Source: Paenibacillus taihuensis (GTDB lineage: Bacteria > Bacillota > Bacilli > Paenibacillales > Paenibacillaceae). From it: a DNA stretch of 64,000 bases. The stretch is from NCBI RefSeq assembly GCF_003386535.1, contig NZ_QTTN01000012.1:103223-167222 (forward strand). Reading direction: 5' to 3'. Shown here one piece after another: positions 1 to 64,000 of the stretch (its first letter is position 1; each line of letters starts with the position of its first letter). The translations under genes were made by a program, and so were the position numbers. The notes beneath the pieces are model-generated. The model ran no database searches, was not told where the DNA came from, and worked only from the letters and a program-made list of their open reading frames with translations.

Positions 1-2
1 AC

Positions 3-257
3 TCGCTGCAGGACGACGCGCTGATCGAGCGGAAGGCGAGCTTCTTGTTCGACCGCGGGGACCTTGCCGAAGCGAAGGCGATCCTGGATCGCCACGCATT
101 CGGCAAGGTGCATCAGCGGTACGACCGTACGCAGCTGTGGCAGCGCCTTGCGGCAGCGGCGGGCGAGCCGACCAGCGCGAGCGAGGACGTGCTCGCACAT
201 CTCGGCGAGGACGATCTTGCCGTCTACGGCGCATATCGCGTGTCGGAGCAGGAGTAA
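3..257 (+). CDS. 3' end of an unidentified protein (partial)
   Basis: The reading frame is open from the left edge of the window and ends at TAA 255-257, so only the last 84 residues are visible. A TTG at 45 could be read as a start, but the frame continues upstream with similar amino acid composition, so I treat it as internal. The tail is helical and charged, with an Ala/Leu-rich stretch (GDLAEAKAILDRH) and an acidic end (GEDDLAVYGAYR). This looks like the last helices of a TPR-like helical repeat protein. A DUF5107-type TPR protein is one guess, not a firm match. A strong terminator follows at 294-330. Function unknown. Confidence 0.55.
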   Translation, partial: SLQDDALIERKASFLFDRGDLAEAKAILDRHAFGKVHQRYDRTQLWQRLAAAAGEPTSASEDVLAHLGEDDLAVYGAYRVSEQE

Positions 258-293
258 GCGTGGCTGCCAGGCTTCTGCGCGGTTGAAATGAGT

Positions 294-330
294 AAAAGCG
301 TGCATTTCACAGCGAAATGCACGCTTTTTT
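294..330 (+). terminator. Rho-independent terminator after the first gene
   Basis: A perfect 15-bp stem (294-308 with 314-328) with a 5-nt loop runs straight into six T residues. The A-rich 5' arm could also let it work on the minus strand, although the inverted methyltransferase ends about 290 bp away. Confidence 0.9.
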
Positions 331-355
331 CATTGCAATCAGCGTTTCGCTGAAA

Positions 356-546
356 GGCTATAATGGAAAAATCCACTCATTTTTGCTGAAATCGGCCTTT
401 TTGCTTGGCTATATTGGAGTTTTCCATTCATTTTCTGCGGAATCGCCTATTTCGGGGCGTTTAGAGGTAAAAATGAGTGGATATTTCCAACATAGGCTGC
501 ATTTTTCTGCGACTGAACCGTTTCTTAGTGGAAATATCCAATATAG
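356..546. repeat. Intergenic repeat family A, locus 1 (four units)
   Basis: The 361-bp gap between the first gene (+) and the methyltransferase (-) holds four copies of a unit whose core is CTATAwTGG, a short A/T stretch, then TCCACTCATTTT. Units 1 and 2 (356-384 and 407-434) are direct and start 51 bp apart. Units 3 and 4 (469-496 and 526-546) are inverted. The TGGA...TCCA core can fold back on itself. The same arrangement recurs at 8009-8199 and 27782-27970. No gene is believable here; the short ORFs that cross it are translations of the repeat. Confidence 0.85.
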
Positions 547-618
547 AGAGGGGCGGGACTCCGAACTGTACACTTAGAGCCAAGTTCTGCAAGAGATGCG
601 CGCCTAAGCCTCTGCCCC

Positions 619-1430
619 CTACTTCACCGAACGCACCGCCAGCCACTGCGGCAATGCCGCAAGCGGATTCGACTTCCAATCACAATAGCTGTCCAGCTCG
701 GCCTGCGACGGCTGTTTCACATCGTCGTCCGATTCGTCTACCCAGAATGTACCGTCTACCGCGTACATTTCCTCCAGCCGCGCCAAGCTTAGGCCAGATG
801 AAACTATCGCATTCACAAAGTCCTGCACGCGCCATCTGTACCTCGGAACATCTCCGATGGGACCGGTCTTGTCGTAAGGCTTCACGACTTCAAGCGTGCC
901 AGCCTCCCCCGAGAAAGGACGCATGAACGGATGAACATCGAACATGACCGAATAACCGCCAGTCTTCAGAACACGGTGAATATTCCGGTACATCGCTTTC
1001 AAATCATGAAGCCACACGTGTACGCCGTTCGAGGTGTACACCAGGTCGTAGGCGTTGTCCGCACGCGGCCAAGCTGCATCGTATCGTCTACCACAAACTC
1101 AATATCCCAGCCATGCTTGCGAGCAATGGAGGAGCTGTTCGCAATTTGCTTTTCCGAGATATCGCATGAAGTGACCTGTGCGCCGAGAAGCTGAAAAGCA
1201 TACACCGCGTGATTGTCGCCGCTCGACGGGACGCAGACCCGCTTGCCCTGCAGATTAGGTAATGCTTCGCGAATGATTGCGTAGGTTGCGGGATGGAACG
1301 CGGATGCTGGATCGTCGATGATTTTGGCGATGGCTTCATCTGTCCGATAACGCAAGTACCAGGAATCGGCCCATTCGTTCCATTGGTCTTTAATGATGTG
1401 CCGCGAATTCGAATTGTCCATGCCGTGCAC
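619..1430 (-). pseudogene. Class I SAM-dependent methyltransferase, single frameshift
   Basis: Two overlapping minus-strand frames form one methyltransferase of about 270 residues. The N-terminal part (1430 to about 1055) starts MHGMDNSNSRH and has the SAM-binding region (VCVPSSGDNHAVY, then the acidic end of strand 2, TSCDISEKQ). The C-terminal part (about 1055 to 619) continues with NAYDLVYTSNGVHVW and the post-motif region HRVLKTGGYSVMFDVHPF. The frames join if one base is restored near 1053-1057, where VRTTPTTW should read approximately VRDNAYDLVY. GTG 1430 has AAGGAG seven bases upstream; the nearer ATG 1421 is an alternative. The substrate is unknown. The shift is either a real mutation or a sequencing error. 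If it is real, the product is cut short after the SAM-binding half. Confidence 0.8.
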
Positions 1431-1513
1431 TCCCTTACTCCTTGTATAACTCCACTATGCTACATTCGGAAATGATTGAATAGAAATATATGGAAGTCTC
1501 TCGCGCAGCAAGC

Positions 1514-1548
1514 TACAATAAAACTAACCCGTAAGTATGCAGTTACGG
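1514..1548 (+). promoter_or_regulatory. Possible -10 box and GTAA-N8-TTAC operator
   Basis: A TACAAT -10-like box (1514-1519) is followed by an inverted repeat CCGTAA (1529-1534) / TTACGG (1543-1548). It lies between the diverging methyltransferase and phosphotransferase genes, where an operator for a small regulator would be expected. No clear -35 box was found, and the repressor is not in the window. Confidence 0.3.
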
Positions 1549-1586
1549 ACGGGCCAGATTGACGGCTTCAAACCTATCTCTTACAT

Positions 1587-1688
1587 AAAGGAGTGATGAT
1601 GTTTGCATACGAACGAACATGACAATAGACCGTTGAGAGGTCGGGCAGTCTAACGGGCAGTCTAACTCCTCTCATAGGCAATGGGAGG
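1587..1688 (+). promoter_or_regulatory. Leader peptide and alternative hairpins (attenuator-like)
   Basis: AAAGGAG (1587-1593) precedes an 8-codon ORF, MMFAYERT (1596-1622). Downstream, TGAGAGG (1634-1640) can pair with CCTCTCA (1668-1674). The same CCTCTC can instead pair with GGGAGG (1683-1688), which lies in front of ATG 1702/1705 of the next gene. A twin repeat GGGCAGTCTAAC (1643-1654, 1655-1666) fills the loop. A leader ORF followed by mutually exclusive hairpins is the layout of translational attenuators upstream of erm and cat genes. Whether it works is inference. Confidence 0.35.
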
Positions 1689-2733
1689 CCGACAGGCGAC
1701 GATGATGTTACTTGTAAATATGTGGCTTGGAACAGTAGATGACACGCCTGCTGGACAGCTTGTTCTGAATTGGGAGCACGAAGCGAATTCGCTAAAGTTC
1801 TGGAGAGCTAGCAGCAATTTTGTATACCGCTTTGAAGCAGACGGGGGCAAGCCGTTCTGGCTTCGGTTTGTTCACGAGGCTGATAATTCGATCGCGAATA
1901 TACATGCAGAGCTCCACTATATCATCTACTTAATAGAGCGGGGATATGCTGCGGCCCCGCCGGTCCCATCCTTGAATGGTCGGCTCATCGAGACGATAGA
2001 GACGGAGCAGGGACGCTATTACGGTGTTGTGTTTGAACAAGCCGAAGGGAACCGTGTGCAGGCTGACCGGATGACAGAGGATCAGCTTCAGCGATGGGGC
2101 CAATCGTTGGCACAGCTGCATCTGCATGCAGCTGACTATGAAGTGTCTGCCGATCTGACGGCACGGCGAAGCTGGGAAGATACACTCCGCTTCATCTCCG
2201 AAGTGCTGGAGCGTCATCCGAACGAGGATGCAGCCATCGCCGCGTGCAGGCGCGTGGAGCAATGGCTCCGCAGTCTGCCGAATGGAGCGGAGCATGCGGG
2301 AATAATCCATTATGATTTCCAGCTCGATAATGTGTTCGATAGAGCTCAAGCGGAGGCTGACGCTGCTTCAACCCGTGCATCATTCGGTGCACCATTCAGT
2401 GTCATCGACTTCGATGATGCGATGTACCACTGGTACACCATGGACATTGCAGCTGCTCTCGCTGATTTGGACGACCTCGAAGAAGCTCAAGCTGCCAGCG
2501 CTCGAGCGCTATTTTTGCAAGGGTACGCATCAATAAGATCACTCAATGATCACCACATCGATGAGCTTCACCATCAGCTGCCATTATTCAGACGATTCTC
2601 CCGGCTCTACTCTTACGCCAGACTCTTGAGATGCATCGAAGGGCTCGAGCTGGATGGGGCACCGGAATGGCTGATCGGACTTCATCGGAAGGTGCTGACG
2701 TGGTGCGGCGGAATGCGTGAAGAATTTAGTTGA
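1681..2733 (+). CDS. Aminoglycoside phosphotransferase/choline kinase family protein
   Basis: Soluble kinase of the APH fold, 350 residues. The lower lobe shows the catalytic loop IIHYDFQLDN (the family pattern is HxDxxxxN) and the metal-binding VIDFDD, both in the expected places around residues 205-240. The N-terminal lobe is a beta-rich nucleotide-binding half (VYRFEADGGKPFWLRF). Members phosphorylate aminoglycosides, macrolides, homoserine, choline or other small alcohols; the sequence does not show which. The start is uncertain. ATG 1681 has no good ribosome site, ATG 1702/1705 follows GGGAGG at a long 13-nt spacing, and ATG 1720 is also possible. A stop at 1675 rules out longer forms. 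The possible attenuator upstream suggests induction by a ribosome-targeting compound, which would fit a resistance kinase but is not proven. Confidence 0.8.
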   Translation: MGGRQATMMLLVNMWLGTVDDTPAGQLVLNWEHEANSLKFWRASSNFVYRFEADGGKPFWLRFVHEADNSIANIHAELHYIIYLIERGYAAAPPVPSLNGRLIETIETEQGRYYGVVFEQAEGNRVQADRMTEDQLQRWGQSLAQLHLHAADYEVSADLTARRSWEDTLRFISEVLERHPNEDAAIAACRRVEQWLRSLPNGAEHAGIIHYDFQLDNVFDRAQAEADAASTRASFGAPFSVIDFDDAMYHWYTMDIAAALADLDDLEEAQAASARALFLQGYASIRSLNDHHIDELHHQLPLFRRFSRLYSYARLLRCIEGLELDGAPEWLIGLHRKVLTWCGGMREEFS

Positions 2734-2757
2734 AACATTATAATCTAGTCTTTCAGG

Positions 2758-2786
2758 CTCTCGACGCTTATTGTCGAGGGTTTTTA
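2758..2786 (+). terminator. Rho-independent terminator
   Basis: CTCGAC (2760-2765) pairs with GTCGAG (2773-2778), extended by a wobble and a C-G pair, and is followed by TTTTT. It ends the phosphotransferase transcript. Confidence 0.85.
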
Positions 2787-2848
2787 TTATGCTAATGCGA
2801 CACTGGTAAAAAGAACTATAAGCTTCTTACAACCGATAAATGGTATAC

Positions 2849-2878
2849 TTGACAGGAAAACGGATGATAGACTATTTT
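2849..2878 (+). promoter_or_regulatory. Sigma-A-type promoter of the PAS histidine kinase gene
   Basis: A perfect TTGACA (2849-2854), an 18-bp spacer and TATTTT (2873-2878) lie 26 bp before the kinase start codon. Confidence 0.55.
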
Positions 2879-2904
2879 TCGAAGCAGAGGTAGAACGTAT
2901 AATT

Positions 2905-4509
2905 ATGCATAATAAGCCAAATGCGAAACAACCCAATACGGCGCTCCGAATTGCGCTCTCTTATGTCATCATCGGAAGCATCTGGATTGTACTGTCTGAT
3001 GAGATTATGGAGCTGCTGCATATTTCGAATTTGATACGGATCCATACCTCCAAAGGGATTTTCTATGTATTCATAACTGCTTTTATACTATATTTCTGGG
3101 TCAAACGGGCGAAGAAGGATTTAACCGAGAGTGAGGAGCGGTACCGCATTCTTGTGGAGCATCTGCCTGAGCCGATCGTGGTTTATTGTGAAGAGGCAAT
3201 TGTATTTATTAATCCAGCCGGGGCAAAAGTATTCGGAGCCGCGAATGTGCAGCACATGATTGGCACGCCGATTGCCCGACTCGTCCAAAATGATTTCAAG
3301 CTGCTTTTTTCCACACAGCATGGCGTTCCGAGCGAGCATATTTTCCAGCGTGTGGATGGACAAGCGATTGACGTAGAAGTGACTTGCGTACCGATTGCGT
3401 ACATGGGCAAACCGGCTATGCAGCTGCTATGCCGCGATATTACGGAACGTAAGCGGAATGAGCGCAAGCTGGCGGAGAATGAGCAGGCGATCAAGTCGCT
3501 CGTGGATCACAATCCGGATGCGATCTTCTCGCTTGATCTAAGTGCTCACATGGTCAGTGCGAACCCGGCGATCGTGAGGATTGTCGGTTATCAGCTGGAC
3601 GAGCTGCTGGGTCAATCCTTCTGCCAATTTATTAATGAACCGGACCGAAAGCCAGCTAAAGTTGTATTTGACCAGTCGCTCCAAGGGGAATCGCAAAGCA
3701 TCGAAATTAAGATTCTCCACAAGGATGGGTCCCACATCAGCGTGAACTTGAAGATGGTTCCGATCATTGTCAGCGGTCAAGTGATAGGCGTCTATGGTAT
3801 TGCCAAAGATATAACCGAGCTCAAGCGGACGGCAGAGCTGCTGCTGAAATCCGAGAAGCTGTCTGTCGTTGGGCAGCTGGCCGCAGGTGTAGCGCATGAA
3901 ATTCGGAATCCATTGACGTCCTTGCGGGGCTTCGTGCAGCTGTACAGCAAGAAGATCGATCATGCGTATTACGAGATCATGCTCTCGGAGCTCGACCGGA
4001 TTAACGATATTGTCAGCGAGTTTCTCGTTATTGCGAAGCCGCAGGCGGTTGTTTTTGAAATGAACGATATACGCAAAATGCTGGACGATGTAATCGCGCT
4101 CCTCGACACGGAAGCGATTTTGAGAGACGTGCAGATTAAGGCCGAGCTTGCGCCGGACATTCCGCTCGTCTACTGCCAGCAGAATCAACTGAAGCAGGTA
4201 TTCATCAATGTGCTCAAAAATGCGATTGAATCGATGGTAAGCGGCGGCGAGATTATCATTCAGATGCAAGCCAACGAGCAGCAGGTTGTGGTTCGGATTA
4301 AGGATCAAGGCTGCGGCATTCATGAAGATCGGCTGGCGATGGTTGGCGAACCGTTCTATACGACGAAGGAGAAAGGAACTGGCCTGGGCTTAATGGTCTG
4401 CCACCAGATCATGGAAGCTCACTCAGGCAGCCTGCGGATTGAGAGCGCGGTCGGCGTTGGCACGACGGTTGAATTGATTTTGCCGGTTAAATATATCCCG
4501 GCAGCATAA
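2905..4509 (+). CDS. Orphan PAS-domain sensor histidine kinase (sporulation-kinase type)
   Basis: Membrane-bound histidine kinase, 534 residues. Two N-terminal membrane helices (about residues 13-30 and 46-64) enclose only a short loop, so sensing is probably cytoplasmic or within the membrane. Two PAS domains follow (about 75-190 and 195-310, the second ending GVYGIAKDITELKR). The HisKA domain has phospho-acceptor H331 in VAHEIRNPL. The ATPase domain has the N box (NVLKNAIESM), G1 (KDQGCGI) and G2 (GTGLGLMVCHQ) motifs. This build is that of the B. subtilis phosphorelay kinases KinA-KinE. No response regulator gene is adjacent, as is usual for kinases that feed Spo0F. The gene has its own promoter and a terminator on each side, so it is probably monocistronic. 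The phosphorelay role is inferred from architecture. Confidence 0.88.
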   Translation: MHNKPNAKQPNTALRIALSYVIIGSIWIVLSDEIMELLHISNLIRIHTSKGIFYVFITAFILYFWVKRAKKDLTESEERYRILVEHLPEPIVVYCEEAIVFINPAGAKVFGAANVQHMIGTPIARLVQNDFKLLFSTQHGVPSEHIFQRVDGQAIDVEVTCVPIAYMGKPAMQLLCRDITERKRNERKLAENEQAIKSLVDHNPDAIFSLDLSAHMVSANPAIVRIVGYQLDELLGQSFCQFINEPDRKPAKVVFDQSLQGESQSIEIKILHKDGSHISVNLKMVPIIVSGQVIGVYGIAKDITELKRTAELLLKSEKLSVVGQLAAGVAHEIRNPLTSLRGFVQLYSKKIDHAYYEIMLSELDRINDIVSEFLVIAKPQAVVFEMNDIRKMLDDVIALLDTEAILRDVQIKAELAPDIPLVYCQQNQLKQVFINVLKNAIESMVSGGEIIIQMQANEQQVVVRIKDQGCGIHEDRLAMVGEPFYTTKEKGTGLGLMVCHQIMEAHSGSLRIESAVGVGTTVELILPVKYIPAA

Positions 4510-4523
4510 TGGATCGAAGAAGG

Positions 4524-4556
4524 GGCTCCGGACACCACGTCCGGGGCCTTATTTGC
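4524..4556 (+). terminator. Rho-independent terminator
   Basis: A 10-bp GC-rich stem (4524-4533 with 4539-4548) is followed by TTATTT. It ends the kinase transcript. Confidence 0.85.
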
Positions 4557-4628
4557 ATGTCCGGCAACATGACCCTCGCGCCGAAAGCATACAGATAACA
4601 AACAAGGATAGCTTCGGAGGCGATCGGT

Positions 4629-7600
4629 ATGAGCGAAGAGGTCAGTCGATATGTGCCGGTGCATCACATTCGTTTTGTCACGGCTTCCGCGTTGTTTGAC
4701 GGTCATGATGCTTCGATTACCATTATGAGACGGATATTGCAAGCGAGCGGCGCGGAGGTCATCCATCTGGGACATAACAGGTCGGTGCACCAAATTGTCC
4801 GCACAGCCATTCAAGAGGATGTGCAAGGAATAGCGGTATCGTCGTATCAAGGTGGGCATGTCGCATTTTTCAAATACATGCTGGACCTGCTGCGCGAGCA
4901 AGGCGCTGGTCATATCCGCATCTTCGGAGGCGGCGGGGGCGTAATTATCCCGTCTGAGATGGATGAGCTGCATCAATATGGCGTTAGTCGGATATTCTCC
5001 CCCGAAGATGGGCGGAAGCTTGGCCTGCAAGGGATGATTAATGTGATGCTGCAGGCGTGCGATTTCAGTACGGTTGCGGATTTCGAGAGCAAGCCGGAGG
5101 CGCTCGCAGCGAAAAATGACAGCATGACGGCGAAGTTTATGACGCTGGCCGAGCTGAAGATAGAGCCTTCGACGACGCGCGAGGAGAAGGCGCGGCTTGA
5201 TGCGCTGTTCGCCGAAGTCGGCAAGCTGGCTGCACCGGCCGGGGGCGGTGGAACATCGGCACCAGTACCGACGTTGGCCCCGGTGCTCGGCATCACCGGA
5301 ACTGGCGGCGCCGGCAAAAGCTCGCTCACCGACGAGCTTGTCCACCGCTGCCTGCAGCATTATCCGGAGCGGCGGATTGCCGTGCTGTCCGTGGACCCGA
5401 CCAAGCAGAAGACAGGCGGCGCGCTGCTCGGCGACCGCATCCGGATGAACGCGGTATACGCCGACCGCGTCTTCATGCGCTCGTTCGCGACGCGCGGCTC
5501 GCGCTCGGAGCTGTCGAGCGCGCTTGCCGATTCCATTGCCGCGGCGAGGGCGGCAGGCTATGAGCTCATCATTGTCGAGACGAGCGGCATCGGGCAGGCG
5601 GATAATCAGATTACCGCCGTTGCCGACTTCTCCGTCTATGTGATGACGAGCGAGTATGGCGCGCCGAGCCAATTGGAGAAGATCGAGATGATCGATTACG
5701 GCGATCTGTTCGTCATCAATAAATTCGACCGTCGCGGCTCCGAGGACGCGCTGCGCGACGTGAAGAAGCAAGTGCAGCGCAGCCGCGTACAGTTCGACCG
5801 CGACTGGCAGGATATGCCGGTGTACGGCACGACCGCGAGCCAGTTCAACGACACCGGCATGAACCGGTTCTTCGCCGCGCTCATTGCGAAGCTGAATGAG
5901 CAGTGCGGCCTAGGCTGGGCGCCGCCGGCGGCCTTGGTGCAAGCAGGGCAAGAATCTTCGGTCAAGCGGACGATCATTCCCGATGACCGAAGCGGATATT
6001 TGAGCGAAATTGCCGCTGCGGTGCGGCAATATCGGCGGCTCGGGGAGGAGCAGGCGGATGCAGCCGCAGCCTGCTACCGCATTGAAGGCGCCATCGAGGC
6101 GGCGCGCCAACAAGGGCAGCACGGTGATGGGGCCGTACTGTCTGCGCTCGAGCAGCTCAAAGATACGTATGCGAGTAAGCTGAGCGCGTATACACGGAAG
6201 CTGCAGACGGACTGGGCAGCTGTGTCGCAGGCATACCGTGAGCGGACTTACACAGCGTACGTTAGAGGCAAACCGATCGTGACGGAGCTCTATTCGCGAA
6301 GCCTCTCTGGTCTCGACATCCCGCGAATCGCGCTGCCTGCGTACCGCGATTATGGGGATATTATTAGCTGGATGTACAAGGAAAATGTACCTGGCCAGTT
6401 TCCTTTTACAGCGGGCGTCTTCCCGTTTAAGCGGAAGGAAGAGGACCCGAAGCGGCAGTTTGCCGGAGAAGGAACGCCGGAGCGGACGAACCGCAGGTTT
6501 CATTACTTGTCCAAGGATGACACGGCGAAGCGGCTCAGCACGGCGTTCGACTCCGTGACGCTGTATGGCGAAGACCCGGCCTACCGCCCCGATATCTATG
6601 GCAAAATCGGCGAGAGCGGCGTCAGCATCTGCACTCTCGACGATATGCGGAAGCTCTATGCCGGCTTCGATCTATGCCATCCGTCGACGTCGGTATCGAT
6701 GACGATTAACGGTCCGGCGCCGATCATACTGGCGATGTTTCTGAATACGGCGATTGAGCAGCAGACGGAAGCCGCCGCCGCGAAGCTCGGCAGGGCGCTT
6801 ACGGAGGAGGAGCTCGCGCAGATTCGGCGGGAGACACTGCATAACGTTCGCGGCACGGTGCAGGCGGATATGCTGAAGGAAGATCAGGGGCAGAACACCT
6901 GCCTCTTCTCGATGCCGTTCGCGCTGCAGATGATGGGCGATATTCAGCAATATTTTATTGATCATCGTATTCGCAACTACTACTCGGTCTCGATCTCCGG
7001 CTACCATATCGCCGAGGCGGGGGCGAACCCGATTACGCAGCTTGCTTTTACGCTCGCGAATGGCTTCACGTATGTGGAATATTACTTGGGCAGAGGGATG
7101 TCCATTAATGATATCGCGCCGAACCTGTCGTTCTTCTTCAGCAACGGGCTCGATCCCGAGTATTCCGTTATTGGGCGTGTGGCGCGGCGTATCTGGGCGG
7201 TTGTGATGCGGGACAAATACGGTGCTGACGAGCGCAGTCAGAACCTGAAGTACCATATCCAGACGTCGGGCCGTTCACTGCACGCGCAGGAGGTAGACTT
7301 CAACGATATCCGCACGTCGATGCAGGCGCTGATGGCGATTATGGACAATTGCAACTCGCTCCATACGAACTCGTACGACGAAGCGGTGACGACGCCGTCC
7401 GAAGAAGCGGTCCGCCGGGCGATGGCGATTCAGCTCATCATCAACAAGGAACTCGGACTGATGCGATGCGAGAACTTGCTGCAAGGCTCGTTCCTCATCG
7501 AGCAGCTGACCGATCTCGTGGAGGAGGCAGTGCTGCTTGAGTTTGAGCGTCTTCATGTGCGGGGCGGTGTGCTTGGAGCGATGGAGTCACAGTATCAGCG

Positions 7601-7952
7601 GGGCAAAATCCAGGATGAATCCATGGTCTACGAGATGAAAAAGCATAGCGGCGAGCTGCCGATTATCGGCGTCAATACGTTTCTGAATCCGCATCCATCG
7701 CAGGAAGAAGCGATGGAACTGCAGCTGACGAGAGCGACAAAGGAAGAGAAGGAGCAGCAGATCGCGAACCTGCGAGCATTCCAGGAGCGGCATAAGGGTA
7801 AGGCGCTCAAGGCCTTGAAGCAGCTGCAGCAAACGGCAGTTAGCGGCGGCAATTTGTTTGCGGAGCTGATGGAGACGGTGAAGGTCGCTAGCCTCGGGCA
7901 GATCACGAATGCGCTGTACGAGGTAGGCGGGCAGTATCGGCGGAATATTTGA
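4629..7952 (+). CDS. icmF: Fused isobutyryl-CoA mutase IcmF
   Basis: Adenosylcobalamin-dependent acyl-CoA mutase with a built-in G-protein chaperone, 1107 residues, near the usual length for IcmF. Order: a B12-binding domain (residues about 10-140, with LFDGHDASI, whose His is the lower cobalt ligand), a linker, a MeaI-type GTPase (Walker [10 protein letters not shown] near 223-231, base-specificity NKFD near 364), then the large TIM-barrel substrate domain (about 560-1100). The family interconverts isobutyryl-CoA and n-butyryl-CoA, and some members also act on isovaleryl/pivalyl-CoA. The GTPase loads and protects the cofactor. The start ATG has GGAGG about eight bases upstream. It stands alone between terminators, with no beta-oxidation or B12 genes beside it. 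Likely roles are valine or branched-chain fatty acid metabolism. Substrate range cannot be read from sequence. Confidence 0.95.
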
Positions 7953-7959
7953 TTGATGC

Positions 7960-7993
7960 GAAATACCCTCTCCCGAACGGGAGAGGGTATTTC
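7960..7993. terminator. Strong bidirectional terminator after icmF
   Basis: A perfect 15-bp stem (7960-7974 with 7979-7993) and GAAC loop. T-rich sequence follows on the plus side. The A/T-rich outer arms could let it stop minus-strand reads as well. Confidence 0.88.
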
Positions 7994-8008
7994 GTATTTT
8001 GCTTTTTT

Positions 8009-8199
8009 CTATAATGGATTTATCCACTCATTTTGCCCATAAACGACCGTTTTTGATAGCTATAATGGATTTATCCACTCATTTTCAGCAGAATGGGCCG
8101 AAAATGCTTGTTTCGCGCGTCAATGAGTGGATTTTTCCATCATAGCCTGCCCAAACGGGGCATTTAGCCACTTTCCGTAGGATAAATCCACCATAGCCT
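8009..8199. repeat. Intergenic repeat family A, locus 2 (four units)
   Basis: This is the cleanest copy of the family. Units 1 and 2 (8009-8034 and 8060-8085) are identical across CTATAATGG, ATTTA and TCCACTCATTTT, and start 51 bp apart. Inverted units follow at 8122-8147 and 8178-8199. The locus sits between icmF (+) and a chemoreceptor gene (-), so again between converging genes. Apart from this array, the icmF terminator and the 11-bp tandem repeat beside it, the 352-bp gap holds nothing. Confidence 0.88.
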
Positions 8200-8209
8200 G
8201 GCGCCAGTC

Positions 8210-8286
8210 CGCACACCCGCCTCACACCCGCCTCACACCCGCCTCACACCCGCCTCACACCCGCCTCACACCCGCCTCACACCCGC
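8210..8286. repeat. 11-bp tandem repeat, seven copies
   Basis: The unit CTCACACCCGC is repeated exactly six times from 8221 to 8286, preceded by one variant copy (8210-8220). It is C-rich on the plus strand and lies about 20 bp past the 3' end of the chemoreceptor gene. It is a likely site for copy-number change between strains. Confidence 0.95.
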
Positions 8287-8304
8287 CTCATAAACAGGCT
8301 AGAC

Positions 8305-9879
8305 TTATACCTTGAAGAAGTTAATATTCTTGTTCAGCTCTTCGGAGAGATGAGCGAGCGTTTGCGAGGAGCTTGCCGTTTCTTCCGCTGCTGCAGCGGA
8401 TTCTTCGCTTGCTGCCGCAATCGTCTCGACAGCGCGCATCACTTCCTCCGTCTGAGCGGCTTGCTCCTCGCTTGCTGCTGCGATCTCCGTTACTTGGTCG
8501 GCCGTTTCAGTGACCATGCGAACGATGTTGTCGAACGTCTGACCGGTTTTGGACGTTTGCGTTGTGGCAAGCTCCATCGCCCGCAGACTTTGGTCGGTGT
8601 TATGCTGCATCCCCTTAATAATGCCGGCAATTTGCTGCGTTGCTTCGCTGCTGCGTTCCGCGAGTTTACGCACTTCATCGGCAACGACCGCGAAGCCGCG
8701 GCCTTGCTCGCCGGCTCTTGCTGCTTCAATGGCAGCGTTCAGCGCAAGCAGGTTCGTCTGCTCGGAAATATCGTCGATAACCTCGATGATTTGGCCGATC
8801 TTCTGCGAATCGGTTTCCAGGAGCTTCATCTGCGACGACAGATTCTCCATGCTTTGAACGGACGCATGGATCGTCTCGCCGCCGCTCAACGCGCCGCGTT
8901 TTGTCTTTTCTGACAGATCGGATACCATGCTGGCTTTCGTCGCGACGTCATTAACGGCGATCGTCATTTCACGGACAAGCTCGCTAATGATTTGTGCCGA
9001 TTCCGCTTGCTCGGTGCTGCCTTTGGCAATTTCCTCGGTCGTTGCGGAAATTTCCTGCGAAGCAGCGGATACGCTCTGCGAGGAGTACAATGTCTGACTG
9101 ATCAACTGGCGCAGATTGTCCATCATATCGTTGAATGCAGCGGCCAGCGTACCAAGCTCATCTTTGCTCTTCGCATTCGCTTTGTCGCGGAGATCGCCTT
9201 TTGCCGCTTTCGTGGCCACTTCGAGAATGGAACGGATTGATCTAACCATCGAATCCGATATCCAGAATGCAAGGCTAATGCCGATCAATACGGCGATGAT
9301 GCCGAACACGATAATAAGCGTTTTGCCAACCGCATTCGTCTGTGCGGCGTTATCAACCTCAGCTTTGGCTCCATCGTTGTTGAAGTCGATCCAGTTAGCG
9401 AAATCCTCCATGACCTGCTTGCGGACAGGCGTCAGATCATTCAGCAGCTTATAGCCTTGCTCCGGCTGATTGTCTTTGCGGGCTTGAATAATGGCAGGCA
9501 TCTGATCGGAATAAGCTTGAATATGCTCTTCAAGCGATTTGAAGATCTTATCCTCCTCATCCGAAATGATGTACGATTCGTAGTCCTGCATTGCCTTCTG
9601 AGCAGCTGCAATGTTGTCTGTAATCGATGTTGCGATATTATCGATTTCAGCCGGGTTGCTCTCGAGGTTGATCTTGTTGACGCTAACACGTGCTTCAACG
9701 AAATAGTCTTTGATAACACCGATCTTGTTAATGCTAGGCAGCCAGTTGCCTTGTACGATAGAGCTCGATTTCTGCAAAGATCCCATCTCCACGATAGCGA
9801 GGATGCTAATCCCCGACAGCAGAACCAGTATAGCGATAAAGCTGGACATCAGTTTGCCTCGGATAGAGAGTTTCATCAT
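8305..9879 (-). CDS. Methyl-accepting chemotaxis protein (paralogue 1)
   Basis: Transmembrane chemoreceptor, 524 residues. The first membrane helix lies at about residues 13-33 ([20 protein letters not shown]). An extracellular four-helix-bundle sensor of about 150 residues follows (4HB_MCP type, with [20 protein letters not shown]). The second helix is near 188-208, then a HAMP linker and a long cytoplasmic coiled coil. The signalling tip [19 protein letters not shown](Q)[18 protein letters not shown] is highly conserved in the family. Such receptors control CheA through CheW, with adaptation by CheR/CheB. The ligand is unknown. The start ATGATG follows AGGAGG. The neighbour at 9976-11547 is a close paralogue on the same strand, separated by a terminator, so the pair arose by tandem duplication. 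Confidence 0.95.
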
Positions 9880-9926
9880 ATTCCTCCTGGTAAGTTCGAT
9901 TGTTGGTATATAGGGAGACTATGAAA

Positions 9927-9963
9927 ATAAAAGCCGGCCGCATAAGGAAGCAGCCGACTGCTT
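9927..9963 (-). terminator. Terminator between the two chemoreceptor genes
   Basis: Read on the minus strand, a 9-bp GC stem with two wobble pairs is followed by TTTTATTTTC, just past the stop codon of the 9976-11547 gene. The paralogues are therefore probably transcribed separately. Confidence 0.7.
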
Positions 9964-9975
9964 TACATCATGATG

Positions 9976-11547
9976 TTAGACTCTGAAGTAGTTGATATGC
10001 TGGTTAAGTTCTTCGGATAGATGTGCAAGTGTTTGGGAGGAGCTGGCCGTCTCTTGTGCTGCGGCTGCCGATTCTTCGCTTGCCGCGGCAATCGTCTCAA
10101 CGGCGCGCATGACTTCGACAGTTTGAGCCGCTTGCTCTTCGCTGGCAGCCGCGATTTCGGTCACTTGATCCGCTGTATCGCTTACCATGCGTACAATGCT
10201 CTGGAACGTTTGACCTGTCTTAGACGTTTGCAAGGTCGCGTGCTCCATGGCTTTCAAGCTTTGGTCGGTGTTATGCTGCATGCCTTTAATGATTCCGGCA
10301 ATCTGCTGTGTCGCTTCGCTGCTTCGTTCCGCGAGCTTGCGTACTTCATCGGCGACGACGGCGAAGCCGCGACCTTGATCGCCTGCGCGTGCAGCTTCAA
10401 TCGCTGCATTCAGGGCAAGCAGGTTCGTCTGTTCGGAGATTTCGTCGATCACTTCGATAATCTGGCCGATCTTCTGTGAATCTTTCTCAAGAAGCTTCAT
10501 CTGGGAAGAGAGGTTCTCCATACTTTGAACGGATGCTTGAATCGTCTCGTTGCCGGTCTCTGCGCCGCGCTTCGTCTTATCGGACAGCTCTGCAACCAGG
10601 CTTGCTTTCGTTGCGACATCGCTAACCGCTACCGACATTTCGCGGACAAGCTCGCTGATCGTCTGAGCGGATTCCGCTTGCTCGGTGCTGCCTTTGGCGA
10701 TCTCCTCCGTCGTAGCGGAAATCTCTTGGGATGCCGCGGATACGTTCTGCGAAGAGTTGACTGTTTGGCCGATCAGCCCCCGCAAATTATCCATCATTTC
10801 GTTGAATGCAGCTGCAAGTGTGCCGAGCTCGTCCTTCGTGCGCGCCTTCGCTTGATCTCGGAGGTCGCCTTTCGCTGCTTTGAGAGCAACGTCCAGAATG
10901 GAGCGGATGGCTTTCACCATCATTTCGGACATCCAAAGTGCAAGCGCGATACCGATGACGACTGCGATAATGCCGAATATGATGATTAGCGATTTGCCGA
11001 CGGAGTTCGTATGAGCGGCTTTATCGACCTCTGCTTGGGAGCCGCGATTGTTGAATTCGATCCACTTGTTGAAGTCTTCGGTCACAAGCTTGCGAACTGG
11101 CGTCAGTTCGTTTACAAGCTGATACCCTTTCTCCGGCTGATTGTCTTTGCGAGCTTGGATGATCCCAGGCAAGTGATCGCTGTAGGCTTGCAAGTCTTTC
11201 TCCAGCTTATTGAAGATCGCATCTTCTTCGGGGGATATAATAAATGACTCATAGGCTTGCATCTCTTTGTTAATTGCAGCCATGCTGTCATTAATCGTTT
11301 GGGCGATTGTATCGATGTTGGCAGGGGTGCTTTCCATGTTGATTTTGTTAACGTTTACACGAGCTTCACTAAAGTAATCCTTGATGACGCCAATCTTGTT
11401 AATGCTCGGCAGCCAGTTCGTTTGTACGATATAGCTGGAATTTTGCAGGGATGCCATTTGTACGATGGCTAGCGTTCCGATCCCTACCAAGAGCACAAGA
11501 ATGGCTATAAAGCTGGACATTAGCTTTGTGCGAATGGATAGTCTCAC
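9976..11547 (-). CDS. Methyl-accepting chemotaxis protein (paralogue 2)
   Basis: Second copy of the tandem receptor pair, 523 residues. It has the same plan: membrane helix 1, 4HB sensor with [16 protein letters not shown], helix 2 near 188-208, HAMP, and the signalling domain with [20 protein letters not shown]. Differences from its partner concentrate in the sensor (for example [20 protein letters not shown]) and around helix 2; the cytoplasmic hairpin is almost unchanged. This is the pattern expected when duplicated receptors diverge in ligand while keeping the same kinase contacts. The start is GTG 11547 (MRLSIRTK aligns with MMKLSIRG of the partner), with GGGAGG about ten bases upstream. 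The ligand is unknown. Confidence 0.95.
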
Positions 11548-11858
11548 TAATGTTCTTCCTCCCGTATACTTCGTTTGTCAGTCCATGGTGCTAATAGTAG
11601 AGGTAAAGTGTTAAAAAAAATGTGTAAAAACTATTTGATTTGTGTATGGCCCCAGCTAAAAAGAGCAGCGACATGATCAAATTGCTAGAAAAGTGCTAGG
11701 AATTTGTCGCCAAATTTCGCCAAATAGACAAGGGGCTATCTCCAATAGACCCGAAAGCATCAACTCCATAAGTAAATATTTTGTAAAAATATGTCGAAAA
11801 ATTTCCAACAGAGTAATTGTAGAGGAGGCAGGCTATTATGTAAATTTAAATAAAATAA
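11548..11858. other. Intergenic AT-rich region upstream of the chemoreceptor
   Basis: No gene is seen. A repeated TCGCCAAAT (11707-11715, 11717-11725) lies inside an inverted TTGTC...GACAA (11704-11731), which could be an operator. A good ribosome site (AGAGGAGG, 11821-11828) precedes ATG 11838, which is followed at once by TAA. That start is in the same frame as the LysR remnant downstream and may be what is left of its original 5' end. Confidence 0.5.
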
Positions 11859-12479
11859 AGAGCTGTTCAAATTGTCTATGAGGCATCGCTCGCATTTAAA
11901 GCCGATTTCGGCGACGTCGATGTAACGATCGATGAGAAGAATCGCGAAGATATCTTTGATTGTATCCGCGCAAGAAGCGTAGATATCGTCATTCATCCTC
12001 ATCCCGCGAGCGAAATTGCACATGAGAAAGATATTGGTTATGAATACATGACTAGAACAAGGCTTGCCGTCTGTTTCGCGAGAGAGTCGCGTTTCTTCAA
12101 TCTCGATTTCGTTACGCCTGAGGATTTGAGGAATGAGGAGGTCGTGATCCATAACTCGGTGCAGGGCAAGGCTTGGGTCAGCTTGTTTCACAAAGACAGC
12201 CCGATTCTATTAGCCTCCAATAACATCGGAATTCTCAAAGACGCGGTCAAAAGAGGACGTGCGTGCTCGGTCGTGCATGAGTTCATGTTCAACAGCTTTC
12301 CAGAAGCGCAGACGGGCGAAATCTTTATGGTTCCTCTTAAAGATAAGAATTACTTTTACGAGGAATGCTGGTTGACGTACCCGATTCAGGCTGGAGTATC
12401 GGACGAAGCGAAACAATTCATGAAGTATGTCGCTGTGGAGATGGAAAAGCAGGCCCAGTTGAATAAAAGGTCGATATGA
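11859..12479 (+). pseudogene. LysR-type regulator remnant lacking the DNA-binding domain
   Basis: The frame from 11859 to TGA 12477 codes only for part of a LysR effector-binding domain. It begins in the region that normally reads as strand 1/helix 1 (YEASLAFKADFGDVDVTIDE, with DIFDCIRARSVDIVIHP), continues through the hinge and ends near the normal C-terminus. The winged-helix DNA-binding domain (about 90-100 residues) is missing. In-frame stops at 11841, 11847 and 11856 close the frame upstream. An ATG at 12048 gives a 143-residue ORF but has no ribosome site and would start in mid-domain. This is best read as the remains of a gene that lost its 5' part. A short effector-domain protein made from 12048 is possible but unlikely. 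Confidence 0.75.
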
Positions 12480-12496
12480 ATGTACAACCCGAACTA

Positions 12497-12555
12497 GAGC
12501 AATCCTCGCAGAGTTCCTCCATAGTTGCCCTATTTTGGACCGAATAGGGTTGCTC
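12497..12555 (+). other. Possible hairpin after the LysR remnant
   Basis: CCCTATT (12528-12534) pairs with AATAGGG (12543-12549), and GAGCAA (12497-12502) can pair with TTGCTC (12550-12555) outside it. There is no T tract, so it is not a standard terminator. Confidence 0.3.
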
Positions 12556-12649
12556 CAGTCCGTTAGCGCGTGGCGAAAGCCAATTTGCGGCAAATAAGTG
12601 CAGCGGTGTCCGTTAACCGTGGAGCGGAGGAGATTACGGTAGAGTTAGA

Positions 12650-12681
12650 CAAAAAACAGGAGAGGTACCAAGTACCTCTCC
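12650..12681 (-). terminator. Terminator of the phytase-like gene
   Basis: GGAGAGGTAC (12659-12668) pairs perfectly with GTACCTCTCC (12672-12681). On the minus strand it is followed by T-G-TTTTTT. Confidence 0.88.
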
Positions 12682-12698
12682 CGCACACAACTCGCTTA

Positions 12699-14186
12699 TT
12701 ACCACAAATTTTTTACTTTGATCTCCCACACTTGCGTCTGCTTATCCGTTACCTTCAGAACGCCGTTTGCGTCGTATTCGCCTACGCCGAAGTCATTGTC
12801 GTTCGCAACAAGGATCGTGTTCTTGTTCAGCACTGTCAGGCCTTCGAACTTCTCCCACGGATAGCCGAGCTTCGTCAGGTCGAGGATCAACGATTTTGGC
12901 GCTGTTGCAACACCAGCCGATTTCAGGTTCTCGCCGCTAAGTCCTTCGGCATTGCCGCTAACATCGGCGTTGTTCAAGATATTCGTCGCTTTGGACAGGT
13001 CGATCTTGTACACGCGCTTGATTTGCGCGGCAGCGCCTTCGTTCTTGTCACGCTCGTCCACGAGCAGCACGTCTGTCGACAGCGCATGCAGATCGGAGAT
13101 AACAACGTCCTTCTGCGATACGTTCATGAACGTCTTCGCATCTTCAGCAACATATACGTACTCGCCGATGATTTTCTTCGTAGCGAGGTCCATTTTCAGA
13201 ATGCGCAGGTTACGGGACGCTTCGCCTGTCGCTTTGTCAGGCACAGCCATCGGGCTTTGGATCGACGCGTACAGGTACTTGCCGTCCGGGCTGATCGTTA
13301 CGCCTTCGAAGCCGCGGTTCACGATACGCTTCGAATAGATAGCCGGGATTGCTTCAACGATTGGAATTTGCGCGCCCGTAAGCTTCGCCTTGTCGCCAAC
13401 CGGCACGTAGCGGCTGATGATTGTGCCGTCACGCTTCAATTGAATGAGCGAAGGGCGGTACTCGTCAGCCATCCAGAGCGTATCGTCAGATGGGCTGTAT
13501 GCGATGCCTTCGAGATCAAGTCCGTCCGGGTCAAGCGTCAGCAGCTTCGTGCCCGTATTGTCGTAAGACTTCTCGTCGCTTGCGATGTTGCTGAGGCCTG
13601 TCGTGTTGCGGTTGCCGGAGACAGCGCCTTTCGTGCCTTCAGGAAGCAGCAGCTTTGTCGTCTCCAGAATGGTCACTTTACCATCCTCAAGCCTGATTTT
13701 ATAGAAACGCGGCACATAATCCTGTACCGGGAAGGTACGATTTACGGTCTTATCAATCGTGATTTGTCCGTTTGGACCGCGGTCAGCCAGCGTGTAGAAC
13801 ACGTCGTCCGGATCGCCAGGCATGTGAAGAAGTCCCGAGAAGCCGCCTTCTTTCAATCCGAGGCCGAGGTCTGGCGCGTTCGTCCACGTATACTTGCCTT
13901 CTACAAAAGGATACTCGCGGATTGTAACTTTCTTGCTCGCGTTATCCCATGCTACATGTTGGCCGAGGGCTTCACCCATCGCTCTAACCGGCACATACAG
14001 GCTGCCGTCGATTGTAACGGCGTCCTTATCGAGTGCCACTTCGTTGTCTCCTGCAAATAGATTTACTTTGACTGCGATCGCTTTGAGCGCTGTATCAGCG
14101 GCTTCTACGATTTGCGAGCTCAGTACAGCAACGGATACGATGCCTGCGACTGCAGCCCATGTGGACAAGCGGGACTTCTTCATCAT
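12699..14186 (-). CDS. Secreted phytase-like esterase with copper amine oxidase N-terminal-type domain
   Basis: Exported protein of 495 residues. A signal peptide (MMKKSRLS, hydrophobic core, cleavage near SSQIVEA-AD) is followed by a small stalk domain of the Cu_amine_oxidN1 type (about residues 40-95, with LYVPVRAMGEALGQHVAWD), common in wall-associated Paenibacillus proteins. The rest (about 100-490) matches the esterase-like phytase family (PF13449), a beta-propeller with motifs such as DPDGLDLEGIAYSP, WMADEYRPSLIQL and NRGFEGVTISPDGKYLYA. The family is annotated from sequence, and its natural substrates are mostly untested; phosphoester or sugar-phosphate hydrolysis outside the cell is plausible. 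The start ATGATG has AAAGGGGAG eight bases upstream. The gene is monocistronic with its own terminator. Confidence 0.85.
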   Translation of the reverse strand: MMKKSRLSTWAAVAGIVSVAVLSSQIVEAADTALKAIAVKVNLFAGDNEVALDKDAVTIDGSLYVPVRAMGEALGQHVAWDNASKKVTIREYPFVEGKYTWTNAPDLGLGLKEGGFSGLLHMPGDPDDVFYTLADRGPNGQITIDKTVNRTFPVQDYVPRFYKIRLEDGKVTILETTKLLLPEGTKGAVSGNRNTTGLSNIASDEKSYDNTGTKLLTLDPDGLDLEGIAYSPSDDTLWMADEYRPSLIQLKRDGTIISRYVPVGDKAKLTGAQIPIVEAIPAIYSKRIVNRGFEGVTISPDGKYLYASIQSPMAVPDKATGEASRNLRILKMDLATKKIIGEYVYVAEDAKTFMNVSQKDVVISDLHALSTDVLLVDERDKNEGAAAQIKRVYKIDLSKATNILNNADVSGNAEGLSGENLKSAGVATAPKSLILDLTKLGYPWEKFEGLTVLNKNTILVANDNDFGVGEYDANGVLKVTDKQTQVWEIKVKNLW

Positions 14187-14400
14187 CTCTTCAACTCTCC
14201 CCTTTAAAGCGTCGGTGTAAATGCGTAACTTTCTACTAGAATAAGAGCGTTATATTAACTACGGATGTGAAATAAATGGAAATTTTGTAAATGGGGATGA
14301 AAGCCGCGTACATTTGCAAAAGCAGATTTTTTTGTAACTTTTTGGCACTTCATGCAACATCCTGCGAATAGAAGTCGTTTAATAAGGTTGAATATAGGAT

Positions 14401-15390
14401 GTGACCCAAATAAACGATGGTGGTGAGATCATTATTTATTTCATTGCATTTCTAGCTTCCTTTCTAATCGTGTATCTGCTTATTCCGCCTTTCAGCAAGC
14501 TCGCGTTCAAGTTCGACTTTGTGGACAAGCCCCGCAAGAATGTGGAGCGGAAGCTTCACCGAGAGCCGATTCCGCTTACGGCCAGCTATGCGATCTTCAT
14601 TGGATTCTTCATTACATATCTTGCGGTTACGAGAGGATTTACGTGGGAGACCGGCGCTCTGATCGCGGGCGGAGTTCTGCTGCTCATCATTGGCACCATC
14701 GATGATTGGTACAAAACAAAGGGCAAAGACTTCCCTGCCTTGCCGAAGCTGGTCGTTCAACTATCGGCTGCTATTCTTGTGTACGCATCCGGTATCGTGT
14801 TTACGGGCTTCATTAATCCGTTTACCGGCGACTATATCATGCTGCCTGTCGTCCTGCAGTTTCTGCTTACGATCATCTGGATTTTTGGCGTGACGACAGT
14901 GATTAACTTCTCGGATGGTCTGGACGGGCTGGCGGGAGGACTGTCGGCGATTTCGGCGACAACTCTCTTCATTGTTGCAATCGCGATGGGACAGTCTAAC
15001 TCGGCCATGATGGCGATTATTCTACTGGGCGTTACGATCGCCTATTTACGTTACAATAAGCCGCCTGCGAAAGTATTCATGGGAGATGCCGGTGCAACCT
15101 TCTTAGGCTTCCTGCTTGCAGTGATTGCGCTGGACGGGGCGTTCAAGCAGGCGACGGTGCTCTCGTTGTTTATCCCGATATTGGCGCTTGGCGTGCCGAT
15201 CTTTGATAATTTGTTCGTCGTTGTGAAGCGATTCATGGAGGGGAAGCCGATGTATCAAGCGGATGCCACTCAAGCCCATTACCGGTTGCTTCGCGCGGGG
15301 CTTAATACGAAGCAGGTGCTGATGGTTCTCATGCTGCTTAGCACTTGTTTGGGGCTATCTTCCATTATTTTGTTATTAGTCCAAATCTAA
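14401..15390 (+). CDS. Undecaprenyl-phosphate glycosyl-1-phosphate transferase (TagO/WecA/MraY family)
   Basis: Polytopic membrane enzyme, 329 residues and about ten helices. It transfers a sugar-1-phosphate (GlcNAc-1-P in TagO/WecA) from a UDP-sugar to undecaprenyl phosphate, the first membrane step of wall teichoic acid and other wall glycopolymers. Family signatures are present: the aspartate pair in GTIDDWYK, NFSDGLDGLAGG, and the catalytic VFMGDAGATFLGF. The late motif QADATQAHYRLLRAGL takes the place of the HHH-type loop that helps tell WecA/TagO from MraY. TagO is favoured over MraY because no murein cluster is nearby. The start is GTG 14401, with only a weak ribosome site. It is separated by about 170 bp from the ydcC-like gene and is probably independent of it. 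Confidence 0.88.
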   Translation: MTQINDGGEIIIYFIAFLASFLIVYLLIPPFSKLAFKFDFVDKPRKNVERKLHREPIPLTASYAIFIGFFITYLAVTRGFTWETGALIAGGVLLLIIGTIDDWYKTKGKDFPALPKLVVQLSAAILVYASGIVFTGFINPFTGDYIMLPVVLQFLLTIIWIFGVTTVINFSDGLDGLAGGLSAISATTLFIVAIAMGQSNSAMMAIILLGVTIAYLRYNKPPAKVFMGDAGATFLGFLLAVIALDGAFKQATVLSLFIPILALGVPIFDNLFVVVKRFMEGKPMYQADATQAHYRLLRAGLNTKQVLMVLMLLSTCLGLSSIILLLVQI

Positions 15391-15425
15391 ATCATTCTCG
15401 TTCAATAAGCTTGTCATGCTAGTCT

Positions 15426-15454
15426 GCATAATTGTCCAAGTCCCCTCATAGACA
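15426..15454 (+). promoter_or_regulatory. Possible sigma-E promoter of the ydcC-like gene
   Basis: GCATAAT (15426-15432), a 14-bp spacer and CATAGACA (15447-15454) resemble the mother-cell sigma-E consensus (GnATAnn, then CATACAnT). The B. subtilis gene in this position is recalled as sporulation-controlled, which fits. The match is partial. Confidence 0.35.
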
Positions 15455-15564
15455 TAGAACATCTGAAGCGTAAACGGCTTATGTCCCGTACGAGCTGCAA
15501 ACTTTTTTGCAGCATGCGTACAACTCCGGGTACGTTTAATTCAATGGAATGAGGGGTTGATCTC

Positions 15565-16890
15565 ATGCGTCGTCGAATCAGTTTTCTCGCGGTAATCTTG
15601 CTATGCCTCACGGCGGTGCTCGCAGGCTGCGGGACTAAGGACGCGGAATCGGTTGTCAAAGATTTGGACAAAACGTTGAACGGGTTGGAAAGCTATCACG
15701 GCAAGGGCACCATGACGCTGCATACCGGCCAGCAGCCGCTGGAGTATCAGGTGGACGTTTCGTTCCAGAAGCCGCAGTATTACCGCATTGCGCTTACGAA
15801 CGCGAAGAAGGATATTACGCAAATTGTGCTTCGCAACGATGAAGGCGTATTCGTTCTAACGCCGCGCCTCAATAAAGTGTTCCGTTTCCAAAGCGATTGG
15901 CCGGCTAATCAAGGACAAGTCTACTTGTACCAAACGCTGGTGCAGAGCATTCTGCTGGACAACTCCCGCCAGTTTGCGGTAGACAATGATGCGTATGTAT
16001 TTGACGTTATGGCGAACTATCAGAACGGATCGCTCGCACGGCAGAAGATTTGGCTGAACAAATCCGACTATGCGCCGAGCAAAGTTCAAGTGAGCGACGC
16101 GAACGCAGCCGTTATGGTTGAGGTCAAATTCGACTCCTTCCAATTCGGTTCGAAGCTGGAGAAGAGCGTATTCGATACACAGACCAATATGGGTACACCG
16201 GCGGGGGACAAGGGTGACAAGCCTACCATCGCTGCCCCGGACGACAGCAACAACAGCAGCAATAGCAGCAACAGCAGCAATAACAGCGAGAATAGCAGTG
16301 CGGCGAATGACGGAAGCAGCAACAACAATTCCGATCAAGCGGCAACGTCGCCGGACAACAATTCTTCGGATTCGAATTCGAACAATGCGCAGGCGGATTC
16401 GAACAGTGACGCCAATTCGAGCGGCAACAATCCGGACAACAGCGCATCCAGCACGGATGTAGACAATTCGAGCAACAACGGCAGCGATAACAGCAGCAGC
16501 AATGCGAATGAAGACGCGGAAGATACGATGGTGCCAGCCGGCAGCCAAAGCTTCGTAGCGCTCGAGCCTTCCTACTTGCCGGATGGCGTGTCCGAGAAGG
16601 ATCAGCAAGACATCGTGTTCGGCGGCAACGCAGGCATCGTCATCCGTTACGCAGGCGATTACGAATATACATTAATCGAGACGCAGCCGAAGGATGTAGC
16701 GGTATCTCAAACGAAGGGCGAGCTGGTGGATCTCGGCTTTACAGTCGGCGTCCTCACAGGCGCGGAAGATGAGCAGAAGACGCTGACTTGGACGTATAAC
16801 GGTACAGAGTTCCGTCTTACAAGCGGCGACCTGCCTCAGAACGAAATGTACCAAATCGCACAATCGGTGCAAGGCGAGATGTCAAAATAA
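15565..16890 (+). CDS. ydcC: YdcC-like lipoprotein (LolA/germination-lipoprotein fold)
   Basis: Lipoprotein of 441 residues with lipobox LAGC (Cys22). The N-terminal 185 residues have the LolA/LppX-like half-barrel fold (LESYHGKGTMTLHTG, YRIALTNAKKDITQIVLRNDEGVFVLTPRLNKVFRF). A C-terminal domain of about 110 residues (FVALEPSYLPDGVSE to the end) resembles the DUF4367 domain of such proteins. Between them lies a linker of roughly 110 residues made almost only of Asn, Ser, Asp and Ala. B. subtilis YdcC lies in the same place, just before alr and ndoAI-ndoA, and lacks such a linker (about 340 residues). A role at the spore or forespore membrane is inferred from that homologue. Start ATG 15565 follows GGGGTTGATCTC. 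No terminator separates it clearly from the alr promoter region. Confidence 0.82.
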   Translation: MRRRISFLAVILLCLTAVLAGCGTKDAESVVKDLDKTLNGLESYHGKGTMTLHTGQQPLEYQVDVSFQKPQYYRIALTNAKKDITQIVLRNDEGVFVLTPRLNKVFRFQSDWPANQGQVYLYQTLVQSILLDNSRQFAVDNDAYVFDVMANYQNGSLARQKIWLNKSDYAPSKVQVSDANAAVMVEVKFDSFQFGSKLEKSVFDTQTNMGTPAGDKGDKPTIAAPDDSNNSSNSSNSSNNSENSSAANDGSSNNNSDQAATSPDNNSSDSNSNNAQADSNSDANSSGNNPDNSASSTDVDNSSNNGSDNSSSNANEDAEDTMVPAGSQSFVALEPSYLPDGVSEKDQQDIVFGGNAGIVIRYAGDYEYTLIETQPKDVAVSQTKGELVDLGFTVGVLTGAEDEQKTLTWTYNGTEFRLTSGDLPQNEMYQIAQSVQGEMSK

Positions 16891-16947
16891 TGCCGGTGCG
16901 ATAAACAATTTCCAGCACTTGTTTGACCTGAAATACCCGCGATTTTA

Positions 16948-16977
16948 TTGACAGCCGGAAGCCTAAGCGTTTAACAT
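16948..16977 (+). promoter_or_regulatory. Promoter upstream of alr
   Basis: A perfect TTGACA (16948-16953), an 18-bp spacer and TAACAT (16972-16977). Transcription would begin about ten bases before the terminator-like hairpin at 16998-17033. Confidence 0.45.
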
Positions 16978-16997
16978 TAGGTCTACGGGTTTAAAAA

Positions 16998-17033
16998 TAA
17001 ACGCCTGCCCAATGCGGTAGGCGTTTACTTTTT
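16998..17033 (+). terminator. Terminator or attenuator directly before alr
   Basis: TAAACGCCT (16998-17006) pairs with AGGCGTTTA (17019-17027), followed by CTTTTT. It sits between the candidate promoter and the alr start, so it either ends ydcC transcripts or acts as an attenuator for alr. Confidence 0.7.
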
Positions 17034-17053
17034 GGAAATGAAGGTGGACCAAG

Positions 17054-18238
17054 TTGAACTTTGGTGCTTACTATCGCCCAACGCGGGCAGAGATTTCATT
17101 AGATGCGCTTGCGCATAACTTAAAGTCCTTTCGTGAAGCAATCCCGAAAGGCATGCGAATCCTCGCAGCCGTGAAAGCGAATGCTTACGGTCATGGCGCA
17201 ATAGAGGTCGCACGTGAAGCAGAACGCTGCGGCGTAGATTATCTCAGTGTTGCTTTTCTGGACGAAGCGCTTCAGCTTCGGCAGGCTGGCATTAAGTCGA
17301 GCATTCTGGTGCTCGGGTATGTTCCGCCGGAAGGGCTTGCTGCCGCACGTGAAGCGAATATCTCGATTGCCCTGTTCAGCGATGCCATTATTGAAGCGGC
17401 GGCTGCACTTCCGCCTAGCGATAAGAAACTGACGGTGCATGTGAAGATCGACACCGGCATGGGTCGTCTTGGCATATTGGCTGGCGACGAAGCATTGCCT
17501 TTCGTTCAGCGTGCCGTGCAGGAGCCGAATTTGTTTGTCGAAGGGCTCTTCACGCATTATGCGCGGGCAGATGAGACGGACAAGAGCTATACGGAACTGC
17601 AATACGAACGCTTCACCAAAGTGGTGAAAGAGCTGAAGGCAGCTGGGTTGGAAATTCCGATCATCCACGCTGCAAATAGTGCAGCAGGCATTGATACACC
17701 GGAGATGGGCTACGGCATGCTGCGCCTCGGCATCAGCATGTACGGTTTATATCCATCCGCTGAAGTGAACAAGACGCGGATCGCGCTTGAGCCGGTGCTC
17801 ACCTTGAAGACCGCAGTGGTGATGGTGAAGGATGTGCCGCCAGGCTGGGGAATCAGCTATGGAACGCGATATTTCACACAAGGCACCGAAGCCATAGGAA
17901 CGATCCCGATCGGTTACGCCGACGGCTTTAACCGGATGTTGACTGGCAAAGCAGAAGTGCTGGTGCGCGGACAGCGGGTTCCGGTGCGCGGCACGATCTG
18001 TATGGACCAATGCATGATTGGGCTTGATGCAGCGGCAGCAGCCGGGAACAAACCGGTCGAAGTAGGCGAGGAAGTTGTCGTTATCGGCCGTCAAGGCGAT
18101 GCAGCAATAACGACAGAAGAAGTTGCAGATCAGCTGGGTACGATTAATTATGAAATTACGTGCGCGCTTGCAAACCGCGTGCCTCGTGTTTACATGCGCG
18201 GCGGCAGTGTAACGGCGGTAACGAATCCGCTATTGTAG
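17054..18238 (+). CDS. alr: Alanine racemase
   Basis: PLP-dependent racemase that makes D-alanine for peptidoglycan, 394 residues, a normal length. The TIM-barrel domain carries the PLP lysine K41 in AAVKANAYGHG. The second catalytic base, Tyr, is at about residue 269 in GISYGTRY. The conserved HAANSAA and GTICMDQCMI motifs are present. TTG 17054 is the start, with GAAGGTGG upstream. The gene is followed by the ndoAI-ndoA toxin-antitoxin pair, exactly as in B. subtilis. A promoter and a hairpin with a T tract just upstream may set expression independently of the ydcC gene. Confidence 0.95.
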   Translation: MNFGAYYRPTRAEISLDALAHNLKSFREAIPKGMRILAAVKANAYGHGAIEVAREAERCGVDYLSVAFLDEALQLRQAGIKSSILVLGYVPPEGLAAAREANISIALFSDAIIEAAAALPPSDKKLTVHVKIDTGMGRLGILAGDEALPFVQRAVQEPNLFVEGLFTHYARADETDKSYTELQYERFTKVVKELKAAGLEIPIIHAANSAAGIDTPEMGYGMLRLGISMYGLYPSAEVNKTRIALEPVLTLKTAVVMVKDVPPGWGISYGTRYFTQGTEAIGTIPIGYADGFNRMLTGKAEVLVRGQRVPVRGTICMDQCMIGLDAAAAAGNKPVEVGEEVVVIGRQGDAAITTEEVADQLGTINYEITCALANRVPRVYMRGGSVTAVTNPLL

Positions 18239-18470
18239 GTTCAGGAATTAATTACCTGTGAAGGATTTGCACTGGTTTTAGAGGATTTTATCATCTAACC
18301 GCGAATAATGTTATAGAGGCAGTTTGTCTTTAAATGAAGGTCTTTCCGTAATACCGGTATGCAGCATACTTGATATATCGCTCGCATACATATGAGGGTG
18401 TATAATACGGCCCAAACAATGACATACTGTTACTGTTTTTTGTTGGAAATGTTTTGGAGGTGCGAGTTCG
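18239..18470 (+). other. Spacer between alr and the antitoxin gene
   Basis: This 232-bp stretch has no gene. A consensus -10 box TATAAT lies at 18401-18406, about 65 bp before the antitoxin start, but no matching -35 box is seen at 16-19 bp. TTGATA lies 25 bp upstream, which is too far. Confidence 0.35.
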
Positions 18471-18752
18471 GTGGCCAATGTGCAAAACACCAAAAGGATT
18501 ATGATCAGCTTACCGGATCATTTGCTGGAGGAAGTCGACGGAATCGTCGCCAAAGAAAACTCGAACCGGAGCGAATTTATTCGTCAGGCAATGAAGTTGT
18601 ATTTAATTGAACGAAAGAAACGCCAGATTCGCGATTCGATGCAGCGCGGTTATTTGGAAATGGCGAAAATCAACTTAGTGATGGCGTCGGAAGCTTTTCA
18701 AGCGGAGGAAGATGCCGGCGATACGCTCGGCCGACTCGTAAGCGGGGTGTAA
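18471..18752 (+). CDS. ndoAI: Antitoxin EndoAI (ribbon-helix-helix, MazE-type)
   Basis: Small DNA-binding antitoxin of 93 residues. The N-terminal half is a ribbon-helix-helix domain (KRIMISLPDHLLEEVDGIV...NRSEFIRQAMKLYL); the C-terminal tail is the toxin-binding segment. In B. subtilis, EndoAI dimers bind and block the RNase EndoA and repress their own operon. Start GTG 18471 follows TTGGAGG. The next gene begins four bases after the stop codon, so the two are translationally coupled, as expected for a toxin-antitoxin pair. The order alr-antitoxin-toxin is conserved across Bacillales. Confidence 0.92.
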   Translation: MANVQNTKRIMISLPDHLLEEVDGIVAKENSNRSEFIRQAMKLYLIERKKRQIRDSMQRGYLEMAKINLVMASEAFQAEEDAGDTLGRLVSGV

Positions 18753-18755
18753 AGC

Positions 18756-19106
18756 TTGATCGTTAAACGCGGCGATGTGTTTTTTGCTGACTTGTCACCT
18801 GTTGTCGGTTCTGAACAGGGAGGAGTGCGTCCTGTTCTGGTTATTCAAAATGATATTGGCAATCGCTTCAGTCCGACCGTCATTGTAGCTGCGATTACAG
18901 CTCAAATACAGAAGGCGAAGCTGCCGACGCATGTAGAGATTGATGCGGCGCTTCATGGGTTTGACCGTGATTCCGTCCTTCTTCTCGAACAGATTCGCAC
19001 GATTGATAAACAGCGTCTTACCGACAAGATCACACACCTCGACGATGAAACGATGCGCAAAGTAGACGAGGCGCTGCAGATCAGCGTTGGTCTTATTGAT
19101 TTTTGA
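18756..19106 (+). CDS. ndoA: mRNA interferase EndoA (MazF family toxin)
   Basis: Ribosome-independent endoribonuclease, 116 residues, the same length as B. subtilis EndoA, which cuts UACAU. Family motifs are complete: [29 protein letters not shown] at the N-terminus, with the conserved Gly-rich loop and Arg, then [17 protein letters not shown] with the conserved Glu and Arg, and a C-terminal helix ending GLIDF. The start is TTG 18756, just after the antitoxin stop. A terminator follows. In the B. subtilis layout rsbR-type stress genes come next; here bactofilins follow instead, so that part of the synteny is broken. Confidence 0.95.
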
Positions 19107-19124
19107 ATAGGCTTAATACGACAG

Positions 19125-19153
19125 CAGGGCCGAAATGGGCTCTGTTTTTTTTT
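19125..19153 (+). terminator. Terminator after ndoA
   Basis: A 7-bp stem (CAGGGCC 19125-19131 with GGGCTCTG ending at 19144, one wobble) is followed by nine T residues. Confidence 0.85.
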
Positions 19154-19294
19154 GCGTTCAAATCGATTGCGCGCAGTAATGTCGATAAGGTCGGTCTTCG
19201 GACGTAGCGCAAGTTCAATCCTGCGCCGCTGTCTGCGAAGCGGCATTCCATCCATAATGAGAGTAAGATGAATCACTAATGGAGGAATGACGAG

Positions 19295-19987
19295 ATGAAC
19301 ACAATGAATCGGCCGGATTTTGCAATTTCGGGTATGGGACGCACTGGCGGCGGAGACTTCCACCGCGCCCAGCTGGATGGCGTCAGCACAGTGGAAGGAG
19401 ACCTGGATTGTTATTCCTTCAAGATGAACGGGCTGGCTACAGTGAAAGGCAGCGTTAGGGCAGAGGAACGGTTCGAGGGCAACGGGAAGCTGAAGGTGGA
19501 AGGCCCGGTAGCGGCTGCAGTGATGAAGCTGGAGGGGCAAATTACGATAAATGGGTCCGTTCAGAGCGACGTCTTCGAGGGCAGCGGCTATATGAAAGTG
19601 CATGGCGACTGCCGCACGAATCGTTGTGATGTTCGGGGAGCGCTCGCTGTGGATGGAGTGCTGAGCGCGGATCAAATGCATGTATGGCTGGAAGGGCCGT
19701 TTCGCGCAGAGGCGATCCGGTGCAGAGAGCTGCGGGTGAAGACCACGCACGGCGGTACGCTGAAGCGGCTGTTGAATTCGATTCTGCCTGCTACGTGGCA
19801 AACGCAGCTGCGTGCAGATTTCATCGAAGGCGATGAGATCGAGCTGCGGGAGACGACCGCATCGCTCGTTCGCGGCCGCCGCGTATCGATTGGAGCGGGC
19901 TGCGTGATCGACCGCGTTGAATATGAGAGTGAGCTTATCGTGCACCCGGACGCTGTCGTCCATTCGCGCGAGCAGCTCGTGCGATAG
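19295..19987 (+). CDS. Bactofilin-family protein (first of a pair)
   Basis: Polymer-forming cytoskeletal protein of the bactofilin family, 230 residues. The whole chain is made of short beta strands with regular Gly and Val spacing (LDGVSTVEGDLDCYSF, LATVKGSVRAEERFEGNGKLKVEGPV), which is the right-handed beta-helix pattern. The C-terminal part adds EGDEIELRETTASLVRGRRVSIGAGC. B. subtilis has a similar adjacent pair (YhbE/YhbF, called BacE/BacF) linked to flagellar motility. That makes this pair likely orthologues, but identity was not measured. A good ribosome site (GGAGGAATGACGAG) precedes ATG 19295. The second bactofilin starts 13 bp after the stop codon, so they form an operon. Confidence 0.85.
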   Translation: MNTMNRPDFAISGMGRTGGGDFHRAQLDGVSTVEGDLDCYSFKMNGLATVKGSVRAEERFEGNGKLKVEGPVAAAVMKLEGQITINGSVQSDVFEGSGYMKVHGDCRTNRCDVRGALAVDGVLSADQMHVWLEGPFRAEAIRCRELRVKTTHGGTLKRLLNSILPATWQTQLRADFIEGDEIELRETTASLVRGRRVSIGAGCVIDRVEYESELIVHPDAVVHSREQLVR

Positions 19988-20000
19988 GAGGGCATAAGCG

Positions 20001-20672
20001 ATGGCGACAGGCGTTAGCAGGAAGGTGAAGATTACCGGCTCAGGCTCGACGTCCGGCGGTCTGTTCGACAGCGTCCGCGTGATGGGCGAAGGCCAGGTGC
20101 TTGGTACAATCGAGAGCGAATCGGTCAAAAGCATGGGCACGCTGAATGTTTCCGGCTCGCTCAAAGCAGGGCAGTACCAGCAGATTGGGGAAACGGTAGT
20201 GTCTGGAGATTTGATGGGCGGCTATATGAATGTGCTTGGCCAGCTGAGCGTGTCCGGTCGCATTCGCTGCCGTTCGATGAAGCTGCGGGGCCAGCTCGAT
20301 GTGCTCGGCGAATGTGAAGCCGATGACTTCGATGCAAGAGGCGGCTTCCATATTCATGGGCTGCTAAGCGGCAAAGTTGTCGACATCCGCACATGGGGAC
20401 CGTGCAAGGCGAAGGAGATCGGCGGCAACAGGGTGACCGTTCGCAAGAGCAAATGGGGCGGCATGAAGCAGTGGTTCTCCGGCAAGCATCCGATGGAGCT
20501 GTCGGCGGAGCTGATCGAGGGCGAGAGCATCTATCTGGAGCATACGACGGCTGACGTCGTTCGCGGCAATGAAGTGACGATCGGACCGGGCTGCCGGATC
20601 GGGCTCGTGGAATATCGCCGGTCGCTCAAGCTGAGCAGAGATGCGGAAGTGGAACAGCAGGTGAAGCTATAA
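20001..20672 (+). CDS. Bactofilin-family protein (second of a pair)
   Basis: Second beta-helix protein of the pair, 223 residues. Repeats such as VMGEGQVLGTIESESVKSMG and LDVLGECEADDFDARG fit the bactofilin core. Its C-terminal block (ELIEGESIYLEHTTADVVRGNEVTIGPGCRIGLVEYRRSL) aligns well with the same block of the upstream gene (DFIEGDEIELRETTASLVRGRRVSIGAGCVIDRVEYESEL), showing duplication. Shared by both is a basic segment (about residues 145-165, RVTVRKSKWGGMKQW) that interrupts the helix. ATG 20001's ribosome site is AGGAGG. Proteins of this kind self-assemble without nucleotides. An inverted repeat follows at 20694-20731. Confidence 0.85.
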   Translation: MATGVSRKVKITGSGSTSGGLFDSVRVMGEGQVLGTIESESVKSMGTLNVSGSLKAGQYQQIGETVVSGDLMGGYMNVLGQLSVSGRIRCRSMKLRGQLDVLGECEADDFDARGGFHIHGLLSGKVVDIRTWGPCKAKEIGGNRVTVRKSKWGGMKQWFSGKHPMELSAELIEGESIYLEHTTADVVRGNEVTIGPGCRIGLVEYRRSLKLSRDAEVEQQVKL

Positions 20673-20693
20673 CGTTGCTGTCAGAGTAATAAC

Positions 20694-20731
20694 AGTACTA
20701 TAAAAGTATTTATAGCTGTAACTATAGTACT
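20694..20731. other. Inverted repeat AGTACTATA/TATAGTACT
   Basis: Nine-base perfect arms (20694-20702 and 20723-20731) with a 20-nt centre that itself contains TATTTATAG. No T tract follows, so this is more like an operator or an RNA-stabilising hairpin than a terminator. It lies between the bactofilins and the YesM-type kinase gene. Confidence 0.5.
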
Positions 20732-20831
20732 TCTGGATTGGGGGCTGTGGCTGCTCGCGGAATAGGTGCATGAAGTGCACGTTCCTCGAGCGGCAGCAGC
20801 CCTCTTTTGTCTATCGACATTCTGCTATCGT

Positions 20832-20859
20832 TTGTATAATCCTGTCGTCGCGCTATAAT
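20832..20859 (+). promoter_or_regulatory. Candidate promoter of the YesM/YesN pair
   Basis: TTGTAT (20832-20837), a 16-bp spacer and TATAAT (20854-20859). A second TATAAT at 20835-20840 overlaps the -35 box and could serve another start site. Confidence 0.45.
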
Positions 20860-20889
20860 AAGACTATTCTGCCGGGTGGAGGATCTGCT

Positions 20890-22689
20890 GTGATTGAGAG
20901 GCTGTGGCAACGACTAAATGGATACATATCGAGCAAGCTGCGCAACCAGCTCATTACGCTGTTCTCGGCAATCGGGGCGTGCATCGTTATTTTGCTGACG
21001 TACTTGTCCTATTTGCAGTCCGCTGGCATGAACCGGGATAATTTTATCGAAAGCAACGTGAAAATTTTGAAGCTGGTCAATCAGAATCTGGACGGGTATT
21101 TGGGCCGGATTGATGAGCTGTCAATCTCGCTGCGCAAAGACGCGCAGTTTATGGACGCCATTATATCGAAGGAGTATGGCAGCCAGAGCTATATCCAGAA
21201 TCAACTGAAGAACTTATATTACTCCAGTGACGATATCGAAGCCGTGTCGATCTATACGCCGATGACCGGCATGCAATATACCATGTCGAAGGCATTCGTG
21301 AACCTGAAGCAGGAAGCGACGAACGAGCCGGAGGCGCAGCGTTGGTACCGGGAAGCGGCGCAAAGCCGGCGTTTCCGCAGCATTGAGTCAGGCTATGGCT
21401 CAGATGGGAGCGGACACTTTCTCGTTTTTCATCGCATTCTGATCAATATCGCGGATAAGAAGCCGCTTGCTGCGGTGTCAATCTCCTATAACCTGAACGA
21501 GATTAAACGGATTTTGCAGGATATGACAGGCAAGTCCGGTGAATATATCGGGATCTATAACGAACAGAACGAATTGTTTTATGCTGAAGGACCGAAGCTG
21601 GCGGAGGCGAAGACGGAGAGTCTGCTGCGAACGATACCTGTCGACGCAACCGATACCGAGCATTCGACCTGGACGATCGATGGGGAGCGGTACTTGGCGA
21701 TTTATAATGTGTCCCTGAATAACGGCTGGAAGCTGGTGACGCTGACGCCTTACAGCGTGCTGAACAAGGAAGCTTCGCATGCCGGCTGGATCAATCTGAT
21801 TGCTGGCGCGGCGTTCGTCGTGCTGCTCATCTTCGTCATTGTTGTGGCGGCGAATGCGATCACGAGCCGGCTCATGAAGCTGTCTCGCCAAATTGTGATG
21901 CTCGGAGACGGCAATTTCGAGGTGCAGAGCGAGATTGAAGGCAGTGACGAGATCGCGCACCTGTCGCGAAAATATAACCAAATGATCGTGAGAATAAACG
22001 AGTTGATTGGTGAACGCTACGAGATGCAGATCAATGAGAGAACGGCAAGGTTAATTGCGCTTGAGGCGCAGATTAATCCGCATTTTCTATACAATTCGCT
22101 GCAGGCGATCTCGACCGAGGCGATCATTAGCGGGCAAGAGAACATTCAGGAGATGGTCGACGCGCTGGCATCTTCGCTCCGTTATGCGATCAAGGAAGCG
22201 GAGACGGTTCGGGTGAAAGAGGAGCTTGCTCACGTCGGCAATTACATGCTGCTGCAGCAAGCGCGTTTCGGTGAGAGACTGCGGTTGCAAGTTGAGGCGG
22301 AAGAAGCGGTTATGGAAGCTTGGATTCCGAAGATGACGGTGCAAATTCTGGTCGAGAACACGATCAAGCACGGGCTTGAGCAGATGATGGGAACGATGGA
22401 GGTACGGGTGAAGGCAGAAGCTGCGGAAGGCAGCCTCATCATCACCGTATCCGACAATGGCCCCGGCATTGCGGAGGAGCGGCTGATCGAGATTCGGTCG
22501 CTGCTGGACAGCCAGGTGCTCGAGTATCGCGAAGGCATTGGCTTAAATAATATAAATGCGAGAATTAAGCTGTTGTTCGGACCGGAGTCCGAGCTTCACA
22601 TTCATAGCAGGCATGGAGAAGGGACGACCGTTATAGTGACGCTGCCGCTAAGAGAGGAGAGACCGTATGTACAAGGCTATCATCATTGA
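20890..22689 (+). CDS. YesM-type sensor histidine kinase
   Basis: Membrane histidine kinase of the LytS/YesM class. I start it at GTG 20890, not at ATG 20770, because GGAGG lies seven bases before the GTG and the upstream stretch holds the promoter boxes. The product has 599 residues. TM helix 1 spans about 17-40 and TM2 about 300-325. Between them is a dCache-like extracellular sensor. HAMP follows, then the His_kinase domain with EAQINPHFLYNSLQAI (phospho-His) and the ATPase motifs NTIKHGLEQMM, VSDNGPGI and GIGLNNINARI. It overlaps the response regulator gene by 23 bp. It probably senses a sugar or its binding protein for the ABC transporter operon just downstream. Confidence 0.92.
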   Translation: MIERLWQRLNGYISSKLRNQLITLFSAIGACIVILLTYLSYLQSAGMNRDNFIESNVKILKLVNQNLDGYLGRIDELSISLRKDAQFMDAIISKEYGSQSYIQNQLKNLYYSSDDIEAVSIYTPMTGMQYTMSKAFVNLKQEATNEPEAQRWYREAAQSRRFRSIESGYGSDGSGHFLVFHRILINIADKKPLAAVSISYNLNEIKRILQDMTGKSGEYIGIYNEQNELFYAEGPKLAEAKTESLLRTIPVDATDTEHSTWTIDGERYLAIYNVSLNNGWKLVTLTPYSVLNKEASHAGWINLIAGAAFVVLLIFVIVVAANAITSRLMKLSRQIVMLGDGNFEVQSEIEGSDEIAHLSRKYNQMIVRINELIGERYEMQINERTARLIALEAQINPHFLYNSLQAISTEAIISGQENIQEMVDALASSLRYAIKEAETVRVKEELAHVGNYMLLQQARFGERLRLQVEAEEAVMEAWIPKMTVQILVENTIKHGLEQMMGTMEVRVKAEAAEGSLIITVSDNGPGIAEERLIEIRSLLDSQVLEYREGIGLNNINARIKLLFGPESELHIHSRHGEGTTVIVTLPLREERPYVQGYHH

Positions 22690-24286
22690 CGACGAGCTGC
22701 CGGCACGCCGGGCTATCAGGGCGCTTGGAGAATGGGAGCAATACGGCATCGAGATTATTGCTGAAGCAGACAATGGGAAGCAGGGGCTGGAACTGCTGGA
22801 GACAGAGGAGCCGGATCTTGTCTTTGTCGATATGAAAATGCCGCTGATGAGCGGAGACGAATTTCTCAATAAGGCGCGAATCCTGCATCAGGAAGCTTGT
22901 TATATCGTCATCAGCGGGTTTGATGACTTCGCTTATGCGCGCAGCGCCATGCAGGCAGGCTCGGTCGATTATTTGCTCAAGCCGATTCGCAAGGCAGACC
23001 TGAATACCGCGATTGGCCGCGCGATTGCGATTATTGCGGAGCGCCGGGAGCGCGTGCTTAGCGAGAGCCGTTCGCGGATTTATCGCAATCTGTCCGCGCC
23101 GCTTGTGAAGGAGAAAATCTATTCCTCCATCATCGACAAGAGCGGACGATTCCACCACATCGTCGAGCTGCGGGCTGTGCTTGATACGGAAGAGCTGTCT
23201 TCATTGTGCCGCGTCGTCGTCTTCAAGCTTCTTAATGCACGGGATGTGATCGAGCAGCGTTTCAAGAACGATTCCCATGCTTTCTATTATGCGCTTACCA
23301 ATGCGGTGGACGAGCTGCTTGACCGATTCGGGAAGACGTTCAGCTTCAAGAACAACCGCGATGAATCGGAGATTGTGGCGGTCATCAAGCTGTCCGGACA
23401 AGCCGATTCGTTGAGCATTCAAGTCCATGAACTCTCCGCTCAGCTGACTTCGGTCTTCGACGTTAAGCTCGTTGCTGCCGAAGGCCCGACCGCATCGATC
23501 GAGAGCCTTGGCGAATCCTACGACGCGGCACTAAGGACACTTATGGACCTGAACATGATTGATCTTCGCCCGGTTAAGCTGTCCTCTTCCTCTTCGCAGA
23601 AGGAATCTGACACCGACCGCAGTAGATCGCTATTGGAGCGTTCAAGGTTGTTCATTCAGCCCATCGAATCTGGCAGTGAGCGCCAGGCCATGCAGGAGCT
23701 GCGCAAATGGCTGCAGGAGCTGGAATCGACAGGCGTTGTCACCATGAGCGACATGCTGGCGATCGAAGCGGAGCTGCGGATGTTCGCGAAGTCGCTGCTC
23801 GCCCAGTTCAAGTCGGATGAGCAGGAAACCGCGGACAGCATCGCGCTGTTTGACCGCACGCTTCGCCGACGCGTATATGAGTTTGCCGCGTTCAAGGAGG
23901 CGGTGCTCGATTACTTCGAGCCGTTCTTCTCCGTGCTGGCTGAAGCGGGCCGTTCCGGCGATAATGCGTCGATAGCGGAGAAGATCAAGGCGCATATCGA
24001 GCTGCATTACGACGACGAGCTGCCGGTTTCGTTCTTCGCCGAGCGGTATCATATGAGCAAGGAGCACTTGGCGAGGCTGTTCAAGCAGAAGTACGATATC
24101 GGCATTCATGAGTACCAGCTGCAGATTCGGATGAGCAAAGCGAAGGAGTGGCTGAGCGACAAATCGCTGAAGATCCAGACGGTCAGCGAGCGGGTCGGCT
24201 TCCGCGATCAGAACTATTTTAGCAAGGCGTTTAAGAAATATACCGGTCTGACCCCGCAAGAGTTTAGGGGAAAGATGGAATCCTAA
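22667..24286 (+). CDS. YesN-type response regulator (REC + AraC DNA-binding)
   Basis: Transcription factor of 539 residues. An N-terminal receiver domain has the acidic pair DDE at 8-10 and phospho-acceptor D55 in VFVDMKMP. A central region of about 290 residues has no clear domain. A C-terminal AraC-type double helix-turn-helix (about 435-535) contains MSKEHLARLFKQKYDIGIHEY and RVGFRDQNYFSKAFKKYTGLTPQEFR. The start overlaps the kinase gene and has GAGGAG upstream. YesM/YesN pairs next to sugar ABC operons usually activate those operons. A terminator at 24291-24320 separates this pair from the binding-protein gene, which would be its target promoter. Confidence 0.93.
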   Translation: MYKAIIIDDELPARRAIRALGEWEQYGIEIIAEADNGKQGLELLETEEPDLVFVDMKMPLMSGDEFLNKARILHQEACYIVISGFDDFAYARSAMQAGSVDYLLKPIRKADLNTAIGRAIAIIAERRERVLSESRSRIYRNLSAPLVKEKIYSSIIDKSGRFHHIVELRAVLDTEELSSLCRVVVFKLLNARDVIEQRFKNDSHAFYYALTNAVDELLDRFGKTFSFKNNRDESEIVAVIKLSGQADSLSIQVHELSAQLTSVFDVKLVAAEGPTASIESLGESYDAALRTLMDLNMIDLRPVKLSSSSSQKESDTDRSRSLLERSRLFIQPIESGSERQAMQELRKWLQELESTGVVTMSDMLAIEAELRMFAKSLLAQFKSDEQETADSIALFDRTLRRRVYEFAAFKEAVLDYFEPFFSVLAEAGRSGDNASIAEKIKAHIELHYDDELPVSFFAERYHMSKEHLARLFKQKYDIGIHEYQLQIRMSKAKEWLSDKSLKIQTVSERVGFRDQNYFSKAFKKYTGLTPQEFRGKMES

Positions 24287-24290
24287 TGGC

Positions 24291-24320
24291 GGGTGGAGCT
24301 AATCCACTCGTCATTTTTTT
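24291..24320 (+). terminator. Terminator after the two-component pair
   Basis: GGGTGGA (24291-24297) pairs with TCCACTC (24303-24309), followed by GTCA and seven T residues. Confidence 0.75.
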
Positions 24321-24437
24321 ACCCATAAGGCGCTTGTTTTTTACATTGTGATGAAAGCCATTTCAGACGAAAATAGAGAAGCAATAAGGCATTACACAGT
24401 ATGTAAGCGGTAAACAAACAGGGGGGGCTTACGATTC

Positions 24438-25760
24438 ATGGCAGCTAAGAAATGGATGACAGTAGCAGCGACTGCAGCACTTGTGCCAGCACTTCTGACG
24501 GCATGCGGCAGCAATTCGAATAACAGCAACGAGGCGAATGCAGGCTCGAATACGAGTACGAACGCTAACTCTGGCGCGAACGACAGCGCAAGCACAGAGC
24601 CGGTAGAAATCACGATTCTCCAGTACGCACCGGAGATGACGGAATCGATCAACAAGCTGGCGGCGGACTACAAGAAGGAGCATCCGAACGTTACGATTAC
24701 AGCGACGATTCACCAGGATGACTACCCAACTTTGCTGAAATCCCGCATTAACTCTGGCGATATCCCTGATATTTTTATGACAGGTGCCTATAACGAGAAC
24801 AAGACTTATCAAGATTATGTCTACGATCTGAAGGACGAGCCTTTCATGAAAAATATCGTTCCAACCGCGCTTCCAGGCGTAACGTTGGACGGTAAAGTAC
24901 TGGGCTTCCCGCTCGTACTGCAATCGCACTCGTTCATCTACAACAAGAAACTGTTCGCAGATGCTGGCATCACTGAGCTTCCGAAGACGTTTGCAGAGCT
25001 CGAAGATGCAGCGAAGAAGCTTCAAGCGAAAGGCGTCATCCCATTCTCCAACGGCTACAAAGAGTGGTGGGTACTGGAGCAGACGTTCACGCAAGTATTG
25101 GCGTCCATGGGCGGCGACTACGCGAAGACGTTTGACGAGCTGAACAGCGGCGACAAGAAGCTGTTCGACATCCCGGAAGCTTCGAACGTGTTCAAGCTGA
25201 TCGATCTGACGACGAAATACGGCAATCCGAAGCCGCTTGAAACCGACTTGAACTCGCAGGTTGCGCTGTTCGCAGAAGGCAAAGCAGCGATGATGCACCA
25301 AGGTACTTGGGTTGAAGATTCCGTACGCAAGCTGAACCCGAACATTGACATGGGCTTCATGCCAGGTCCTGTAGGCGACGATGCGTCGAAAGCGGGCCTT
25401 ATGGTTGACTCGAACATCGTATGGCGCGTCAACAAAGATTCCGACCACCTGAAAGAAGTTCTGAAATTCCTCGAGTGGATGACAACGTCCGATGCGGGCA
25501 AGTCGTTCATCCCTGTCGGCACGAAGCAAATCTCGACAGTCGCAAGCGCTCCGTTCCCGGATGCTCAGCTGTCCAAAGAAACGCAAACCTTCTTGGAAGG
25601 CGGCGTAACTTACCCTTGGGTTAAAGGCTACTGGCCAGACGGCTTCGAGCAAAAAGCCGGCGAAATCCTGCAGAAGTACATCGCAGGCGGCGCAAGTGCC
25701 GATGAAGCTGAAGCAGAGATGAATAAGACGTACAAGACGCTGGCGGAAGCCGCAGAATAA
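24438..25760 (+). CDS. Sugar ABC transporter substrate-binding lipoprotein
   Basis: Extracellular solute-binding protein of family 1, 440 residues. Signal peptide with lipobox LTAC (Cys23) and an Asn/Ser/Ala-rich linker to the domain that starts near EPVEITILQY. Typical cluster motifs include FNSGDIPDIFMTGAYNEN-like and GKAAMMHQGTWVEDSVRKLNP. It delivers a carbohydrate to the two permeases encoded next. The neighbouring YicI-type alpha-xylosidase suggests alpha-xylosyl oligosaccharides as ligand, but this is inference. The regulatory region (24321-24437) has an imperfect CcpA-like site. An intergenic hairpin downstream probably lets this gene be made in excess of the permeases. Confidence 0.9.
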   Translation: MAAKKWMTVAATAALVPALLTACGSNSNNSNEANAGSNTSTNANSGANDSASTEPVEITILQYAPEMTESINKLAADYKKEHPNVTITATIHQDDYPTLLKSRINSGDIPDIFMTGAYNENKTYQDYVYDLKDEPFMKNIVPTALPGVTLDGKVLGFPLVLQSHSFIYNKKLFADAGITELPKTFAELEDAAKKLQAKGVIPFSNGYKEWWVLEQTFTQVLASMGGDYAKTFDELNSGDKKLFDIPEASNVFKLIDLTTKYGNPKPLETDLNSQVALFAEGKAAMMHQGTWVEDSVRKLNPNIDMGFMPGPVGDDASKAGLMVDSNIVWRVNKDSDHLKEVLKFLEWMTTSDAGKSFIPVGTKQISTVASAPFPDAQLSKETQTFLEGGVTYPWVKGYWPDGFEQKAGEILQKYIAGGASADEAEAEMNKTYKTLAEAAE

Positions 25761-25784
25761 ATAGAGCATCAAGTTTGACAGTGC

Positions 25785-25807
25785 GGCCGGAAACAAGCGT
25801 TCCGGCC
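25785..25807 (+). promoter_or_regulatory. Intercistronic hairpin between binding protein and permease genes
   Basis: GGCCGGAA (25785-25792) pairs with TTCCGGCC (25800-25807), loop of seven, no T tract. Such hairpins behind binding-protein genes commonly protect the upstream mRNA and lower expression of the permeases. Confidence 0.6.
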
Positions 25808-25843
25808 TGCTGTTCATTACAGCATTCGAGTGGAGTGACTTCA

Positions 25844-26728
25844 ATGTTTACGCGCAACAGATGGGGAAGCAGAGTAGAGTTTGGCGTATTTGTATTGCCG
25901 GCAGTCGTTTGTATTTTGCTCTCGGCGATCGTGCCTTTCGTAATGTCCATGTACTATTCCATGACCAAATGGAATGGCGTAGGCAAACATATTAAATTCA
26001 TCGGCCTCAAGAACTTTAGAGAATTGCTGACTTCAGACACTAACGCGCTAAAGGCACTTATCTTTACGCTTGAATACACATTGCTGGCTGTCGTTCTTAC
26101 GAACGTAATCGCGATTTTGCTGGCTGTCCTTATGACAAAAGCTTTTAAACTCCGCGGTCTATACCGGGTTTCGTTCTTCGTTCCTTATATTATCAGCTTG
26201 ATCATTATCGGTTTTGTGTGGAAGTTTATGTTCACGAAGGGCTTTGACGTGCTGTACGCACAAACCGGCTGGAGCATCTTCCAGTGGAGCTGGCTGGGCA
26301 ACGCGCATCTGGCGTTCTGGTCGATTCTGTTCGTCGGGATTTGGCAGTCGGTCGGCTTCTACATGATGATCTACATCACGGGCTTGCAGTCCGTTCCTGG
26401 AGACTTGCTCGAAGCAGCTTCGATTGACGGTTGTGTTGGCTTGAACCGGTTCTTCCGGATTACGCTGCCTTTGCTCATGCCTTCGATCACAGTGGCATTG
26501 TTCCTCTCGATTGCGAACTCGCTCAAGGTGTTCGATATCATCTACACATTGACGTTCGGCGGCCCGGGCGGCGCAACGAACAGTATTACGATGGATATCT
26601 ACAACGAAGCATTCGTCAACAACCGGTTTGGCTACGCTACGGCGAAGTCGCTCGTGTTCGTCGTGCTTATCCTGGTCATTACCGTCATTCAAGTGCGCTT
26701 TACAAAAAGCAAGGAGGTGGAAGCGTGA
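25844..26728 (+). CDS. Sugar ABC transporter permease 1 (MalF type)
   Basis: Integral membrane permease, 294 residues, six predicted helices. The start is ATG 25844 (GTGGAGTG upstream), not the earlier in-frame codon at 25775 that overlaps the hairpin. The conserved EAA loop is EAASIDGCVGLNRFFRITLPLLMPS near residues 190-215, where the ATPase binds. The N-terminal signature is MSMYYSMTKWNGVG. It ends by overlapping the second permease gene with the four bases GTGA. No ATPase gene is nearby, so it must borrow a general sugar ATPase (MsmX/UgpC type), as is common in Bacillales. Confidence 0.93.
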   Translation: MFTRNRWGSRVEFGVFVLPAVVCILLSAIVPFVMSMYYSMTKWNGVGKHIKFIGLKNFRELLTSDTNALKALIFTLEYTLLAVVLTNVIAILLAVLMTKAFKLRGLYRVSFFVPYIISLIIIGFVWKFMFTKGFDVLYAQTGWSIFQWSWLGNAHLAFWSILFVGIWQSVGFYMMIYITGLQSVPGDLLEAASIDGCVGLNRFFRITLPLLMPSITVALFLSIANSLKVFDIIYTLTFGGPGGATNSITMDIYNEAFVNNRFGYATAKSLVFVVLILVITVIQVRFTKSKEVEA

Positions 26729-27555
26729 CGCATCGCAACCAGAGAAGATTCGATGTCATCCTAGAGATCGTCATTGCGATCCTTGCCTTATTGTTCCTAT
26801 ATCCGCTGTTCCTCGTCGTGTTCAACTCGTTTAAGACGTATGACCAAGTATTGACCAATATTTTGGCCTTGCCGAAGTCGCTCATGCTGGACAACTACAA
26901 ACAAGTGTGGACGCTGATGGGCTATCCGAAGCTGTTCGTGAACACATTCTTCCTTACGCTTGCGGGCGTTGCTGGTATCGTGGTATTCGGTTCGATGGCA
27001 GGCTATAAGCTTTCCCGTACCAAGACGAAGCTGAGCGGTTTCCTGTTCTTCCTCTGTATCATGCCGATGATGATTCCGTTCCAATCGTTCATGATTACAC
27101 TGACGAAGCTCGCAAAAACATTCCACTTGATCAACTCTCTCGGTGGTCTGGGTGTTATCTACTGGGGGCTGGGCGCTCCGCTTGCCGTATTCATGTTCCA
27201 CGGCTTCGTGAAGTCGCTGCCAATGGAGCTGGAAGAGAGCGGCGCAATCGATGGCGCATCCCGTTACGGCGTCTTCGTTCGTATCGTTTTCCCTGTTATG
27301 TTGCCCGTGATCAGCACCGTTATTATCTTGAACGTGATGTGGATCTGGAACGACTTCCTGCTGCCGCTGCTTATGCTGAACGGCAAGCAATCGACGCTTC
27401 AGCTCGCATCGTACAAGTTCTTCGGCCAGTACAAGAGCGAGTGGCAATACGCGCTTACGGCTGTCGTCTACACGTCGATTCCGCCGATTGCGGTGTTCCT
27501 GGTACTGCAAAAGTACATCATCAAAGGTATGGTTGCCGGAGCTGTAAAAGGTTAA
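26725..27555 (+). CDS. Sugar ABC transporter permease 2 (MalG type)
   Basis: Second membrane subunit, 276 residues. GTG 26725 overlaps the stop codon of permease 1, and AAGGAGG lies seven bases upstream, so I prefer it to the longer frame from 26431. Features: first helix near residues 12-32 (EIVIAILALLFLYPLFLV), EAA loop EESGAIDGASRYGVFVRIVFPVMLPV, and the usual C-terminal ending KGMVAGAVKG. Together with the binding protein and permease 1 it forms a CUT1-type importer. A strong terminator follows, and then repeat family A before the converging alpha-xylosidase gene. Confidence 0.93.
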   Translation: MTHRNQRRFDVILEIVIAILALLFLYPLFLVVFNSFKTYDQVLTNILALPKSLMLDNYKQVWTLMGYPKLFVNTFFLTLAGVAGIVVFGSMAGYKLSRTKTKLSGFLFFLCIMPMMIPFQSFMITLTKLAKTFHLINSLGGLGVIYWGLGAPLAVFMFHGFVKSLPMELEESGAIDGASRYGVFVRIVFPVMLPVISTVIILNVMWIWNDFLLPLLMLNGKQSTLQLASYKFFGQYKSEWQYALTAVVYTSIPPIAVFLVLQKYIIKGMVAGAVKG

Positions 27556-27564
27556 TAAGTTGGT

Positions 27565-27600
27565 AAGCGGCGTAGAATGGGTTCTGCGCCGCTTTTCTTG
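27565..27600 (+). terminator. Terminator of the ABC operon
   Basis: A 12-bp stem with one wobble (27566-27577 with 27582-27593), GGG-rich loop, then TTTTCTTGTTTT. Confidence 0.9.
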
Positions 27601-27650
27601 TTTTGCTTGTTCGAAGAGCTTAGGACCCATGCACCTTGTGCACCTCGCAA

Positions 27651-27760
27651 CCCCCGAAACCCCCGAAACCCCCGAAACCCAGCAGTCCGCACCCCGCACC
27701 TCCAGCACCTCCAGCACCTCCTCCAGCACCTCCGCCGCCACACCCGTTCCCACCCCGCAC
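27651..27760. repeat. C-rich tandem repeats (9-mers)
   Basis: Three copies of CCCCCGAAA (27651-27677) are followed by copies of CTCCAGCAC (27700-27708, 27709-27717, 27721-27729). Pro/Thr-rich ORFs across this stretch are by-products of the repeat and are not called as genes. Confidence 0.85.
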
Positions 27761-27781
27761 CTCCAGCCGTCCGCCAACAAA

Positions 27782-27970
27782 GCTATACTGGATATTTCCA
27801 CTCATTTTGATCCAAATGAGCGGTTTTGCTCGGCTATATTGGATTTATCCGGTCATTTTCGGCAAAAAGGGCGAAATTAGACTATTTGAGGCCGAAATGA
27901 ATGGATTTTTCCACTATAGCTCTCCAATTCCAGCAAAACAGTCATCCTATATTGGATATATCCACTATAG
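27782..27970. repeat. Intergenic repeat family A, locus 3 (four units)
   Basis: Direct units at 27782-27808 and 27832-27860 start 50-51 bp apart; an inverted unit lies at 27894-27920; a self-complementary unit lies at 27947-27970. The site is again between converging genes (permease 2 and the alpha-xylosidase). With the C-rich repeats it fills the 475-bp gap, which otherwise holds only the two terminators. Confidence 0.85.
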
Positions 27971-27983
27971 CCCGCCAAACGAC

Positions 27984-28017
27984 AAAAAAAGGACGCAGGC
28001 AATCTGCCTACGTCCTT
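27984..28017 (-). terminator. Terminator of the alpha-xylosidase gene
   Basis: AAGGACGCAGGC (27989-28000) pairs with GCCTACGTCCTT (28006-28017). On the minus strand seven T residues follow. Confidence 0.88.
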
Positions 28018-28030
28018 CAAACTTCAATCT

Positions 28031-30355
28031 TTATAGCTCGATAACCACCTGGGCTGCACCAGCAGCCGGGATGATCCGCACGCCTTCGGCACCGGCGTCT
28101 GCTGTGCCGCCTTGAACAGCTGCGACACCGTTCACGCCGCGAAGGAGAGCTGTCCAGCCTTCGGCTTGGCCTTGCGTATCCACTGTGATGGTGGAGCCGC
28201 TGCGAGTAGCTTTTGCCGTAAACGCCGTTTCGCCTGCAACAGTCGGTACAACTGCAGTTGCCTGAGCGCCGTCTTTCAGCGCGAACAGCTGGAGCGTAAC
28301 TCCTGCTGCGTAATCGTAATCCGGACGGCTGTCTTCCGCGCCGACAGGGATAAGTGAATTTTCACGAACGAAGAGCGGCATGCTGAAATAATCGTATTGA
28401 TCTTGACGCCATACGCCGCCTTCAACTTGCTCGCCAGTGATGTAGTGCATCCACGTGCCCTGCGGCAAGTAGTACGTCGCTTCACCTTCAGGATTGAAGA
28501 TTGGCGCAACCAAAATCGAATCGCCCAGCATGTACTGGCGGTCGAGATAGTCGACAGTAGGATCACTGCCGAACTCCAGCACCATTGCACGCATAACCGG
28601 CAGACCGATTTTCACAGACGCTACGGATTGGCCGAACAAGTACGGCATGAGGCGCAGCTTCAGCTTCGTGTAGTGGCGAAGCACGTCAACTGCTTCTTCA
28701 TCATACAGCCAAGGTACGCGGTACGAAGTGCTGCCATGCAGGCGGCTATGGCTCGAGAGCAAGCCGAACGCGACCCAGCGCTTGTACAGATCCGGCGGGG
28801 AGCTTTGCTCGAAGCCGCCGATGTCGTGGCTCCAGAAGCTGAAGCCGGACAAGCCTAGCGACAGGCCGCCGCGGAGGCTTTCCGCCATCGACTCGTACGT
28901 CGCTTCGCAGTCGCCGCCCCAGTGAACCGGGAACTGTTGACCGCCTGCTGTTGCGGAACGCGCAAACAGAGCCGCTTCACCTTTGCCGCGCTTCTCTTCA
29001 AGAAGCTCGAAAACAACTTTGTTATACAGCTGCGTGTAGTAGTTGTGCATTTGCTGCGGATCGGAGCCGTCGAAGTACACGACATCTGTCGGGATACGCT
29101 CGCCGAAGTCGGTTTTGAAGCTGTCGACGCCCATATCGAGCAGCACTGCCAGCTTGGCTTTGAACCAGTCGCATGCCGCCGGGTTCGTGAAGTCGACAAG
29201 ACCCATGCCGTACTGCCATAGATCCCATTGCCACACGCTTCCGTCCGCACGTTTCACGAGGTAGCCAAGCTCCATCGCTTCATCGAACAAAGGGGAGCGC
29301 TGGGCGATATAGCTGTTGATCCATACGCAGATGTGCAGCCCTTTTGCCTTCAGCCGCTCCAGCATTTCTTTTGGATCCGGGAATACGCGCTCATCCCATT
29401 CGAAGTTGCACCATTCGTACTCCTTCATCCAGAAACAGTCGAAATGGAATACGGCAAGCGGAAGGTCGCGCTCAGCCATGCCGTCCACGAAGCTGGTTAC
29501 AGTTGCTTCATCGTAGTTCGTCGTGAACGATGTTGTCAGCCACAGACCGAACGACCAAGCTGGTGGAAGAGCAGGCTTACCAGTCAGTGCCGTATAGTTG
29601 GAGAGCACGTCTTTGAGCTGTTCGCCGCCGACGATGTAATATTCAAGCTGTTCGCCAGCTACGCTGAACTGCGCCTTGGACACTTTCTCAGAGGCGATCT
29701 CGTAGGAAACGAGCTCAGGGTGATTCACGAATACGCCGTAGCCGCGGTTCGTGATATAGAACGGTACATTTTTGTACGCTTGCTCGGAAGCTGTTCCGCC
29801 GTCTTGGTTCCAGATGTCAACAACTTGTCCGTTCTTTACAAAAGGCGTGAAACGCTCGCCGAGACCGTACACCGTCTCGCCGATGCCGATGTCCAGCTGC
29901 TCGCGGAACTGGTGGTTGCCGTCAGCCGCTTTGACATAGCCAGTAGCGCGATGACCGCTGCGAGTAAGCTTGCGGCCTTTGTGCGTGTAAGTGATCGTAA
30001 GCGGATGCGCCTTCGTAATCGTCACGGCAGTGTCGCCGCTCTTCAGCGTTACGGATTCTGCCGAATCTTGAATCTCTACAGAAGCATCGCCTTCTGTCAT
30101 AAGCGGGAACGAAGCTGGGCCCAGGCGGCGCGTTCCTTTATGGTGATAGAATTTTGCACGAATAATATCTTTCATCGGCGAGGAAAATTCCATCGTCATG
30201 AGCGGCTCATTCAGTGTGTTTGCGCGATTTTCCAAGTGTCGGTGGGTTGCATATACAGTAATTCGATTGCTCGAAACTTTTACATCATGGACTTCATAAG
30301 GTGTCAGTACCTGATACCCTTCGCGGGTCATCCAGTAACCGTCGCTGAATTTCAT
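28031..30355 (-). CDS. Alpha-xylosidase, GH31 (YicI type)
   Basis: Cytoplasmic glycoside hydrolase family 31 enzyme, 774 residues when started at ATG 30355 (MKFSDGYWMTREGYQV). The earlier in-frame ATG 30394 has no ribosome site. With this start the catalytic nucleophile in FKTDFGERIPTD is D416 and the acid/base in HWGGDCEAT is D482, the same numbers as in E. coli YicI. That is strong support for both the start and the subfamily. Domain order is the GH31 N-terminal beta domain (about 1-240), the catalytic barrel (about 250-590) and C-terminal beta domains. The enzyme removes non-reducing alpha-xylosyl residues, for example from isoprimeverose derived from xyloglucan. It converges on the ABC operon and diverges from an AraC gene. 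There is no signal peptide, so substrates are probably imported first. Confidence 0.93.
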   Translation of the reverse strand: MKFSDGYWMTREGYQVLTPYEVHDVKVSSNRITVYATHRHLENRANTLNEPLMTMEFSSPMKDIIRAKFYHHKGTRRLGPASFPLMTEGDASVEIQDSAESVTLKSGDTAVTITKAHPLTITYTHKGRKLTRSGHRATGYVKAADGNHQFREQLDIGIGETVYGLGERFTPFVKNGQVVDIWNQDGGTASEQAYKNVPFYITNRGYGVFVNHPELVSYEIASEKVSKAQFSVAGEQLEYYIVGGEQLKDVLSNYTALTGKPALPPAWSFGLWLTTSFTTNYDEATVTSFVDGMAERDLPLAVFHFDCFWMKEYEWCNFEWDERVFPDPKEMLERLKAKGLHICVWINSYIAQRSPLFDEAMELGYLVKRADGSVWQWDLWQYGMGLVDFTNPAACDWFKAKLAVLLDMGVDSFKTDFGERIPTDVVYFDGSDPQQMHNYYTQLYNKVVFELLEEKRGKGEAALFARSATAGGQQFPVHWGGDCEATYESMAESLRGGLSLGLSGFSFWSHDIGGFEQSSPPDLYKRWVAFGLLSSHSRLHGSTSYRVPWLYDEEAVDVLRHYTKLKLRLMPYLFGQSVASVKIGLPVMRAMVLEFGSDPTVDYLDRQYMLGDSILVAPIFNPEGEATYYLPQGTWMHYITGEQVEGGVWRQDQYDYFSMPLFVRENSLIPVGAEDSRPDYDYAAGVTLQLFALKDGAQATAVVPTVAGETAFTAKATRSGSTITVDTQGQAEGWTALLRGVNGVAAVQGGTADAGAEGVRIIPAAGAAQVVIEL

Positions 30356-30427
30356 AGATCGGTTCATCCTCTCAAAAATAGTGGGTTGCTCCATAGTAAC
30401 AGTATACTGATTGAAAAGTATTCATTC

Positions 30428-30456
30428 TTGTATTATTATGCTTATTATTAATACAA
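30428..30456. promoter_or_regulatory. Inverted repeat between alpha-xylosidase and AraC genes
   Basis: TTGTATTA (30428-30435) and TAATACAA (30449-30456) form an 8-bp perfect inverted repeat with a 13-nt centre in the AT-rich divergent promoter region. It is a candidate operator, possibly for the AraC protein beside it. Confidence 0.45.
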
Positions 30457-30476
30457 TTATGATATTTGGAGATGGT

Positions 30477-31370
30477 ATGGTGGATATCCATCATTTGCGG
30501 GAAAATCGCCGCCACGGCAGCGCGGGAACGCCTGTCGGTATCTATCGGATGGACCAAGCGGCGGGGGAGCCGATTCTTGATCATCACTGGCATGAAGAAG
30601 CGGAATTTCTCGCTGTCGTGAGCGGGGAAGCTGTCTTCCAGATTGGCTTGTCCACTTATAAGGCAAGTGCCGGCGACGTGCTGTTCATCCCAGGCGGGGA
30701 GCTGCATGGCGGGTATTCGCTGAATGGTGCGGCATGCTCGTATGGAGCACTCGTCTTTCATCTGGATTGGCTGATGAGCCAGGGAGACAACGCGACGACA
30801 CAGTATTTGGAGCCGATTCGGCGCGGCAGGCTCGTGCCTGAACCCCATGCAGTTTCGGGTATTGAGTCAGGCGGGCTCGCGGAAGGATTGTTCGGGCAGC
30901 TTATGCAGCTTATTGCGATGGAGCATTCGGAAGATCCAGCGAAGCCCATGCGGCTGAAGGCAGGGCTCTATCAGCTGCTTGCGGAATATGTGACGCGTGA
31001 TGCGTTTGTCCGTAGGGAGCCGCGGTCATCGCTCGATATGCATACACAGGAGCGACTCAAAACAGTCCTTACCTACATCGATATCCATTATGCGAAGAAG
31101 CTGACGATCAAGGAGCTGGCGGCGGAAGCGGGCATGAGTGAAGGACATTTCACGAGGGTGTTCAAGTCATTCATGCGCAAGACGCCAATTGATTATATTA
31201 ATTCCCTGCGTATTCGAATTGCAGCTGCGATGCTGGCTGATAGCCGAGTCTCGATCGGCGAAGCTGCGCTGGAGTCCGGCTTCGATAATTTCAGTTATTT
31301 TTGCAAAATGTTTCGCAATGTCTATCAATGTACGCCGACAGAATACCGGGAACGCGAGGATTTGCGTTAA
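30477..31370 (+). CDS. AraC-family regulator with cupin sensor
   Basis: Transcription factor of 297 residues. ATG 30477 is chosen because GGAGATGG lies just upstream; the frame opens earlier but without a ribosome site. The N-terminal cupin (about 10-110; HHWHEEAEFLAVVSGEAVFQIG, GDVLFIPGGELHGGY) probably binds a sugar. The C-terminal double helix-turn-helix (about 195-295) has LTIKELAAEAGMSEGHFTRVFK and ALESGFDNFSYFCKMFRNVYQCTPTEYRERE. It is divergent from the alpha-xylosidase gene and likely controls it, perhaps through the inverted repeat at 30428-30456. It is separate from the YesN-type regulator that probably controls the transporter. Confidence 0.9.
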   Translation: MVDIHHLRENRRHGSAGTPVGIYRMDQAAGEPILDHHWHEEAEFLAVVSGEAVFQIGLSTYKASAGDVLFIPGGELHGGYSLNGAACSYGALVFHLDWLMSQGDNATTQYLEPIRRGRLVPEPHAVSGIESGGLAEGLFGQLMQLIAMEHSEDPAKPMRLKAGLYQLLAEYVTRDAFVRREPRSSLDMHTQERLKTVLTYIDIHYAKKLTIKELAAEAGMSEGHFTRVFKSFMRKTPIDYINSLRIRIAAAMLADSRVSIGEAALESGFDNFSYFCKMFRNVYQCTPTEYREREDLR

Positions 31371-31463
31371 CGAATGTATTTTTATGGTAGACAGTTCTAT
31401 TATTGTCTGCTATTATGAGTTCAATATTAATAAAAAGCAGTTAATTAGCGACCGCTATGCGAA

Positions 31464-31508
31464 GAACGCAAGCCTCGGGCACATGCCCGGCTTGCGTTCT
31501 TTTTTTAT
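31464..31508 (+). terminator. Terminator after the AraC gene
   Basis: An 11-bp outer stem (31464-31474 with 31489-31499) and a 4-bp inner stem separated by a 2-nt bulge, followed by CTTTTTTT... It insulates the carbohydrate locus from the Tad-type operon. Confidence 0.88.
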
Positions 31509-31550
31509 TTTCGCTGTGAAGCTGCGGAGAGGAAGGGAGGCTAAGAACAG

Positions 31551-32282
31551 ATGAACAGGAAGCGTAATTTGCTCGTTACGATCACGGCTGGGCTGCTGTC
31601 GGGCTTGCTCGTCTATGGCGTTTATGTGCTGCAGCTGAGGCAGGTGAAGTTTCAGGAGACGGTAAACATCGTCGTGCCCCAGCGGTTTGTTGCAGCTGGT
31701 GAGCGTCTGCGTGCAGACATGCTCGGAGAGAAACAGATTGCGAAAGCATCCTATGTGCCGGAGATGTCACTGGATGCAGGTGAACTTTTAGGAGCAGAGG
31801 CTATCGTGCCGCTTGGCGCGAACGAGCCCTTGCTGAAGTGGAAGGTCGGCAAGTTCCGTCTTCTTCCCGGGCGAGATCAGTCTACTTTTCAGATTCCAAG
31901 AGATTATGTGCTATCCGTATCAAGCGGTATTCGGGCGGGAGACAAGGTCATTGTGTATGGATCGGGGGCGGAGTCGGAGTCTGTTCGTTTATTTGAAGAG
32001 CCGGTCACCGTCGCTTCAGTGAAAACTTCTGGGAACTTGGAAATCGACGATATGGACGATTCGAACTTGAAGGCAATGGCGAGCAATGATCAAGCAGGAA
32101 TGTATGCAGCAAGGCGTGATGCCAATGGCGCTATCGACGCGATAAATCTGAATTTGACGGAACTACAGTGGCTTAAGCTCGATGCCTTATGCAAGGATGG
32201 CAAAAGCAAAGTCGTCATCGCTTACTCTTCGGATTCGCTCGACATTGCTGCTTCTATGGTGGAAGAGGAGGCGGTGCGATGA
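31551..32282 (+). CDS. cpaB: CpaB-like SAF-domain membrane protein (Tad locus)
   Basis: Single-pass membrane protein, 243 residues. It has one N-terminal helix (about 8-28) followed by an SAF-type domain (VPQRFVAAGERLRADMLGEKQIAKASYVP, then ILKWKVGK-like strands) and an RcpC/CpaB-like C-terminal half that includes the VLSVSSGIRAGDKVIVYGSG segment. CpaB proteins are periplasmic or outer-face parts of Tad pilus machines; in Gram-positives they sit at the membrane. The start ATG has GGGAGG upstream. It opens a tightly packed operon: its last bases overlap the next gene as ATGA. Family assignment rests on domain order and position rather than on a strong signature. Confidence 0.72.
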   Translation: MNRKRNLLVTITAGLLSGLLVYGVYVLQLRQVKFQETVNIVVPQRFVAAGERLRADMLGEKQIAKASYVPEMSLDAGELLGAEAIVPLGANEPLLKWKVGKFRLLPGRDQSTFQIPRDYVLSVSSGIRAGDKVIVYGSGAESESVRLFEEPVTVASVKTSGNLEIDDMDDSNLKAMASNDQAGMYAARRDANGAIDAINLNLTELQWLKLDALCKDGKSKVVIAYSSDSLDIAASMVEEEAVR

Positions 32283-33148
32283 ATGGTGGACTAAGTCCGA
32301 GGCGGAGCGCTCATCGGGCGCCGCTCCTGACGTTCTTCGGCACGACGCCGAATATCGGGACGACGGTGACGGCATTTGCAGCTGCTTGCCGGGTGGCGCA
32401 GTACAGCGGATTATCAGTCGGGTACTTGGATCTGAATCTGAAGAGCGCCAAGCTCCATCGTTTTGTCGGTGTCGATCGGCCTACTGCAACGCTGGATGCA
32501 CTGCGGCCTGAGCTGCGGACAGGCACATTGACGCCGGATAAGCTGGCTCGCTCAATGTATGTGAGTGGGGCGGTACCTGGTCTGCATATGCTGTTCGGCA
32601 ATTTACTGCGAGATCAGGCGGAATTCTATGCGATGGAAGAGATCGAGCATTTGCTGGAGGCGGCTGAAGCAGCCTTTGACATTGTTATTGCGGATGCCGG
32701 TGCTTACTGGGACAATGCGGCAATTCTTTGCGCGCTGCGCAGAGCGGATCGGCGATTGATGGCGACGACAGGCGCTTTGTCGCATTTTCAAGAGGATGGA
32801 CAGCGGTGGGTGAAACAGCTCTCTGCACTTTACGGCATTGGGATTCACGACTACGAAGCGATTGTTATACATCAGCCATGGGGCAAGGGAGGATTTCAAG
32901 TGAAAGAAATTTGCAAAGAGATGGGTGTTGCGCTGCTCGGGGAGATGGCGCTGTCACAGCCGATGCTTTCTCAGCTTGACCGGGGGACGCTGGACGAATG
33001 GATGATGCGCAGCGAGCAGGGCAAAGAAGCGATGAAAGAGCCGGCGCAGCGTATGATCGCCGCTTACGGGCTGAAGCGGCCTGCGAAGTTAGTCGTGCAG
33101 CCGTGGTATAAGAAGCTGCTGACGCATCGCGGCGGGGTAAGCTCCTGA
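32279..33148 (+). CDS. cpaE: CpaE/TadZ-like ATPase homologue with degenerate P-loop
   Basis: MinD/ParA-fold protein, 289 residues, start ATG 32279 overlapping the previous stop and preceded by GAGGAGG. The fold is recognisable: strand 1 and P-loop position TFFGTTPNIGTTVTAFAAA, then YLDLNLKSAKLHRF (the usual DxD strand), and FDIVIADAGAYWDNAAI (Walker B region). The P-loop has lost the signature lysines: where MinD has KGGVGKT it reads TPNIGTT. ATP binding may therefore be weak or absent. CpaE/TadZ proteins position Tad machines at the pole and are often divergent at this site. In this operon it lies between the CpaB-like gene and the secretion ATPase. Confidence 0.75.
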   Translation: MNGGLSPRRSAHRAPLLTFFGTTPNIGTTVTAFAAACRVAQYSGLSVGYLDLNLKSAKLHRFVGVDRPTATLDALRPELRTGTLTPDKLARSMYVSGAVPGLHMLFGNLLRDQAEFYAMEEIEHLLEAAEAAFDIVIADAGAYWDNAAILCALRRADRRLMATTGALSHFQEDGQRWVKQLSALYGIGIHDYEAIVIHQPWGKGGFQVKEICKEMGVALLGEMALSQPMLSQLDRGTLDEWMMRSEQGKEAMKEPAQRMIAAYGLKRPAKLVVQPWYKKLLTHRGGVSS

Positions 33149-34584
33149 TGCAGCGGGAGGTGAAGTTCTCGCCATCCGCTTTCTCTGCGAAGCTCTGGGC
33201 GAAGGAGCCGGGAGCGGCAACGATTGTGGAGGCCATTGGCACAGAGTCTGGCGCGCAGCGGGATTTCAATCGGCTCGCTGATGATATTCGCTCTTACCTT
33301 GCGCTGGCTCGCGGGGAGACGGAAGAAGAGAAGCGCGAGTATAACGAGAGCTTGAACCGGGCGGTGCTTGGCTACACGGATGATCGCGAGCATATCTTGG
33401 CGGTCATTGCGGATCGGCTGCTGCGTCAGCGGATACACGAGCTGCCCGGGTACAATCATCTTTACGGCACGCTGGCAGAAGCTTTGTTCGCCGAAGTCAT
33501 CGGCATGAATGTGCTTGAGCTTGTGTTGGCCGATCGCGACGGACTTGAGGAGATTCAAGTTGTCGGGACGCGCATCTTCGAAGTACGCGAAGGCAATAGC
33601 GCGCCTTCGACGTATATGTTCGAGTCGCTGCGAGAGGTGGAGCGGATTCAGCAGAACCTTGTGCTCTACAATAACGACCGGATCAATCCTCGCAAAAGAT
33701 GGGCCGAAGTCATGCTCCGAGACGGAACGCGCGTCACGATGACCGGCTTCGGATTCACGGCGCTGCCGACGTTGACGCTTCGTTTCTACACGGTCCGCAG
33801 ATTCCAGCTGGCTCAGTTAAGCACGCCGGAGTACGGAACGATCAGCGAGCGGCTGCGCATGATGCTGCTTGCCGTATTGGATGCACGGTTCAACGTTGTC
33901 ATCATCGGACCGACCAACTCCGGCAAGACGAACCTCATAAAGGCGCTTATCGGCGAGCTGCCAGATGAGGAGCGGCTTGTCACGATTGAGAGCAGGCATG
34001 AGCTGATGCTGCAGCGGGATTTTCCGTCCAAGAACGTAATCGAGTACGAAGTGGACGAGGAGGATGTACAGCACCGCTCGACGCAGGCGTTCAAGCTGGC
34101 ATTGCGGCAGTCGCCGCAGCGGATTATCCACGCTGAAATACGGGATGACGATGCCAACATCTACGTGCGCGCCTGTACACGCGGACATGCCGGATCGATG
34201 ACGACGCTGCATGCAAATGCATTGGAGGATGTGCCGGAGGCGATAACCGATATGTGCATGCTCGATGGCCGGGGCATGAGTCCAGAGCGTCTCTCAAAGC
34301 GGATCACCGAGTATGTGACGCAAATTGGTATTGAAATGCGGTTCGAGGCAGGGAAGCGAAGACTTGTAAGACTTGCCGAGATTAGTTGGAAGGATGGCAG
34401 TCCCGTCGTACGGGAATGGGCTCTGTTTAATGAGAAGTCAATGGAGTGGAGCTATCCAAAGCCGCCATCTGATCAGGCTTGGTCAAAGCTTGTCATGGGT
34501 GGAGGCGTCAGGGATTATGGCGCTGGTTTAACTTTGCAGCACGCGTGGCCTGAGCTAATGGAAGCGGGCGGTGGCAGCGGATGA
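33148..34584 (+). CDS. cpaF: Tad/Flp secretion ATPase (CpaF/TadA)
   Basis: Hexameric type II/IV secretion ATPase that powers assembly, 478 residues. The N-terminal helical domain (about 1-150) precedes the GSPII_E core. The Walker A motif GPTNSGKT is at about residues 254-261, the Asp box region (ERLVTIESRHELML) follows, and the Walker B/His boxes are in RIIHAEIRDDDANIYVRACTRGHAGSMTTLHANALED. The start ATG overlaps the preceding stop codon by one base, and the stop overlaps the next start. Position and sequence match the TadA (CpaF) clade rather than PilB or VirB11. Unlike its CpaE-like neighbour it keeps all catalytic motifs, so the operon has one intact motor. Confidence 0.92.
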   Translation: MQREVKFSPSAFSAKLWAKEPGAATIVEAIGTESGAQRDFNRLADDIRSYLALARGETEEEKREYNESLNRAVLGYTDDREHILAVIADRLLRQRIHELPGYNHLYGTLAEALFAEVIGMNVLELVLADRDGLEEIQVVGTRIFEVREGNSAPSTYMFESLREVERIQQNLVLYNNDRINPRKRWAEVMLRDGTRVTMTGFGFTALPTLTLRFYTVRRFQLAQLSTPEYGTISERLRMMLLAVLDARFNVVIIGPTNSGKTNLIKALIGELPDEERLVTIESRHELMLQRDFPSKNVIEYEVDEEDVQHRSTQAFKLALRQSPQRIIHAEIRDDDANIYVRACTRGHAGSMTTLHANALEDVPEAITDMCMLDGRGMSPERLSKRITEYVTQIGIEMRFEAGKRRLVRLAEISWKDGSPVVREWALFNEKSMEWSYPKPPSDQAWSKLVMGGGVRDYGAGLTLQHAWPELMEAGGGSG

Positions 34585-35516
34585 TGCAGCTTGGACTGAT
34601 TGCTTTTACAATTGCTTTGTTCTGCTGCGTGTTTATCGTGTTTCGCAGCTTGCTAGACGTATGGCTGCATCACCAGCAGGTTGCTGGGCGGCTGAATTAC
34701 AAGCAGGATCAGCGGCTGGATGTGCGGATTTCCCGATATCTAGAACGGTTTGAGCGGCCGCATCGCCACTTGTCGGAGCTGCTCGAATCGCTGCATCTGA
34801 GTTGGCGTGTCAGCTCTGTTGCTGGACTGAGCCTGCTGCTGCTTCTTATCGGCTTATCATTCGGCGCACTATTCTTCCAAAGCTTGAAAGGCGTGCTGAT
34901 GCTCGGCGGTCTCTTCGTATCGCTGCCGTATATGACGCTGCGTTCGCTGCTCATTCACCGCCAGATGAAGACTCGCGTCGATTTCTTGCCGGCAGTGGAG
35001 CTGTTCTATCAATGCTGTCTCGTTAGCGGCGGGAGGCAAATTCGGGCAGCGCTGCAGCGGACTGTTGAGGAGAAAAGGCTGCTCGGACCCATGCAGGCGG
35101 TGTTCGAGCAGTTGTACCGGAATGTATCGGTGCGCGGCGATGATGAAGCGAGCCTGCGCATTTTTGCTGCTTCGCTCGGTCATGTATGGGCGGACTATTT
35201 CGTTAATATCGTTCGGGCGGGACTAGCAGAAGGGCATCCAATCGCCATGAATTTGAAGGACCTGATCGTCGATATGCGTAAAGCCCGCATCGCAAATCAA
35301 CAGGAACGTAACAAACTGCTCGAAATTCGAATTGCCAACTTCACGCCGGTGTTCTTTCTCATCCTGTTTATCGGCATCAACTGGCATTACAATCCGGATA
35401 ATGCGTACCAGTACTACATCGCTGATCAAGGTGGCCGGAACATGCTGCTGAATGCGGCGGTAATGATTTTCTGCTCCTTCGTGATGGGACTGTGGTTGTC
35501 TCGGAAGAGGATGTGA
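34581..35516 (+). CDS. tadB: Tad inner-membrane platform protein TadB
   Basis: Membrane protein of 311 residues with the T2SF domain. It has one N-terminal helix (about 4-22), a helix pair near 85-125, a cytoplasmic T2SF four-helix region (about 140-265; FLPAVELFYQCCLVSGGRQIRAAL), and two C-terminal helices (about 258-310). TadB and TadC form the platform on which the CpaF motor acts. ATG 34581 overlaps the cpaF stop as ATGATGA. The gene order cpaF-tadB-tadC is that of every Tad locus. Confidence 0.88.
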   Translation: MMQLGLIAFTIALFCCVFIVFRSLLDVWLHHQQVAGRLNYKQDQRLDVRISRYLERFERPHRHLSELLESLHLSWRVSSVAGLSLLLLLIGLSFGALFFQSLKGVLMLGGLFVSLPYMTLRSLLIHRQMKTRVDFLPAVELFYQCCLVSGGRQIRAALQRTVEEKRLLGPMQAVFEQLYRNVSVRGDDEASLRIFAASLGHVWADYFVNIVRAGLAEGHPIAMNLKDLIVDMRKARIANQQERNKLLEIRIANFTPVFFLILFIGINWHYNPDNAYQYYIADQGGRNMLLNAAVMIFCSFVMGLWLSRKRM

Positions 35517-35557
35517 GTGAGCTAGGCAGCGCTGAAGATAAGGAGGGGGCATAGCTC

Positions 35558-36448
35558 ATGAATGATTCGATCAGCCAAGTGGTCATGTGGGCTGCTCTTG
35601 CCGGGCAATACGTGCTTGGCTTCGTGTTCGCAGCCTCTCTGCTGCCGGTTATTCTGGCAAAACGGCCGCGATTCGCGCATCTCGCATTGATGCAGTGGCG
35701 CACGAGAACGGTCAGCGGCAGGTGGCTTGCTATCGCCAGAATTGACCGGGGAGACGCATCGTTTAAGGAGCGGGAGCGGCTGCTCGCGGGCTGCGGATTT
35801 ACCGGAGATGCTGCGCTGTATGTTTTGTTGCGCCGATTGTTTTTTGCAGGGATGCCGCTGTGGTGTCTAATGGCATATGGATTATCACTCATTGAAATTC
35901 GCGGAATACCGCGTGTTGCCGCACCACTGATGCTGGTGATCGTAGTGCTGCTTCTGCTGTGGGATCAGGCGTGGCTGGATGCGATTCGCAGGACGCGGGC
36001 AGAACGAATGACGAAAGAAATCTACATCGTTAGCAATCAGCTGCTCTATCTGGCAGGTTCCTCGCTTCATATTCATACGAAGCTCATGCGTTGTCTGCCT
36101 TATACCCGCACAATGCGAAGCGAGATGCAGATGCTGCTTGGCGAGTGGTATCACGATGCAGAAGGTGCGCTGCGCCGGCTCAAGCTGCGGCTCGGAACTG
36201 AGGAAGGCTTAAGCTTCGTGGAGACGATTGATTCGCTGCGGCTTCATGAGAGCGAGCATTATTACGAGCTGCTGCGCGAGCGGATTCAGGATTATAAGGA
36301 GAAGCTGGAGCTGGCGAAGAACAGCAGGAAGGAGTCGACCTCTTACTTCTTGTTCGTGCTCGCGGGGCTTCCGATTATGTATACGTTTCAAATTTTTATC
36401 TATCCATGGGTTAGAGAAGGACAGAAATTGTTTAGTACTTTAAACTAA
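35558..36448 (+). CDS. tadC: Tad inner-membrane platform protein TadC
   Basis: Second platform protein, 296 residues. It has an N-terminal helix (about 10-30), a helix pair near 88-130, a cytoplasmic segment with GSSLHIHTKLMRCLPYTRTMRSEM and a C-terminal helix near 265-285. It is the partner of TadB in the fixed order seen in Tad clusters. It has a strong ribosome site (AAGGAGGGGG) and a 41-bp gap from tadB. The sequence is diverged, so the call depends partly on position. Confidence 0.8.
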   Translation: MNDSISQVVMWAALAGQYVLGFVFAASLLPVILAKRPRFAHLALMQWRTRTVSGRWLAIARIDRGDASFKERERLLAGCGFTGDAALYVLLRRLFFAGMPLWCLMAYGLSLIEIRGIPRVAAPLMLVIVVLLLLWDQAWLDAIRRTRAERMTKEIYIVSNQLLYLAGSSLHIHTKLMRCLPYTRTMRSEMQMLLGEWYHDAEGALRRLKLRLGTEEGLSFVETIDSLRLHESEHYYELLRERIQDYKEKLELAKNSRKESTSYFLFVLAGLPIMYTFQIFIYPWVREGQKLFSTLN

Positions 36449-36473
36449 TCGAATTTACTGGAGGCGCTAGAAG

Positions 36474-36626
36474 ATGAGAAATATATTGATCACTGTCATG
36501 ATGCTGGTTGTCGTTGTGCTGCTGTTTAATACTGTCGTAGCCAAGGACTCGACAGGAACACATGATGAGATTGAATCGCAGGGTTCGAATGCGAATACGA
36601 AGATCGGCTCGGTCGTGTTTCCTTAA
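36474..36626 (+). CDS. Small single-helix protein, candidate pilin-like subunit (50 residues)
   Basis: Fifty-residue ORF: a short basic start (MRNIL), a hydrophobic stretch (about 5-22, ITVMMLVVVVLLFNTVV), then a polar tail rich in Ser, Thr, Asn and Asp. GGAGG lies nine bases upstream of the start. It sits directly after tadC, where Flp pilins or TadE-like minor pilins are coded in other Tad loci. It lacks the Gly-(Phe/Leu/Tyr...)-Glu motif that prepilin peptidase normally cuts in Flp pilins, so a true Flp identity is not supported. It is too short to be found by default ORF cut-offs. Confidence 0.6.
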   Translation: MRNILITVMMLVVVVLLFNTVVAKDSTGTHDEIESQGSNANTKIGSVVFP

Positions 36627-36644
36627 CGGAATGGAGGGGGCAAT

Positions 36645-36791
36645 ATGCGCGCGATTTTGATGACAATGCTGCTCATTGTCGTTGTCCTCGTCATTTATTC
36701 GAATGTCACCGGAGGCGAGAAGGGCACCAAGAAGCAGCTTGTGCAAGCAGGTGCTCACATGCAGGAACGGATCGCGGGCATGAGTCCATGA
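36645..36791 (+). CDS. Small single-helix protein, candidate pilin-like subunit (48 residues)
   Basis: Forty-eight residues: MRAILMT, a hydrophobic helix to about residue 18 (MLLIVVVLVIYS), then an N/G/K/Q-rich tail. It has a ribosome site (GGAGGGGG, spacing about 5) and starts 18 bp after the previous small gene. Its stop overlaps the next gene as ATGA, so translation is coupled. Its similar start and size to the previous gene suggest the two are diverged copies, with the same missing processing motif. Role unknown. Confidence 0.6.
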   Translation: MRAILMTMLLIVVVLVIYSNVTGGEKGTKKQLVQAGAHMQERIAGMSP

Positions 36792-37213
36792 AGAGCCTGC
36801 TAGTCTTTATTTTGCTTGCTGCGATGATGTGCTGGTTCATGTTCAGCCCGATCTACAAGCATGTGCTCATTGTGAGACAAGCTGTGCTGCAGCAGGAAGT
36901 GGACTACCTGCTCGAAGTGGGAGCGAATGGCGATCATGGTTACATCAATAGTCAGATGCTGCAGGAGGCGAAGGTTCGGCTTGCAGCATTCGGACTGAAG
37001 CCGGCATCCATCACGTTTGAAGTGAGTGCAGGCGGCGGGGCGGATGCTACGAATGCTGCTGCGCCTCTTCCTAGAGGGACAGCGCTGTCGTTGAAAGCCA
37101 GTTATCCGATTGAGGGTTTGTTCGCCATCGATCAGTTGATTGGCATTACACCGCCATCGGATTCGATGAAGCTAAGTGCTTCGGGCATGAAGATGAGCGA
37201 ATATGTCCCTTAG
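36788..37213 (+). CDS. TadE-like/DUF4320-like membrane protein
   Basis: 141 residues with one N-terminal helix (about 4-20, LLVFILLAAMMCWFMF) and a soluble outside domain rich in beta strands and a Gly/Ala loop (SAGGGADATNAAAPLPRG). Size and plan are those of TadE-type pseudopilins, and the operon position fits, but there is no processing motif and sequence similarity to TadE is weak. DUF4320-type proteins have the same size and are an alternative. It is translationally coupled to the small gene before it. Confidence 0.55.
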   Translation: MKSLLVFILLAAMMCWFMFSPIYKHVLIVRQAVLQQEVDYLLEVGANGDHGYINSQMLQEAKVRLAAFGLKPASITFEVSAGGGADATNAAAPLPRGTALSLKASYPIEGLFAIDQLIGITPPSDSMKLSASGMKMSEYVP

Positions 37214-37240
37214 CGTGAGAAGGGGGCTGGAGCGAGAACG

Positions 37241-37723
37241 ATGTACAAGCTTGTGCTAGTGCTGATGATGATGGTTATTTGGATGTTGTTGCATGCCTCG
37301 CAGATGGATGAGGAAATGGCGATCAGCGCTCTTTTTCAAGGAAAGCACGCCGTCAATCGAGCCGCCCATGCCGCTGCCCAGCAGGTGGATCGTGCAGCGC
37401 TTGCGGATGGTCGTATGCACATCGATGAAGCTGCCGCGAGAGCGGAGGCGGACTTGTATTTGCAGCGTAACCTGCAGCTGGATACGCGAGGCGTGCCGCT
37501 GCCGGGTACTTTTCTGAAGGAACGCATAGAGGTCGCGGCGTTCGAAGTGATTAATGACGACGAGGCGTTTCCATATACGTATCGCAATGACAGCTTCGAT
37601 TACGAAGTGACGCTGCAGAAGCCGGGCGTGGTCTTGATCGCTCGCATTGTATATCCGCGCGTATTCAATGTAATCGCTCCAATCGAGTGGACAATCAAAG
37701 GAACAGCAGAGCTTACGTCTTAG
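37241..37723 (+). CDS. Tad-locus membrane protein of TadE/TadG type, unassigned
   Basis: 160 residues: N-terminal helix (about 3-17, KLVLVLMMMVIWMLLHAS), an Ala-rich amphipathic stretch (HAVNRAAHAAAQQVDRAALADG) and a C-terminal beta-rich domain ending IEWTIKGTAELTS. The Ala-rich heptad-like stretch resembles pilin-like helices. It is the last gene of the Tad-type operon (27 bp after the previous gene); the peptidase gene that follows starts 66 bp later. The precise family was not recognised. Confidence 0.55.
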   Translation: MYKLVLVLMMMVIWMLLHASQMDEEMAISALFQGKHAVNRAAHAAAQQVDRAALADGRMHIDEAAARAEADLYLQRNLQLDTRGVPLPGTFLKERIEVAAFEVINDDEAFPYTYRNDSFDYEVTLQKPGVVLIARIVYPRVFNVIAPIEWTIKGTAELTS

Positions 37724-37789
37724 TTGACTCAGCCGCTGTTCTTTTGTTGTAATGGAGGAAAATACGGCTTTACGCAAGGAGCGAACGCG

Positions 37790-39019
37790 GTGCACAGCAA
37801 TTTGGTGGCGACGATCGATAAGGATGAAGTATTGGCGCGAATCGTTCGGCTGCAGCAGTTGATGGCTGCTGAGCAAGTGGATGCTTTTCTAGTGACGCAG
37901 CATGTCGATTTATTCTATATAACGGGCTCGATGCAGGCTGGTTATGCTTTTATTCCCGCGGTGGGAACGCCGGTGTTCTATGTAAGGCGCAGCTTGGAGC
38001 GGGCGCAATTAGAGTCGGCTGTTCGGGTAGAGGCAATGCCGTCATTGCGCGGGTTTAAGGCGAAGCTGGAGCAGGATCATCCATCTGTGTTTGCTAGCGG
38101 CAATGGCGAGTCGGGAGTTCGGATTGCGACGGAGATGGATGTGCTGCCAGCGGCAAGCTATGCGCGACTCGTGGATGTCTTCGGCAGCGGCTGTGGGTTG
38201 GTGGACGGTTCATCGCTAATAAGGCGCGTGCGCATGGTGAAATCGCCATGGGAGGTAAGCCGGATCGAGGCGGCGGCACAGGTCGTGGCCGAAGCGCTTG
38301 TCGAAGCGACCTCCATCATTCGGGAGGGCATTACGGAGCTTGAGTTGATGGCTCGCATCGAGTATGAGATTCGGATGCGCGGGCATATCGGTTTGATGCG
38401 GACCCGCACGTATAACATGGAGATTACGACAGGCATGGTTGGAGCGGGCGAGGCGGTTGCGGTACCGAGTGCTTTTGACGGCCCGGCTGGCGGGCTGGGA
38501 CTTGGACCATCGTTTCCGCAGAGCACGAGCCGGAAGGTGATTACACGCGGGGAGCCGATTCTGATCGATATCGGCTGCTGCATCGATGGCTATGTCATTG
38601 ATCAGACCCGCACGGCGGTCATCGGCGGATTGCCTGATGATTTGGCTGCGGCATATGCGCAAGCGGAGCAGCTCATTCATCAGGCGGAGACAACGATGCG
38701 ACCGGGTATTGCGTGCGACAGCCTCTACGCGGATGCGCTTGCGGGCGCCGGTGCTGCAGGATTGGCCGATCACTTCATGGGGTACGGCATCAACCAAGTG
38801 AAATTCCTCGGCCACGGCATCGGACTTGAAGTCGATGAATGGCCGGTACTCGCCAAAGGCTTCAACACGCTGCTTGAACCGGGCATGGTGCTCGCGGTCG
38901 AGCCGAAGTTCACATTCCCCGGCCGCGGCGTCGTCGGCATCGAGAACAGCTACCTCATCACAGACGCCGGCTGCCGTCAGCTGACGCGCTCGCCGGAGGG
39001 GCTTATTGTAATCCCTTAG
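37790..39019 (+). CDS. M24-family aminopeptidase (Xaa-Pro peptidase type)
   Basis: Cytoplasmic metallopeptidase, 409 residues when started at GTG 37790, which has AAGGAG eight bases upstream; the longer frame from 37724 lacks a site. The N-terminal creatinase-type domain (about 10-150) precedes the pita-bread domain. All five metal ligands are visible: the two Asp in ILIDIGCCIDGYVIDQTRTAV, His in FLGHGIGLEVDEWP, Glu in VLAVEPKFTF and Glu in VGIENSYLI. It would hydrolyse Xaa-Pro dipeptides or peptides. No operon partner is evident. Hairpin family B fills the spacer downstream. Confidence 0.87.
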   Translation: MHSNLVATIDKDEVLARIVRLQQLMAAEQVDAFLVTQHVDLFYITGSMQAGYAFIPAVGTPVFYVRRSLERAQLESAVRVEAMPSLRGFKAKLEQDHPSVFASGNGESGVRIATEMDVLPAASYARLVDVFGSGCGLVDGSSLIRRVRMVKSPWEVSRIEAAAQVVAEALVEATSIIREGITELELMARIEYEIRMRGHIGLMRTRTYNMEITTGMVGAGEAVAVPSAFDGPAGGLGLGPSFPQSTSRKVITRGEPILIDIGCCIDGYVIDQTRTAVIGGLPDDLAAAYAQAEQLIHQAETTMRPGIACDSLYADALAGAGAAGLADHFMGYGINQVKFLGHGIGLEVDEWPVLAKGFNTLLEPGMVLAVEPKFTFPGRGVVGIENSYLITDAGCRQLTRSPEGLIVIP

Positions 39020-39072
39020 GCGGCTGAGATGTAGAGAGCCGCAGATTGTGCGATTCGCAAGGTAGATGCGTG

Positions 39073-39352
39073 CTGAGAGCGGCTTTTCCCGCTCTCGGGT
39101 GGCAAGTCGCCACGTTTGCGGCAGTGAGAGGGGCTTTTGCCTCTCTCACCAACAGTCGATTCCGACTGAGAGATCATATATGATCTCTCAGCAACCCATC
39201 CGCCCCATTTCCCAGCTGAGAGAGCAAATAAGCTCTCTCAGCGCTCAATCCACGCCACTTCCCCAGCATTTCACGCCCGAGAGACCCTATACGATCTCTC
39301 AGCCGACAACCATCATCAAATTCATGCTGAGAGGCCCAATTCGATCACTCAG
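39073..39352. repeat. Hairpin family B: six 26-nt palindromes in a row
   Basis: The 521-bp gap between the peptidase gene and uxuA holds six hairpins: 39073-39098, 39124-39149, 39166-39191 (a perfect palindrome), 39216-39241, 39278-39302 and 39327-39352. Most arms begin CTGAGAG or a variant and end CTCTCAG. Arms are up to 10 bp and loops about 6 nt, and starts are 42-62 bp apart. The inner bases differ from copy to copy but change on both arms together (for example CGG/CCG, ATC/GAT, AGC/GCT), so pairing is kept. There are no T tracts. Nothing else was seen in the gap. Confidence 0.88.
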
Positions 39353-39540
39353 CATTTTTCGCATACCATCCCACCAGCCCGCTTGACTCAAACACTGCAT
39401 TTCCCCACTACATTTAACTGTGGTTAAGCACATCCTCGAATCCGACTTTTATTGACCCGCGCTATGCTACAATTAGCTTGAAATTCCATGTAAACACAGC
39501 CAGCCCCACGCGAACATTCCTATTCCAAGAGGTGTAGAGC

Positions 39541-40593
39541 ATGCAAATGTCATTTCGGTGGTTCGGCCAAGGCGATCCGGTCACCTTGCAAAATATCCGC
39601 CAAATTCCTGGGGTTTCCGGCATCGTTACCGCGCTTTACGATGTGCCTGTCGGCGAAGCATGGCCGATGGAGTCCATCCTCGCGCTGAAACGGACGGTGG
39701 AAGCCGCGGACCTGCAAATCAGCGTTATTGAAAGCGTTCCCGTGCACGAGGACATCAAGCTAGGACGCCCGTCACGCGACCGACTCATTGAAAACTACAG
39801 TCAAACGATTAGCCGCCTAGGCGAGGCCGGCGTACCGGTCGTCTGCTACAACTTCATGCCGGTGTTCGATTGGACACGCTCCCAGCTTGCATTCCAGCTG
39901 CCGGACGGCTCGAACACGCTCACCTTCGAGGATGAGACGATCTCTCGCATGGACCCGGTCAAAGGCGATCTCTCGCTGCCCGGCTGGGATTCCAGCTATA
40001 CGAAAGAAGAGATGGGCCAGCTCATCGACGCTTACGCCGATGTGAACGAGGACCAACTCTGGAGCAACCTCGCGTATTTCCTTGAGCGCGTCATTCCGGT
40101 CGCGGAGGAAGCGGGCGTCGTCATGGCGATCCATCCGGACGATCCGCCATGGCCGATCTTCGGCTTGCCGCGCATCGTCAGCAACTTCGACCAGCTGCGC
40201 CGCCTGACCGAGCACGTCGACAGTCCGGCGAACGGCATTACGTTCTGCTCCGGCTCGCTCGGCGCGAACGAAGACAACGACCTCATCAAAATCATTCATC
40301 ATTTTGGCTCGCGCCGTAAACTTCATTTTGCCCATACACGCAATATCCTGCGCACCGGTCCGCGCTCCTTCCAGGAATCGGCGCATCTCTCCTCCACCGG
40401 CTCCATTGACATGGTCCGAGTGCTGGAGGCATTGTACGACACCGGCTTCACGGGTCCGCTCAGACCGGATCACGGCCGTATGATCTGGGGCGAGCAAGGC
40501 CGCCCGGGCTATGGCCTCTACGACCGCGCGCTTGGCGCGACTTACTTGAACGGCATCTGGGAAGCGATATCGAAGACGAAACCAAGGAGCTGA
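39541..40593 (+). CDS. uxuA: Mannonate dehydratase
   Basis: Converts D-mannonate to 2-keto-3-deoxygluconate in hexuronate (glucuronate) breakdown, Mn-dependent, 350 residues, normal for UxuA. Characteristic stretches include [58 protein letters not shown] and DHGRMIWGE, which carry the metal-binding residues. RBS AAGAGGTGTAGAGC precedes the start. It heads a set of seven genes to 46338. A reductase of SDR type at the end of the set could produce D-mannonate. No glucuronate isomerase (uxaC) or KDG kinase/aldolase gene is present, so the pathway must be completed elsewhere in the genome. Confidence 0.92.
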
Positions 40594-40604
40594 CCACTAC
40601 CGCC

Positions 40605-41495
40605 ATGTCTCACAATCTTAAACTATCCGTATTCACCGTAGCCGCGCCGGACCTATCGCCAGAGCAGCTATGCGAAGCAGCGGCCGAGGCTGGCATCGAC
40701 GGCATCGAATGGCGCTGCAAAGAAACCGCGCCGCATCTGCTGAACGAGCAGCCGTCCTTCTGGGGCAATAACCGATGCACCCTCTCGCCGGGCGCAAGCG
40801 ATAACGAGATCAATCGTTTCGCTCAAGCCGCATCCGCACATAACAGGCAAGCGATTTCCGTTACGCCATACCTCGCGTGCGGCGATATCGAAGGCACCGA
40901 GCAAATCATGCGGCTCGCCAAGCGTCTGGGCGCAACGATGATTCGTGCCGGCGTACCGGGCTATGATCGCAGCCGCAATTACAACGAGCTCTTCGACCAA
41001 GCGACGGACTACTTACGGGAAGTCGAACAGCTCGCACGCACTTATAACGTCAAAGCAGTCATCGAAACGCACCACCAAACGATCGCGCCGAGCGCCTCTC
41101 TTGCGCACCGACTCGTTTCAACGTTCAATCCCGATCATATCGGGGTGCTGTACGATCCCGGCAACATGGTCTATGAAGGCTTCGAGAATTACCGGATGGG
41201 GCTCGAGCTGCTTGGCCCTTACCTTGCGCATGTTCATATGAAGAACGCAGGCTGGCAGCCGCCGACCGACACTCCGCAAGCAGCACAACAGGATCCGCTT
41301 CAACCGATCGAATGGAGCGCAGGCTGGCGTCCGATCGCGAACGGCCAAGTGCAGTGGAAGCAGGTGCTGCGCGACTTGAAGGCAGTCGGCTACGACGGCT
41401 GGCTGGGTCTGGAGGATTTTAGCCAAACCTATGATACACGCACGATGCTTCATACGTTTGCCAAACAAATACGAACTTGGATGGAGGAAATTTAA
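40605..41495 (+). CDS. Sugar phosphate isomerase/epimerase-like TIM barrel (1)
   Basis: AP-endonuclease-2/xylose-isomerase-like TIM barrel, 296 residues. Motifs: AAAEAGIDGIEWRCKE near the start, and metal-ligand regions VIETHHQTIAPSAS, GVLYDPGNMVYEG, AHVHMKNAGW and GLEDFSQTYDTRT. Starts eleven bases after uxuA with a weak ribosome site. Families of this kind isomerise or epimerise sugars, often acting on 3-keto or inositol derivatives. The substrate cannot be told. It is not close to the second barrel gene at 42669; the two are diverged paralogues of the same superfamily. Confidence 0.85.
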   Translation: MSHNLKLSVFTVAAPDLSPEQLCEAAAEAGIDGIEWRCKETAPHLLNEQPSFWGNNRCTLSPGASDNEINRFAQAASAHNRQAISVTPYLACGDIEGTEQIMRLAKRLGATMIRAGVPGYDRSRNYNELFDQATDYLREVEQLARTYNVKAVIETHHQTIAPSASLAHRLVSTFNPDHIGVLYDPGNMVYEGFENYRMGLELLGPYLAHVHMKNAGWQPPTDTPQAAQQDPLQPIEWSAGWRPIANGQVQWKQVLRDLKAVGYDGWLGLEDFSQTYDTRTMLHTFAKQIRTWMEEI

Positions 41496-41497
41496 CG

Positions 41498-42646
41498 ATG
41501 AAACAGCTTCGCCTAGGGATTATCGGTATCGGCAACATGGGCTCAGGCCACGCATCAATTTTGACATCGGGCAAAATCAAAGGTGCTGTCCTCGCCGCGG
41601 TTTGCGACGGCTTCGAAAGCAAGCGCGCTTGGGCACGCGAAACATACGGCGAGAAAGTTGCAGTATTCGAGAACTCCGCAGCAATGATCGATTCCGGACT
41701 CGTGGACGCAGTCATCGTCGCAACGCCGCATTATGACCATCCTTCCGAAGCGATCCATGCTTTCGGCAAAGGCATGCATGTCCTTATCGAGAAGCCGGCA
41801 GGCGTTTATGCGAAGCAAGTACGCGAGATGAACGAAGCGGCTGCAGCCAGCGGCAAAACGTTCGGCATCGTCTACAACCAGCGGATGAATCCGCTCTACC
41901 AGAAGCTTCGCGAAATGATTCAGTCCGGCGAGCTCGGCGAAGTGCGCCGCATCAACTGGATCATTACGAACTGGTACCGTACGCAGGCTTACTATGATTC
42001 CGGCACTTGGCGCGCAACTTGGGGCGGCGAAGGCGGCGGCGTGCTCATTAACCAATGCCCGCACAACCTCGACCTGTGGCAGTGGACGACAGGCATGATG
42101 CCGACTCGCATGCGCGCGTTCTGCCAATTCGGCAAGAATCGCGACATCGAGGTAGAGAACGAAGTGACTGCCTATGCGGAGTACGAGAACGGTGCGACTG
42201 CCGTGTTCATTACGTCGACCTCCGAAGCGCCGGGCACGAACAGGCTCGAAGTGGCAGGAAGCCGCGGCAAAATCGTCATCGAGGACGACAAAATGACATT
42301 CTGGCGCCTCCGCGAGGAAGAAGCGGCGTTCAACGCGCGCAATACGGTGCCTTTCGCATCGCCGGAATGCTGGAAGATCGACATTCCTAGCGGCGGACCT
42401 AGCCCTGAGCACGCAGGTATCCTCCAAAACTTCACGGACGCGGTACTGAACGGAACGCCGCTCGTTGCGCCTGGCGAAGAAGGGATTTTCGGCCTGACAC
42501 TCTCGAACGCGATGCATCTCTCGACTTGGATTGACGGCTGGGTCGACCTGCCGCTTGACGAAGAGCTGCACGAGGCGGAGCTGAACAAGCGAATCGCAAG
42601 CTCGAAATTCCAACGACCAACGACAGCGCCTGCTGCGACGAAATAA
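41498..42646 (+). CDS. Gfo/Idh/MocA-family oxidoreductase (1)
   Basis: NAD(P)-dependent sugar or inositol dehydrogenase, 382 residues. The start ATG 41498 has GGAGG upstream, so the first seven codons of the open frame are leader. The Rossmann part has GIIGIGNMGSGHASIL near residue 9 and the EKPAGVYAKQ motif at about 95-105. The C-terminal beta-sheet domain has the catalytic-type VLINQCPHNLDLWQW. It belongs to the uxuA set and follows the first TIM-barrel gene by only two bases. Substrate unknown. Confidence 0.87.
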   Translation: MKQLRLGIIGIGNMGSGHASILTSGKIKGAVLAAVCDGFESKRAWARETYGEKVAVFENSAAMIDSGLVDAVIVATPHYDHPSEAIHAFGKGMHVLIEKPAGVYAKQVREMNEAAAASGKTFGIVYNQRMNPLYQKLREMIQSGELGEVRRINWIITNWYRTQAYYDSGTWRATWGGEGGGVLINQCPHNLDLWQWTTGMMPTRMRAFCQFGKNRDIEVENEVTAYAEYENGATAVFITSTSEAPGTNRLEVAGSRGKIVIEDDKMTFWRLREEEAAFNARNTVPFASPECWKIDIPSGGPSPEHAGILQNFTDAVLNGTPLVAPGEEGIFGLTLSNAMHLSTWIDGWVDLPLDEELHEAELNKRIASSKFQRPTTAPAATK

Positions 42647-42668
42647 AAATATAAAGGAGTGATCCACC

Positions 42669-43478
42669 TTGTTCAAGAAGCAAATCGCCGCGCAGCTCTA
42701 CACGCTCCGCGACTACGCGAGAACAGCCGAAGAGCTCGATGCAACGCTTGCCAAAGTGAAAGCGATCGGCTACGACGCCGTACAGGTATCCGGTATCGGC
42801 CCAATTGAGCCGGACGAAGTGAAGCGTATTTGCGACGCCCACGGGCTTGCAATCTGCGCGACGCATGTATCCTACGAGCGGCTGCTGAATGATCTGGATG
42901 CGATCATCGCCCAGCATCAATCGTGGAATTGCAAATATGTCGGTCTCGGAGGCCTGCCGTCGCAATACCGCACAAGCCGCGAAGGCTACGAAGAGATGGC
43001 GACAATTCTCTGCGGTATCGGTTCGAAGCTGGCGGAAGCTGGGCTGGAGCTTGTGTATCACAATCATAAGTTCGAGTTCCAGAAGTTCAGCGGCGGCGTC
43101 ACGGGCATGGACCTTCTGCTTGAAGGCTCTACCCCACAGGGCGAGCCAGCTGCTTACAGCCTTGAGCTCGACACATACTGGGTGCAGGCGGGTGGCGCTG
43201 ACCCGGTCGCATGGATTCGCAAGTCGCAGCGGATGAAGGTTGTCCATCTGAAGGACATGGCGATCCAAGACGATCAGCAGAACTTCGCGGAGATTGGCGA
43301 GGGCAATCTGAACTGGGCGGCTATTATCGAAGCTTGCCGCGAGATCGGTGTCGAATGGTACGTTGTGGAGCAGGATACGTGCCAGCGCGATCCGTTCGAA
43401 AGCTTAGCGATCAGCTACAAGGCGCTGCAGCAATGGGTGTACCAAGAGGAGGAGCTGAAAGGCGATGTCACTGTTTAA
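42669..43478 (+). CDS. Sugar phosphate isomerase/epimerase-like TIM barrel (2)
   Basis: Second xylose-isomerase-like TIM barrel of the set, 269 residues. It starts with TTG 42669, nine bases after AAGGAG. Motifs: QLYTLRDYARTAEELDATLAKVKAIGYDAVQVSGIG, LVYHNHKFEFQ, SLELDTYWVQAGG, VVHLKDMA and WYVVEQDTCQRDPFE. These residues form a metal site like that of inosose dehydratase IolE and D-tagatose epimerases. The next gene starts inside its last codons. Its pairing with a Gfo/Idh enzyme fits oxidation-isomerisation or keto-sugar pathways. Substrate unknown. Confidence 0.85.
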   Translation: MFKKQIAAQLYTLRDYARTAEELDATLAKVKAIGYDAVQVSGIGPIEPDEVKRICDAHGLAICATHVSYERLLNDLDAIIAQHQSWNCKYVGLGGLPSQYRTSREGYEEMATILCGIGSKLAEAGLELVYHNHKFEFQKFSGGVTGMDLLLEGSTPQGEPAAYSLELDTYWVQAGGADPVAWIRKSQRMKVVHLKDMAIQDDQQNFAEIGEGNLNWAAIIEACREIGVEWYVVEQDTCQRDPFESLAISYKALQQWVYQEEELKGDVTV

Positions 43479-44550
43479 TCGAAATGACGGCATGAATTAC
43501 GCGCCAGTGTCCATCGTGAAACCATCCCCGGTGTGCGGCCCAGGCGAATTTACATTTGCAGCAATGGCGCTCGATCACGGTCACATCTACGGCATGACGA
43601 ACGGTCTGTTAGAAGCAGGGGGCACGATCAAATGGGTCTACGACGCTGATCCGGCGAAAGTCGAGCAATTCCGCAAGAGCTTCCCGCAGGCGCAGGCAGC
43701 CTCATCGCCGGAAGTGGTTCTCGAAGATCCGGAAGTGCGGCTCGTTGCAGCTGCAGCGGTTCCTTCCGAGCGAGGCGCGTTGGGCATCAAGGTAATGAAC
43801 CACGGCAAGGATTATTTTACGGACAAAACGCCGTTCACTTCGCAGGGCCAGCTCGAAGCTGCGAAAGCGACCGTCGAAGCGACGGGACGCAAGTATATGG
43901 TCTACTACAGCGAGCGGCTGCATGTGGAGAGCGCGATCTACGCAGGCAGACTCATTGAGGAAGGCGCCATCGGTCGCGTTCTGCAAGTGCTCGGCACTGG
44001 TCCGCACCGTCTGAACAAAGCGTCGCGTCCGGACTGGTTCTTCCGCAAGGAACAGTACGGCGGCATTCTGTGCGACATCGGCAGCCATCAGATCGAGCAG
44101 TTCCTCTACTTCGCGGGCTGCAAAGATGCGACGGTTGCTCATAGCAAGGTTGCCAATTACAGCAATCCGGACTATCCGGAGCTGGAGGATTTTGGCGATG
44201 CGACGCTCGTTGGCGACAATGGGGCGACGAATTATTTTCGCGTAGACTGGTTCACTCCGAACGGTCTTGGCACTTGGGGCGACGGCAGAACGACGATTCT
44301 CGGCACCGACGGCTACATCGAGCTGCGCAAATACATCGATGTTGCACGCGAGAAGAGCGGCGATCACGTTTATCTCGTTAACCACGAAGGCGAGCATCAT
44401 CTGTCCGTCGGCGGCCAGATTGGCTTCCCTTTCTTCGGCAAGCTGATTCTCGACTGCTTGAACCGGACGGAGAACGCGATGACGCAGGCGCATGCCTTCA
44501 AAGCGGCAGAGCTTTGTCTCCTTGCGCAAAATAAAGCGGTCCGTATTTAG
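43465..44550 (+). CDS. Gfo/Idh/MocA-family oxidoreductase (2)
   Basis: Second dehydrogenase of the set, 361 residues, overlapping the TIM-barrel gene by 14 bp. The nucleotide-binding start is unusual: AMALDHGHIYGMTNGLLEAGG takes the place of the usual GxGxxG. Later family features are normal (DKTPFTSQGQLEAAK around the EKP position; GGILCDIGSHQIEQFLYFAG in the catalytic region). It may use cofactor differently from its partner or have lost some cofactor contacts. Substrate unknown. Confidence 0.82.
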   Translation: MSLFNRNDGMNYAPVSIVKPSPVCGPGEFTFAAMALDHGHIYGMTNGLLEAGGTIKWVYDADPAKVEQFRKSFPQAQAASSPEVVLEDPEVRLVAAAAVPSERGALGIKVMNHGKDYFTDKTPFTSQGQLEAAKATVEATGRKYMVYYSERLHVESAIYAGRLIEEGAIGRVLQVLGTGPHRLNKASRPDWFFRKEQYGGILCDIGSHQIEQFLYFAGCKDATVAHSKVANYSNPDYPELEDFGDATLVGDNGATNYFRVDWFTPNGLGTWGDGRTTILGTDGYIELRKYIDVAREKSGDHVYLVNHEGEHHLSVGGQIGFPFFGKLILDCLNRTENAMTQAHAFKAAELCLLAQNKAVRI

Positions 44551-44634
44551 CAAATTTGGCGAAATTGGTACTGAAAATCGGAGCGGCATGATAAAATCAG
44601 TTCATGTACTTCATTCATTATGGAGGGGAACTAA

Positions 44635-45504
44635 GTGCCGCTCACGATGCAATGGCAGCAGCCGATCGAGCTCATGTACCGGAATGATTACCCGATGCCT
44701 GGCGCTCAATTTCATTCGCATGCCTTCTATGAGCTGTATTATTTTCAGGATGGCGAATGCAATTATCTGATCGGTGATAAGCTGATCACGCTTAAACCTG
44801 GCGATTTGATACTCATGCATGGCATGACGCTTCATTGTCCGAACCCGTCTCCGCATAAGCCTTATATTCGTACGATTATCCATATGGATCCGGCCTACAT
44901 ACATAAAGTGCTTCAAGCCGACACGGCCGCGATGCTGCTCAGGCCGTTCGAAGAGCTGCGCAATATCCGCATCTCGCTCAGTCCGCATGACCAAGAGGAG
45001 ATCGAGACGCTGCTTGCAGAGATGAACCAGCTGTACCAGCGCAAGAGCGAAGCCGGCGTGCGAACCGCCTATGACCGCTTCGTGCTGCGTGTGGTCGAGC
45101 TGTTGCATCTCGTCCGCGATTGGTGCAGCGAGCCTGTCAGCGACCGCGACCACCGCTCCTTGAAGGAGCAGCATGTGCAGGGCGTCATCTCGTATCTCGA
45201 GGATCATTACGTGGAGGAGATCACGCTTGATCATATCGCGAGCGCGCTTCACCTCACGAAGCCGTACTTGTCCAATCTGTTCAAGGATGTGACGGGTACG
45301 ACGGTTTTCAAATATTTATACAACCGGCGAATCAATCAGGCCAAAATGCTGTTTCGGCTTGAGCCGCGTCAGTCGGTATCGGACGTGTGCCGCGCAGTCG
45401 GCTTTCATCATCTGGCTCATTTCAGCCGGTTGTTCAAGACGACGGTTGGCGCGAGCCCCGAGACGTACCGGAAGCGGATGCTGCAGCATGCGACGGAGCA
45501 GTAG
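44635..45504 (+). CDS. AraC-family regulator of the uxuA set
   Basis: Transcription factor of 289 residues. GTG 44635 has a strong ribosome site (GGAGGGGA). The N-terminal cupin (HSHAFYELYYFQDGECNYLIGDK, GDLILMHGMTLHCPNP) is a probable effector-binding domain. The C-terminal double helix-turn-helix has ITLDHIASALHLTKPYLSNLFKDVTGTTVFKYL and the second helix region VCRAVGFHHLAHFSRLFKTTVGASPETYRK. It lies inside the gene set, between the second dehydrogenase and the SDR, so it is likely to control the group. Confidence 0.9.
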   Translation: MPLTMQWQQPIELMYRNDYPMPGAQFHSHAFYELYYFQDGECNYLIGDKLITLKPGDLILMHGMTLHCPNPSPHKPYIRTIIHMDPAYIHKVLQADTAAMLLRPFEELRNIRISLSPHDQEEIETLLAEMNQLYQRKSEAGVRTAYDRFVLRVVELLHLVRDWCSEPVSDRDHRSLKEQHVQGVISYLEDHYVEEITLDHIASALHLTKPYLSNLFKDVTGTTVFKYLYNRRINQAKMLFRLEPRQSVSDVCRAVGFHHLAHFSRLFKTTVGASPETYRKRMLQHATEQ

Positions 45505-45510
45505 GTTTGA

Positions 45511-46338
45511 TTGGACTTAAGTCCGCCGGCATGTTCATTCGAGGAGGCGGTCTTCATCGCACAAGCAAGCCCGTTATTTGACTTAACCGGCCGCACCGCG
45601 GTCATTATCGGCGCTGCCAGCACACTCGGTAGCGTCATGGCTGAGGCGCTCATCGATCACGGCGCGCACGCCGCGCTTGTCGTGCGCGACATCGAGAAGG
45701 CGGAGCTGAAGCTGCAAGCGCTGTTAGAGACGGGCCGCGCGGCGCTGTTCCAAGCCGACGCCGCGGTGAAGGCGGATCTCGAGCGTGTGCGCGGCGAGAT
45801 CACAGCCTGGTCCCCGTCGGGACAGGCGCATATTCTGCTGCACACGGCCGGGACGAACAGCGCGACGCCATTCTTCGAGATTACCGAAGAAGAATGGGAT
45901 CGCATTATGGACGTCAACGCGAAGAGCGTCATGCTCACCTGCCAAGTGTTCGGCAGGTCGATGATTGACGCCGGCGCTGGCGGCAGCATCATTACGATCA
46001 GCTCGGTCTCGTCGGGACCGCCGCTGTCGCGTGTCTTTACGTATTCGGCGTCCAAGCATGCCGTGAACAGCATGACGCAGTTTCTGGCGCGCGAATTCGC
46101 GCCGCACGGCATTCGCGTCAATGCGATTGTGCCGGGCTTCTTCCCGGCGGAGCAGAATCGGGCGATTCTGTCCGAGGAGCGGGTGAACAGCATCATGGGC
46201 CATATGCCGATGAAGCGGTTCGGCGACCCGAAGGAGCTGCAGGGCGCAGCCGTCTGGCTCGCTTCCGATGCGGCATCCAGCTACGTGACCGGCTCGCTGA
46301 TCCGAGTGGATGGCGGCTTCGGCGCAATGACGATATAA
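45511..46338 (+). CDS. SDR-family oxidoreductase, possibly fructuronate reductase (uxuB-like)
   Basis: Short-chain dehydrogenase with Rossmann motif VIIGAASTLGSVMAEA, catalytic Ser in ITISSVSSG and YSASKHAVN (Tyr and Lys). Family annotation suggests a D-mannonate oxidoreductase, which together with UxuA would turn fructuronate into KDG, but the substrate is not shown. The start is a problem. TTG 45511 has no good site, whereas GAGGAGG (45541-45547) lies eight bases before ATC 45556, which would start the protein at the position where homologues begin (AQASPLFDLTGRTAV). No ATG, GTG or TTG is in frame there. The drawn start is the TTG; the real one may be the ATC. Confidence 0.83.
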   Translation: MDLSPPACSFEEAVFIAQASPLFDLTGRTAVIIGAASTLGSVMAEALIDHGAHAALVVRDIEKAELKLQALLETGRAALFQADAAVKADLERVRGEITAWSPSGQAHILLHTAGTNSATPFFEITEEEWDRIMDVNAKSVMLTCQVFGRSMIDAGAGGSIITISSVSSGPPLSRVFTYSASKHAVNSMTQFLAREFAPHGIRVNAIVPGFFPAEQNRAILSEERVNSIMGHMPMKRFGDPKELQGAAVWLASDAASSYVTGSLIRVDGGFGAMTI

Positions 46339-46346
46339 CATGAGCG

Positions 46347-46390
46347 TTCGGCTCGTTTCTGCTGCTTGCAGAAGCGGGCCGAATTTTTTT
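46347..46390 (+). terminator. Terminator after the uxuA set
   Basis: A long GC stem (TTCGGC...GCCGAA with an inner TTCTGC/GCAGAA stem) is followed by seven T residues. It separates the set from the sigY operon. Confidence 0.9.
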
Positions 46391-46400
46391 GCAGGGGCAG

Positions 46401-46426
46401 TGAACAAAATGGCATACCTAGGCGTC
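46401..46426 (+). promoter_or_regulatory. Candidate ECF (SigY) promoter
   Basis: TGAAC (46401-46405), 17 bp, CGTC (46423-46426). ECF sigma factors recognise AAC and CGT boxes at this spacing, and SigY of B. subtilis is reported to use TGAAC/CGTC boxes and to control its own operon. The site lies about 150 bp before the sigma gene. Confidence 0.55.
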
Positions 46427-46481
46427 ATATTGGCGACAACGAACTTAAAGAGCTCAAGACGAGAGTGGAATTGTAATTGAA

Positions 46482-46547
46482 TTGAAAGTGAAATTGAAAG
46501 TGAAAGTGAAAGTGAAATTGAAATTGAAATTGAAGGAGCTGGAGCTG
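46482..46547. repeat. Hexanucleotide tract in the 5' leader of the sigma gene
   Basis: Nine hexamers of TTGAAA or GTGAAA type (46482-46535, the last TTGAAG) are followed by two of GAGCTG (46536-46547), immediately before the ribosome site and ATG 46552. Copy number could vary by slippage, changing the distance from promoter to start codon but never the reading frame. Confidence 0.9.
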
Positions 46548-46551
46548 GGGG

Positions 46552-47094
46552 ATGAACACGGTGGAGCCGCCAGTCGAAGATGAGCAGCTGACTAAGCGTG
46601 CGGTCCGCGGGGATGAAGAGGCGCTGGCCAGCTTGCTGCACAGCCACTATCCGATGCTGTACCGTTACATGCTGAAGGTGACGATGAACAAGGCGCTCGC
46701 GGAGGATTTGGTGCAGGATACGATGCTGAGGGCGATTGAACGGATAACCAGCTTTCAGCGGCGAAGCAAATTTTCGACCTGGCTCATTTCGATTGGTACA
46801 AGGCGGTACTTGGATGAAATGCGCAAGCAGAACCGAGAGAAGCGATGGCAGACCGAGGAGCAGGCGATGCATGCCATTCGGTTCGATGCGGCTATGCAGC
46901 AGCAGGAGTGGCCGTATGCCCTGGATGCGCTCGGTGCGCTGTCATATGAGATTCGGGTACCGATTTTACTAAAGTACTATTACGGTTATGCATACGAGGA
47001 AATTGCAGCATGGCTCGAAATTCCGGTCGGGACCGTGAAGTCCAGGCTGCATAACGGATTGAAGCAATTGAGAAAGGAGCTGGGCGACGAATGA
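46552..47094 (+). CDS. sigY: ECF sigma factor SigY
   Basis: Extracytoplasmic-function sigma factor, 180 residues. Region 2 (about 25-95: LVQDTMLRAIERITSFQRRSKFSTWLISIGTRRYLDEMRKQ) and region 4 (about 120-178: GYAYEEIAAWLEIPVGTVKSRLHNGLKQL) are complete. The gene order sigma, YxlC-like, two small membrane proteins, ABC ATPase, ABC permease matches the B. subtilis sigY-yxlCDEFG operon, which supports the name. A candidate self-promoter lies upstream, and the leader is a hexanucleotide repeat. The start overlaps no other gene, but its stop overlaps yxlC by four bases. Confidence 0.88.
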   Translation: MNTVEPPVEDEQLTKRAVRGDEEALASLLHSHYPMLYRYMLKVTMNKALAEDLVQDTMLRAIERITSFQRRSKFSTWLISIGTRRYLDEMRKQNREKRWQTEEQAMHAIRFDAAMQQQEWPYALDALGALSYEIRVPILLKYYYGYAYEEIAAWLEIPVGTVKSRLHNGLKQLRKELGDE

Positions 47095-47465
47095 AAAAGT
47101 CTGAGGATACGAACCGTTCGAATCGTGCTGAAGAGGAAGAGCTTGAGCAAGAATACCGCGAGCTTCTCGCCCCCCATGTCGAGAAGTGGGACCAATCCAT
47201 TACACCGCCGAACCCGCCTGCGCTTGCCGCACTAACTGCGCTTGTCGGCGAGAAGAACAAAGCGCTGCGGCAGCGCTACTGGAAGGAGCTGGCGTTGTTC
47301 TGGATCGTCAGCTTGATGGTGCTGAGCGTGCTGTTGCTGCTATGGCAGAGCAGTATAATCCTGTTCGCGATTGTGCAAGGAATTGCCTTTGTAGCGGCAG
47401 CCGTCTTCATGGCTGTGAGCGGTGCGAAGCGCAGGGAAAGGCGGCGGCGCGAATGGCAGGAATGA
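47091..47465 (+). CDS. yxlC: YxlC-like regulator of SigY
   Basis: 124 residues. The N-terminal half is charged and helical (EEEELEQEYRELLAPHVEKWD); two membrane helices follow (about residues 68-85 and 90-107); the end is very basic (GAKRRERRRREWQE). The position right after sigY and the plan match YxlC (DUF5345), reported to act as the negative regulator of SigY in B. subtilis. Sequence identity was not measured. Confidence 0.8.
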   Translation: MKKSEDTNRSNRAEEEELEQEYRELLAPHVEKWDQSITPPNPPALAALTALVGEKNKALRQRYWKELALFWIVSLMVLSVLLLLWQSSIILFAIVQGIAFVAAAVFMAVSGAKRRERRRREWQE

Positions 47466-47665
47466 ATCTCGTCCTTACTCTCATTGGGGTGGCGATTTTA
47501 TTGATCGCTCAATCTTCCTGGCTGTTTATAGATGCGCGCAAGCACAGCAGATATCCATGGTTTTGGGGAATCTGGGGACTCATTCAGTGTCCGATGCCGC
47601 TGATATTTTATTTCTTGATCGTTCGGGTCGACTGGAGCCAATTTAGAAATGCAAAGGGGAAATAG
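47462..47665 (+). CDS. yxlD: YxlD-like small membrane protein
   Basis: 67 residues, start ATG 47462 overlapping the yxlC stop (ATGA). The longer open frame from 47186 is not coding upstream of this. Two membrane helices (NLVLTLIGVAILLIAQSSWLF and FWGIWGLIQCPMPLIFYFLI) flank a short loop with DARKHSRYPWFW. B. subtilis YxlD is 68 residues and stands in the same place. It is thought to act with YxlE/YxlC in control of SigY; this is by analogy. Confidence 0.8.
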   Translation: MNLVLTLIGVAILLIAQSSWLFIDARKHSRYPWFWGIWGLIQCPMPLIFYFLIVRVDWSQFRNAKGK

Positions 47666-47668
47666 AAC

Positions 47669-47872
47669 ATGGACCAACTGACTAACTCTCAACTGATGAC
47701 GATTATTTTGCCGCTAGCAATCGTGCAGTTCATCTTAATGATAATAGCAATTGTTGTTTGCGCACGGGCTGAGCAAACAAGAGGGCCGAAATGGATGTGG
47801 ATCCTGATCATCATCTTCGGTAATCTCTTGGGCTCCATCATCTTCTTCCTCGTCGGAAGAAAGCAAGCGTAG
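47669..47872 (+). CDS. yxlE: YxlE-like small membrane protein (PLDc_N domain)
   Basis: 67 residues with two helices (LPLAIVQFILMIIAIVVCAR and WMWILIIIFGNLLGSIIFFLVG) and the conserved GPKWMW...GNLLGSIIFFLVGRK ending of the PLDc_N/cardiolipin-synthase N-terminal domain. Starts four bases after yxlD's stop. Matches B. subtilis YxlE (62 residues) in plan and position. Confidence 0.82.
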   Translation: MDQLTNSQLMTIILPLAIVQFILMIIAIVVCARAEQTRGPKWMWILIIIFGNLLGSIIFFLVGRKQA

Positions 47873-47889
47873 GAAGGTGCGTAGAAGAG

Positions 47890-48966
47890 ATGGAGAAACT
47901 TCTTGAGGTTCAAGGACTGAGCAAGCAGTTCGGCAGCTCCGCGAAAGCGCTGCAGGACGTATCTTTCAAGCTGGGCGAAGGACGCTGCACCGCGCTGCTA
48001 GGTCCGAACGGAGCCGGCAAAACAACGACGATCCGCATCCTGACCGGGCTGCTTAAGCCTTCGTCAGGAAGCATCCGATTCCGCGATGTACAGCAAGTAG
48101 CGAGGGCTGGAGCAGGAGCAGGAGCAGGAATGGGCGCGGGCGGGGATCATCGCGCGCTGATTGGCTATTTGCCGCAGACGCCGGCTTTTCACGGCTGGAT
48201 GAGCGGCCTCGAATTTGCCCAGTACGCCGCAGAGCTGTGCGGCATGGGGCGTCGGGAAGCCGCGCAGCGAAGCGTCGAGCTGCTGGAGCGAGTCGGCATT
48301 GGCGCGGCAGGCAAGCGGCGCATTGCCGGCTATTCCGGCGGCATGAAGCAGCGCCTCGGCTTGGCGCAGGCGCTCATCCATCGGCCGAAACTGCTCATTC
48401 TGGACGAGCCGGTATCGGCGCTCGATCCGATCGGGCGCCGAGAGGTCATGGAGCTGCTCGGCGAGCTGAAGCGGGAGATGACCATCCTGTTCTCGACGCA
48501 TGTGCTGCATGATGCGGAGGAGCTGTGCGATGACGTGCTCATTATGGAGAGCGGACGTATCGCTCTTCAAGGCGCGCTCAGCGAGATTCGAGCTGCTAAT
48601 CGGGAATCGGTGCTGCTGCTCGAAATCGAGAATGAGAACGTGAACGAGAACGAGAACGAGAACGAGAACGCGGGGCAGCCTGCTGCTCGCGAGGCGTTCG
48701 TACAATGGCTGCAATCGCTCGTTGCACCATCTGTTTCGCCTGCACGATCTACTGCGCCTGCTGTGACTGCTGCAAATTCATGCATCATCCGATACGAGCT
48801 GGATCCGCTGAACAGCTGCGCAGCGAAGCTCATCGTACGTGACATAGGCGAAGCGAGACGCATCGTGCTTGAGCAGCTGCTCGCTCGGAACCTCCCCGTA
48901 ACCAAGCTCGAAATCGGCTACTCGACGCTGGAGGATCTGTTCCTGAAGGTGGTGAAGCATAAGTGA
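47890..48966 (+). CDS. yxlF: ABC transporter ATPase YxlF with repeat insertions
   Basis: ABC-2-type exporter ATPase of 358 residues; the B. subtilis homologue has about 295. Walker A GPNGAGKTT at about residues 39-46, signature region YSGGMKQRLGLAQALIHRP, Walker B LLILDEPVSALDP and His-switch region FSTHVLHDAEEL are intact. The extra length comes from low-complexity stretches: Ala/Gly (AGAGAGAGMGAGG near residues 72-84) between Walker A and the Q-loop, and an Asn-Glu repeat (NENENENEN) near residues 245-258, followed by a Pro/Ala/Ser-rich piece. Both repeats are coded by hexanucleotide tandems. The permease gene overlaps its stop as GTGA. Confidence 0.9.
   Translation: MEKLLEVQGLSKQFGSSAKALQDVSFKLGEGRCTALLGPNGAGKTTTIRILTGLLKPSSGSIRFRDVQQVARAGAGAGAGMGAGGDHRALIGYLPQTPAFHGWMSGLEFAQYAAELCGMGRREAAQRSVELLERVGIGAAGKRRIAGYSGGMKQRLGLAQALIHRPKLLILDEPVSALDPIGRREVMELLGELKREMTILFSTHVLHDAEELCDDVLIMESGRIALQGALSEIRAANRESVLLLEIENENVNENENENENAGQPAAREAFVQWLQSLVAPSVSPARSTAPAVTAANSCIIRYELDPLNSCAAKLIVRDIGEARRIVLEQLLARNLPVTKLEIGYSTLEDLFLKVVKHK
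48104..48138 (+). repeat. In-frame hexanucleotide tract in yxlF (Ala-Gly)
   Basis: Repeats of GCAGGA-type hexamers code for alternating Ala and Gly between the Walker A and Q-loop regions of the ATPase. Length changes of one unit add or remove two residues without changing frame. Confidence 0.85.
48630..48672 (+). repeat. In-frame hexanucleotide tract in yxlF (Asn-Glu)
   Basis: GAGAAC/GAACGA-type repeats code for alternating Asn and Glu in the C-terminal part of YxlF. They are beyond the ATPase core, so length change is likely to be tolerated. Confidence 0.85.
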
Positions 48967-49754
48967 GAATGCGACAATGGTTAGTCCTATACCGCAAAGA
49001 GCAGCTGGAACTGCTGCGCAGCTACAAGCTGCTCTGGGTGCCGCTCGTGTTTATTCTGTATGGCGCGATGCAGCCGGTCATGTCTTATTTTCTGCCCGAT
49101 ATTATTGCTCATGCCGGGAATTTGCCGCCAGGCGCGGTCATTACCATTCCGAAGCCGACAGCTTCCGAAGTGATGGCCCAAACCCTGCAGCAATTTAATA
49201 CAATCGGTATTCTTATTCTGTCGCTCTCGGTCATGGGCATCATCTCTGCCGAGCGATCGAGCGGGCTGACCAGCATGATACTCGTAAAACCAATCTCTTA
49301 TCTCTCATTCGTTACAGCAAAATGGGCCGCGATGGCAGTGCTCGTCCTCATCGCTTTCGCTGGCGGCTTTGGCGGTGCGCTCTACTATACGACCGCGCTG
49401 TTCGATGCCGTTGGTTGGCAGCACAGCCTAAGCGCTTATCTGCTGTTCAGCCTCTGGCTCTGCCTCGCAGGCTCGCTTACGCTGTTCTTCAGCTCCTGGC
49501 TGCGAAGCGGCGCAGCCGCGGCAGCTTGTGCGCTCGGCGTGGCGGCACTGCTCGCGCTGACGTCTTCGGCATTTCCTGATGCGCTCGCGTACAGCCCAGG
49601 CGTGCTGCCGCATTTGGCGTACTCGCAATACGACGCAGCTGCCGGCGACAACCATACCCTCGCGGTGGTGGCGATCACGCTCGTGTCGATGCTTGCACTG
49701 CTCGCAGCTGCCTCCGCGGTGCTGCGCAAACGGCCCTCTCTAGATGCGATATAG
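48963..49754 (+). CDS. yxlG: ABC-2-type permease YxlG
   Basis: Membrane permease of 263 residues with six helices; the first lies near residues 24-44 (VPLVFILYGAMQPVMSYFLP). The motif ISAERSSGLTSMILVKPISYLSF after helix 2 is typical of ABC-2 exporters of the YxlG/NatB group. Start GTG 48963 overlaps the yxlF stop. With YxlF it should export an unknown compound or peptide under SigY control. No terminator was found within about 100 bp after the stop. Confidence 0.88.
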   Translation: MRMRQWLVLYRKEQLELLRSYKLLWVPLVFILYGAMQPVMSYFLPDIIAHAGNLPPGAVITIPKPTASEVMAQTLQQFNTIGILILSLSVMGIISAERSSGLTSMILVKPISYLSFVTAKWAAMAVLVLIAFAGGFGGALYYTTALFDAVGWQHSLSAYLLFSLWLCLAGSLTLFFSSWLRSGAAAAACALGVAALLALTSSAFPDALAYSPGVLPHLAYSQYDAAAGDNHTLAVVAITLVSMLALLAAASAVLRKRPSLDAI

Positions 49755-49852
49755 CTATCAGCCTATCAACCTTGCTTTATTGGACTTCACTCCTATTTTT
49801 TAGTAGGATAGAAGGAGATAGAGTTCGGAAATGGTGACGGGAGTGGTTGTAC

Positions 49853-50236
49853 GTGTTTAAGCTAGGCCAGCGTGTTGTAATTATGTCGGACCTTTTTGAA
49901 CAAGGCCTTCCGGTTGAGGAGTATGGATATATCATCGCGTATGACCGCAATGCGGACAACGCGTTCGACTATGTAATTCGGGTTCCGAAGGCGAACCGTA
50001 ATTTCTATGTGCCTGCTGCGGATGTGGAGCTCGAGGAAGTGCTGATGCGGCTTGAAGTCGATCGTTTGGAGCGGGAAGCGCTCATCGATTTTGCCCTGGC
50101 GACCCATAATGAAGAGCTGTTCAAGCGCATTATGAACGGTGAGAACGAGGATGCCGAAGAGGAAGAGCCCGAGGAGAGCGAGCCTCAGTCGCGTGAAGAG
50201 TTTATTCGGCAAGTGCGTCTGAAAGCGTGGATCTAA
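49853..50236 (+). CDS. IDEAL-domain protein
   Basis: 127 residues when started at GTG 49853, with GGGAG nine bases upstream; TTG 49847 is a closer in-frame codon with poor spacing. The N-terminal half is a small beta domain (LGQRVVIMSDLFEQ, GYIIAYDRNADNAFDYVIRVPKANRNFYVPAADVEL). It is followed by an IDEAL motif (EALIDFALATHNEELFKRIM, with the family's I/L-D-x-A-L) and an acidic tail. Such small proteins occur widely in Bacillales; function is unknown. Confidence 0.78.
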   Translation: MFKLGQRVVIMSDLFEQGLPVEEYGYIIAYDRNADNAFDYVIRVPKANRNFYVPAADVELEEVLMRLEVDRLEREALIDFALATHNEELFKRIMNGENEDAEEEEPEESEPQSREEFIRQVRLKAWI

Positions 50237-50261
50237 CCGAATACTTGTATGCAGTACAGAA

Positions 50262-50297
50262 GGCTGGCGCCGGATATGATCCGGAGTCAGCTTTTTA
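50262..50297 (+). terminator. Terminator after the IDEAL-domain gene
   Basis: GCTG...CCGGAT pairs with ATCCGG...CAGC around an ATG loop, with one internal mismatch region, followed by TTTTT. Confidence 0.8.
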
Positions 50298-50416
50298 TTA
50301 TGGTGTGGACCGATGGCGTGGACCGGCGTTTCTGTACACGCTCAATCGAACATGATATATTCGGCATTAAGTGAAACGTATAGCGTACAATTGGACATTA
50401 ATTCGGGGGCTGGATA

Positions 50417-51601
50417 ATGGATTACAACTTTGATAAACCGATTAATCGCCGCAATAGCGCGTGCTTGAAGTGGGACAATCTGGAAAGCAGCCACGGTACG
50501 CAGGATGCGATTCCGATGTGGGTAGCGGATATGGATTTTGCATCTCCGCCAGCAGTTACTGAAGCGTTGAAACAACGGTGCGAGCATGGCGTGTACGGAT
50601 ATTCCGTAAGAATGGACACGTACGTACAGGCAATTATGGATTGGCTTGAACGAAGGCATCAGTGGACGATTAAGAAAGAATGGCTTTCGCACAGTTCAGG
50701 CGTGCTTCCTTCGCTGTCGCTCATCATTCATGCCTTTACGAAGCCGGGAGATAAAGTGCTGGTGCAATCGCCGGTCTATCATAACTTTTATCGTGTCATC
50801 AAAGCGCAGGGGCGTGAGGTTGCCGTTAATCCGCTTAAGCTTGCAAACGGCAGGTACGTGATGGATCTGGATCACCTGGAAGAAAATCTCGATCCCAGCG
50901 TACGAATGATCATTCTATGCAGTCCGCACAACCCGGTAGGGCGAGTATGGAGCCGGGAAGAGCTTACGCGTCTCGGAGAAATTTGCCTCAAGCGGGGCGT
51001 AATGGTGGTCTCGGACGAAATTCATTCCGATCTCGCGCATCAAGGCAGCAAGCATATCCCGTTTGCCTCGATATCACCGGAGTTCGCCGAACACAGCATC
51101 ACATGCATTGCGCCGAGCAAAACCTTCAATTTGATGGACCAGCACACGTCGAGCGTTATTATATCGAATCCCAAATGGCGGAACGCATATAACCAGGCCA
51201 TGTACGATTTGTCGCTGGCAGCACCGAACACGTTCGGCATTATTGCCACAGAGGCAGCTTACAGGCACGGGGAAGAGTGGCTCACCCAGATGCTGCAGTA
51301 CGTCGAAGGTAATGTGGAGCTTGTCATGCAATTCATGAAGCAGCGTATACCGGCGATAAAACCGGTGCAGCCGGAAGGAACGTTTCTGATTTGGCTGGAT
51401 TGCCGCGAGCTTGAACTATCGGATGAGGATTTGGAGCAATTTTTTACACACGAGGCGAAAGTTGCGCTCAGCACGGGCATTCAGTTCGGAGCAGAAGGCA
51501 GCGGATTTATGCGGATGAATGTGGCGTGCTCTCGCTCTCTCTTGGAGCAAGCGTTATTGCAAATTGAAGCAGCAATGCGGACGAGATTAGGCAGCGAGTA
51601 A
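50417..51601 (+). CDS. PatB/MalY-type PLP-dependent C-S lyase or aminotransferase
   Basis: Fold-type I PLP enzyme, 394 residues. The PLP lysine is K235 in APSKTFNL. Motifs MWVADMDFASPPAVTEAL, SPVYHNFYRVI, CSPHNPVGRVWSREEL and VSDEIHSDL place it in the MalY/PatB clade of cystathionine beta-lyase-like enzymes. B. subtilis PatB splits cystathionine and similar C-S substrates and can transaminate. The residues after the lysine read LMDQHTSS rather than the more usual AGLQTS, a small difference near the active site. RBS GGGGG is 8 bases upstream of ATG. The strong bidirectional terminator follows. Confidence 0.88.
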   Translation: MDYNFDKPINRRNSACLKWDNLESSHGTQDAIPMWVADMDFASPPAVTEALKQRCEHGVYGYSVRMDTYVQAIMDWLERRHQWTIKKEWLSHSSGVLPSLSLIIHAFTKPGDKVLVQSPVYHNFYRVIKAQGREVAVNPLKLANGRYVMDLDHLEENLDPSVRMIILCSPHNPVGRVWSREELTRLGEICLKRGVMVVSDEIHSDLAHQGSKHIPFASISPEFAEHSITCIAPSKTFNLMDQHTSSVIISNPKWRNAYNQAMYDLSLAAPNTFGIIATEAAYRHGEEWLTQMLQYVEGNVELVMQFMKQRIPAIKPVQPEGTFLIWLDCRELELSDEDLEQFFTHEAKVALSTGIQFGAEGSGFMRMNVACSRSLLEQALLQIEAAMRTRLGSE

Positions 51602-51607
51602 ATAAAC

Positions 51608-51654
51608 AAAGGGCTATCCCAACAGTCATCAAAGATGACGAGGGATAGCCCTTT
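51608..51654. terminator. Bidirectional terminator with nested hairpins
   Basis: A 13-bp outer stem (51608-51620 with 51642-51654) encloses an inner GTCATC/GATGAC hairpin (51625-51639). T residues are found on the plus side and A residues on the other. It serves the lyase gene and may serve the converging desaturase gene. Confidence 0.85.
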
Positions 51655-51708
51655 TGCATTACAGGCGGGATTTTTTTACGGTTGCCTGAGCGGCTAAATG
51701 CTAAGCTT

Positions 51709-51837
51709 CGTGGTATGAAGCGGCGATGAAGGGCGGGTTTGCCGGACTGAGAGTCGGAAAACTCGACTCTCACGCACGATAATGCAGCGAAATCAAGCTG
51801 AGAGTCGGGAAAACCGACTCTCGTGGTATGAAGCGGC
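51709..51837. repeat. Hairpin family B, second site, with flanking direct repeats
   Basis: Two hairpins (51747-51773 and 51798-51823) start CTGAGAGTCG and close CGACTCTC, with 51-bp step. They share the CTGAGAG/CTCTC ends with the array at 39073-39352. A 16-bp sequence CGTGGTATGAAGCGGC occurs at 51709-51724 and again at 51822-51837, flanking the pair. The 338-bp gap between the converging lyase and desaturase genes holds only this and the terminator. Confidence 0.85.
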
Positions 51838-51939
51838 TATTTACTGCAAATGGGTTGATATTAATTGCTCCCAATCGAATCGAGTGGATTCGCTGCCAAT
51901 ATCACCAAATAGCTTTGCTACACAATGCTGATCCCTAGG

Positions 51940-53010
51940 CTAAGCGCCTTTGCAATCCCGTCCCACGCGTTCAGCAAACTCGCGGTACTTCGGTACGATA
52001 TGGGTCGGTTCCGTCTTTATTCGCCATAATGCCGTTGCTGCTTCACGGACAGCAGCCCGGAAACTCGGGGCAGCGGCAGGGCAATCATGCTTGATCTCCT
52101 CATGCAGCGCCGGCAGGTTGTAGTAAGGCACCATCGGGAACATGTGATGCTCCATATGGTAGTTCATGTTCGTATACAAAAACCGAAGGATCGGATTCGT
52201 ATAGAACGTCCGGCAGCAGAGGCGGTGATCCAGCTTATCTTCGTACAGTCCGAGATGCTGCGTCATATTGAGCACCGTCATGAGGAAGGAGCCGTAGTAA
52301 GCAGGCAACCCGACGTACATAAGCGGCAGGATGCTGTGCGTGTAGAAGCAGAGCCCGATCAACACCACGAACACGCCAATGAAAGTACGTGCTTCCAAGA
52401 ACAGTTTCTTGTACTGACTTTCTGGAATAAGCTCCTTCTCCGTTTCATTCAGGTTGCCAATCGCGTGCAAGAATAACGTCTTCGGCGTATTGCCCTTCAC
52501 ATCTTCAATTCGAAAAGCTGACCGAATGAGCGGGAAAAACTTCGGCGGGCGAGGCGCCATAATTTCCGGATCGCTGCCGACGATATACGTATCCGTATGG
52601 TGACGTACATGACTCCAGCGGAAGTTCGTCGCTTGCACGAGGATAAGGAACGAAGTGAACTGGTAGATCACTTCGTTAGGCCAGCCCGTTTTGAACGGCG
52701 TACCGTGGCTGTACTCATGCCATTTGGATACGGAGCCAACGAAGTAAACCGTGCCGTATAAGGCAAAAGCAGGGATTGCCCACCACGTGCCCCATGACAG
52801 GTACGCAATATAGCCGGTGACGATCATGGCGGCAAGATAGAGCAAAATATCTCGCAGCGCAGGACCGTTGCGTCTGACCATAAGCTCCTTTAACCTTTTT
52901 CGAGGAATCGGGCATTTGTACCAGTCGGCCGACACAAGACCTTTCTCCATGGCATGGAATCGCTCTTGACCCGTAATACTATAATCTCGTTTTGCAGCAG
53001 CATCGCTCAT
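51940..53010 (-). CDS. Fatty acid desaturase-family membrane enzyme
   Basis: Di-iron membrane oxygenase, 356 residues. The three His boxes are present: KWHEYSHG, SHVRHHTD and MEHHMFPM, along with helices near 55-75, 80-98 and 215-255. The start ATG follows AAGGAG. Enzymes of this family desaturate fatty acyl chains; some relatives (MocD-type) act on other hydrocarbon-like substrates. The short, compact form and NMTQHLGLYEDKLDHR are typical of bacterial members of this group. It stands alone and converges on the lyase gene. Confidence 0.87.
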   Translation of the reverse strand: MSDAAAKRDYSITGQERFHAMEKGLVSADWYKCPIPRKRLKELMVRRNGPALRDILLYLAAMIVTGYIAYLSWGTWWAIPAFALYGTVYFVGSVSKWHEYSHGTPFKTGWPNEVIYQFTSFLILVQATNFRWSHVRHHTDTYIVGSDPEIMAPRPPKFFPLIRSAFRIEDVKGNTPKTLFLHAIGNLNETEKELIPESQYKKLFLEARTFIGVFVVLIGLCFYTHSILPLMYVGLPAYYGSFLMTVLNMTQHLGLYEDKLDHRLCCRTFYTNPILRFLYTNMNYHMEHHMFPMVPYYNLPALHEEIKHDCPAAAPSFRAAVREAATALWRIKTEPTHIVPKYREFAERVGRDCKGA

Positions 53011-53116
53011 CGGATTGCTCCGCTCCTTATCAACTATAGTGGTATCGCTTATTTCATAGTGTAAGGGATCCGATTACGGAGCGCTTTCCGAAAAATATGT
53101 GAGAGGATCAGACACA

Positions 53117-53160
53117 AAAAGCCGCCCGCCTGCCACAATAACAGGGGAGCGGCTTCCTTT
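53117..53160 (-). terminator. Terminator after the secreted repeat protein
   Basis: AAGCCGCCCGCCTG (53119-53132) pairs with CAGGGGAGCGGCTT (53142-53155) with two mismatches; on the minus strand TTTTTGTG follows. Confidence 0.78.
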
Positions 53161-53190
53161 TTAATTTGAGCTAAGTATGTTCACCGACTC

Positions 53191-54354
53191 TTATGCACTC
53201 GTCGCGGAGGAAGCAGAAGTCGTCGTCGTAGTCGAGGAAGCGCCAGCGCCGTCGCCCTTCATCCGATTCCCCATGCCATGGAATTGACGTCCCAGCTTGC
53301 CGTTCACCAAGTTCGTCGCTTGCTCCTCGGCATTCGCAATCGCTTTGTCCGCTTGTTCCTGCGTCAACTTACCTGCTGTTGCTGCTGCATTCAGGTTATC
53401 CACGATTGTTTTCTTCACTGCATCGATGACCTTCTGAGCGTCGACGCCCTTATCCTTCGCGACATCCGCCAGCGTTTTGCCGGAAGCTAACGCCTTTTTC
53501 AGGTCTTCGGCCGTAACTCCGAGCGCCGCGGCAGCACCGGACAGGTCCGCATTGCCAATGCCGCCGAAACGGCCTTCCATTTTCATGCGTGCGCCTTTTC
53601 CGTTCACTGTGTTCTCTGCGATATTCGCTGCATCTGCAATCGCTTTATCCGCTTGTGCCTGCGTCAGGTCGCCTGCTTTCACCGATGCATTCAAGTCATC
53701 GATGATCGCTTGCTTCACGGCATCAATAACTTTTTGAGCGTCTACGCCTCTATCCTTCGCCAGATCCGCGAGCGACTTGTCGCCGGATTTCAGAGCCGTG
53801 TTCACTGCGTCCGCAGTCATGCCGAGCACAGGAGCTGCAGCTGCATTAATATCGGTTTTCCTCTCGAAATGGAAGCCGCCCTTGCCGCCGAAGCCCATTC
53901 CGAAGCCGCCTTTGCCGCCGCCGAAATGCCCATCCATCGTGCCTGGCTGGCTGTCCACCAGCTTGTCCAGGTTGTCCGTGAACGCTTGCTTCTCCGTCGC
54001 TTGCTGCTTGTCGAACGCCGCGGTCATCGCTTTCTTCAGGTCATCACGCGATACGCCTTGCTCGGTAGCTACTTGTGCAAGTGTCTTGCCGGATGCAAAC
54101 TTCTCTTTCAGCGCCGCCGCATCAAGCTTAAGCAGATCCAGTACCTCTTGGCTTACTGCACCGCCGCCGAAGCCGCCTCTTTGCCCGGGATGAGCACCAA
54201 ACTTGCCTTGTTGCTGCGTCGAATTCGAGTTTGTCGTTGCAGTAGTAGAAGTTGAAGTGGATGTCGAGTTAGTGGTAGTCGCCGCGTACGCGCTCAGCGG
54301 GATCATAACTGCAATGGCAGCTGTCAAGCCGATCGCTTTCATCGTTTTGTTCAT
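53191..54354 (-). CDS. Secreted protein with three helical repeat modules
   Basis: Exported protein of 387 residues. I start at ATG 54354 (MNKTMKAIG), which has AGGAGG upstream; the longer frame adds nine residues without a site. A signal peptide (about 1-25) is followed by a Thr/Ser/Asn-rich stretch. Three modules of about 60 residues follow, at about 70, 180 and 270. Each contains the pattern L-G-x-T...L-A-S/K-G-K-T/S-L-A-x-(I/V)-A-x-x-x-G-V and ends DNLxAAxxAGKLTQEQADKAI. Gly/Phe-rich linkers lie between. The C-terminus is Ser/Thr/Ala-rich. Such repeat proteins are common in wall-bound proteins of Gram-positive bacteria; their role is not established. Monocistronic with its own terminator. 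Confidence 0.78.
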   Translation of the reverse strand: MNKTMKAIGLTAAIAVMIPLSAYAATTTNSTSTSTSTTATTNSNSTQQQGKFGAHPGQRGGFGGGAVSQEVLDLLKLDAAALKEKFASGKTLAQVATEQGVSRDDLKKAMTAAFDKQQATEKQAFTDNLDKLVDSQPGTMDGHFGGGKGGFGMGFGGKGGFHFERKTDINAAAAPVLGMTADAVNTALKSGDKSLADLAKDRGVDAQKVIDAVKQAIIDDLNASVKAGDLTQAQADKAIADAANIAENTVNGKGARMKMEGRFGGIGNADLSGAAAALGVTAEDLKKALASGKTLADVAKDKGVDAQKVIDAVKKTIVDNLNAAATAGKLTQEQADKAIANAEEQATNLVNGKLGRQFHGMGNRMKGDGAGASSTTTTTSASSATSA

Positions 54355-54529
54355 TAAAGTTTCCTCCTGTATTTTGGTCATCTTGCTGGTTACAAGACCC
54401 AGTATGGTCGCCTAACCTTAAATCTAGCTGAAATGAATGTAAAAGAACGCTTAGCTCCAGATGAAGTTTTTCTTCATATTCGTATCATTTTCGCCACCGG
54501 AATACCGCACTTGCTCATGCGCTTTATCA

Positions 54530-54559
54530 TTGAGTTTGATCAAGGGCTTACGTTATAAT
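54530..54559 (+). promoter_or_regulatory. Promoter of gatCAB
   Basis: TTGAGT (54530-54535), 18 bp, TATAAT (54554-54559), 46 bp before gatC. The region 54355-54605 is the divergent promoter space shared with the secreted repeat protein. Confidence 0.6.
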
Positions 54560-54605
54560 AGGTAGAATATGTGCAAAATGGCTAGAAAGGACGGGACATG
54601 AGAAG

Positions 54606-54893
54606 ATGAGCATTACGATTAAAGATGTTGAGCATGTGGCCAATCTGGCCCGGCTGGAGCTTTCCGAGCAGGAGAAAGAGCAGTTCAACGGTCAGCTTAA
54701 TGCGATCCTTAAATACGCAGAGAAGCTGAACGAGCTTCATACAGACGATGTGGAGCCGACCAGCCACGTGCTGCCGGTTTATAATGTGATGCGCGACGAT
54801 GTCATCAAGCCATCGGTTTCCAATGAAACGGCGCTGCGCAATGCACCAGACGAAGATGACGGCCAGTTTAAAGTACCGGCTGTATTGGAATAA
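54606..54893 (+). CDS. gatC: Asp-tRNA(Asn)/Glu-tRNA(Gln) amidotransferase subunit C
   Basis: Small subunit of the transamidation complex that corrects Glu-tRNA(Gln), 95 residues, as in B. subtilis (96). It starts MSITIKDVEHVANLARLEL and has the typical second half VEPTSHVLPVYNVMRDDV that tethers GatA and GatB. It leads the gatC-gatA-gatB operon, which has the usual order. Confidence 0.95.
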   Translation: MSITIKDVEHVANLARLELSEQEKEQFNGQLNAILKYAEKLNELHTDDVEPTSHVLPVYNVMRDDVIKPSVSNETALRNAPDEDDGQFKVPAVLE

Positions 54894-54928
54894 GAGACAC
54901 GCTTACATAGCGAAAGGAGGAAAGGCTG

Positions 54929-56386
54929 TTGGCACTCTTTGATTTACGCCTTCAGGACGTACATAGCAAGTTGAGAACGAAAGAGCTGTCGGCTCTTGAC
55001 CTCGTAGAGTCTTCCTACGCGCAAATTGCGAAGACGGATGAATCCGTTAAAGCCTTTTTGACATTGAATGAAGAGGGCGCGCGCAAAGCAGCAGCTGAGC
55101 TGGACGGCGCTCTGCAAGCAGGCGGCGAGCAAGGATTGTTGTTCGGTCTTCCTGCCGGCATCAAGGACAACATCGTAACGGAAGGAATCACAACGACTTG
55201 CGCAAGCCAGTTCCTGCGCAATTATGATCCGATCTATGACGCTTCCGTTGTGAAGAAGCTGAAGTCCGCGCAGTCGATCACCATCGGCAAGCTGAACTTG
55301 GACGAGTTCGCGATGGGCGGCTCGAACGAGAACTCGAGCTTCTTCCCTACGCGCAACCCTTGGAACACGGATTACGTTCCGGGCGGCTCCAGCGGCGGCT
55401 CCGCAGCATCTGTTGCTGCCGGACAAGTCTACTTCTCGCTCGGCTCCGATACCGGCGGCTCGATTCGCCAGCCGGCGGCATACTGCGGTATTGTCGGCCT
55501 CAAGCCAACGTACGGTCTCGTATCGCGTTTCGGCCTCGTTGCCTTCGCTTCGTCGCTTGACCAGATCGGCCCGCTGACGAAGAACGTTGAGGATTCCGCG
55601 TATGTGCTGCAAGCGATCGCAGGCTACGACCCGAGCGATTCGACCTCCGCGAATGTAGAGATTCCTGACTACGTCAGCGCACTAAGCGGCGATGTGAAAG
55701 GTCTTCGCATCGGCGTTCCGAAGGAATACATGGGCGCAGGCATTGATCCGGCTGTTAAAGAAGCGGTACTTGCTGCTTTGAAACAGTTCGAGAGCCTTGG
55801 CGCAACATGGGAAGAAGTGTCGATGCCGCATACCGAATATGCGGTTGCGACATATTATCTGCTTGCTTCCTCGGAAGCATCGTCCAACCTGGCGCGTTTC
55901 GACGGCGTCCGCTATGGCGTTCGCGCAGAGAATCCGGACAACCTGATTGACCTGTACCGCAAATCCCGCAGCCAAGGCTTCGGTCCGGAAGTGAAGCGCC
56001 GGATTATGCTTGGCACATATGCGCTCAGCTCCGGCTACTATGACGCGTATTATCTGAAAGCACAGAAAGTCCGTACGCTGATCAAGCAGGACTTTGACAA
56101 TGTGTTCAAGGACTTTGACCTTATCATCGGACCGACTGCGCCGACAACGGCATTCCGCATCGGTGAGCAAGTGGGCGATCCGCTCACGATGTATTTGAAC
56201 GATATTTGTACGATTCCGGTCAGCCTTGCTGGCGTTCCAGCAATTAGCGTGCCTTGCGGCTTCGCGGACGGCATGCCGATCGGTTTGCAAATTATCGGCA
56301 AAGCGTTCGACGAGCGCACGGTGCTTCGCGCCGCGCATGCGTACGAGCAGCACACTGAGCATCACAAACAGCGTCCGCAGCTATAA
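54929..56386 (+). CDS. gatA: Asp-tRNA(Asn)/Glu-tRNA(Gln) amidotransferase subunit A
   Basis: Glutaminase subunit of the amidase-signature family, 485 residues. The Ser-cisSer-Lys triad is complete: K79 (PAGIKDNIV), S154 ([10 protein letters not shown]) and S178 (SDTGGSIRQ). It releases ammonia that travels to GatB for transfer onto misacylated tRNA. TTG 54929 is the start, with AAAGGAGG upstream. The gap to gatC is 35 bp; the gap to gatB is 37 bp. No unusual features. Confidence 0.96.
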
Positions 56387-56423
56387 TCGTGCGCGGATGC
56401 CAATGAAGCAGGAGGGCTAATCG

Positions 56424-57866
56424 ATGTTTGAACCGAACCAATACGAAACGGTTGTCGGGCTTGAAGTGCACGTCGAGCTCCATACGAAGAGCAAAATCTT
56501 CTGCGGCTGCTCCACGTCCTTCGGCGCCCCGCCGAATACCCATACATGCCCGATTTGTCTCGGGCACCCTGGCGTGCTGCCGGTGTTGAACCGCCAAGCG
56601 CTGGAATTCGCGATGAAGGCTGCAATGGCGCTCAACTGCCAAATCGCCGACATCAGCAAGTTTGACCGGAAGAACTACTTCTACCCGGATTCGCCCAAAG
56701 CGTACCAAATCTCGCAATACGATAAACCAGTCGGCGAGCATGGCTGGATCGACATCGAAGTCGATGGCAAGACGAAGCGCATCGGCATTACGCGTCTTCA
56801 TCTTGAAGAAGACGCGGGCAAGCTGACGCATATTGACGGCGGCTTCGGATCCCTCGTTGACTTCAATCGTGTCGGCACGCCGCTCGTTGAGATCGTATCC
56901 GAGCCGGATATCCGTACGCCTGAAGAAGCAAAGGCGTACCTCGAGAAGCTGAAAGCGATCATGCTCTATTGCGAGGTGTCCGACGTGAAGATGGAAGAGG
57001 GCTCGCTTCGCTGCGACGCCAACATCAGTATCCGTCCTTACGATCAAGAGCAGTTCGGCACACGCGCCGAGCTGAAGAACATGAACTCGTTCCGCGGCGT
57101 TCAACGCGGTCTGGAGTATGAGCAAATGCGCCAAGCGGACATTCTTGACAGCGGCGGCAAAGTCGTTCAAGAAACGCGCCGCTGGGATGAGACGCAAGGG
57201 AAGACATTCTCGATGCGTTCCAAGGAAGAAGCGCATGACTACCGTTACTTCCCGGATCCGGATCTCGTGCAGATCCACATCGACGATGAGTGGAAAGCTC
57301 GCGTGCAAGCCTCGATTCCGGAGCTCCCGGATGCGCGTCAAGCTCGCTATTCAGCGGAGTATGGTCTGCCATCCTATGATGCCGGCGTCATTACATCTTC
57401 GAAGAAGCTTGCTGATTTCTTCGAAGAGAGCCTGCAGTATACGAAGGATGCCAAGGCGGTATCGAACTGGATCATGGGAGATCTGCTCGGCTATTTGAAC
57501 GCAGGCGGCCTTGAGCTGGATGCGATCAAGCTGACAGGCCAAGGTCTTGGCGAAATGATCGGTCTCATGGAGAAAGGGACGATCAGCAGCAAAATCGCGA
57601 AGACCGTGTTCAAGGAGATGCTCGAGACAGGCAAAGGTCCGCAGCAAATCGTCGAAGAGCAAGGACTTGTCCAAATCAGCGACGAAGGCGCACTCGCGGA
57701 AGTGGTTGACCGCATCGTAAGCAGCAACCCGCAGTCGGTCGAAGATTTCAAGGCTGGTAAAGAGAAGGCCATCGGCTTCCTCGTCGGCCAAGTGATGAAG
57801 GAAACGAAGGGCAAAGCGAACCCGGCGCTGGTCAATAAGCTGCTGGTTGAGCGCTTGAACCAATAA
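56424..57866 (+). CDS. gatB: Asp-tRNA(Asn)/Glu-tRNA(Gln) amidotransferase subunit B
   Basis: Kinase/transferase subunit that activates the Glu-tRNA side chain and amidates it, 480 residues. Motifs: [21 protein letters not shown] at the start, the conserved [15 protein letters not shown] (Cys pairs of the cradle domain), [18 protein letters not shown] (GatB signature), and a C-terminal YqeY-like tail domain with [26 protein letters not shown]. The start has AGGAGGG upstream. A strong terminator follows and ends the operon. Confidence 0.96.
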
Positions 57867-57875
57867 TACTGATGT

Positions 57876-57910
57876 AGAGGCATGTCCACCCAGCGTGGAC
57901 ATGCCTCTTC
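57876..57910 (+). terminator. Terminator of the gatCAB operon
   Basis: A perfect 14-bp stem (57876-57889 with 57895-57908), CCAGC loop, followed by TCTTCT-type T-rich sequence. Confidence 0.85.
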
Positions 57911-58000
57911 TGCATACCAATAAATGTGATACAATATGTACTATATAATAATGACAAGAAGAAGCTTGGAAGTCGGAGTCGAGGAAAGGGGGCCACAACA

Positions 58001-59836
58001 ATGTCTGTGCGCGAGCGTTCGAAGAGTGCATTCTTTGCACCGTTATTTGCATTTGTCGTCCCAGGCGGCGGGCATCTGGCGCTGGGCAAGCATTTGACAG
58101 GGCTGCTCCTCCTTCTTGGCACCTTGACCGATATCGCTGCAATGATTCGCTTTGCCGATGAGGGCGGCGGCAAATATGCGCTGCTGATCATTTTTCTCGG
58201 GCTCTCGCTGCCCGGTTTCTGGTTCTACAGCGTCTTCGATACGCTGCAGCTGAAGGCGAAGCTGCGCGCCGAAGCCGCTTCTGCCTCCGTCATCGCCGAA
58301 GCTGCCACCTCCTCCGCCTCCGCCTCGGCGGAACCGCAGCCGCAGCAGAGGACCACCAGCGGCTTCATCGCTGCGCTGCAAGGAATCAGCGTCATTGGTC
58401 TGGCGCTCATTCTGCTATGGCTCGTGCAAGCACCGGAAGCGCTGCTCGCGGCGCTTGATGATATCGGCTCCTACGCCCCTGGAGCGGGCTTGATCATACT
58501 TGCGCTATTCGCGGCTTCCAGGAGGAAGAATGGGATGTTCAAGCTCGGCCGGTTTACTGTCGCAGCTGTGATGATCGTCATCGGCTCGTTTCTGCTCTGG
58601 GACCAAGTCCGCGGACGCAACGATATCGAGCTGCTCGGCAAGTGGTGGCCGGCCGCTTTTGTCCTGATCGGCGTTGAGATGGTCGTCCTGAGCCTCGTGT
58701 ACCGCACAGCACCACGGAAACCAGCCTTCGATCTAGGCGGCGCGCTGCTCGCGACAATCATTGCGGTCACTGCCTTCGGCGTCACGCAATATGCATCGAT
58801 GCCTTTTCGCTGGTTGGACGAATTTAAGGTGAACCTCACCGGAACTAGCGGATATAGTGAAGAGAAGGGTTTTCAATATAACAAAGGTTTGCTCAGCGAG
58901 GTACTGGACACGGACACGTCGAGCATAGCGATCAATAATCCGAACGGCAAAGTGACTGTAAGACGCGGGGATGTCGATGCCGTTACAGTTCAGACCGTCA
59001 TGTGGGTCGATTCTGTTGAGAAGACAGAGGCCGACGAAGTAGCAGAGAAGTCAATTGTCACAATAAACGGCGGCAAGAAGATAGAAATCGAGGCAAAAGG
59101 CCATCCTTACGGTGCTAATGGCAACCGAGTCCCGCGTATGAATATGATAGTGACTATACCCGCTCATTCGATTTTTGGTGTACCGCAAGCAACTTTAACG
59201 CCGTCAACGACGTCTACGACAGAGATTGAAGCGGAGCTCAGTCTCGACATTATGAATGGCTCGGTTGATATTTCTGGGCTCAATTTACCCGGCGGCGTTC
59301 AAATTCGAGCGGCGTATGGAGAGCTGGAGCTGCGCAATATGACTGGTCCAATTGATGCGGAGACGAAGAACGGAGGCATTATAATCTCCGATTTGCAAGG
59401 TGATTCGACGCTTAGCGCCCTGAGCGGCAACATCAAATTGTTTAAAGCTGCCGGCTCCGTACAAGCTTCCACGCAAAGCGGCGACATCGAGCTGCAGCAA
59501 ATTACAGGCGACATTGAGACCGATACGAAGAATGGCCAAATTACGATTAAAGAAGCTTCCGGCGCAATCAAGGCGGATACGCTGAATGGCGATATTGATC
59601 TGGTTAGCGCTGCCGTCGGAGGCGATTGGGACATTGACAGCTCCATAGGCGAGATTCATTTGCTGCTTCCAGTGCAGGGCAATTATTCGGTCAATGGTTC
59701 CGTTACATTTGGTGATGTTTCGAGCGATTTGCCGCTAACCATTAGCAAGAAAACAATTCGAGGCAGCATCGGTTCAGGAACGTTTCGAATCAACATTAAT
59801 GCGAACAGCAGCATACTGGTAAATCGTTACAAATGA
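58001..59836 (+). CDS. Membrane protein with C-terminal DUF4097 beta-helix
   Basis: 611 residues when started at ATG 58001, with GAAAGGGGG upstream. The N-terminal half has about seven membrane helices in two groups, including a LiaF-like region (GRFTVAAVMIVIGSFLLWDQVRG, WWPAAFVLIGVEMVVLS). The C-terminal half (from about residue 290) is a repeated beta structure of the DUF4097 family (SIAINNPNGKVTVRRGDVDAV, IDAETKNGGIIISDLQGDSTLSALSGNIKLFKA) placed outside the membrane. Such proteins are often linked to cell-envelope stress regulation, but no partner kinase is adjacent. The function is not known. Confidence 0.78.
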   Translation: MSVRERSKSAFFAPLFAFVVPGGGHLALGKHLTGLLLLLGTLTDIAAMIRFADEGGGKYALLIIFLGLSLPGFWFYSVFDTLQLKAKLRAEAASASVIAEAATSSASASAEPQPQQRTTSGFIAALQGISVIGLALILLWLVQAPEALLAALDDIGSYAPGAGLIILALFAASRRKNGMFKLGRFTVAAVMIVIGSFLLWDQVRGRNDIELLGKWWPAAFVLIGVEMVVLSLVYRTAPRKPAFDLGGALLATIIAVTAFGVTQYASMPFRWLDEFKVNLTGTSGYSEEKGFQYNKGLLSEVLDTDTSSIAINNPNGKVTVRRGDVDAVTVQTVMWVDSVEKTEADEVAEKSIVTINGGKKIEIEAKGHPYGANGNRVPRMNMIVTIPAHSIFGVPQATLTPSTTSTTEIEAELSLDIMNGSVDISGLNLPGGVQIRAAYGELELRNMTGPIDAETKNGGIIISDLQGDSTLSALSGNIKLFKAAGSVQASTQSGDIELQQITGDIETDTKNGQITIKEASGAIKADTLNGDIDLVSAAVGGDWDIDSSIGEIHLLLPVQGNYSVNGSVTFGDVSSDLPLTISKKTIRGSIGSGTFRININANSSILVNRYK

Positions 59837-59856
59837 TAAAATGATTTTCCACTTCA

Positions 59857-59886
59857 TTGACAAAACGAAAAGCATGCACGTAAAAT
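59857..59886 (+). promoter_or_regulatory. Promoter of perR
   Basis: A perfect TTGACA (59857-59862), 18 bp, TAAAAT (59881-59886), 31 bp before the perR start. The consensus PerR box (TTATAATnATTATAA) is not present; only a weak ATGATAAAATGAT stretch lies just upstream. Confidence 0.55.
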
Positions 59887-59917
59887 GGTTCTAACAAAGC
59901 GGAAAGGACGTGCCAAT

Positions 59918-60352
59918 ATGGGTGCAACCGTTGAACAAGCACTAGAACAATTGAAAAGCACCGGCGTTCGTATGACCCCGCAGCGTTATGCTATCTTAAG
60001 CTATCTCATGCATTCCATGACTCATCCCACTGCAGATGAAATTTATAAGTCGCTTTCGCCGTCATTCCCTAGTATGAGCGTGGCGACCATTTATAATAAT
60101 CTCCGTCTGTTCGTTGAAGCAGGTCTTATTAGGGAATTGACTTACGGTGATGACTCAAGCCGATTTGATGCTGATTTATCCGAGCATTATCATGCGATTT
60201 GCCGCTCCTGCGGTACGATTGTCGATTTCGACTACCCGCCGCTTACCGATGTGGAAGCTGCAGCCTCCAAAGAAACTGGATTTAAGGTAGAAGGTCATCG
60301 CATGGAGATCTACGGCATCTGCGCAGATTGCACAACGCGGCACAATCATTAA
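59918..60352 (+). CDS. perR: Peroxide-responsive repressor PerR
   Basis: Metal-dependent repressor of the Fur family, 144 residues. The start is ATG 59918 (MGATVEQALEQL), with GAAAGGACG upstream. The regulatory metal residues of B. subtilis PerR are kept in place: His in SMTHPTADE, Asp in RFDADLSEHYH with His-x-His, and Asp in IVDFDYP. The structural zinc site has two CxxC pairs (CRSCG and CADC). In the peroxide sensor, Fe bound at the first site oxidises its His ligands. B. subtilis also has perR, ygzB and ygxA together, next to rrnD; here a GH18 gene is inserted and ygzB is inverted. Confidence 0.95.
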   Translation: MGATVEQALEQLKSTGVRMTPQRYAILSYLMHSMTHPTADEIYKSLSPSFPSMSVATIYNNLRLFVEAGLIRELTYGDDSSRFDADLSEHYHAICRSCGTIVDFDYPPLTDVEAAASKETGFKVEGHRMEIYGICADCTTRHNH

Positions 60353-60389
60353 TTTTATTCATTTTATTCGATTTGAACATTTGAACTGG

Positions 60390-60434
60390 ACGCGCGCCTG
60401 AGGAGTGAGAGCTCACCTTCATGCGCGTTTTTTA
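60390..60434 (+). terminator. Terminator after perR
   Basis: ACGCGC pairs with GCGCGT around a smaller TGAG/CTCA stem, and TTTTTTATT follows. Confidence 0.75.
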
Positions 60435-60479
60435 TTCTTGTCCTTTTTACCGTTTACCATCAGGGAGGAGTGTTACAAC

Positions 60480-62204
60480 GTGGAAACCGTACGTTTTCGG
60501 CCTAGGCGCAAAAGTGGAGGCTGGCTGAAATGGGTTGTTTTGATGAGTGGATTGCTTGCTATGTTCAGTGTGATCTGGGTAGGCTGGGAACGGCTGTCCC
60601 CTAACAATACAGTAGTTAAGCCGGACTATGGTACGACGCATCCGATTCTATATCATGGTGAAGCTGCCAAGGACGGAGCATTAGTGGATGGCGATCAGAT
60701 CAGGCTGCCGTTATCATTCATATATGATCAATTAGGGCTCAAGCAGGAAGTGTACTTCGAGGAGAAGACGGGTTCGATCGTTATGACGAATGCGAACAAA
60801 GTGCTTCGCTTTAAGACGAATGCGCTGACGGCGACGATGAATAAGAAGGAATATCCGCTGCGTATTGCGGCAGAGGTGAAGGACAATGTCGCCTACTTGC
60901 CGACGACACCGTTAGAAGAGCTTTACGGTTTGAAGATTGAGTATAATGCGACTGATGATATCGTCACGGTTATGCGTGCAGGAGATGCGGTGCAGCGCGG
61001 GATTTCGCCTGAGGAAGGCGTCATTCGTACAAGCCCATCCATACATGCAACAATCGTCAAGCGTCTTACCCAGAAGGAAGAATTGCGCATTTGGGGCGAA
61101 AAGGATGGCTGGTACACGGTTCAGAGTATCGATGGCGTTTCCGGATACGCACAGAAGAAGGCTGTCACGCTCACAGAGCTTGAACAAATAGACGCCCAGC
61201 AGGAGCCTGCTCCTTATAATGCATGGAAGGTCATCGGCAGCAAAATCAACCTAACCTGGGAGGCGGTCTACCAGAAGGCACCGGATACGAAGCAGATCAG
61301 TGATATGCCAGGGGTGAATGTCGTTTCTCCAACCTGGTTCGAACTGCTCGATGGCAAAGGGAATATTAAAGGCAAAGCGGACATGCAGTACGTCAATTGG
61401 GCGCACAAGAAGGGCATGCAGGTGTGGGCAGTGTTCAGCAACAGCTTCGAGCCGGACCGTACGTCAGCCGCGCTCGGCAGTGCGGATGCGCGCTTGCAGA
61501 TGATTCGCCAGCTGTCCGCTTTTGCAGAGATGTATAAGCTTCAAGGGATCAACTTGGATTTCGAAAATGTGAACACAGCGGACAAAGCGAATCTCGTTCA
61601 GTTCGTGCGTGAGCTGACACCTCTGATGCATGAGCAAGGTGTCGTTGTATCCATTGACGTGTCGCCGAAGTCGAACAGCGAGATGTGGTCTTTGTTCCTG
61701 GACCGGGCTTCGCTGGGCAAGACCGTCGATTACATGATGATCATGGCCTATGATGAGCACTGGGCATCCAGTTCTACCTCCGGTTCGGTGGCATCTTTGC
61801 CTTGGACCGAGCAATCGATTAAGACCATTATTGAAGAAGACGGTGTTCCCGCTAACAAAATCGTGCTGGGCATGCCTCTTTATGCAAGGTTATGGACGGA
61901 GAAGACAGACGATAGCGGTAAGACGAAGGTGACGTCGAAGGCGCTCGGAATGGACGCCATCAATAACATTATCGCGGATCATAAACTGAAGCCGACTTTC
62001 GATGCAGATTCCGGTCAGCATTATGTAGAGTACAAAGAAGACGGAGCGCTTCAGCGCATCTGGATTGAAGATGGACTATCGATGAAGTCGCGTACAGCAC
62101 TTGCCAAGAAATATGGACTAGCTGGCGTTGCTACATGGCAGCGGCAGTTCTCATCCGATGATATCTGGGGCACCATTAATCAATCATTGAAGCAACTGCC
62201 ATAA
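60480..62204 (+). CDS. GH18-family hydrolase with SH3 domain (spore/wall enzyme type)
   Basis: 574 residues. GTG 60480 is preferred because GGGAGGAG lies nine bases upstream, while the earlier open frame from 60405 lacks a site. There is one N-terminal membrane anchor (about 17-37), a stalk domain of Cu_amine_oxidN1 type (about 65-160), a bacterial SH3-like domain (about 160-220), and a GH18 catalytic barrel (about 240-570). The catalytic Glu is E362 in LQGINLDFENV, with Asp360 before it. The first Asp of the usual DxxDxDxE is replaced (Gln), seen in several Bacillales spore-cortex hydrolases of the YaaH/SleL group. Cutting of peptidoglycan N-acetylglucosaminyl links in spores is likely; chitinase is less likely. 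Confidence 0.88.
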   Translation: METVRFRPRRKSGGWLKWVVLMSGLLAMFSVIWVGWERLSPNNTVVKPDYGTTHPILYHGEAAKDGALVDGDQIRLPLSFIYDQLGLKQEVYFEEKTGSIVMTNANKVLRFKTNALTATMNKKEYPLRIAAEVKDNVAYLPTTPLEELYGLKIEYNATDDIVTVMRAGDAVQRGISPEEGVIRTSPSIHATIVKRLTQKEELRIWGEKDGWYTVQSIDGVSGYAQKKAVTLTELEQIDAQQEPAPYNAWKVIGSKINLTWEAVYQKAPDTKQISDMPGVNVVSPTWFELLDGKGNIKGKADMQYVNWAHKKGMQVWAVFSNSFEPDRTSAALGSADARLQMIRQLSAFAEMYKLQGINLDFENVNTADKANLVQFVRELTPLMHEQGVVVSIDVSPKSNSEMWSLFLDRASLGKTVDYMMIMAYDEHWASSSTSGSVASLPWTEQSIKTIIEEDGVPANKIVLGMPLYARLWTEKTDDSGKTKVTSKALGMDAINNIIADHKLKPTFDADSGQHYVEYKEDGALQRIWIEDGLSMKSRTALAKKYGLAGVATWQRQFSSDDIWGTINQSLKQLP

Positions 62205-62221
62205 TCGTAGATCATAACAAT

Positions 62222-62270
62222 AACGCCCTTAGCGAGGTCCTCATGACCATGCGAAGGGCGTTTGTTTGTT
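62222..62270 (+). terminator. Terminator after the GH18 gene
   Basis: AACGCCCTT (62222-62230) pairs with AAGGGCGTT (62254-62262), with an inner GGTCCTC-type hairpin; TGTTTGTT follows. On the other strand it is close to the end of the ygzB gene and may serve both. Confidence 0.8.
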
Positions 62271-62275
62271 AAAGA

Positions 62276-62668
62276 CTATGCTTGAGGCTGAGTAATCTCC
62301 TCAGTTTCGTTAAGTTCCTCGGTCTCGTCCAGATCGGTTGCTTGCTTTGGATCGAGGGTCATTTTCGTTTTGCAATACATGCAACGGTCCGTTTTGCCGA
62401 GCATCTTCGTATGACGGCCGCATTCCGGACACGTAATAATGCGTGCGCTTGTTGAGAGCATGCCTGCCCAGAAGTAGACGCCTACGCTGGCGAGCATCGC
62501 AATCATCCCGATAACCATGAAGATCGCCGCGAACACTTTACCGGCTTGTCCCCAGAATACAATCCCGGCCGTGCCCAGTATCATTAGACCCATGCCGAAT
62601 AGCGTGAATACGAGGCCCCAGAGCCGAAATTCGTTAATTTTACTAGATTTTCCGAACAATATCTTCAA
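62276..62668 (-). CDS. ygzB: YgzB family zinc-ribbon membrane protein (DUF2614)
   Basis: 130 residues: two or three membrane helices (about 15-35, 40-60 and 60-78), then a zinc ribbon with two CxxC pairs (CPECGRHTKMLGKTDRCMYC), and an acidic tail. TTG 62668 is the only in-frame start nearby, and the ribosome site (AGAAAGGA) lies too close, so the start is uncertain. The same gene lies next to perR in B. subtilis, supporting the name. Function unknown. Confidence 0.82.
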   Translation of the reverse strand: MKILFGKSSKINEFRLWGLVFTLFGMGLMILGTAGIVFWGQAGKVFAAIFMVIGMIAMLASVGVYFWAGMLSTSARIITCPECGRHTKMLGKTDRCMYCKTKMTLDPKQATDLDETEELNETEEITQPQA

Positions 62669-62804
62669 TCCTTTCTGACAAATACCAGCGCTTTTCTATT
62701 TAAGCTAGGCAGGAAAATGCGCAGACATTGTCGAACAACAAATATAAACAACTGCGAAATCATTATAGCTTAAACCAATGCGCGAAGCTATATGGAGGAT
62801 AGAC

Positions 62805-63680
62805 GTGGAACATATAAAAGAGCATTTTAGGCAAAGTTTTGAACATAATGAGAATGTGATCAGCCTGGCTGCAATCGAGAATCCTTTTCGATATAATCCG
62901 TTGATTGACGGATTGGATCTCCTGCTGCTGGTCGTATCGTCATCGGATGAGCAAGGCAGAGGTATCGAGCATGTCAGTTTCAGCGGAGAGCGGATACAGA
63001 TCAGAACTGTAAGTCCAGCAGTGCTTGAGCAATGGACGGCAGGCGTGGAGAACCGAAGCATCATACAATGGCTCGCTCAGGGGGAGATCCTATTGGATCG
63101 GGACAATTACTTAACGGATTTACGCGACAGCTTGTTGTCATTCCCATCTACTGTACGTGGACAGAAGGAGCTTGCTGAGTTCTCCAACTTTTTACGCACT
63201 TATCTGCAAGCGAAGCAGGATCTGCAAGATAACAATCTGCTCGACGCTTATACGCATATTCTTGCAGCACTTCATCATTGGGCACACATTGCTCTTATAG
63301 AAGAAGGAGCTCATCCTGAGCTGACTGTATGGCGGCAAATGCGCAGGTTCAATCCAGGTATCTATAAGTTGTATGAGGAGCTGACGACTTCGCCGGAATC
63401 GCTCGAGAAGCGGGTACAGCTTGTCCTACTCGCTTGTGAGTTCTCTGTGATGAACAAAATGAAATCGTCCTGCGAGCTGCTCTTCACGATTTTATGCAGC
63501 CGTGAGGAGCCGTGGAGCGTAATGGAGCTGCAGCTTCATCCATTGTTAATGGAACTGCACATCGATTTGTCGCTTTTGCTGCAGAAGCTGGTCAAGCGCG
63601 GATACATTCGCGAGGTCGCATATATGCCATTTGCGTCTGATGCAGAAGCGCTGGAGCTGCGGTATCACTGCGTTTCATAA
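62805..63680 (+). CDS. ygxA: YgxA nucleotidyltransferase-like protein
   Basis: 291 residues when started at GTG 62805, where GGAGG is six bases upstream; ATG 62778 is an alternative. It resembles YgxA, which precedes an rRNA operon in B. subtilis, and is annotated as nucleotidyltransferase-like from weak similarity. Visible features are mainly helical (FLRTYLQAKQDLQDNNLLDAYTHILAALHHWAHIALIEEGAHPELTVW) with a winged-helix-like end. The active-site GS...DxD of true nucleotidyltransferases is not clear. Followed by a perfect terminator and then the rrn promoter. Confidence 0.85.
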   Translation: MEHIKEHFRQSFEHNENVISLAAIENPFRYNPLIDGLDLLLLVVSSSDEQGRGIEHVSFSGERIQIRTVSPAVLEQWTAGVENRSIIQWLAQGEILLDRDNYLTDLRDSLLSFPSTVRGQKELAEFSNFLRTYLQAKQDLQDNNLLDAYTHILAALHHWAHIALIEEGAHPELTVWRQMRRFNPGIYKLYEELTTSPESLEKRVQLVLLACEFSVMNKMKSSCELLFTILCSREEPWSVMELQLHPLLMELHIDLSLLLQKLVKRGYIREVAYMPFASDAEALELRYHCVS

Positions 63681-63686
63681 GGGTTT

Positions 63687-63721
63687 AAATCGCAGGCTGA
63701 AATAGCCTGCGATTTTTTTGT
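63687..63721 (+). terminator. Terminator before the rRNA operon
   Basis: A perfect 12-bp stem (63687-63698 with 63704-63715), 5-nt loop, then TTTT. It separates ygxA from the rrn promoters. Confidence 0.9.
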
Positions 63722-63731
63722 CGAAATATGC

Positions 63732-63760
63732 TTGACGTGTTATAGGGGGATGTGATAAAT
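63732..63760 (+). promoter_or_regulatory. rRNA operon promoter P1
   Basis: TTGACG (63732-63737), a 16-17-bp spacer and GATAAAT (63754-63760). Upstream member of a tandem pair. Confidence 0.6.
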
Positions 63761-63810
63761 TCTTTATTACCGCCTCCGAGAAACGGGCAAACAGCTGAGA
63801 AGCTGGCAAG

Positions 63811-63870
63811 CAAGCAAGAAAAAAGTTTTAAAAAAAGTGCTTGCAATTGAACGACCGGATGTGATATATT
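63811..63870 (+). promoter_or_regulatory. rRNA operon promoter P2 with UP element
   Basis: TTGCAA (63841-63846), 18 bp, TATATT (63865-63870). The A/T-rich stretch 63811-63839 in front has the composition of an UP element. Confidence 0.7.
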
Positions 63871-64000
63871 AATCAAGTCGCCGCTGAGACGATGGCGAAT
63901 CAATGAGAAACAATTTGTTCCTTGAAAACTGAACAATGAGCGACCTGTCAAACAGGTTTTAAAGCGTCGAAACGCTCATCATCATCTAGGTGACGATGGA
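63871..64000 (+). ncRNA. Leader of an rRNA operon (16S not reached)
   Basis: The leader includes TGTTCCTTGAAAACTGAAC (63916-63934), the boxA-like antitermination stretch seen before 16S rRNA in Bacillales. Small hairpins (GACCTG/CAGGTT and AGCGT/ACGCT) follow. The 16S start motif (GAGAGTTTGATC) is not in the window. Confidence 0.7.

Follow-up and report, generated by a model that had tools for sequence, protein, structure and literature searches.

Helically phased palindrome arrays at gene ends in Paenibacillus taihuensis and other Paenibacillaceae

Why does a short palindromic repeat recur in a fixed array between converging genes of Paenibacillus taihuensis? The original prediction, made for the 64-kb stretch of DNA analysed here (the window), placed such arrays at 356-546, 8009-8199 and 27782-27970, each with two direct units followed by inverted units on a 51-bp step. 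The palindrome cores were located at all three places and the layout was seen in 3/3 arrays, while a unit scan of the window found no fourth one. According to the gene calls of the window each array lies between genes that face one another.

The three elements are about 190 bp long and have their canonical orientation on the minus strand. Element 1 (357..546) matches the sequence profile R1, described below, at C12:103579-103768 and has a peak of 10.12-bp A/T phasing at 356. Its palindrome cores occupy 364..375 (unit 1, TGGA-WWWW-TCCA type), 415..426 (unit 2, whose N4 contains one G), 478..489 (unit 3, with inverted arms) and 529..540 (unit 4). Element 2 (8009..8197; R1 match at C12:111231-111418, phasing peak at 8009) carries units 1 to 4 with cores at 8015..8026, 8066..8077, 8128..8139 and 8179..8190. 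The last of these has one variant letter (AGGA) and escaped the unit scan; it is found in the 51-bp register. In element 3 (27782..27970; R1 match at C12:131004-131192, phasing peak at 27790) the four cores are at 27789..27800, 27840..27851 (a TCCG variant), 27902..27913 and 27953..27964, the fourth unit being symmetric. Core spacing is 51/63/51 bp in element 1 and 51/62/51 bp in elements 2 and 3, and one core letter varies in 2/12 of these cores of TGGA-N4-TCCA type. Directly beside element 2 (8209-8300) there are about seven head-to-tail copies of the 11-bp unit CCTCACACCCG. C-rich short repeats of 9-12 bp occupy positions 27650-27767, between the stop codon of the left gene (27555) and element 3.

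Several known types of signal were compared with the units. As originally claimed, they feature no long T tract and separate terminator-like hairpins are present nearby, and an intrinsic terminator was rejected. Some units read TTATCCA, but a DnaA-box reading was dropped because many cores are AAAA or TTTT. The window has no Rfam match at gathering level, and we found no description of the element family in the open-licence literature.

The repeat is abundant outside the window. In the P. taihuensis genome (6.79 Mb in 85 contigs) the unit core TATANTGGANNNNTCCA, searched with at most one mismatch, occurs 180 + 183 times compared to 9 + 4 for a reversed control pattern, and its presence is therefore not due to chance. 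The family consists of ~190-bp elements with four GGA-N4-TCC palindromes at 51/62/51 bp, in which GGA and TCC are near-invariant. Of the four units in 29 oriented rows, an outer one forms a symmetric palindrome of CTATAn...nTATAG type and the remaining three combine a CTATA arm with a TCATTTT arm opposite it; these asymmetric arms give the element a direction. R1, a sequence-only profile, draws on 27 arrays out of an initial collection of 42; 11 arrays off the exact register or near an edge were left out, as were 4 partial ones, by hand. It has at least 171 matches in the genome, both strands counted. A modular scan of 80 genome stretches plus the window gives 87 hits, of which 81 score 40 or more; the highest score in its reversed-sequence control, run on 20 of the 81 sources, is 10.2. 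The exact 51/62/51 register is kept by all four cores in only 49 of the 81 elements.

The copies of P. taihuensis have a median pairwise identity of 54% among 31 rows. Spacer identity is 44%, compared to 26% in the flanks; the spacers thus share ancestry and the copies are not independent. The occurrence of elements near contig ends raised the idea that rRNA genes could be adjacent, and no rRNA match was found among 10 sources. Comparison of 8 contig ends revealed two pairs with identical repeats and one other end bearing a transposase.

The position of the elements relative to genes was assessed with gene calls from a simple codon model, which identifies a gene on both sides of 73 of the 81 P. 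taihuensis elements. These divide into 41 convergent, 31 co-directional and 1 divergent, while 420 element-free gaps of the same stretches comprise 28, 324 and 68, respectively. The expected excess in convergent gaps over chance is thus present (41/73 against 28/420), but the claim that the arrays are always convergent holds for the three of the window and fails across the genome. In co-directional gaps 21/31 elements are closer to the upstream stop codon, and a single element of the 81 overlaps an ORF. The 92 elements from other genomes, a tally from which 18 edge loci, 5 loci inside called ORFs, 3 off-lineage hits and 6 duplicates were removed, are distributed as 27 convergent, 58 co-directional and 7 divergent, compared to 68, 337 and 81 of 486 gaps. 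The convergent bias is weaker in these genomes (27/92 versus 68/486 gaps). Because of the counts in P. taihuensis and in other genomes the convergent-only rule is replaced by a gene-end preference: gene 3' ends are strongly enriched, convergent gaps are preferred and divergent gaps are avoided.

The element is also periodic at the scale of the DNA helix. In 27 oriented copies the A/T fraction swings from ~0 to 1 along the element with a period near 10 bp, its spectral power reaching 4.4 compared to at most 0.06 in the measured flank, and the swing survives masking of all units. The A/T period of the 49 register-exact elements is 10.12 bp (bootstrap 10.11-10.13) and that of their spacers alone is 10.10 bp (bootstrap 10.08-10.12), both intervals being too narrow because the resampled copies are related. 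Spacer-only phasing is significant one by one in 49/49 four-core elements. Lesser spacer-only spectral peaks at 8.5-8.75 and about 12.25 bp, which also pass the column shuffle, are taken as probable side lobes of masking. A blind 10.12-bp scan of the window has its top three peaks at 27790, 8009 and 356, which are the three arrays. The same scan of the P. taihuensis stretches, with 628,166 other overlapping windows as background, places 74/81 elements above the 99.9th percentile of these windows and 14/81 above their maximum. The sole phasing peak above 0.33 outside an element in these stretches is found at L039:7433.

Part of this pattern is inherited. Some spacer columns are A or T in 49/49 copies yet split between the two letters, as in a column with 43% A and 57% T, and differences that keep the A/T or G/C class amount to 40.4% in spacers and 33.8% in flanks. 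Spacer information per column is 0.27 bits for letters and 0.29 bits for classes; letters as well as classes are informative, and shared ancestry therefore contributes.

Sequence periods of 10-10.5 bp go with wrapped DNA in eukaryotes and archaea, and bacterial genomes usually have a period of ~11 bp; periods above 10.5 bp are associated with plectonemic DNA and those below 10.5 bp with solenoidal DNA (PMC4132750). The A/T period of the element stays below 10.5 bp across more than 100 bp, as expected of a solenoidal or wrapping signal. The element resembles nucleosome-positioning DNA in having a periodicity in the 10-10.5 bp range, but differs from it in being bacterial, in its sequence-specific palindromes at fixed steps and in having no histone assigned.

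Bending was modelled with wedge angles and with a plain A/T-G/C model, each element being compared to 20 of its own shuffles. In the wedge model the bend is above all 20 shuffles in 35/49 elements at 10.12 and in 4/49 at 10.53. The plain model places 22/49 above the shuffles at 10.5 and 49/49 at 10.0-10.3. At relaxed twist no increase in static curvature is seen, with 2/49 elements above shuffles. The phasing appears tuned to overtwisted, or left-handedly wrapped, DNA because the modelled bend rises near 10.12 relative to the relaxed repeat.

The explanation that we favour, tentatively and at somewhat less than an even chance, is that the element acts at gene ends as a DNA bend or wrap gated by torsion. 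Relaxed, its DNA would be little bent, while overtwisting to about 10.1 bp per turn would create a coherent bend. RNA polymerase builds positive supercoils ahead of itself, and positive supercoiling is strongest where genes converge. By fixing a positive supercoil at its apex, the element in its bent or wrapped state would absorb this twist, and it may in this way have a role in plectoneme placement between converging genes. Placement of plectonemes by DNA sequence has reportedly been published before. Alternatively, the four palindromes, which are on one helix face because their spacing corresponds to 5, 6 and 5 turns, would seat a dimeric nucleoid protein. A period below 10.5 bp can also be read as a left-handed nucleosome-like wrap storing negative supercoils, which would be released under positive torsion, giving the same buffering role. 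Architecture, period, phase, gene-end position and orthologous spacing of the element were obtained directly. Bending in the cell, a link to positive torsion and a bound protein are what these features suggest.

Gyrase is another candidate for this location. PMC6379681 describes positive supercoiling ahead of RNA polymerases, the action of gyrase downstream of transcribed genes and BIME-2 elements as gyrase targets; the E. coli gyrase motif given there covers 130 bp, with phased G/C of period 10.75 bp and a 36-bp central part. The element features likewise more than 100 bp of helically phased G/C, symmetric about its centre and tied to gene ends. This is the right place and the right kind of signal for a preferred gyrase site, BIME-2-like or a strong site, recruited to remove positive supercoils. 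However, its period is 10.12 bp (10.11-10.13) and a gyrase-type G/C periodicity of 10.75 bp was rejected; when the blind scan of the window is repeated at 10.75 or 11.0 bp, 0/3 arrays are among the six top peaks. Fixed palindromes, which the element has, are lacking in the degenerate gyrase motif, and the periodicity of the element continues through its centre where the motif has the 36-bp central part. No paper on gyrase between convergent genes came up in the open-licence literature. We regard a gyrase site as very improbable.

A different possibility is that the element acts as RNA, its transcribed inverted units pairing as a long hairpin that would end, shield or process the 3' ends of converging transcripts. 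The folding-energy z score has a mean of -7.0 and is below -2 in 50/50 strands from 25 of the 49 register-exact P. taihuensis elements, and good folds, with z from -3.0 to -13.2, are also obtained for the arrays of P. radicis, P. gorillae, G542, UBA6304 and P. alkaliterrae. Weak folds are found, however, in the tandems of NEAU-GSW1 (z -5.7 to 0.0) and in P. macerans (-3.5 to -1.2). Helices in the element RNA covary no more than shuffled ones in 27 sequences (score 0.103 versus 0.104, paired cells amounting to 76.9% versus 77.2%), and pairing of the N4 cores of units 2 and 3 falls below that of shuffled partners (z -3.0). A terminator-like hairpin is found between the stop codon and the element at 30/104 element-facing gene ends, compared to 67/239 ends without element, and at 4/6 in the window; in addition, an RNA device leaves the 10.1-bp A/T phase unexplained. 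Such a device is given a small probability. Pairing of the ++ with the -- half, as a long-range hairpin or cruciform, was also rejected, complementarity being high yet no better than with shuffled partners. The structure under selection that had been proposed at DNA or RNA level is thus supported for DNA, by 51/62/51 spacing across lineages and orthologues and a 10.1-bp spacer phase, while for RNA strong folding energies come without covariation.

The frame of the element is found in other species, in combination with different arms. R1 has matches in the distant relatives G001 and G018 (same genus), G028 (same family) and G044 (another family of the same order), and under stricter filters it matches 5/59 genomes, P. 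taihuensis included. The G018 elements have other arms (AATAAn...nTTATT) on a 51/62/51 step, with a middle step of 61 at one locus, and those of G044 have N5 cores at 51-52/62-63/51. The exact two-unit pattern is found in 1/398 genomes of the phylum, that of P. taihuensis, only 7 of the 398 being from its family. A looser three-core pattern yields at least one hit in 56/147 family genomes, mostly single hits, and identifies clear families in G461, G542, G534, G564, G033, G512 and G556. A contig scan of 84,980 species gives at least 82 loci; among the loci listed, 79/82 are from Paenibacillus, Fontibacillus or Paenibacillaceae (16 named species or assemblies) and 3/82 are isolated hits outside Paenibacillaceae. 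The search of genome and relatives that was suggested with the original prediction thus places the family outside the window, both in P. taihuensis and in other Paenibacillaceae. Long direct tandems of period 51 without the ++-- layout are present in P. radicis (L213), P. gorillae, NEAU-GSW1 (L280) and G542 (L310, L312).

Length and phase are conserved in these relatives. Four-core arrays span 175 or 176 bp in 24/24 cases, with 165-187 bp allowed, from six groups (UBA6304, P. vini, P. selenitireducens, P. marchantiophytorum, P. macerans and Fontibacillus) whose fitted A/T periods are 10.06-10.38. Measured from the core, the A/T phase of the spacers is within 66 degrees of one value in 23/24 Paenibacillaceae groups. 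This test, which covers neither G028 nor G044, is weak for single-module groups, and its P. selenitireducens and G461 groups represent a single genome. The phase is significant in 14/15 groups with at least three distinct modules, and the 3 off-lineage pattern hits lack the shared phase. The arms differ between lineages, local dyad symmetry being retained in P. radicis, P. gorillae and G018.

This retention of symmetry while arms change would suit an array of operator sites bound by a dimeric, sequence-specific nucleoid protein, Lrp-type or another wrapper, which would set chromosome structure or block read-through with no special role for positive torsion. The palindromic cores with near-invariant GGA/TCC and the 5/6/5-turn spacing that sets all sites on one face are consistent with such an array. 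LrpC and proteins of the Lrp type are DNA-wrapping proteins, and AsnC/Lrp-type proteins are encoded in 9/9 genomes tested; their presence says little because AsnC proteins are widespread, being found also in 11/14 control genomes. The arms past the core are, however, asymmetric in 3/4 P. taihuensis units and in NEAU-GSW1, and no candidate protein is tied to the element. An operator array is in our opinion rather improbable.

Orthologous sites, identified by Blast of all loci, show how the element changes with time. In three P. vini/UBA6304 pairs the elements are 78-81% identical with 1-5 gap columns in about 193, while their flanks have 24-52 gap columns per 100 and an identity of 62-85% of aligned columns. 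The step is unchanged to within 1 bp in the three pairs, in two of which the alignment sets offsetting one-base gaps inside one spacer. A Fontibacillus pair keeps steps of 50/62/51 and 51/62/51 in a poor alignment with 35 gap columns. P. oralis and P. antibioticophila (L239, L290) have an identical two-core array at an orthologous site with about 96% identity over 2.8 kb. In G018, a stretch homologous to that of P. taihuensis is adjoined by an element at one of four loci (L162) and by a remnant with a single core at another (L165). Only 28/120 spacer substitutions in four orthologous pairs keep the A/T-or-G/C class, and class changes in three pairs are found in 14/83 columns at A/T peaks, 24/116 at nodes and 21/94 at G/C peaks. 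Class changes are not clearly rarer at A/T peaks, and both results speak against selection on phase.

The main rival explanation is a selfish REP-like palindrome, spread by some enzyme and tolerated only at promoter-free gene 3' ends, whose phasing and step would reflect the needs of that enzyme and not a host function. Among the P. selenitireducens (G461) arrays listed, 13/15 are near-identical and at different sites (L295-L300, L302-L307, L309), probably as a result of recent dispersal. Near-identical dispersed copies, looked for as a trait of MITEs and other IS-derived mobile repeats, are seen in this species, against the median identity of 54% in P. taihuensis. In one orthologous gap of P. 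macerans (L266) the aligned flanks are 124 bp apart with no core between them, where P. taihuensis L045 has ~575 bp and four cores; copies are thus also gained and lost. The nearly empty divergent gaps (1/73) are also in line with a selfish repeat.

A further argument of this kind comes from a repeated insert of P. taihuensis. Its end is present in 14 exact copies, and in 14/14 the half core WWWTCCA adjoins it; a 15th site, with one mismatch, has no WWWTCCA next to the insert end. The copies (loci L315-L328) are distributed over contigs C10, C11 (two), C16, C24, C33, C37, C47, C49, C52, C55, C56 and C60 (two), most of them within about 350 bases of a contig end. The insert is presumably an insertion sequence, of a family without match, a name given with reserve because the 67-amino-acid ORF of the insert end matches no Pfam or NCBIfam model. 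A DDE transposase (PF01609) is also encoded at another contig end, just upstream of a unit. REP palindromes are targets of insertion sequences (PMC1525189 and PMC2817692), and the element serves similarly, at a fixed point in the 14 exact copies, as an insertion target like the REPs of PMC1525189.

The element has other traits of REP/BIME repeats, as a short extragenic palindrome of high copy number found in composite arrays in both orientations. It is distinguished from them by a fixed 5/6/5-turn step with a 10.1-bp A/T phase across spacers and by lineage-specific arms on a constant frame. The REP-associated transposase (RAYT, Y1_Tnp PF01797), whose search had been recommended, was not found in the P. 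taihuensis genome or in 15/17 others, so that 2/18 genomes tested have any. The proposal of a REP-like mobile palindrome is thus sustained by dispersal, extragenic position and use as an insertion target, but not by the transposase. REP/BIME is the closest system by outward traits, and the element works partly like a REP/BIME; it is not called one because this transposase was not found. The selfish explanation has also to account for a step kept in orthologous copies, for a 175-176 bp span in 24/24 arrays from other species and for a spacer phase common to many species. We consider it unlikely, but a serious contender.

The torsion-gated bend or wrap can be given a more specific form, in which the Paenibacillaceae element would be a sequence-encoded sensor of positive supercoiling. 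It would be nearly straight when relaxed or underwound, overtwisting by converging polymerases would make it snap to a tight bend or wrap, and its 5/6/5-turn frame and 10.1-bp A/T phasing would be kept while lineages repeatedly swap arms and spacers. We consider this more specific form unlikely. If true, bacteria would, without histones, hard-wire torsional buffers at the sites of positive supercoiling by transcription. The element would then offer a clean natural test of whether sequence alone places supercoils of one sign, its period of 10.12 bp differing both from that of gyrase sites (10.75 bp) and from that of bacterial genomes in general (~11 bp). Even if the element is merely selfish, the helical frame of this repeat outlives its own sequence, which would be an unusual constraint for any mobility enzyme.
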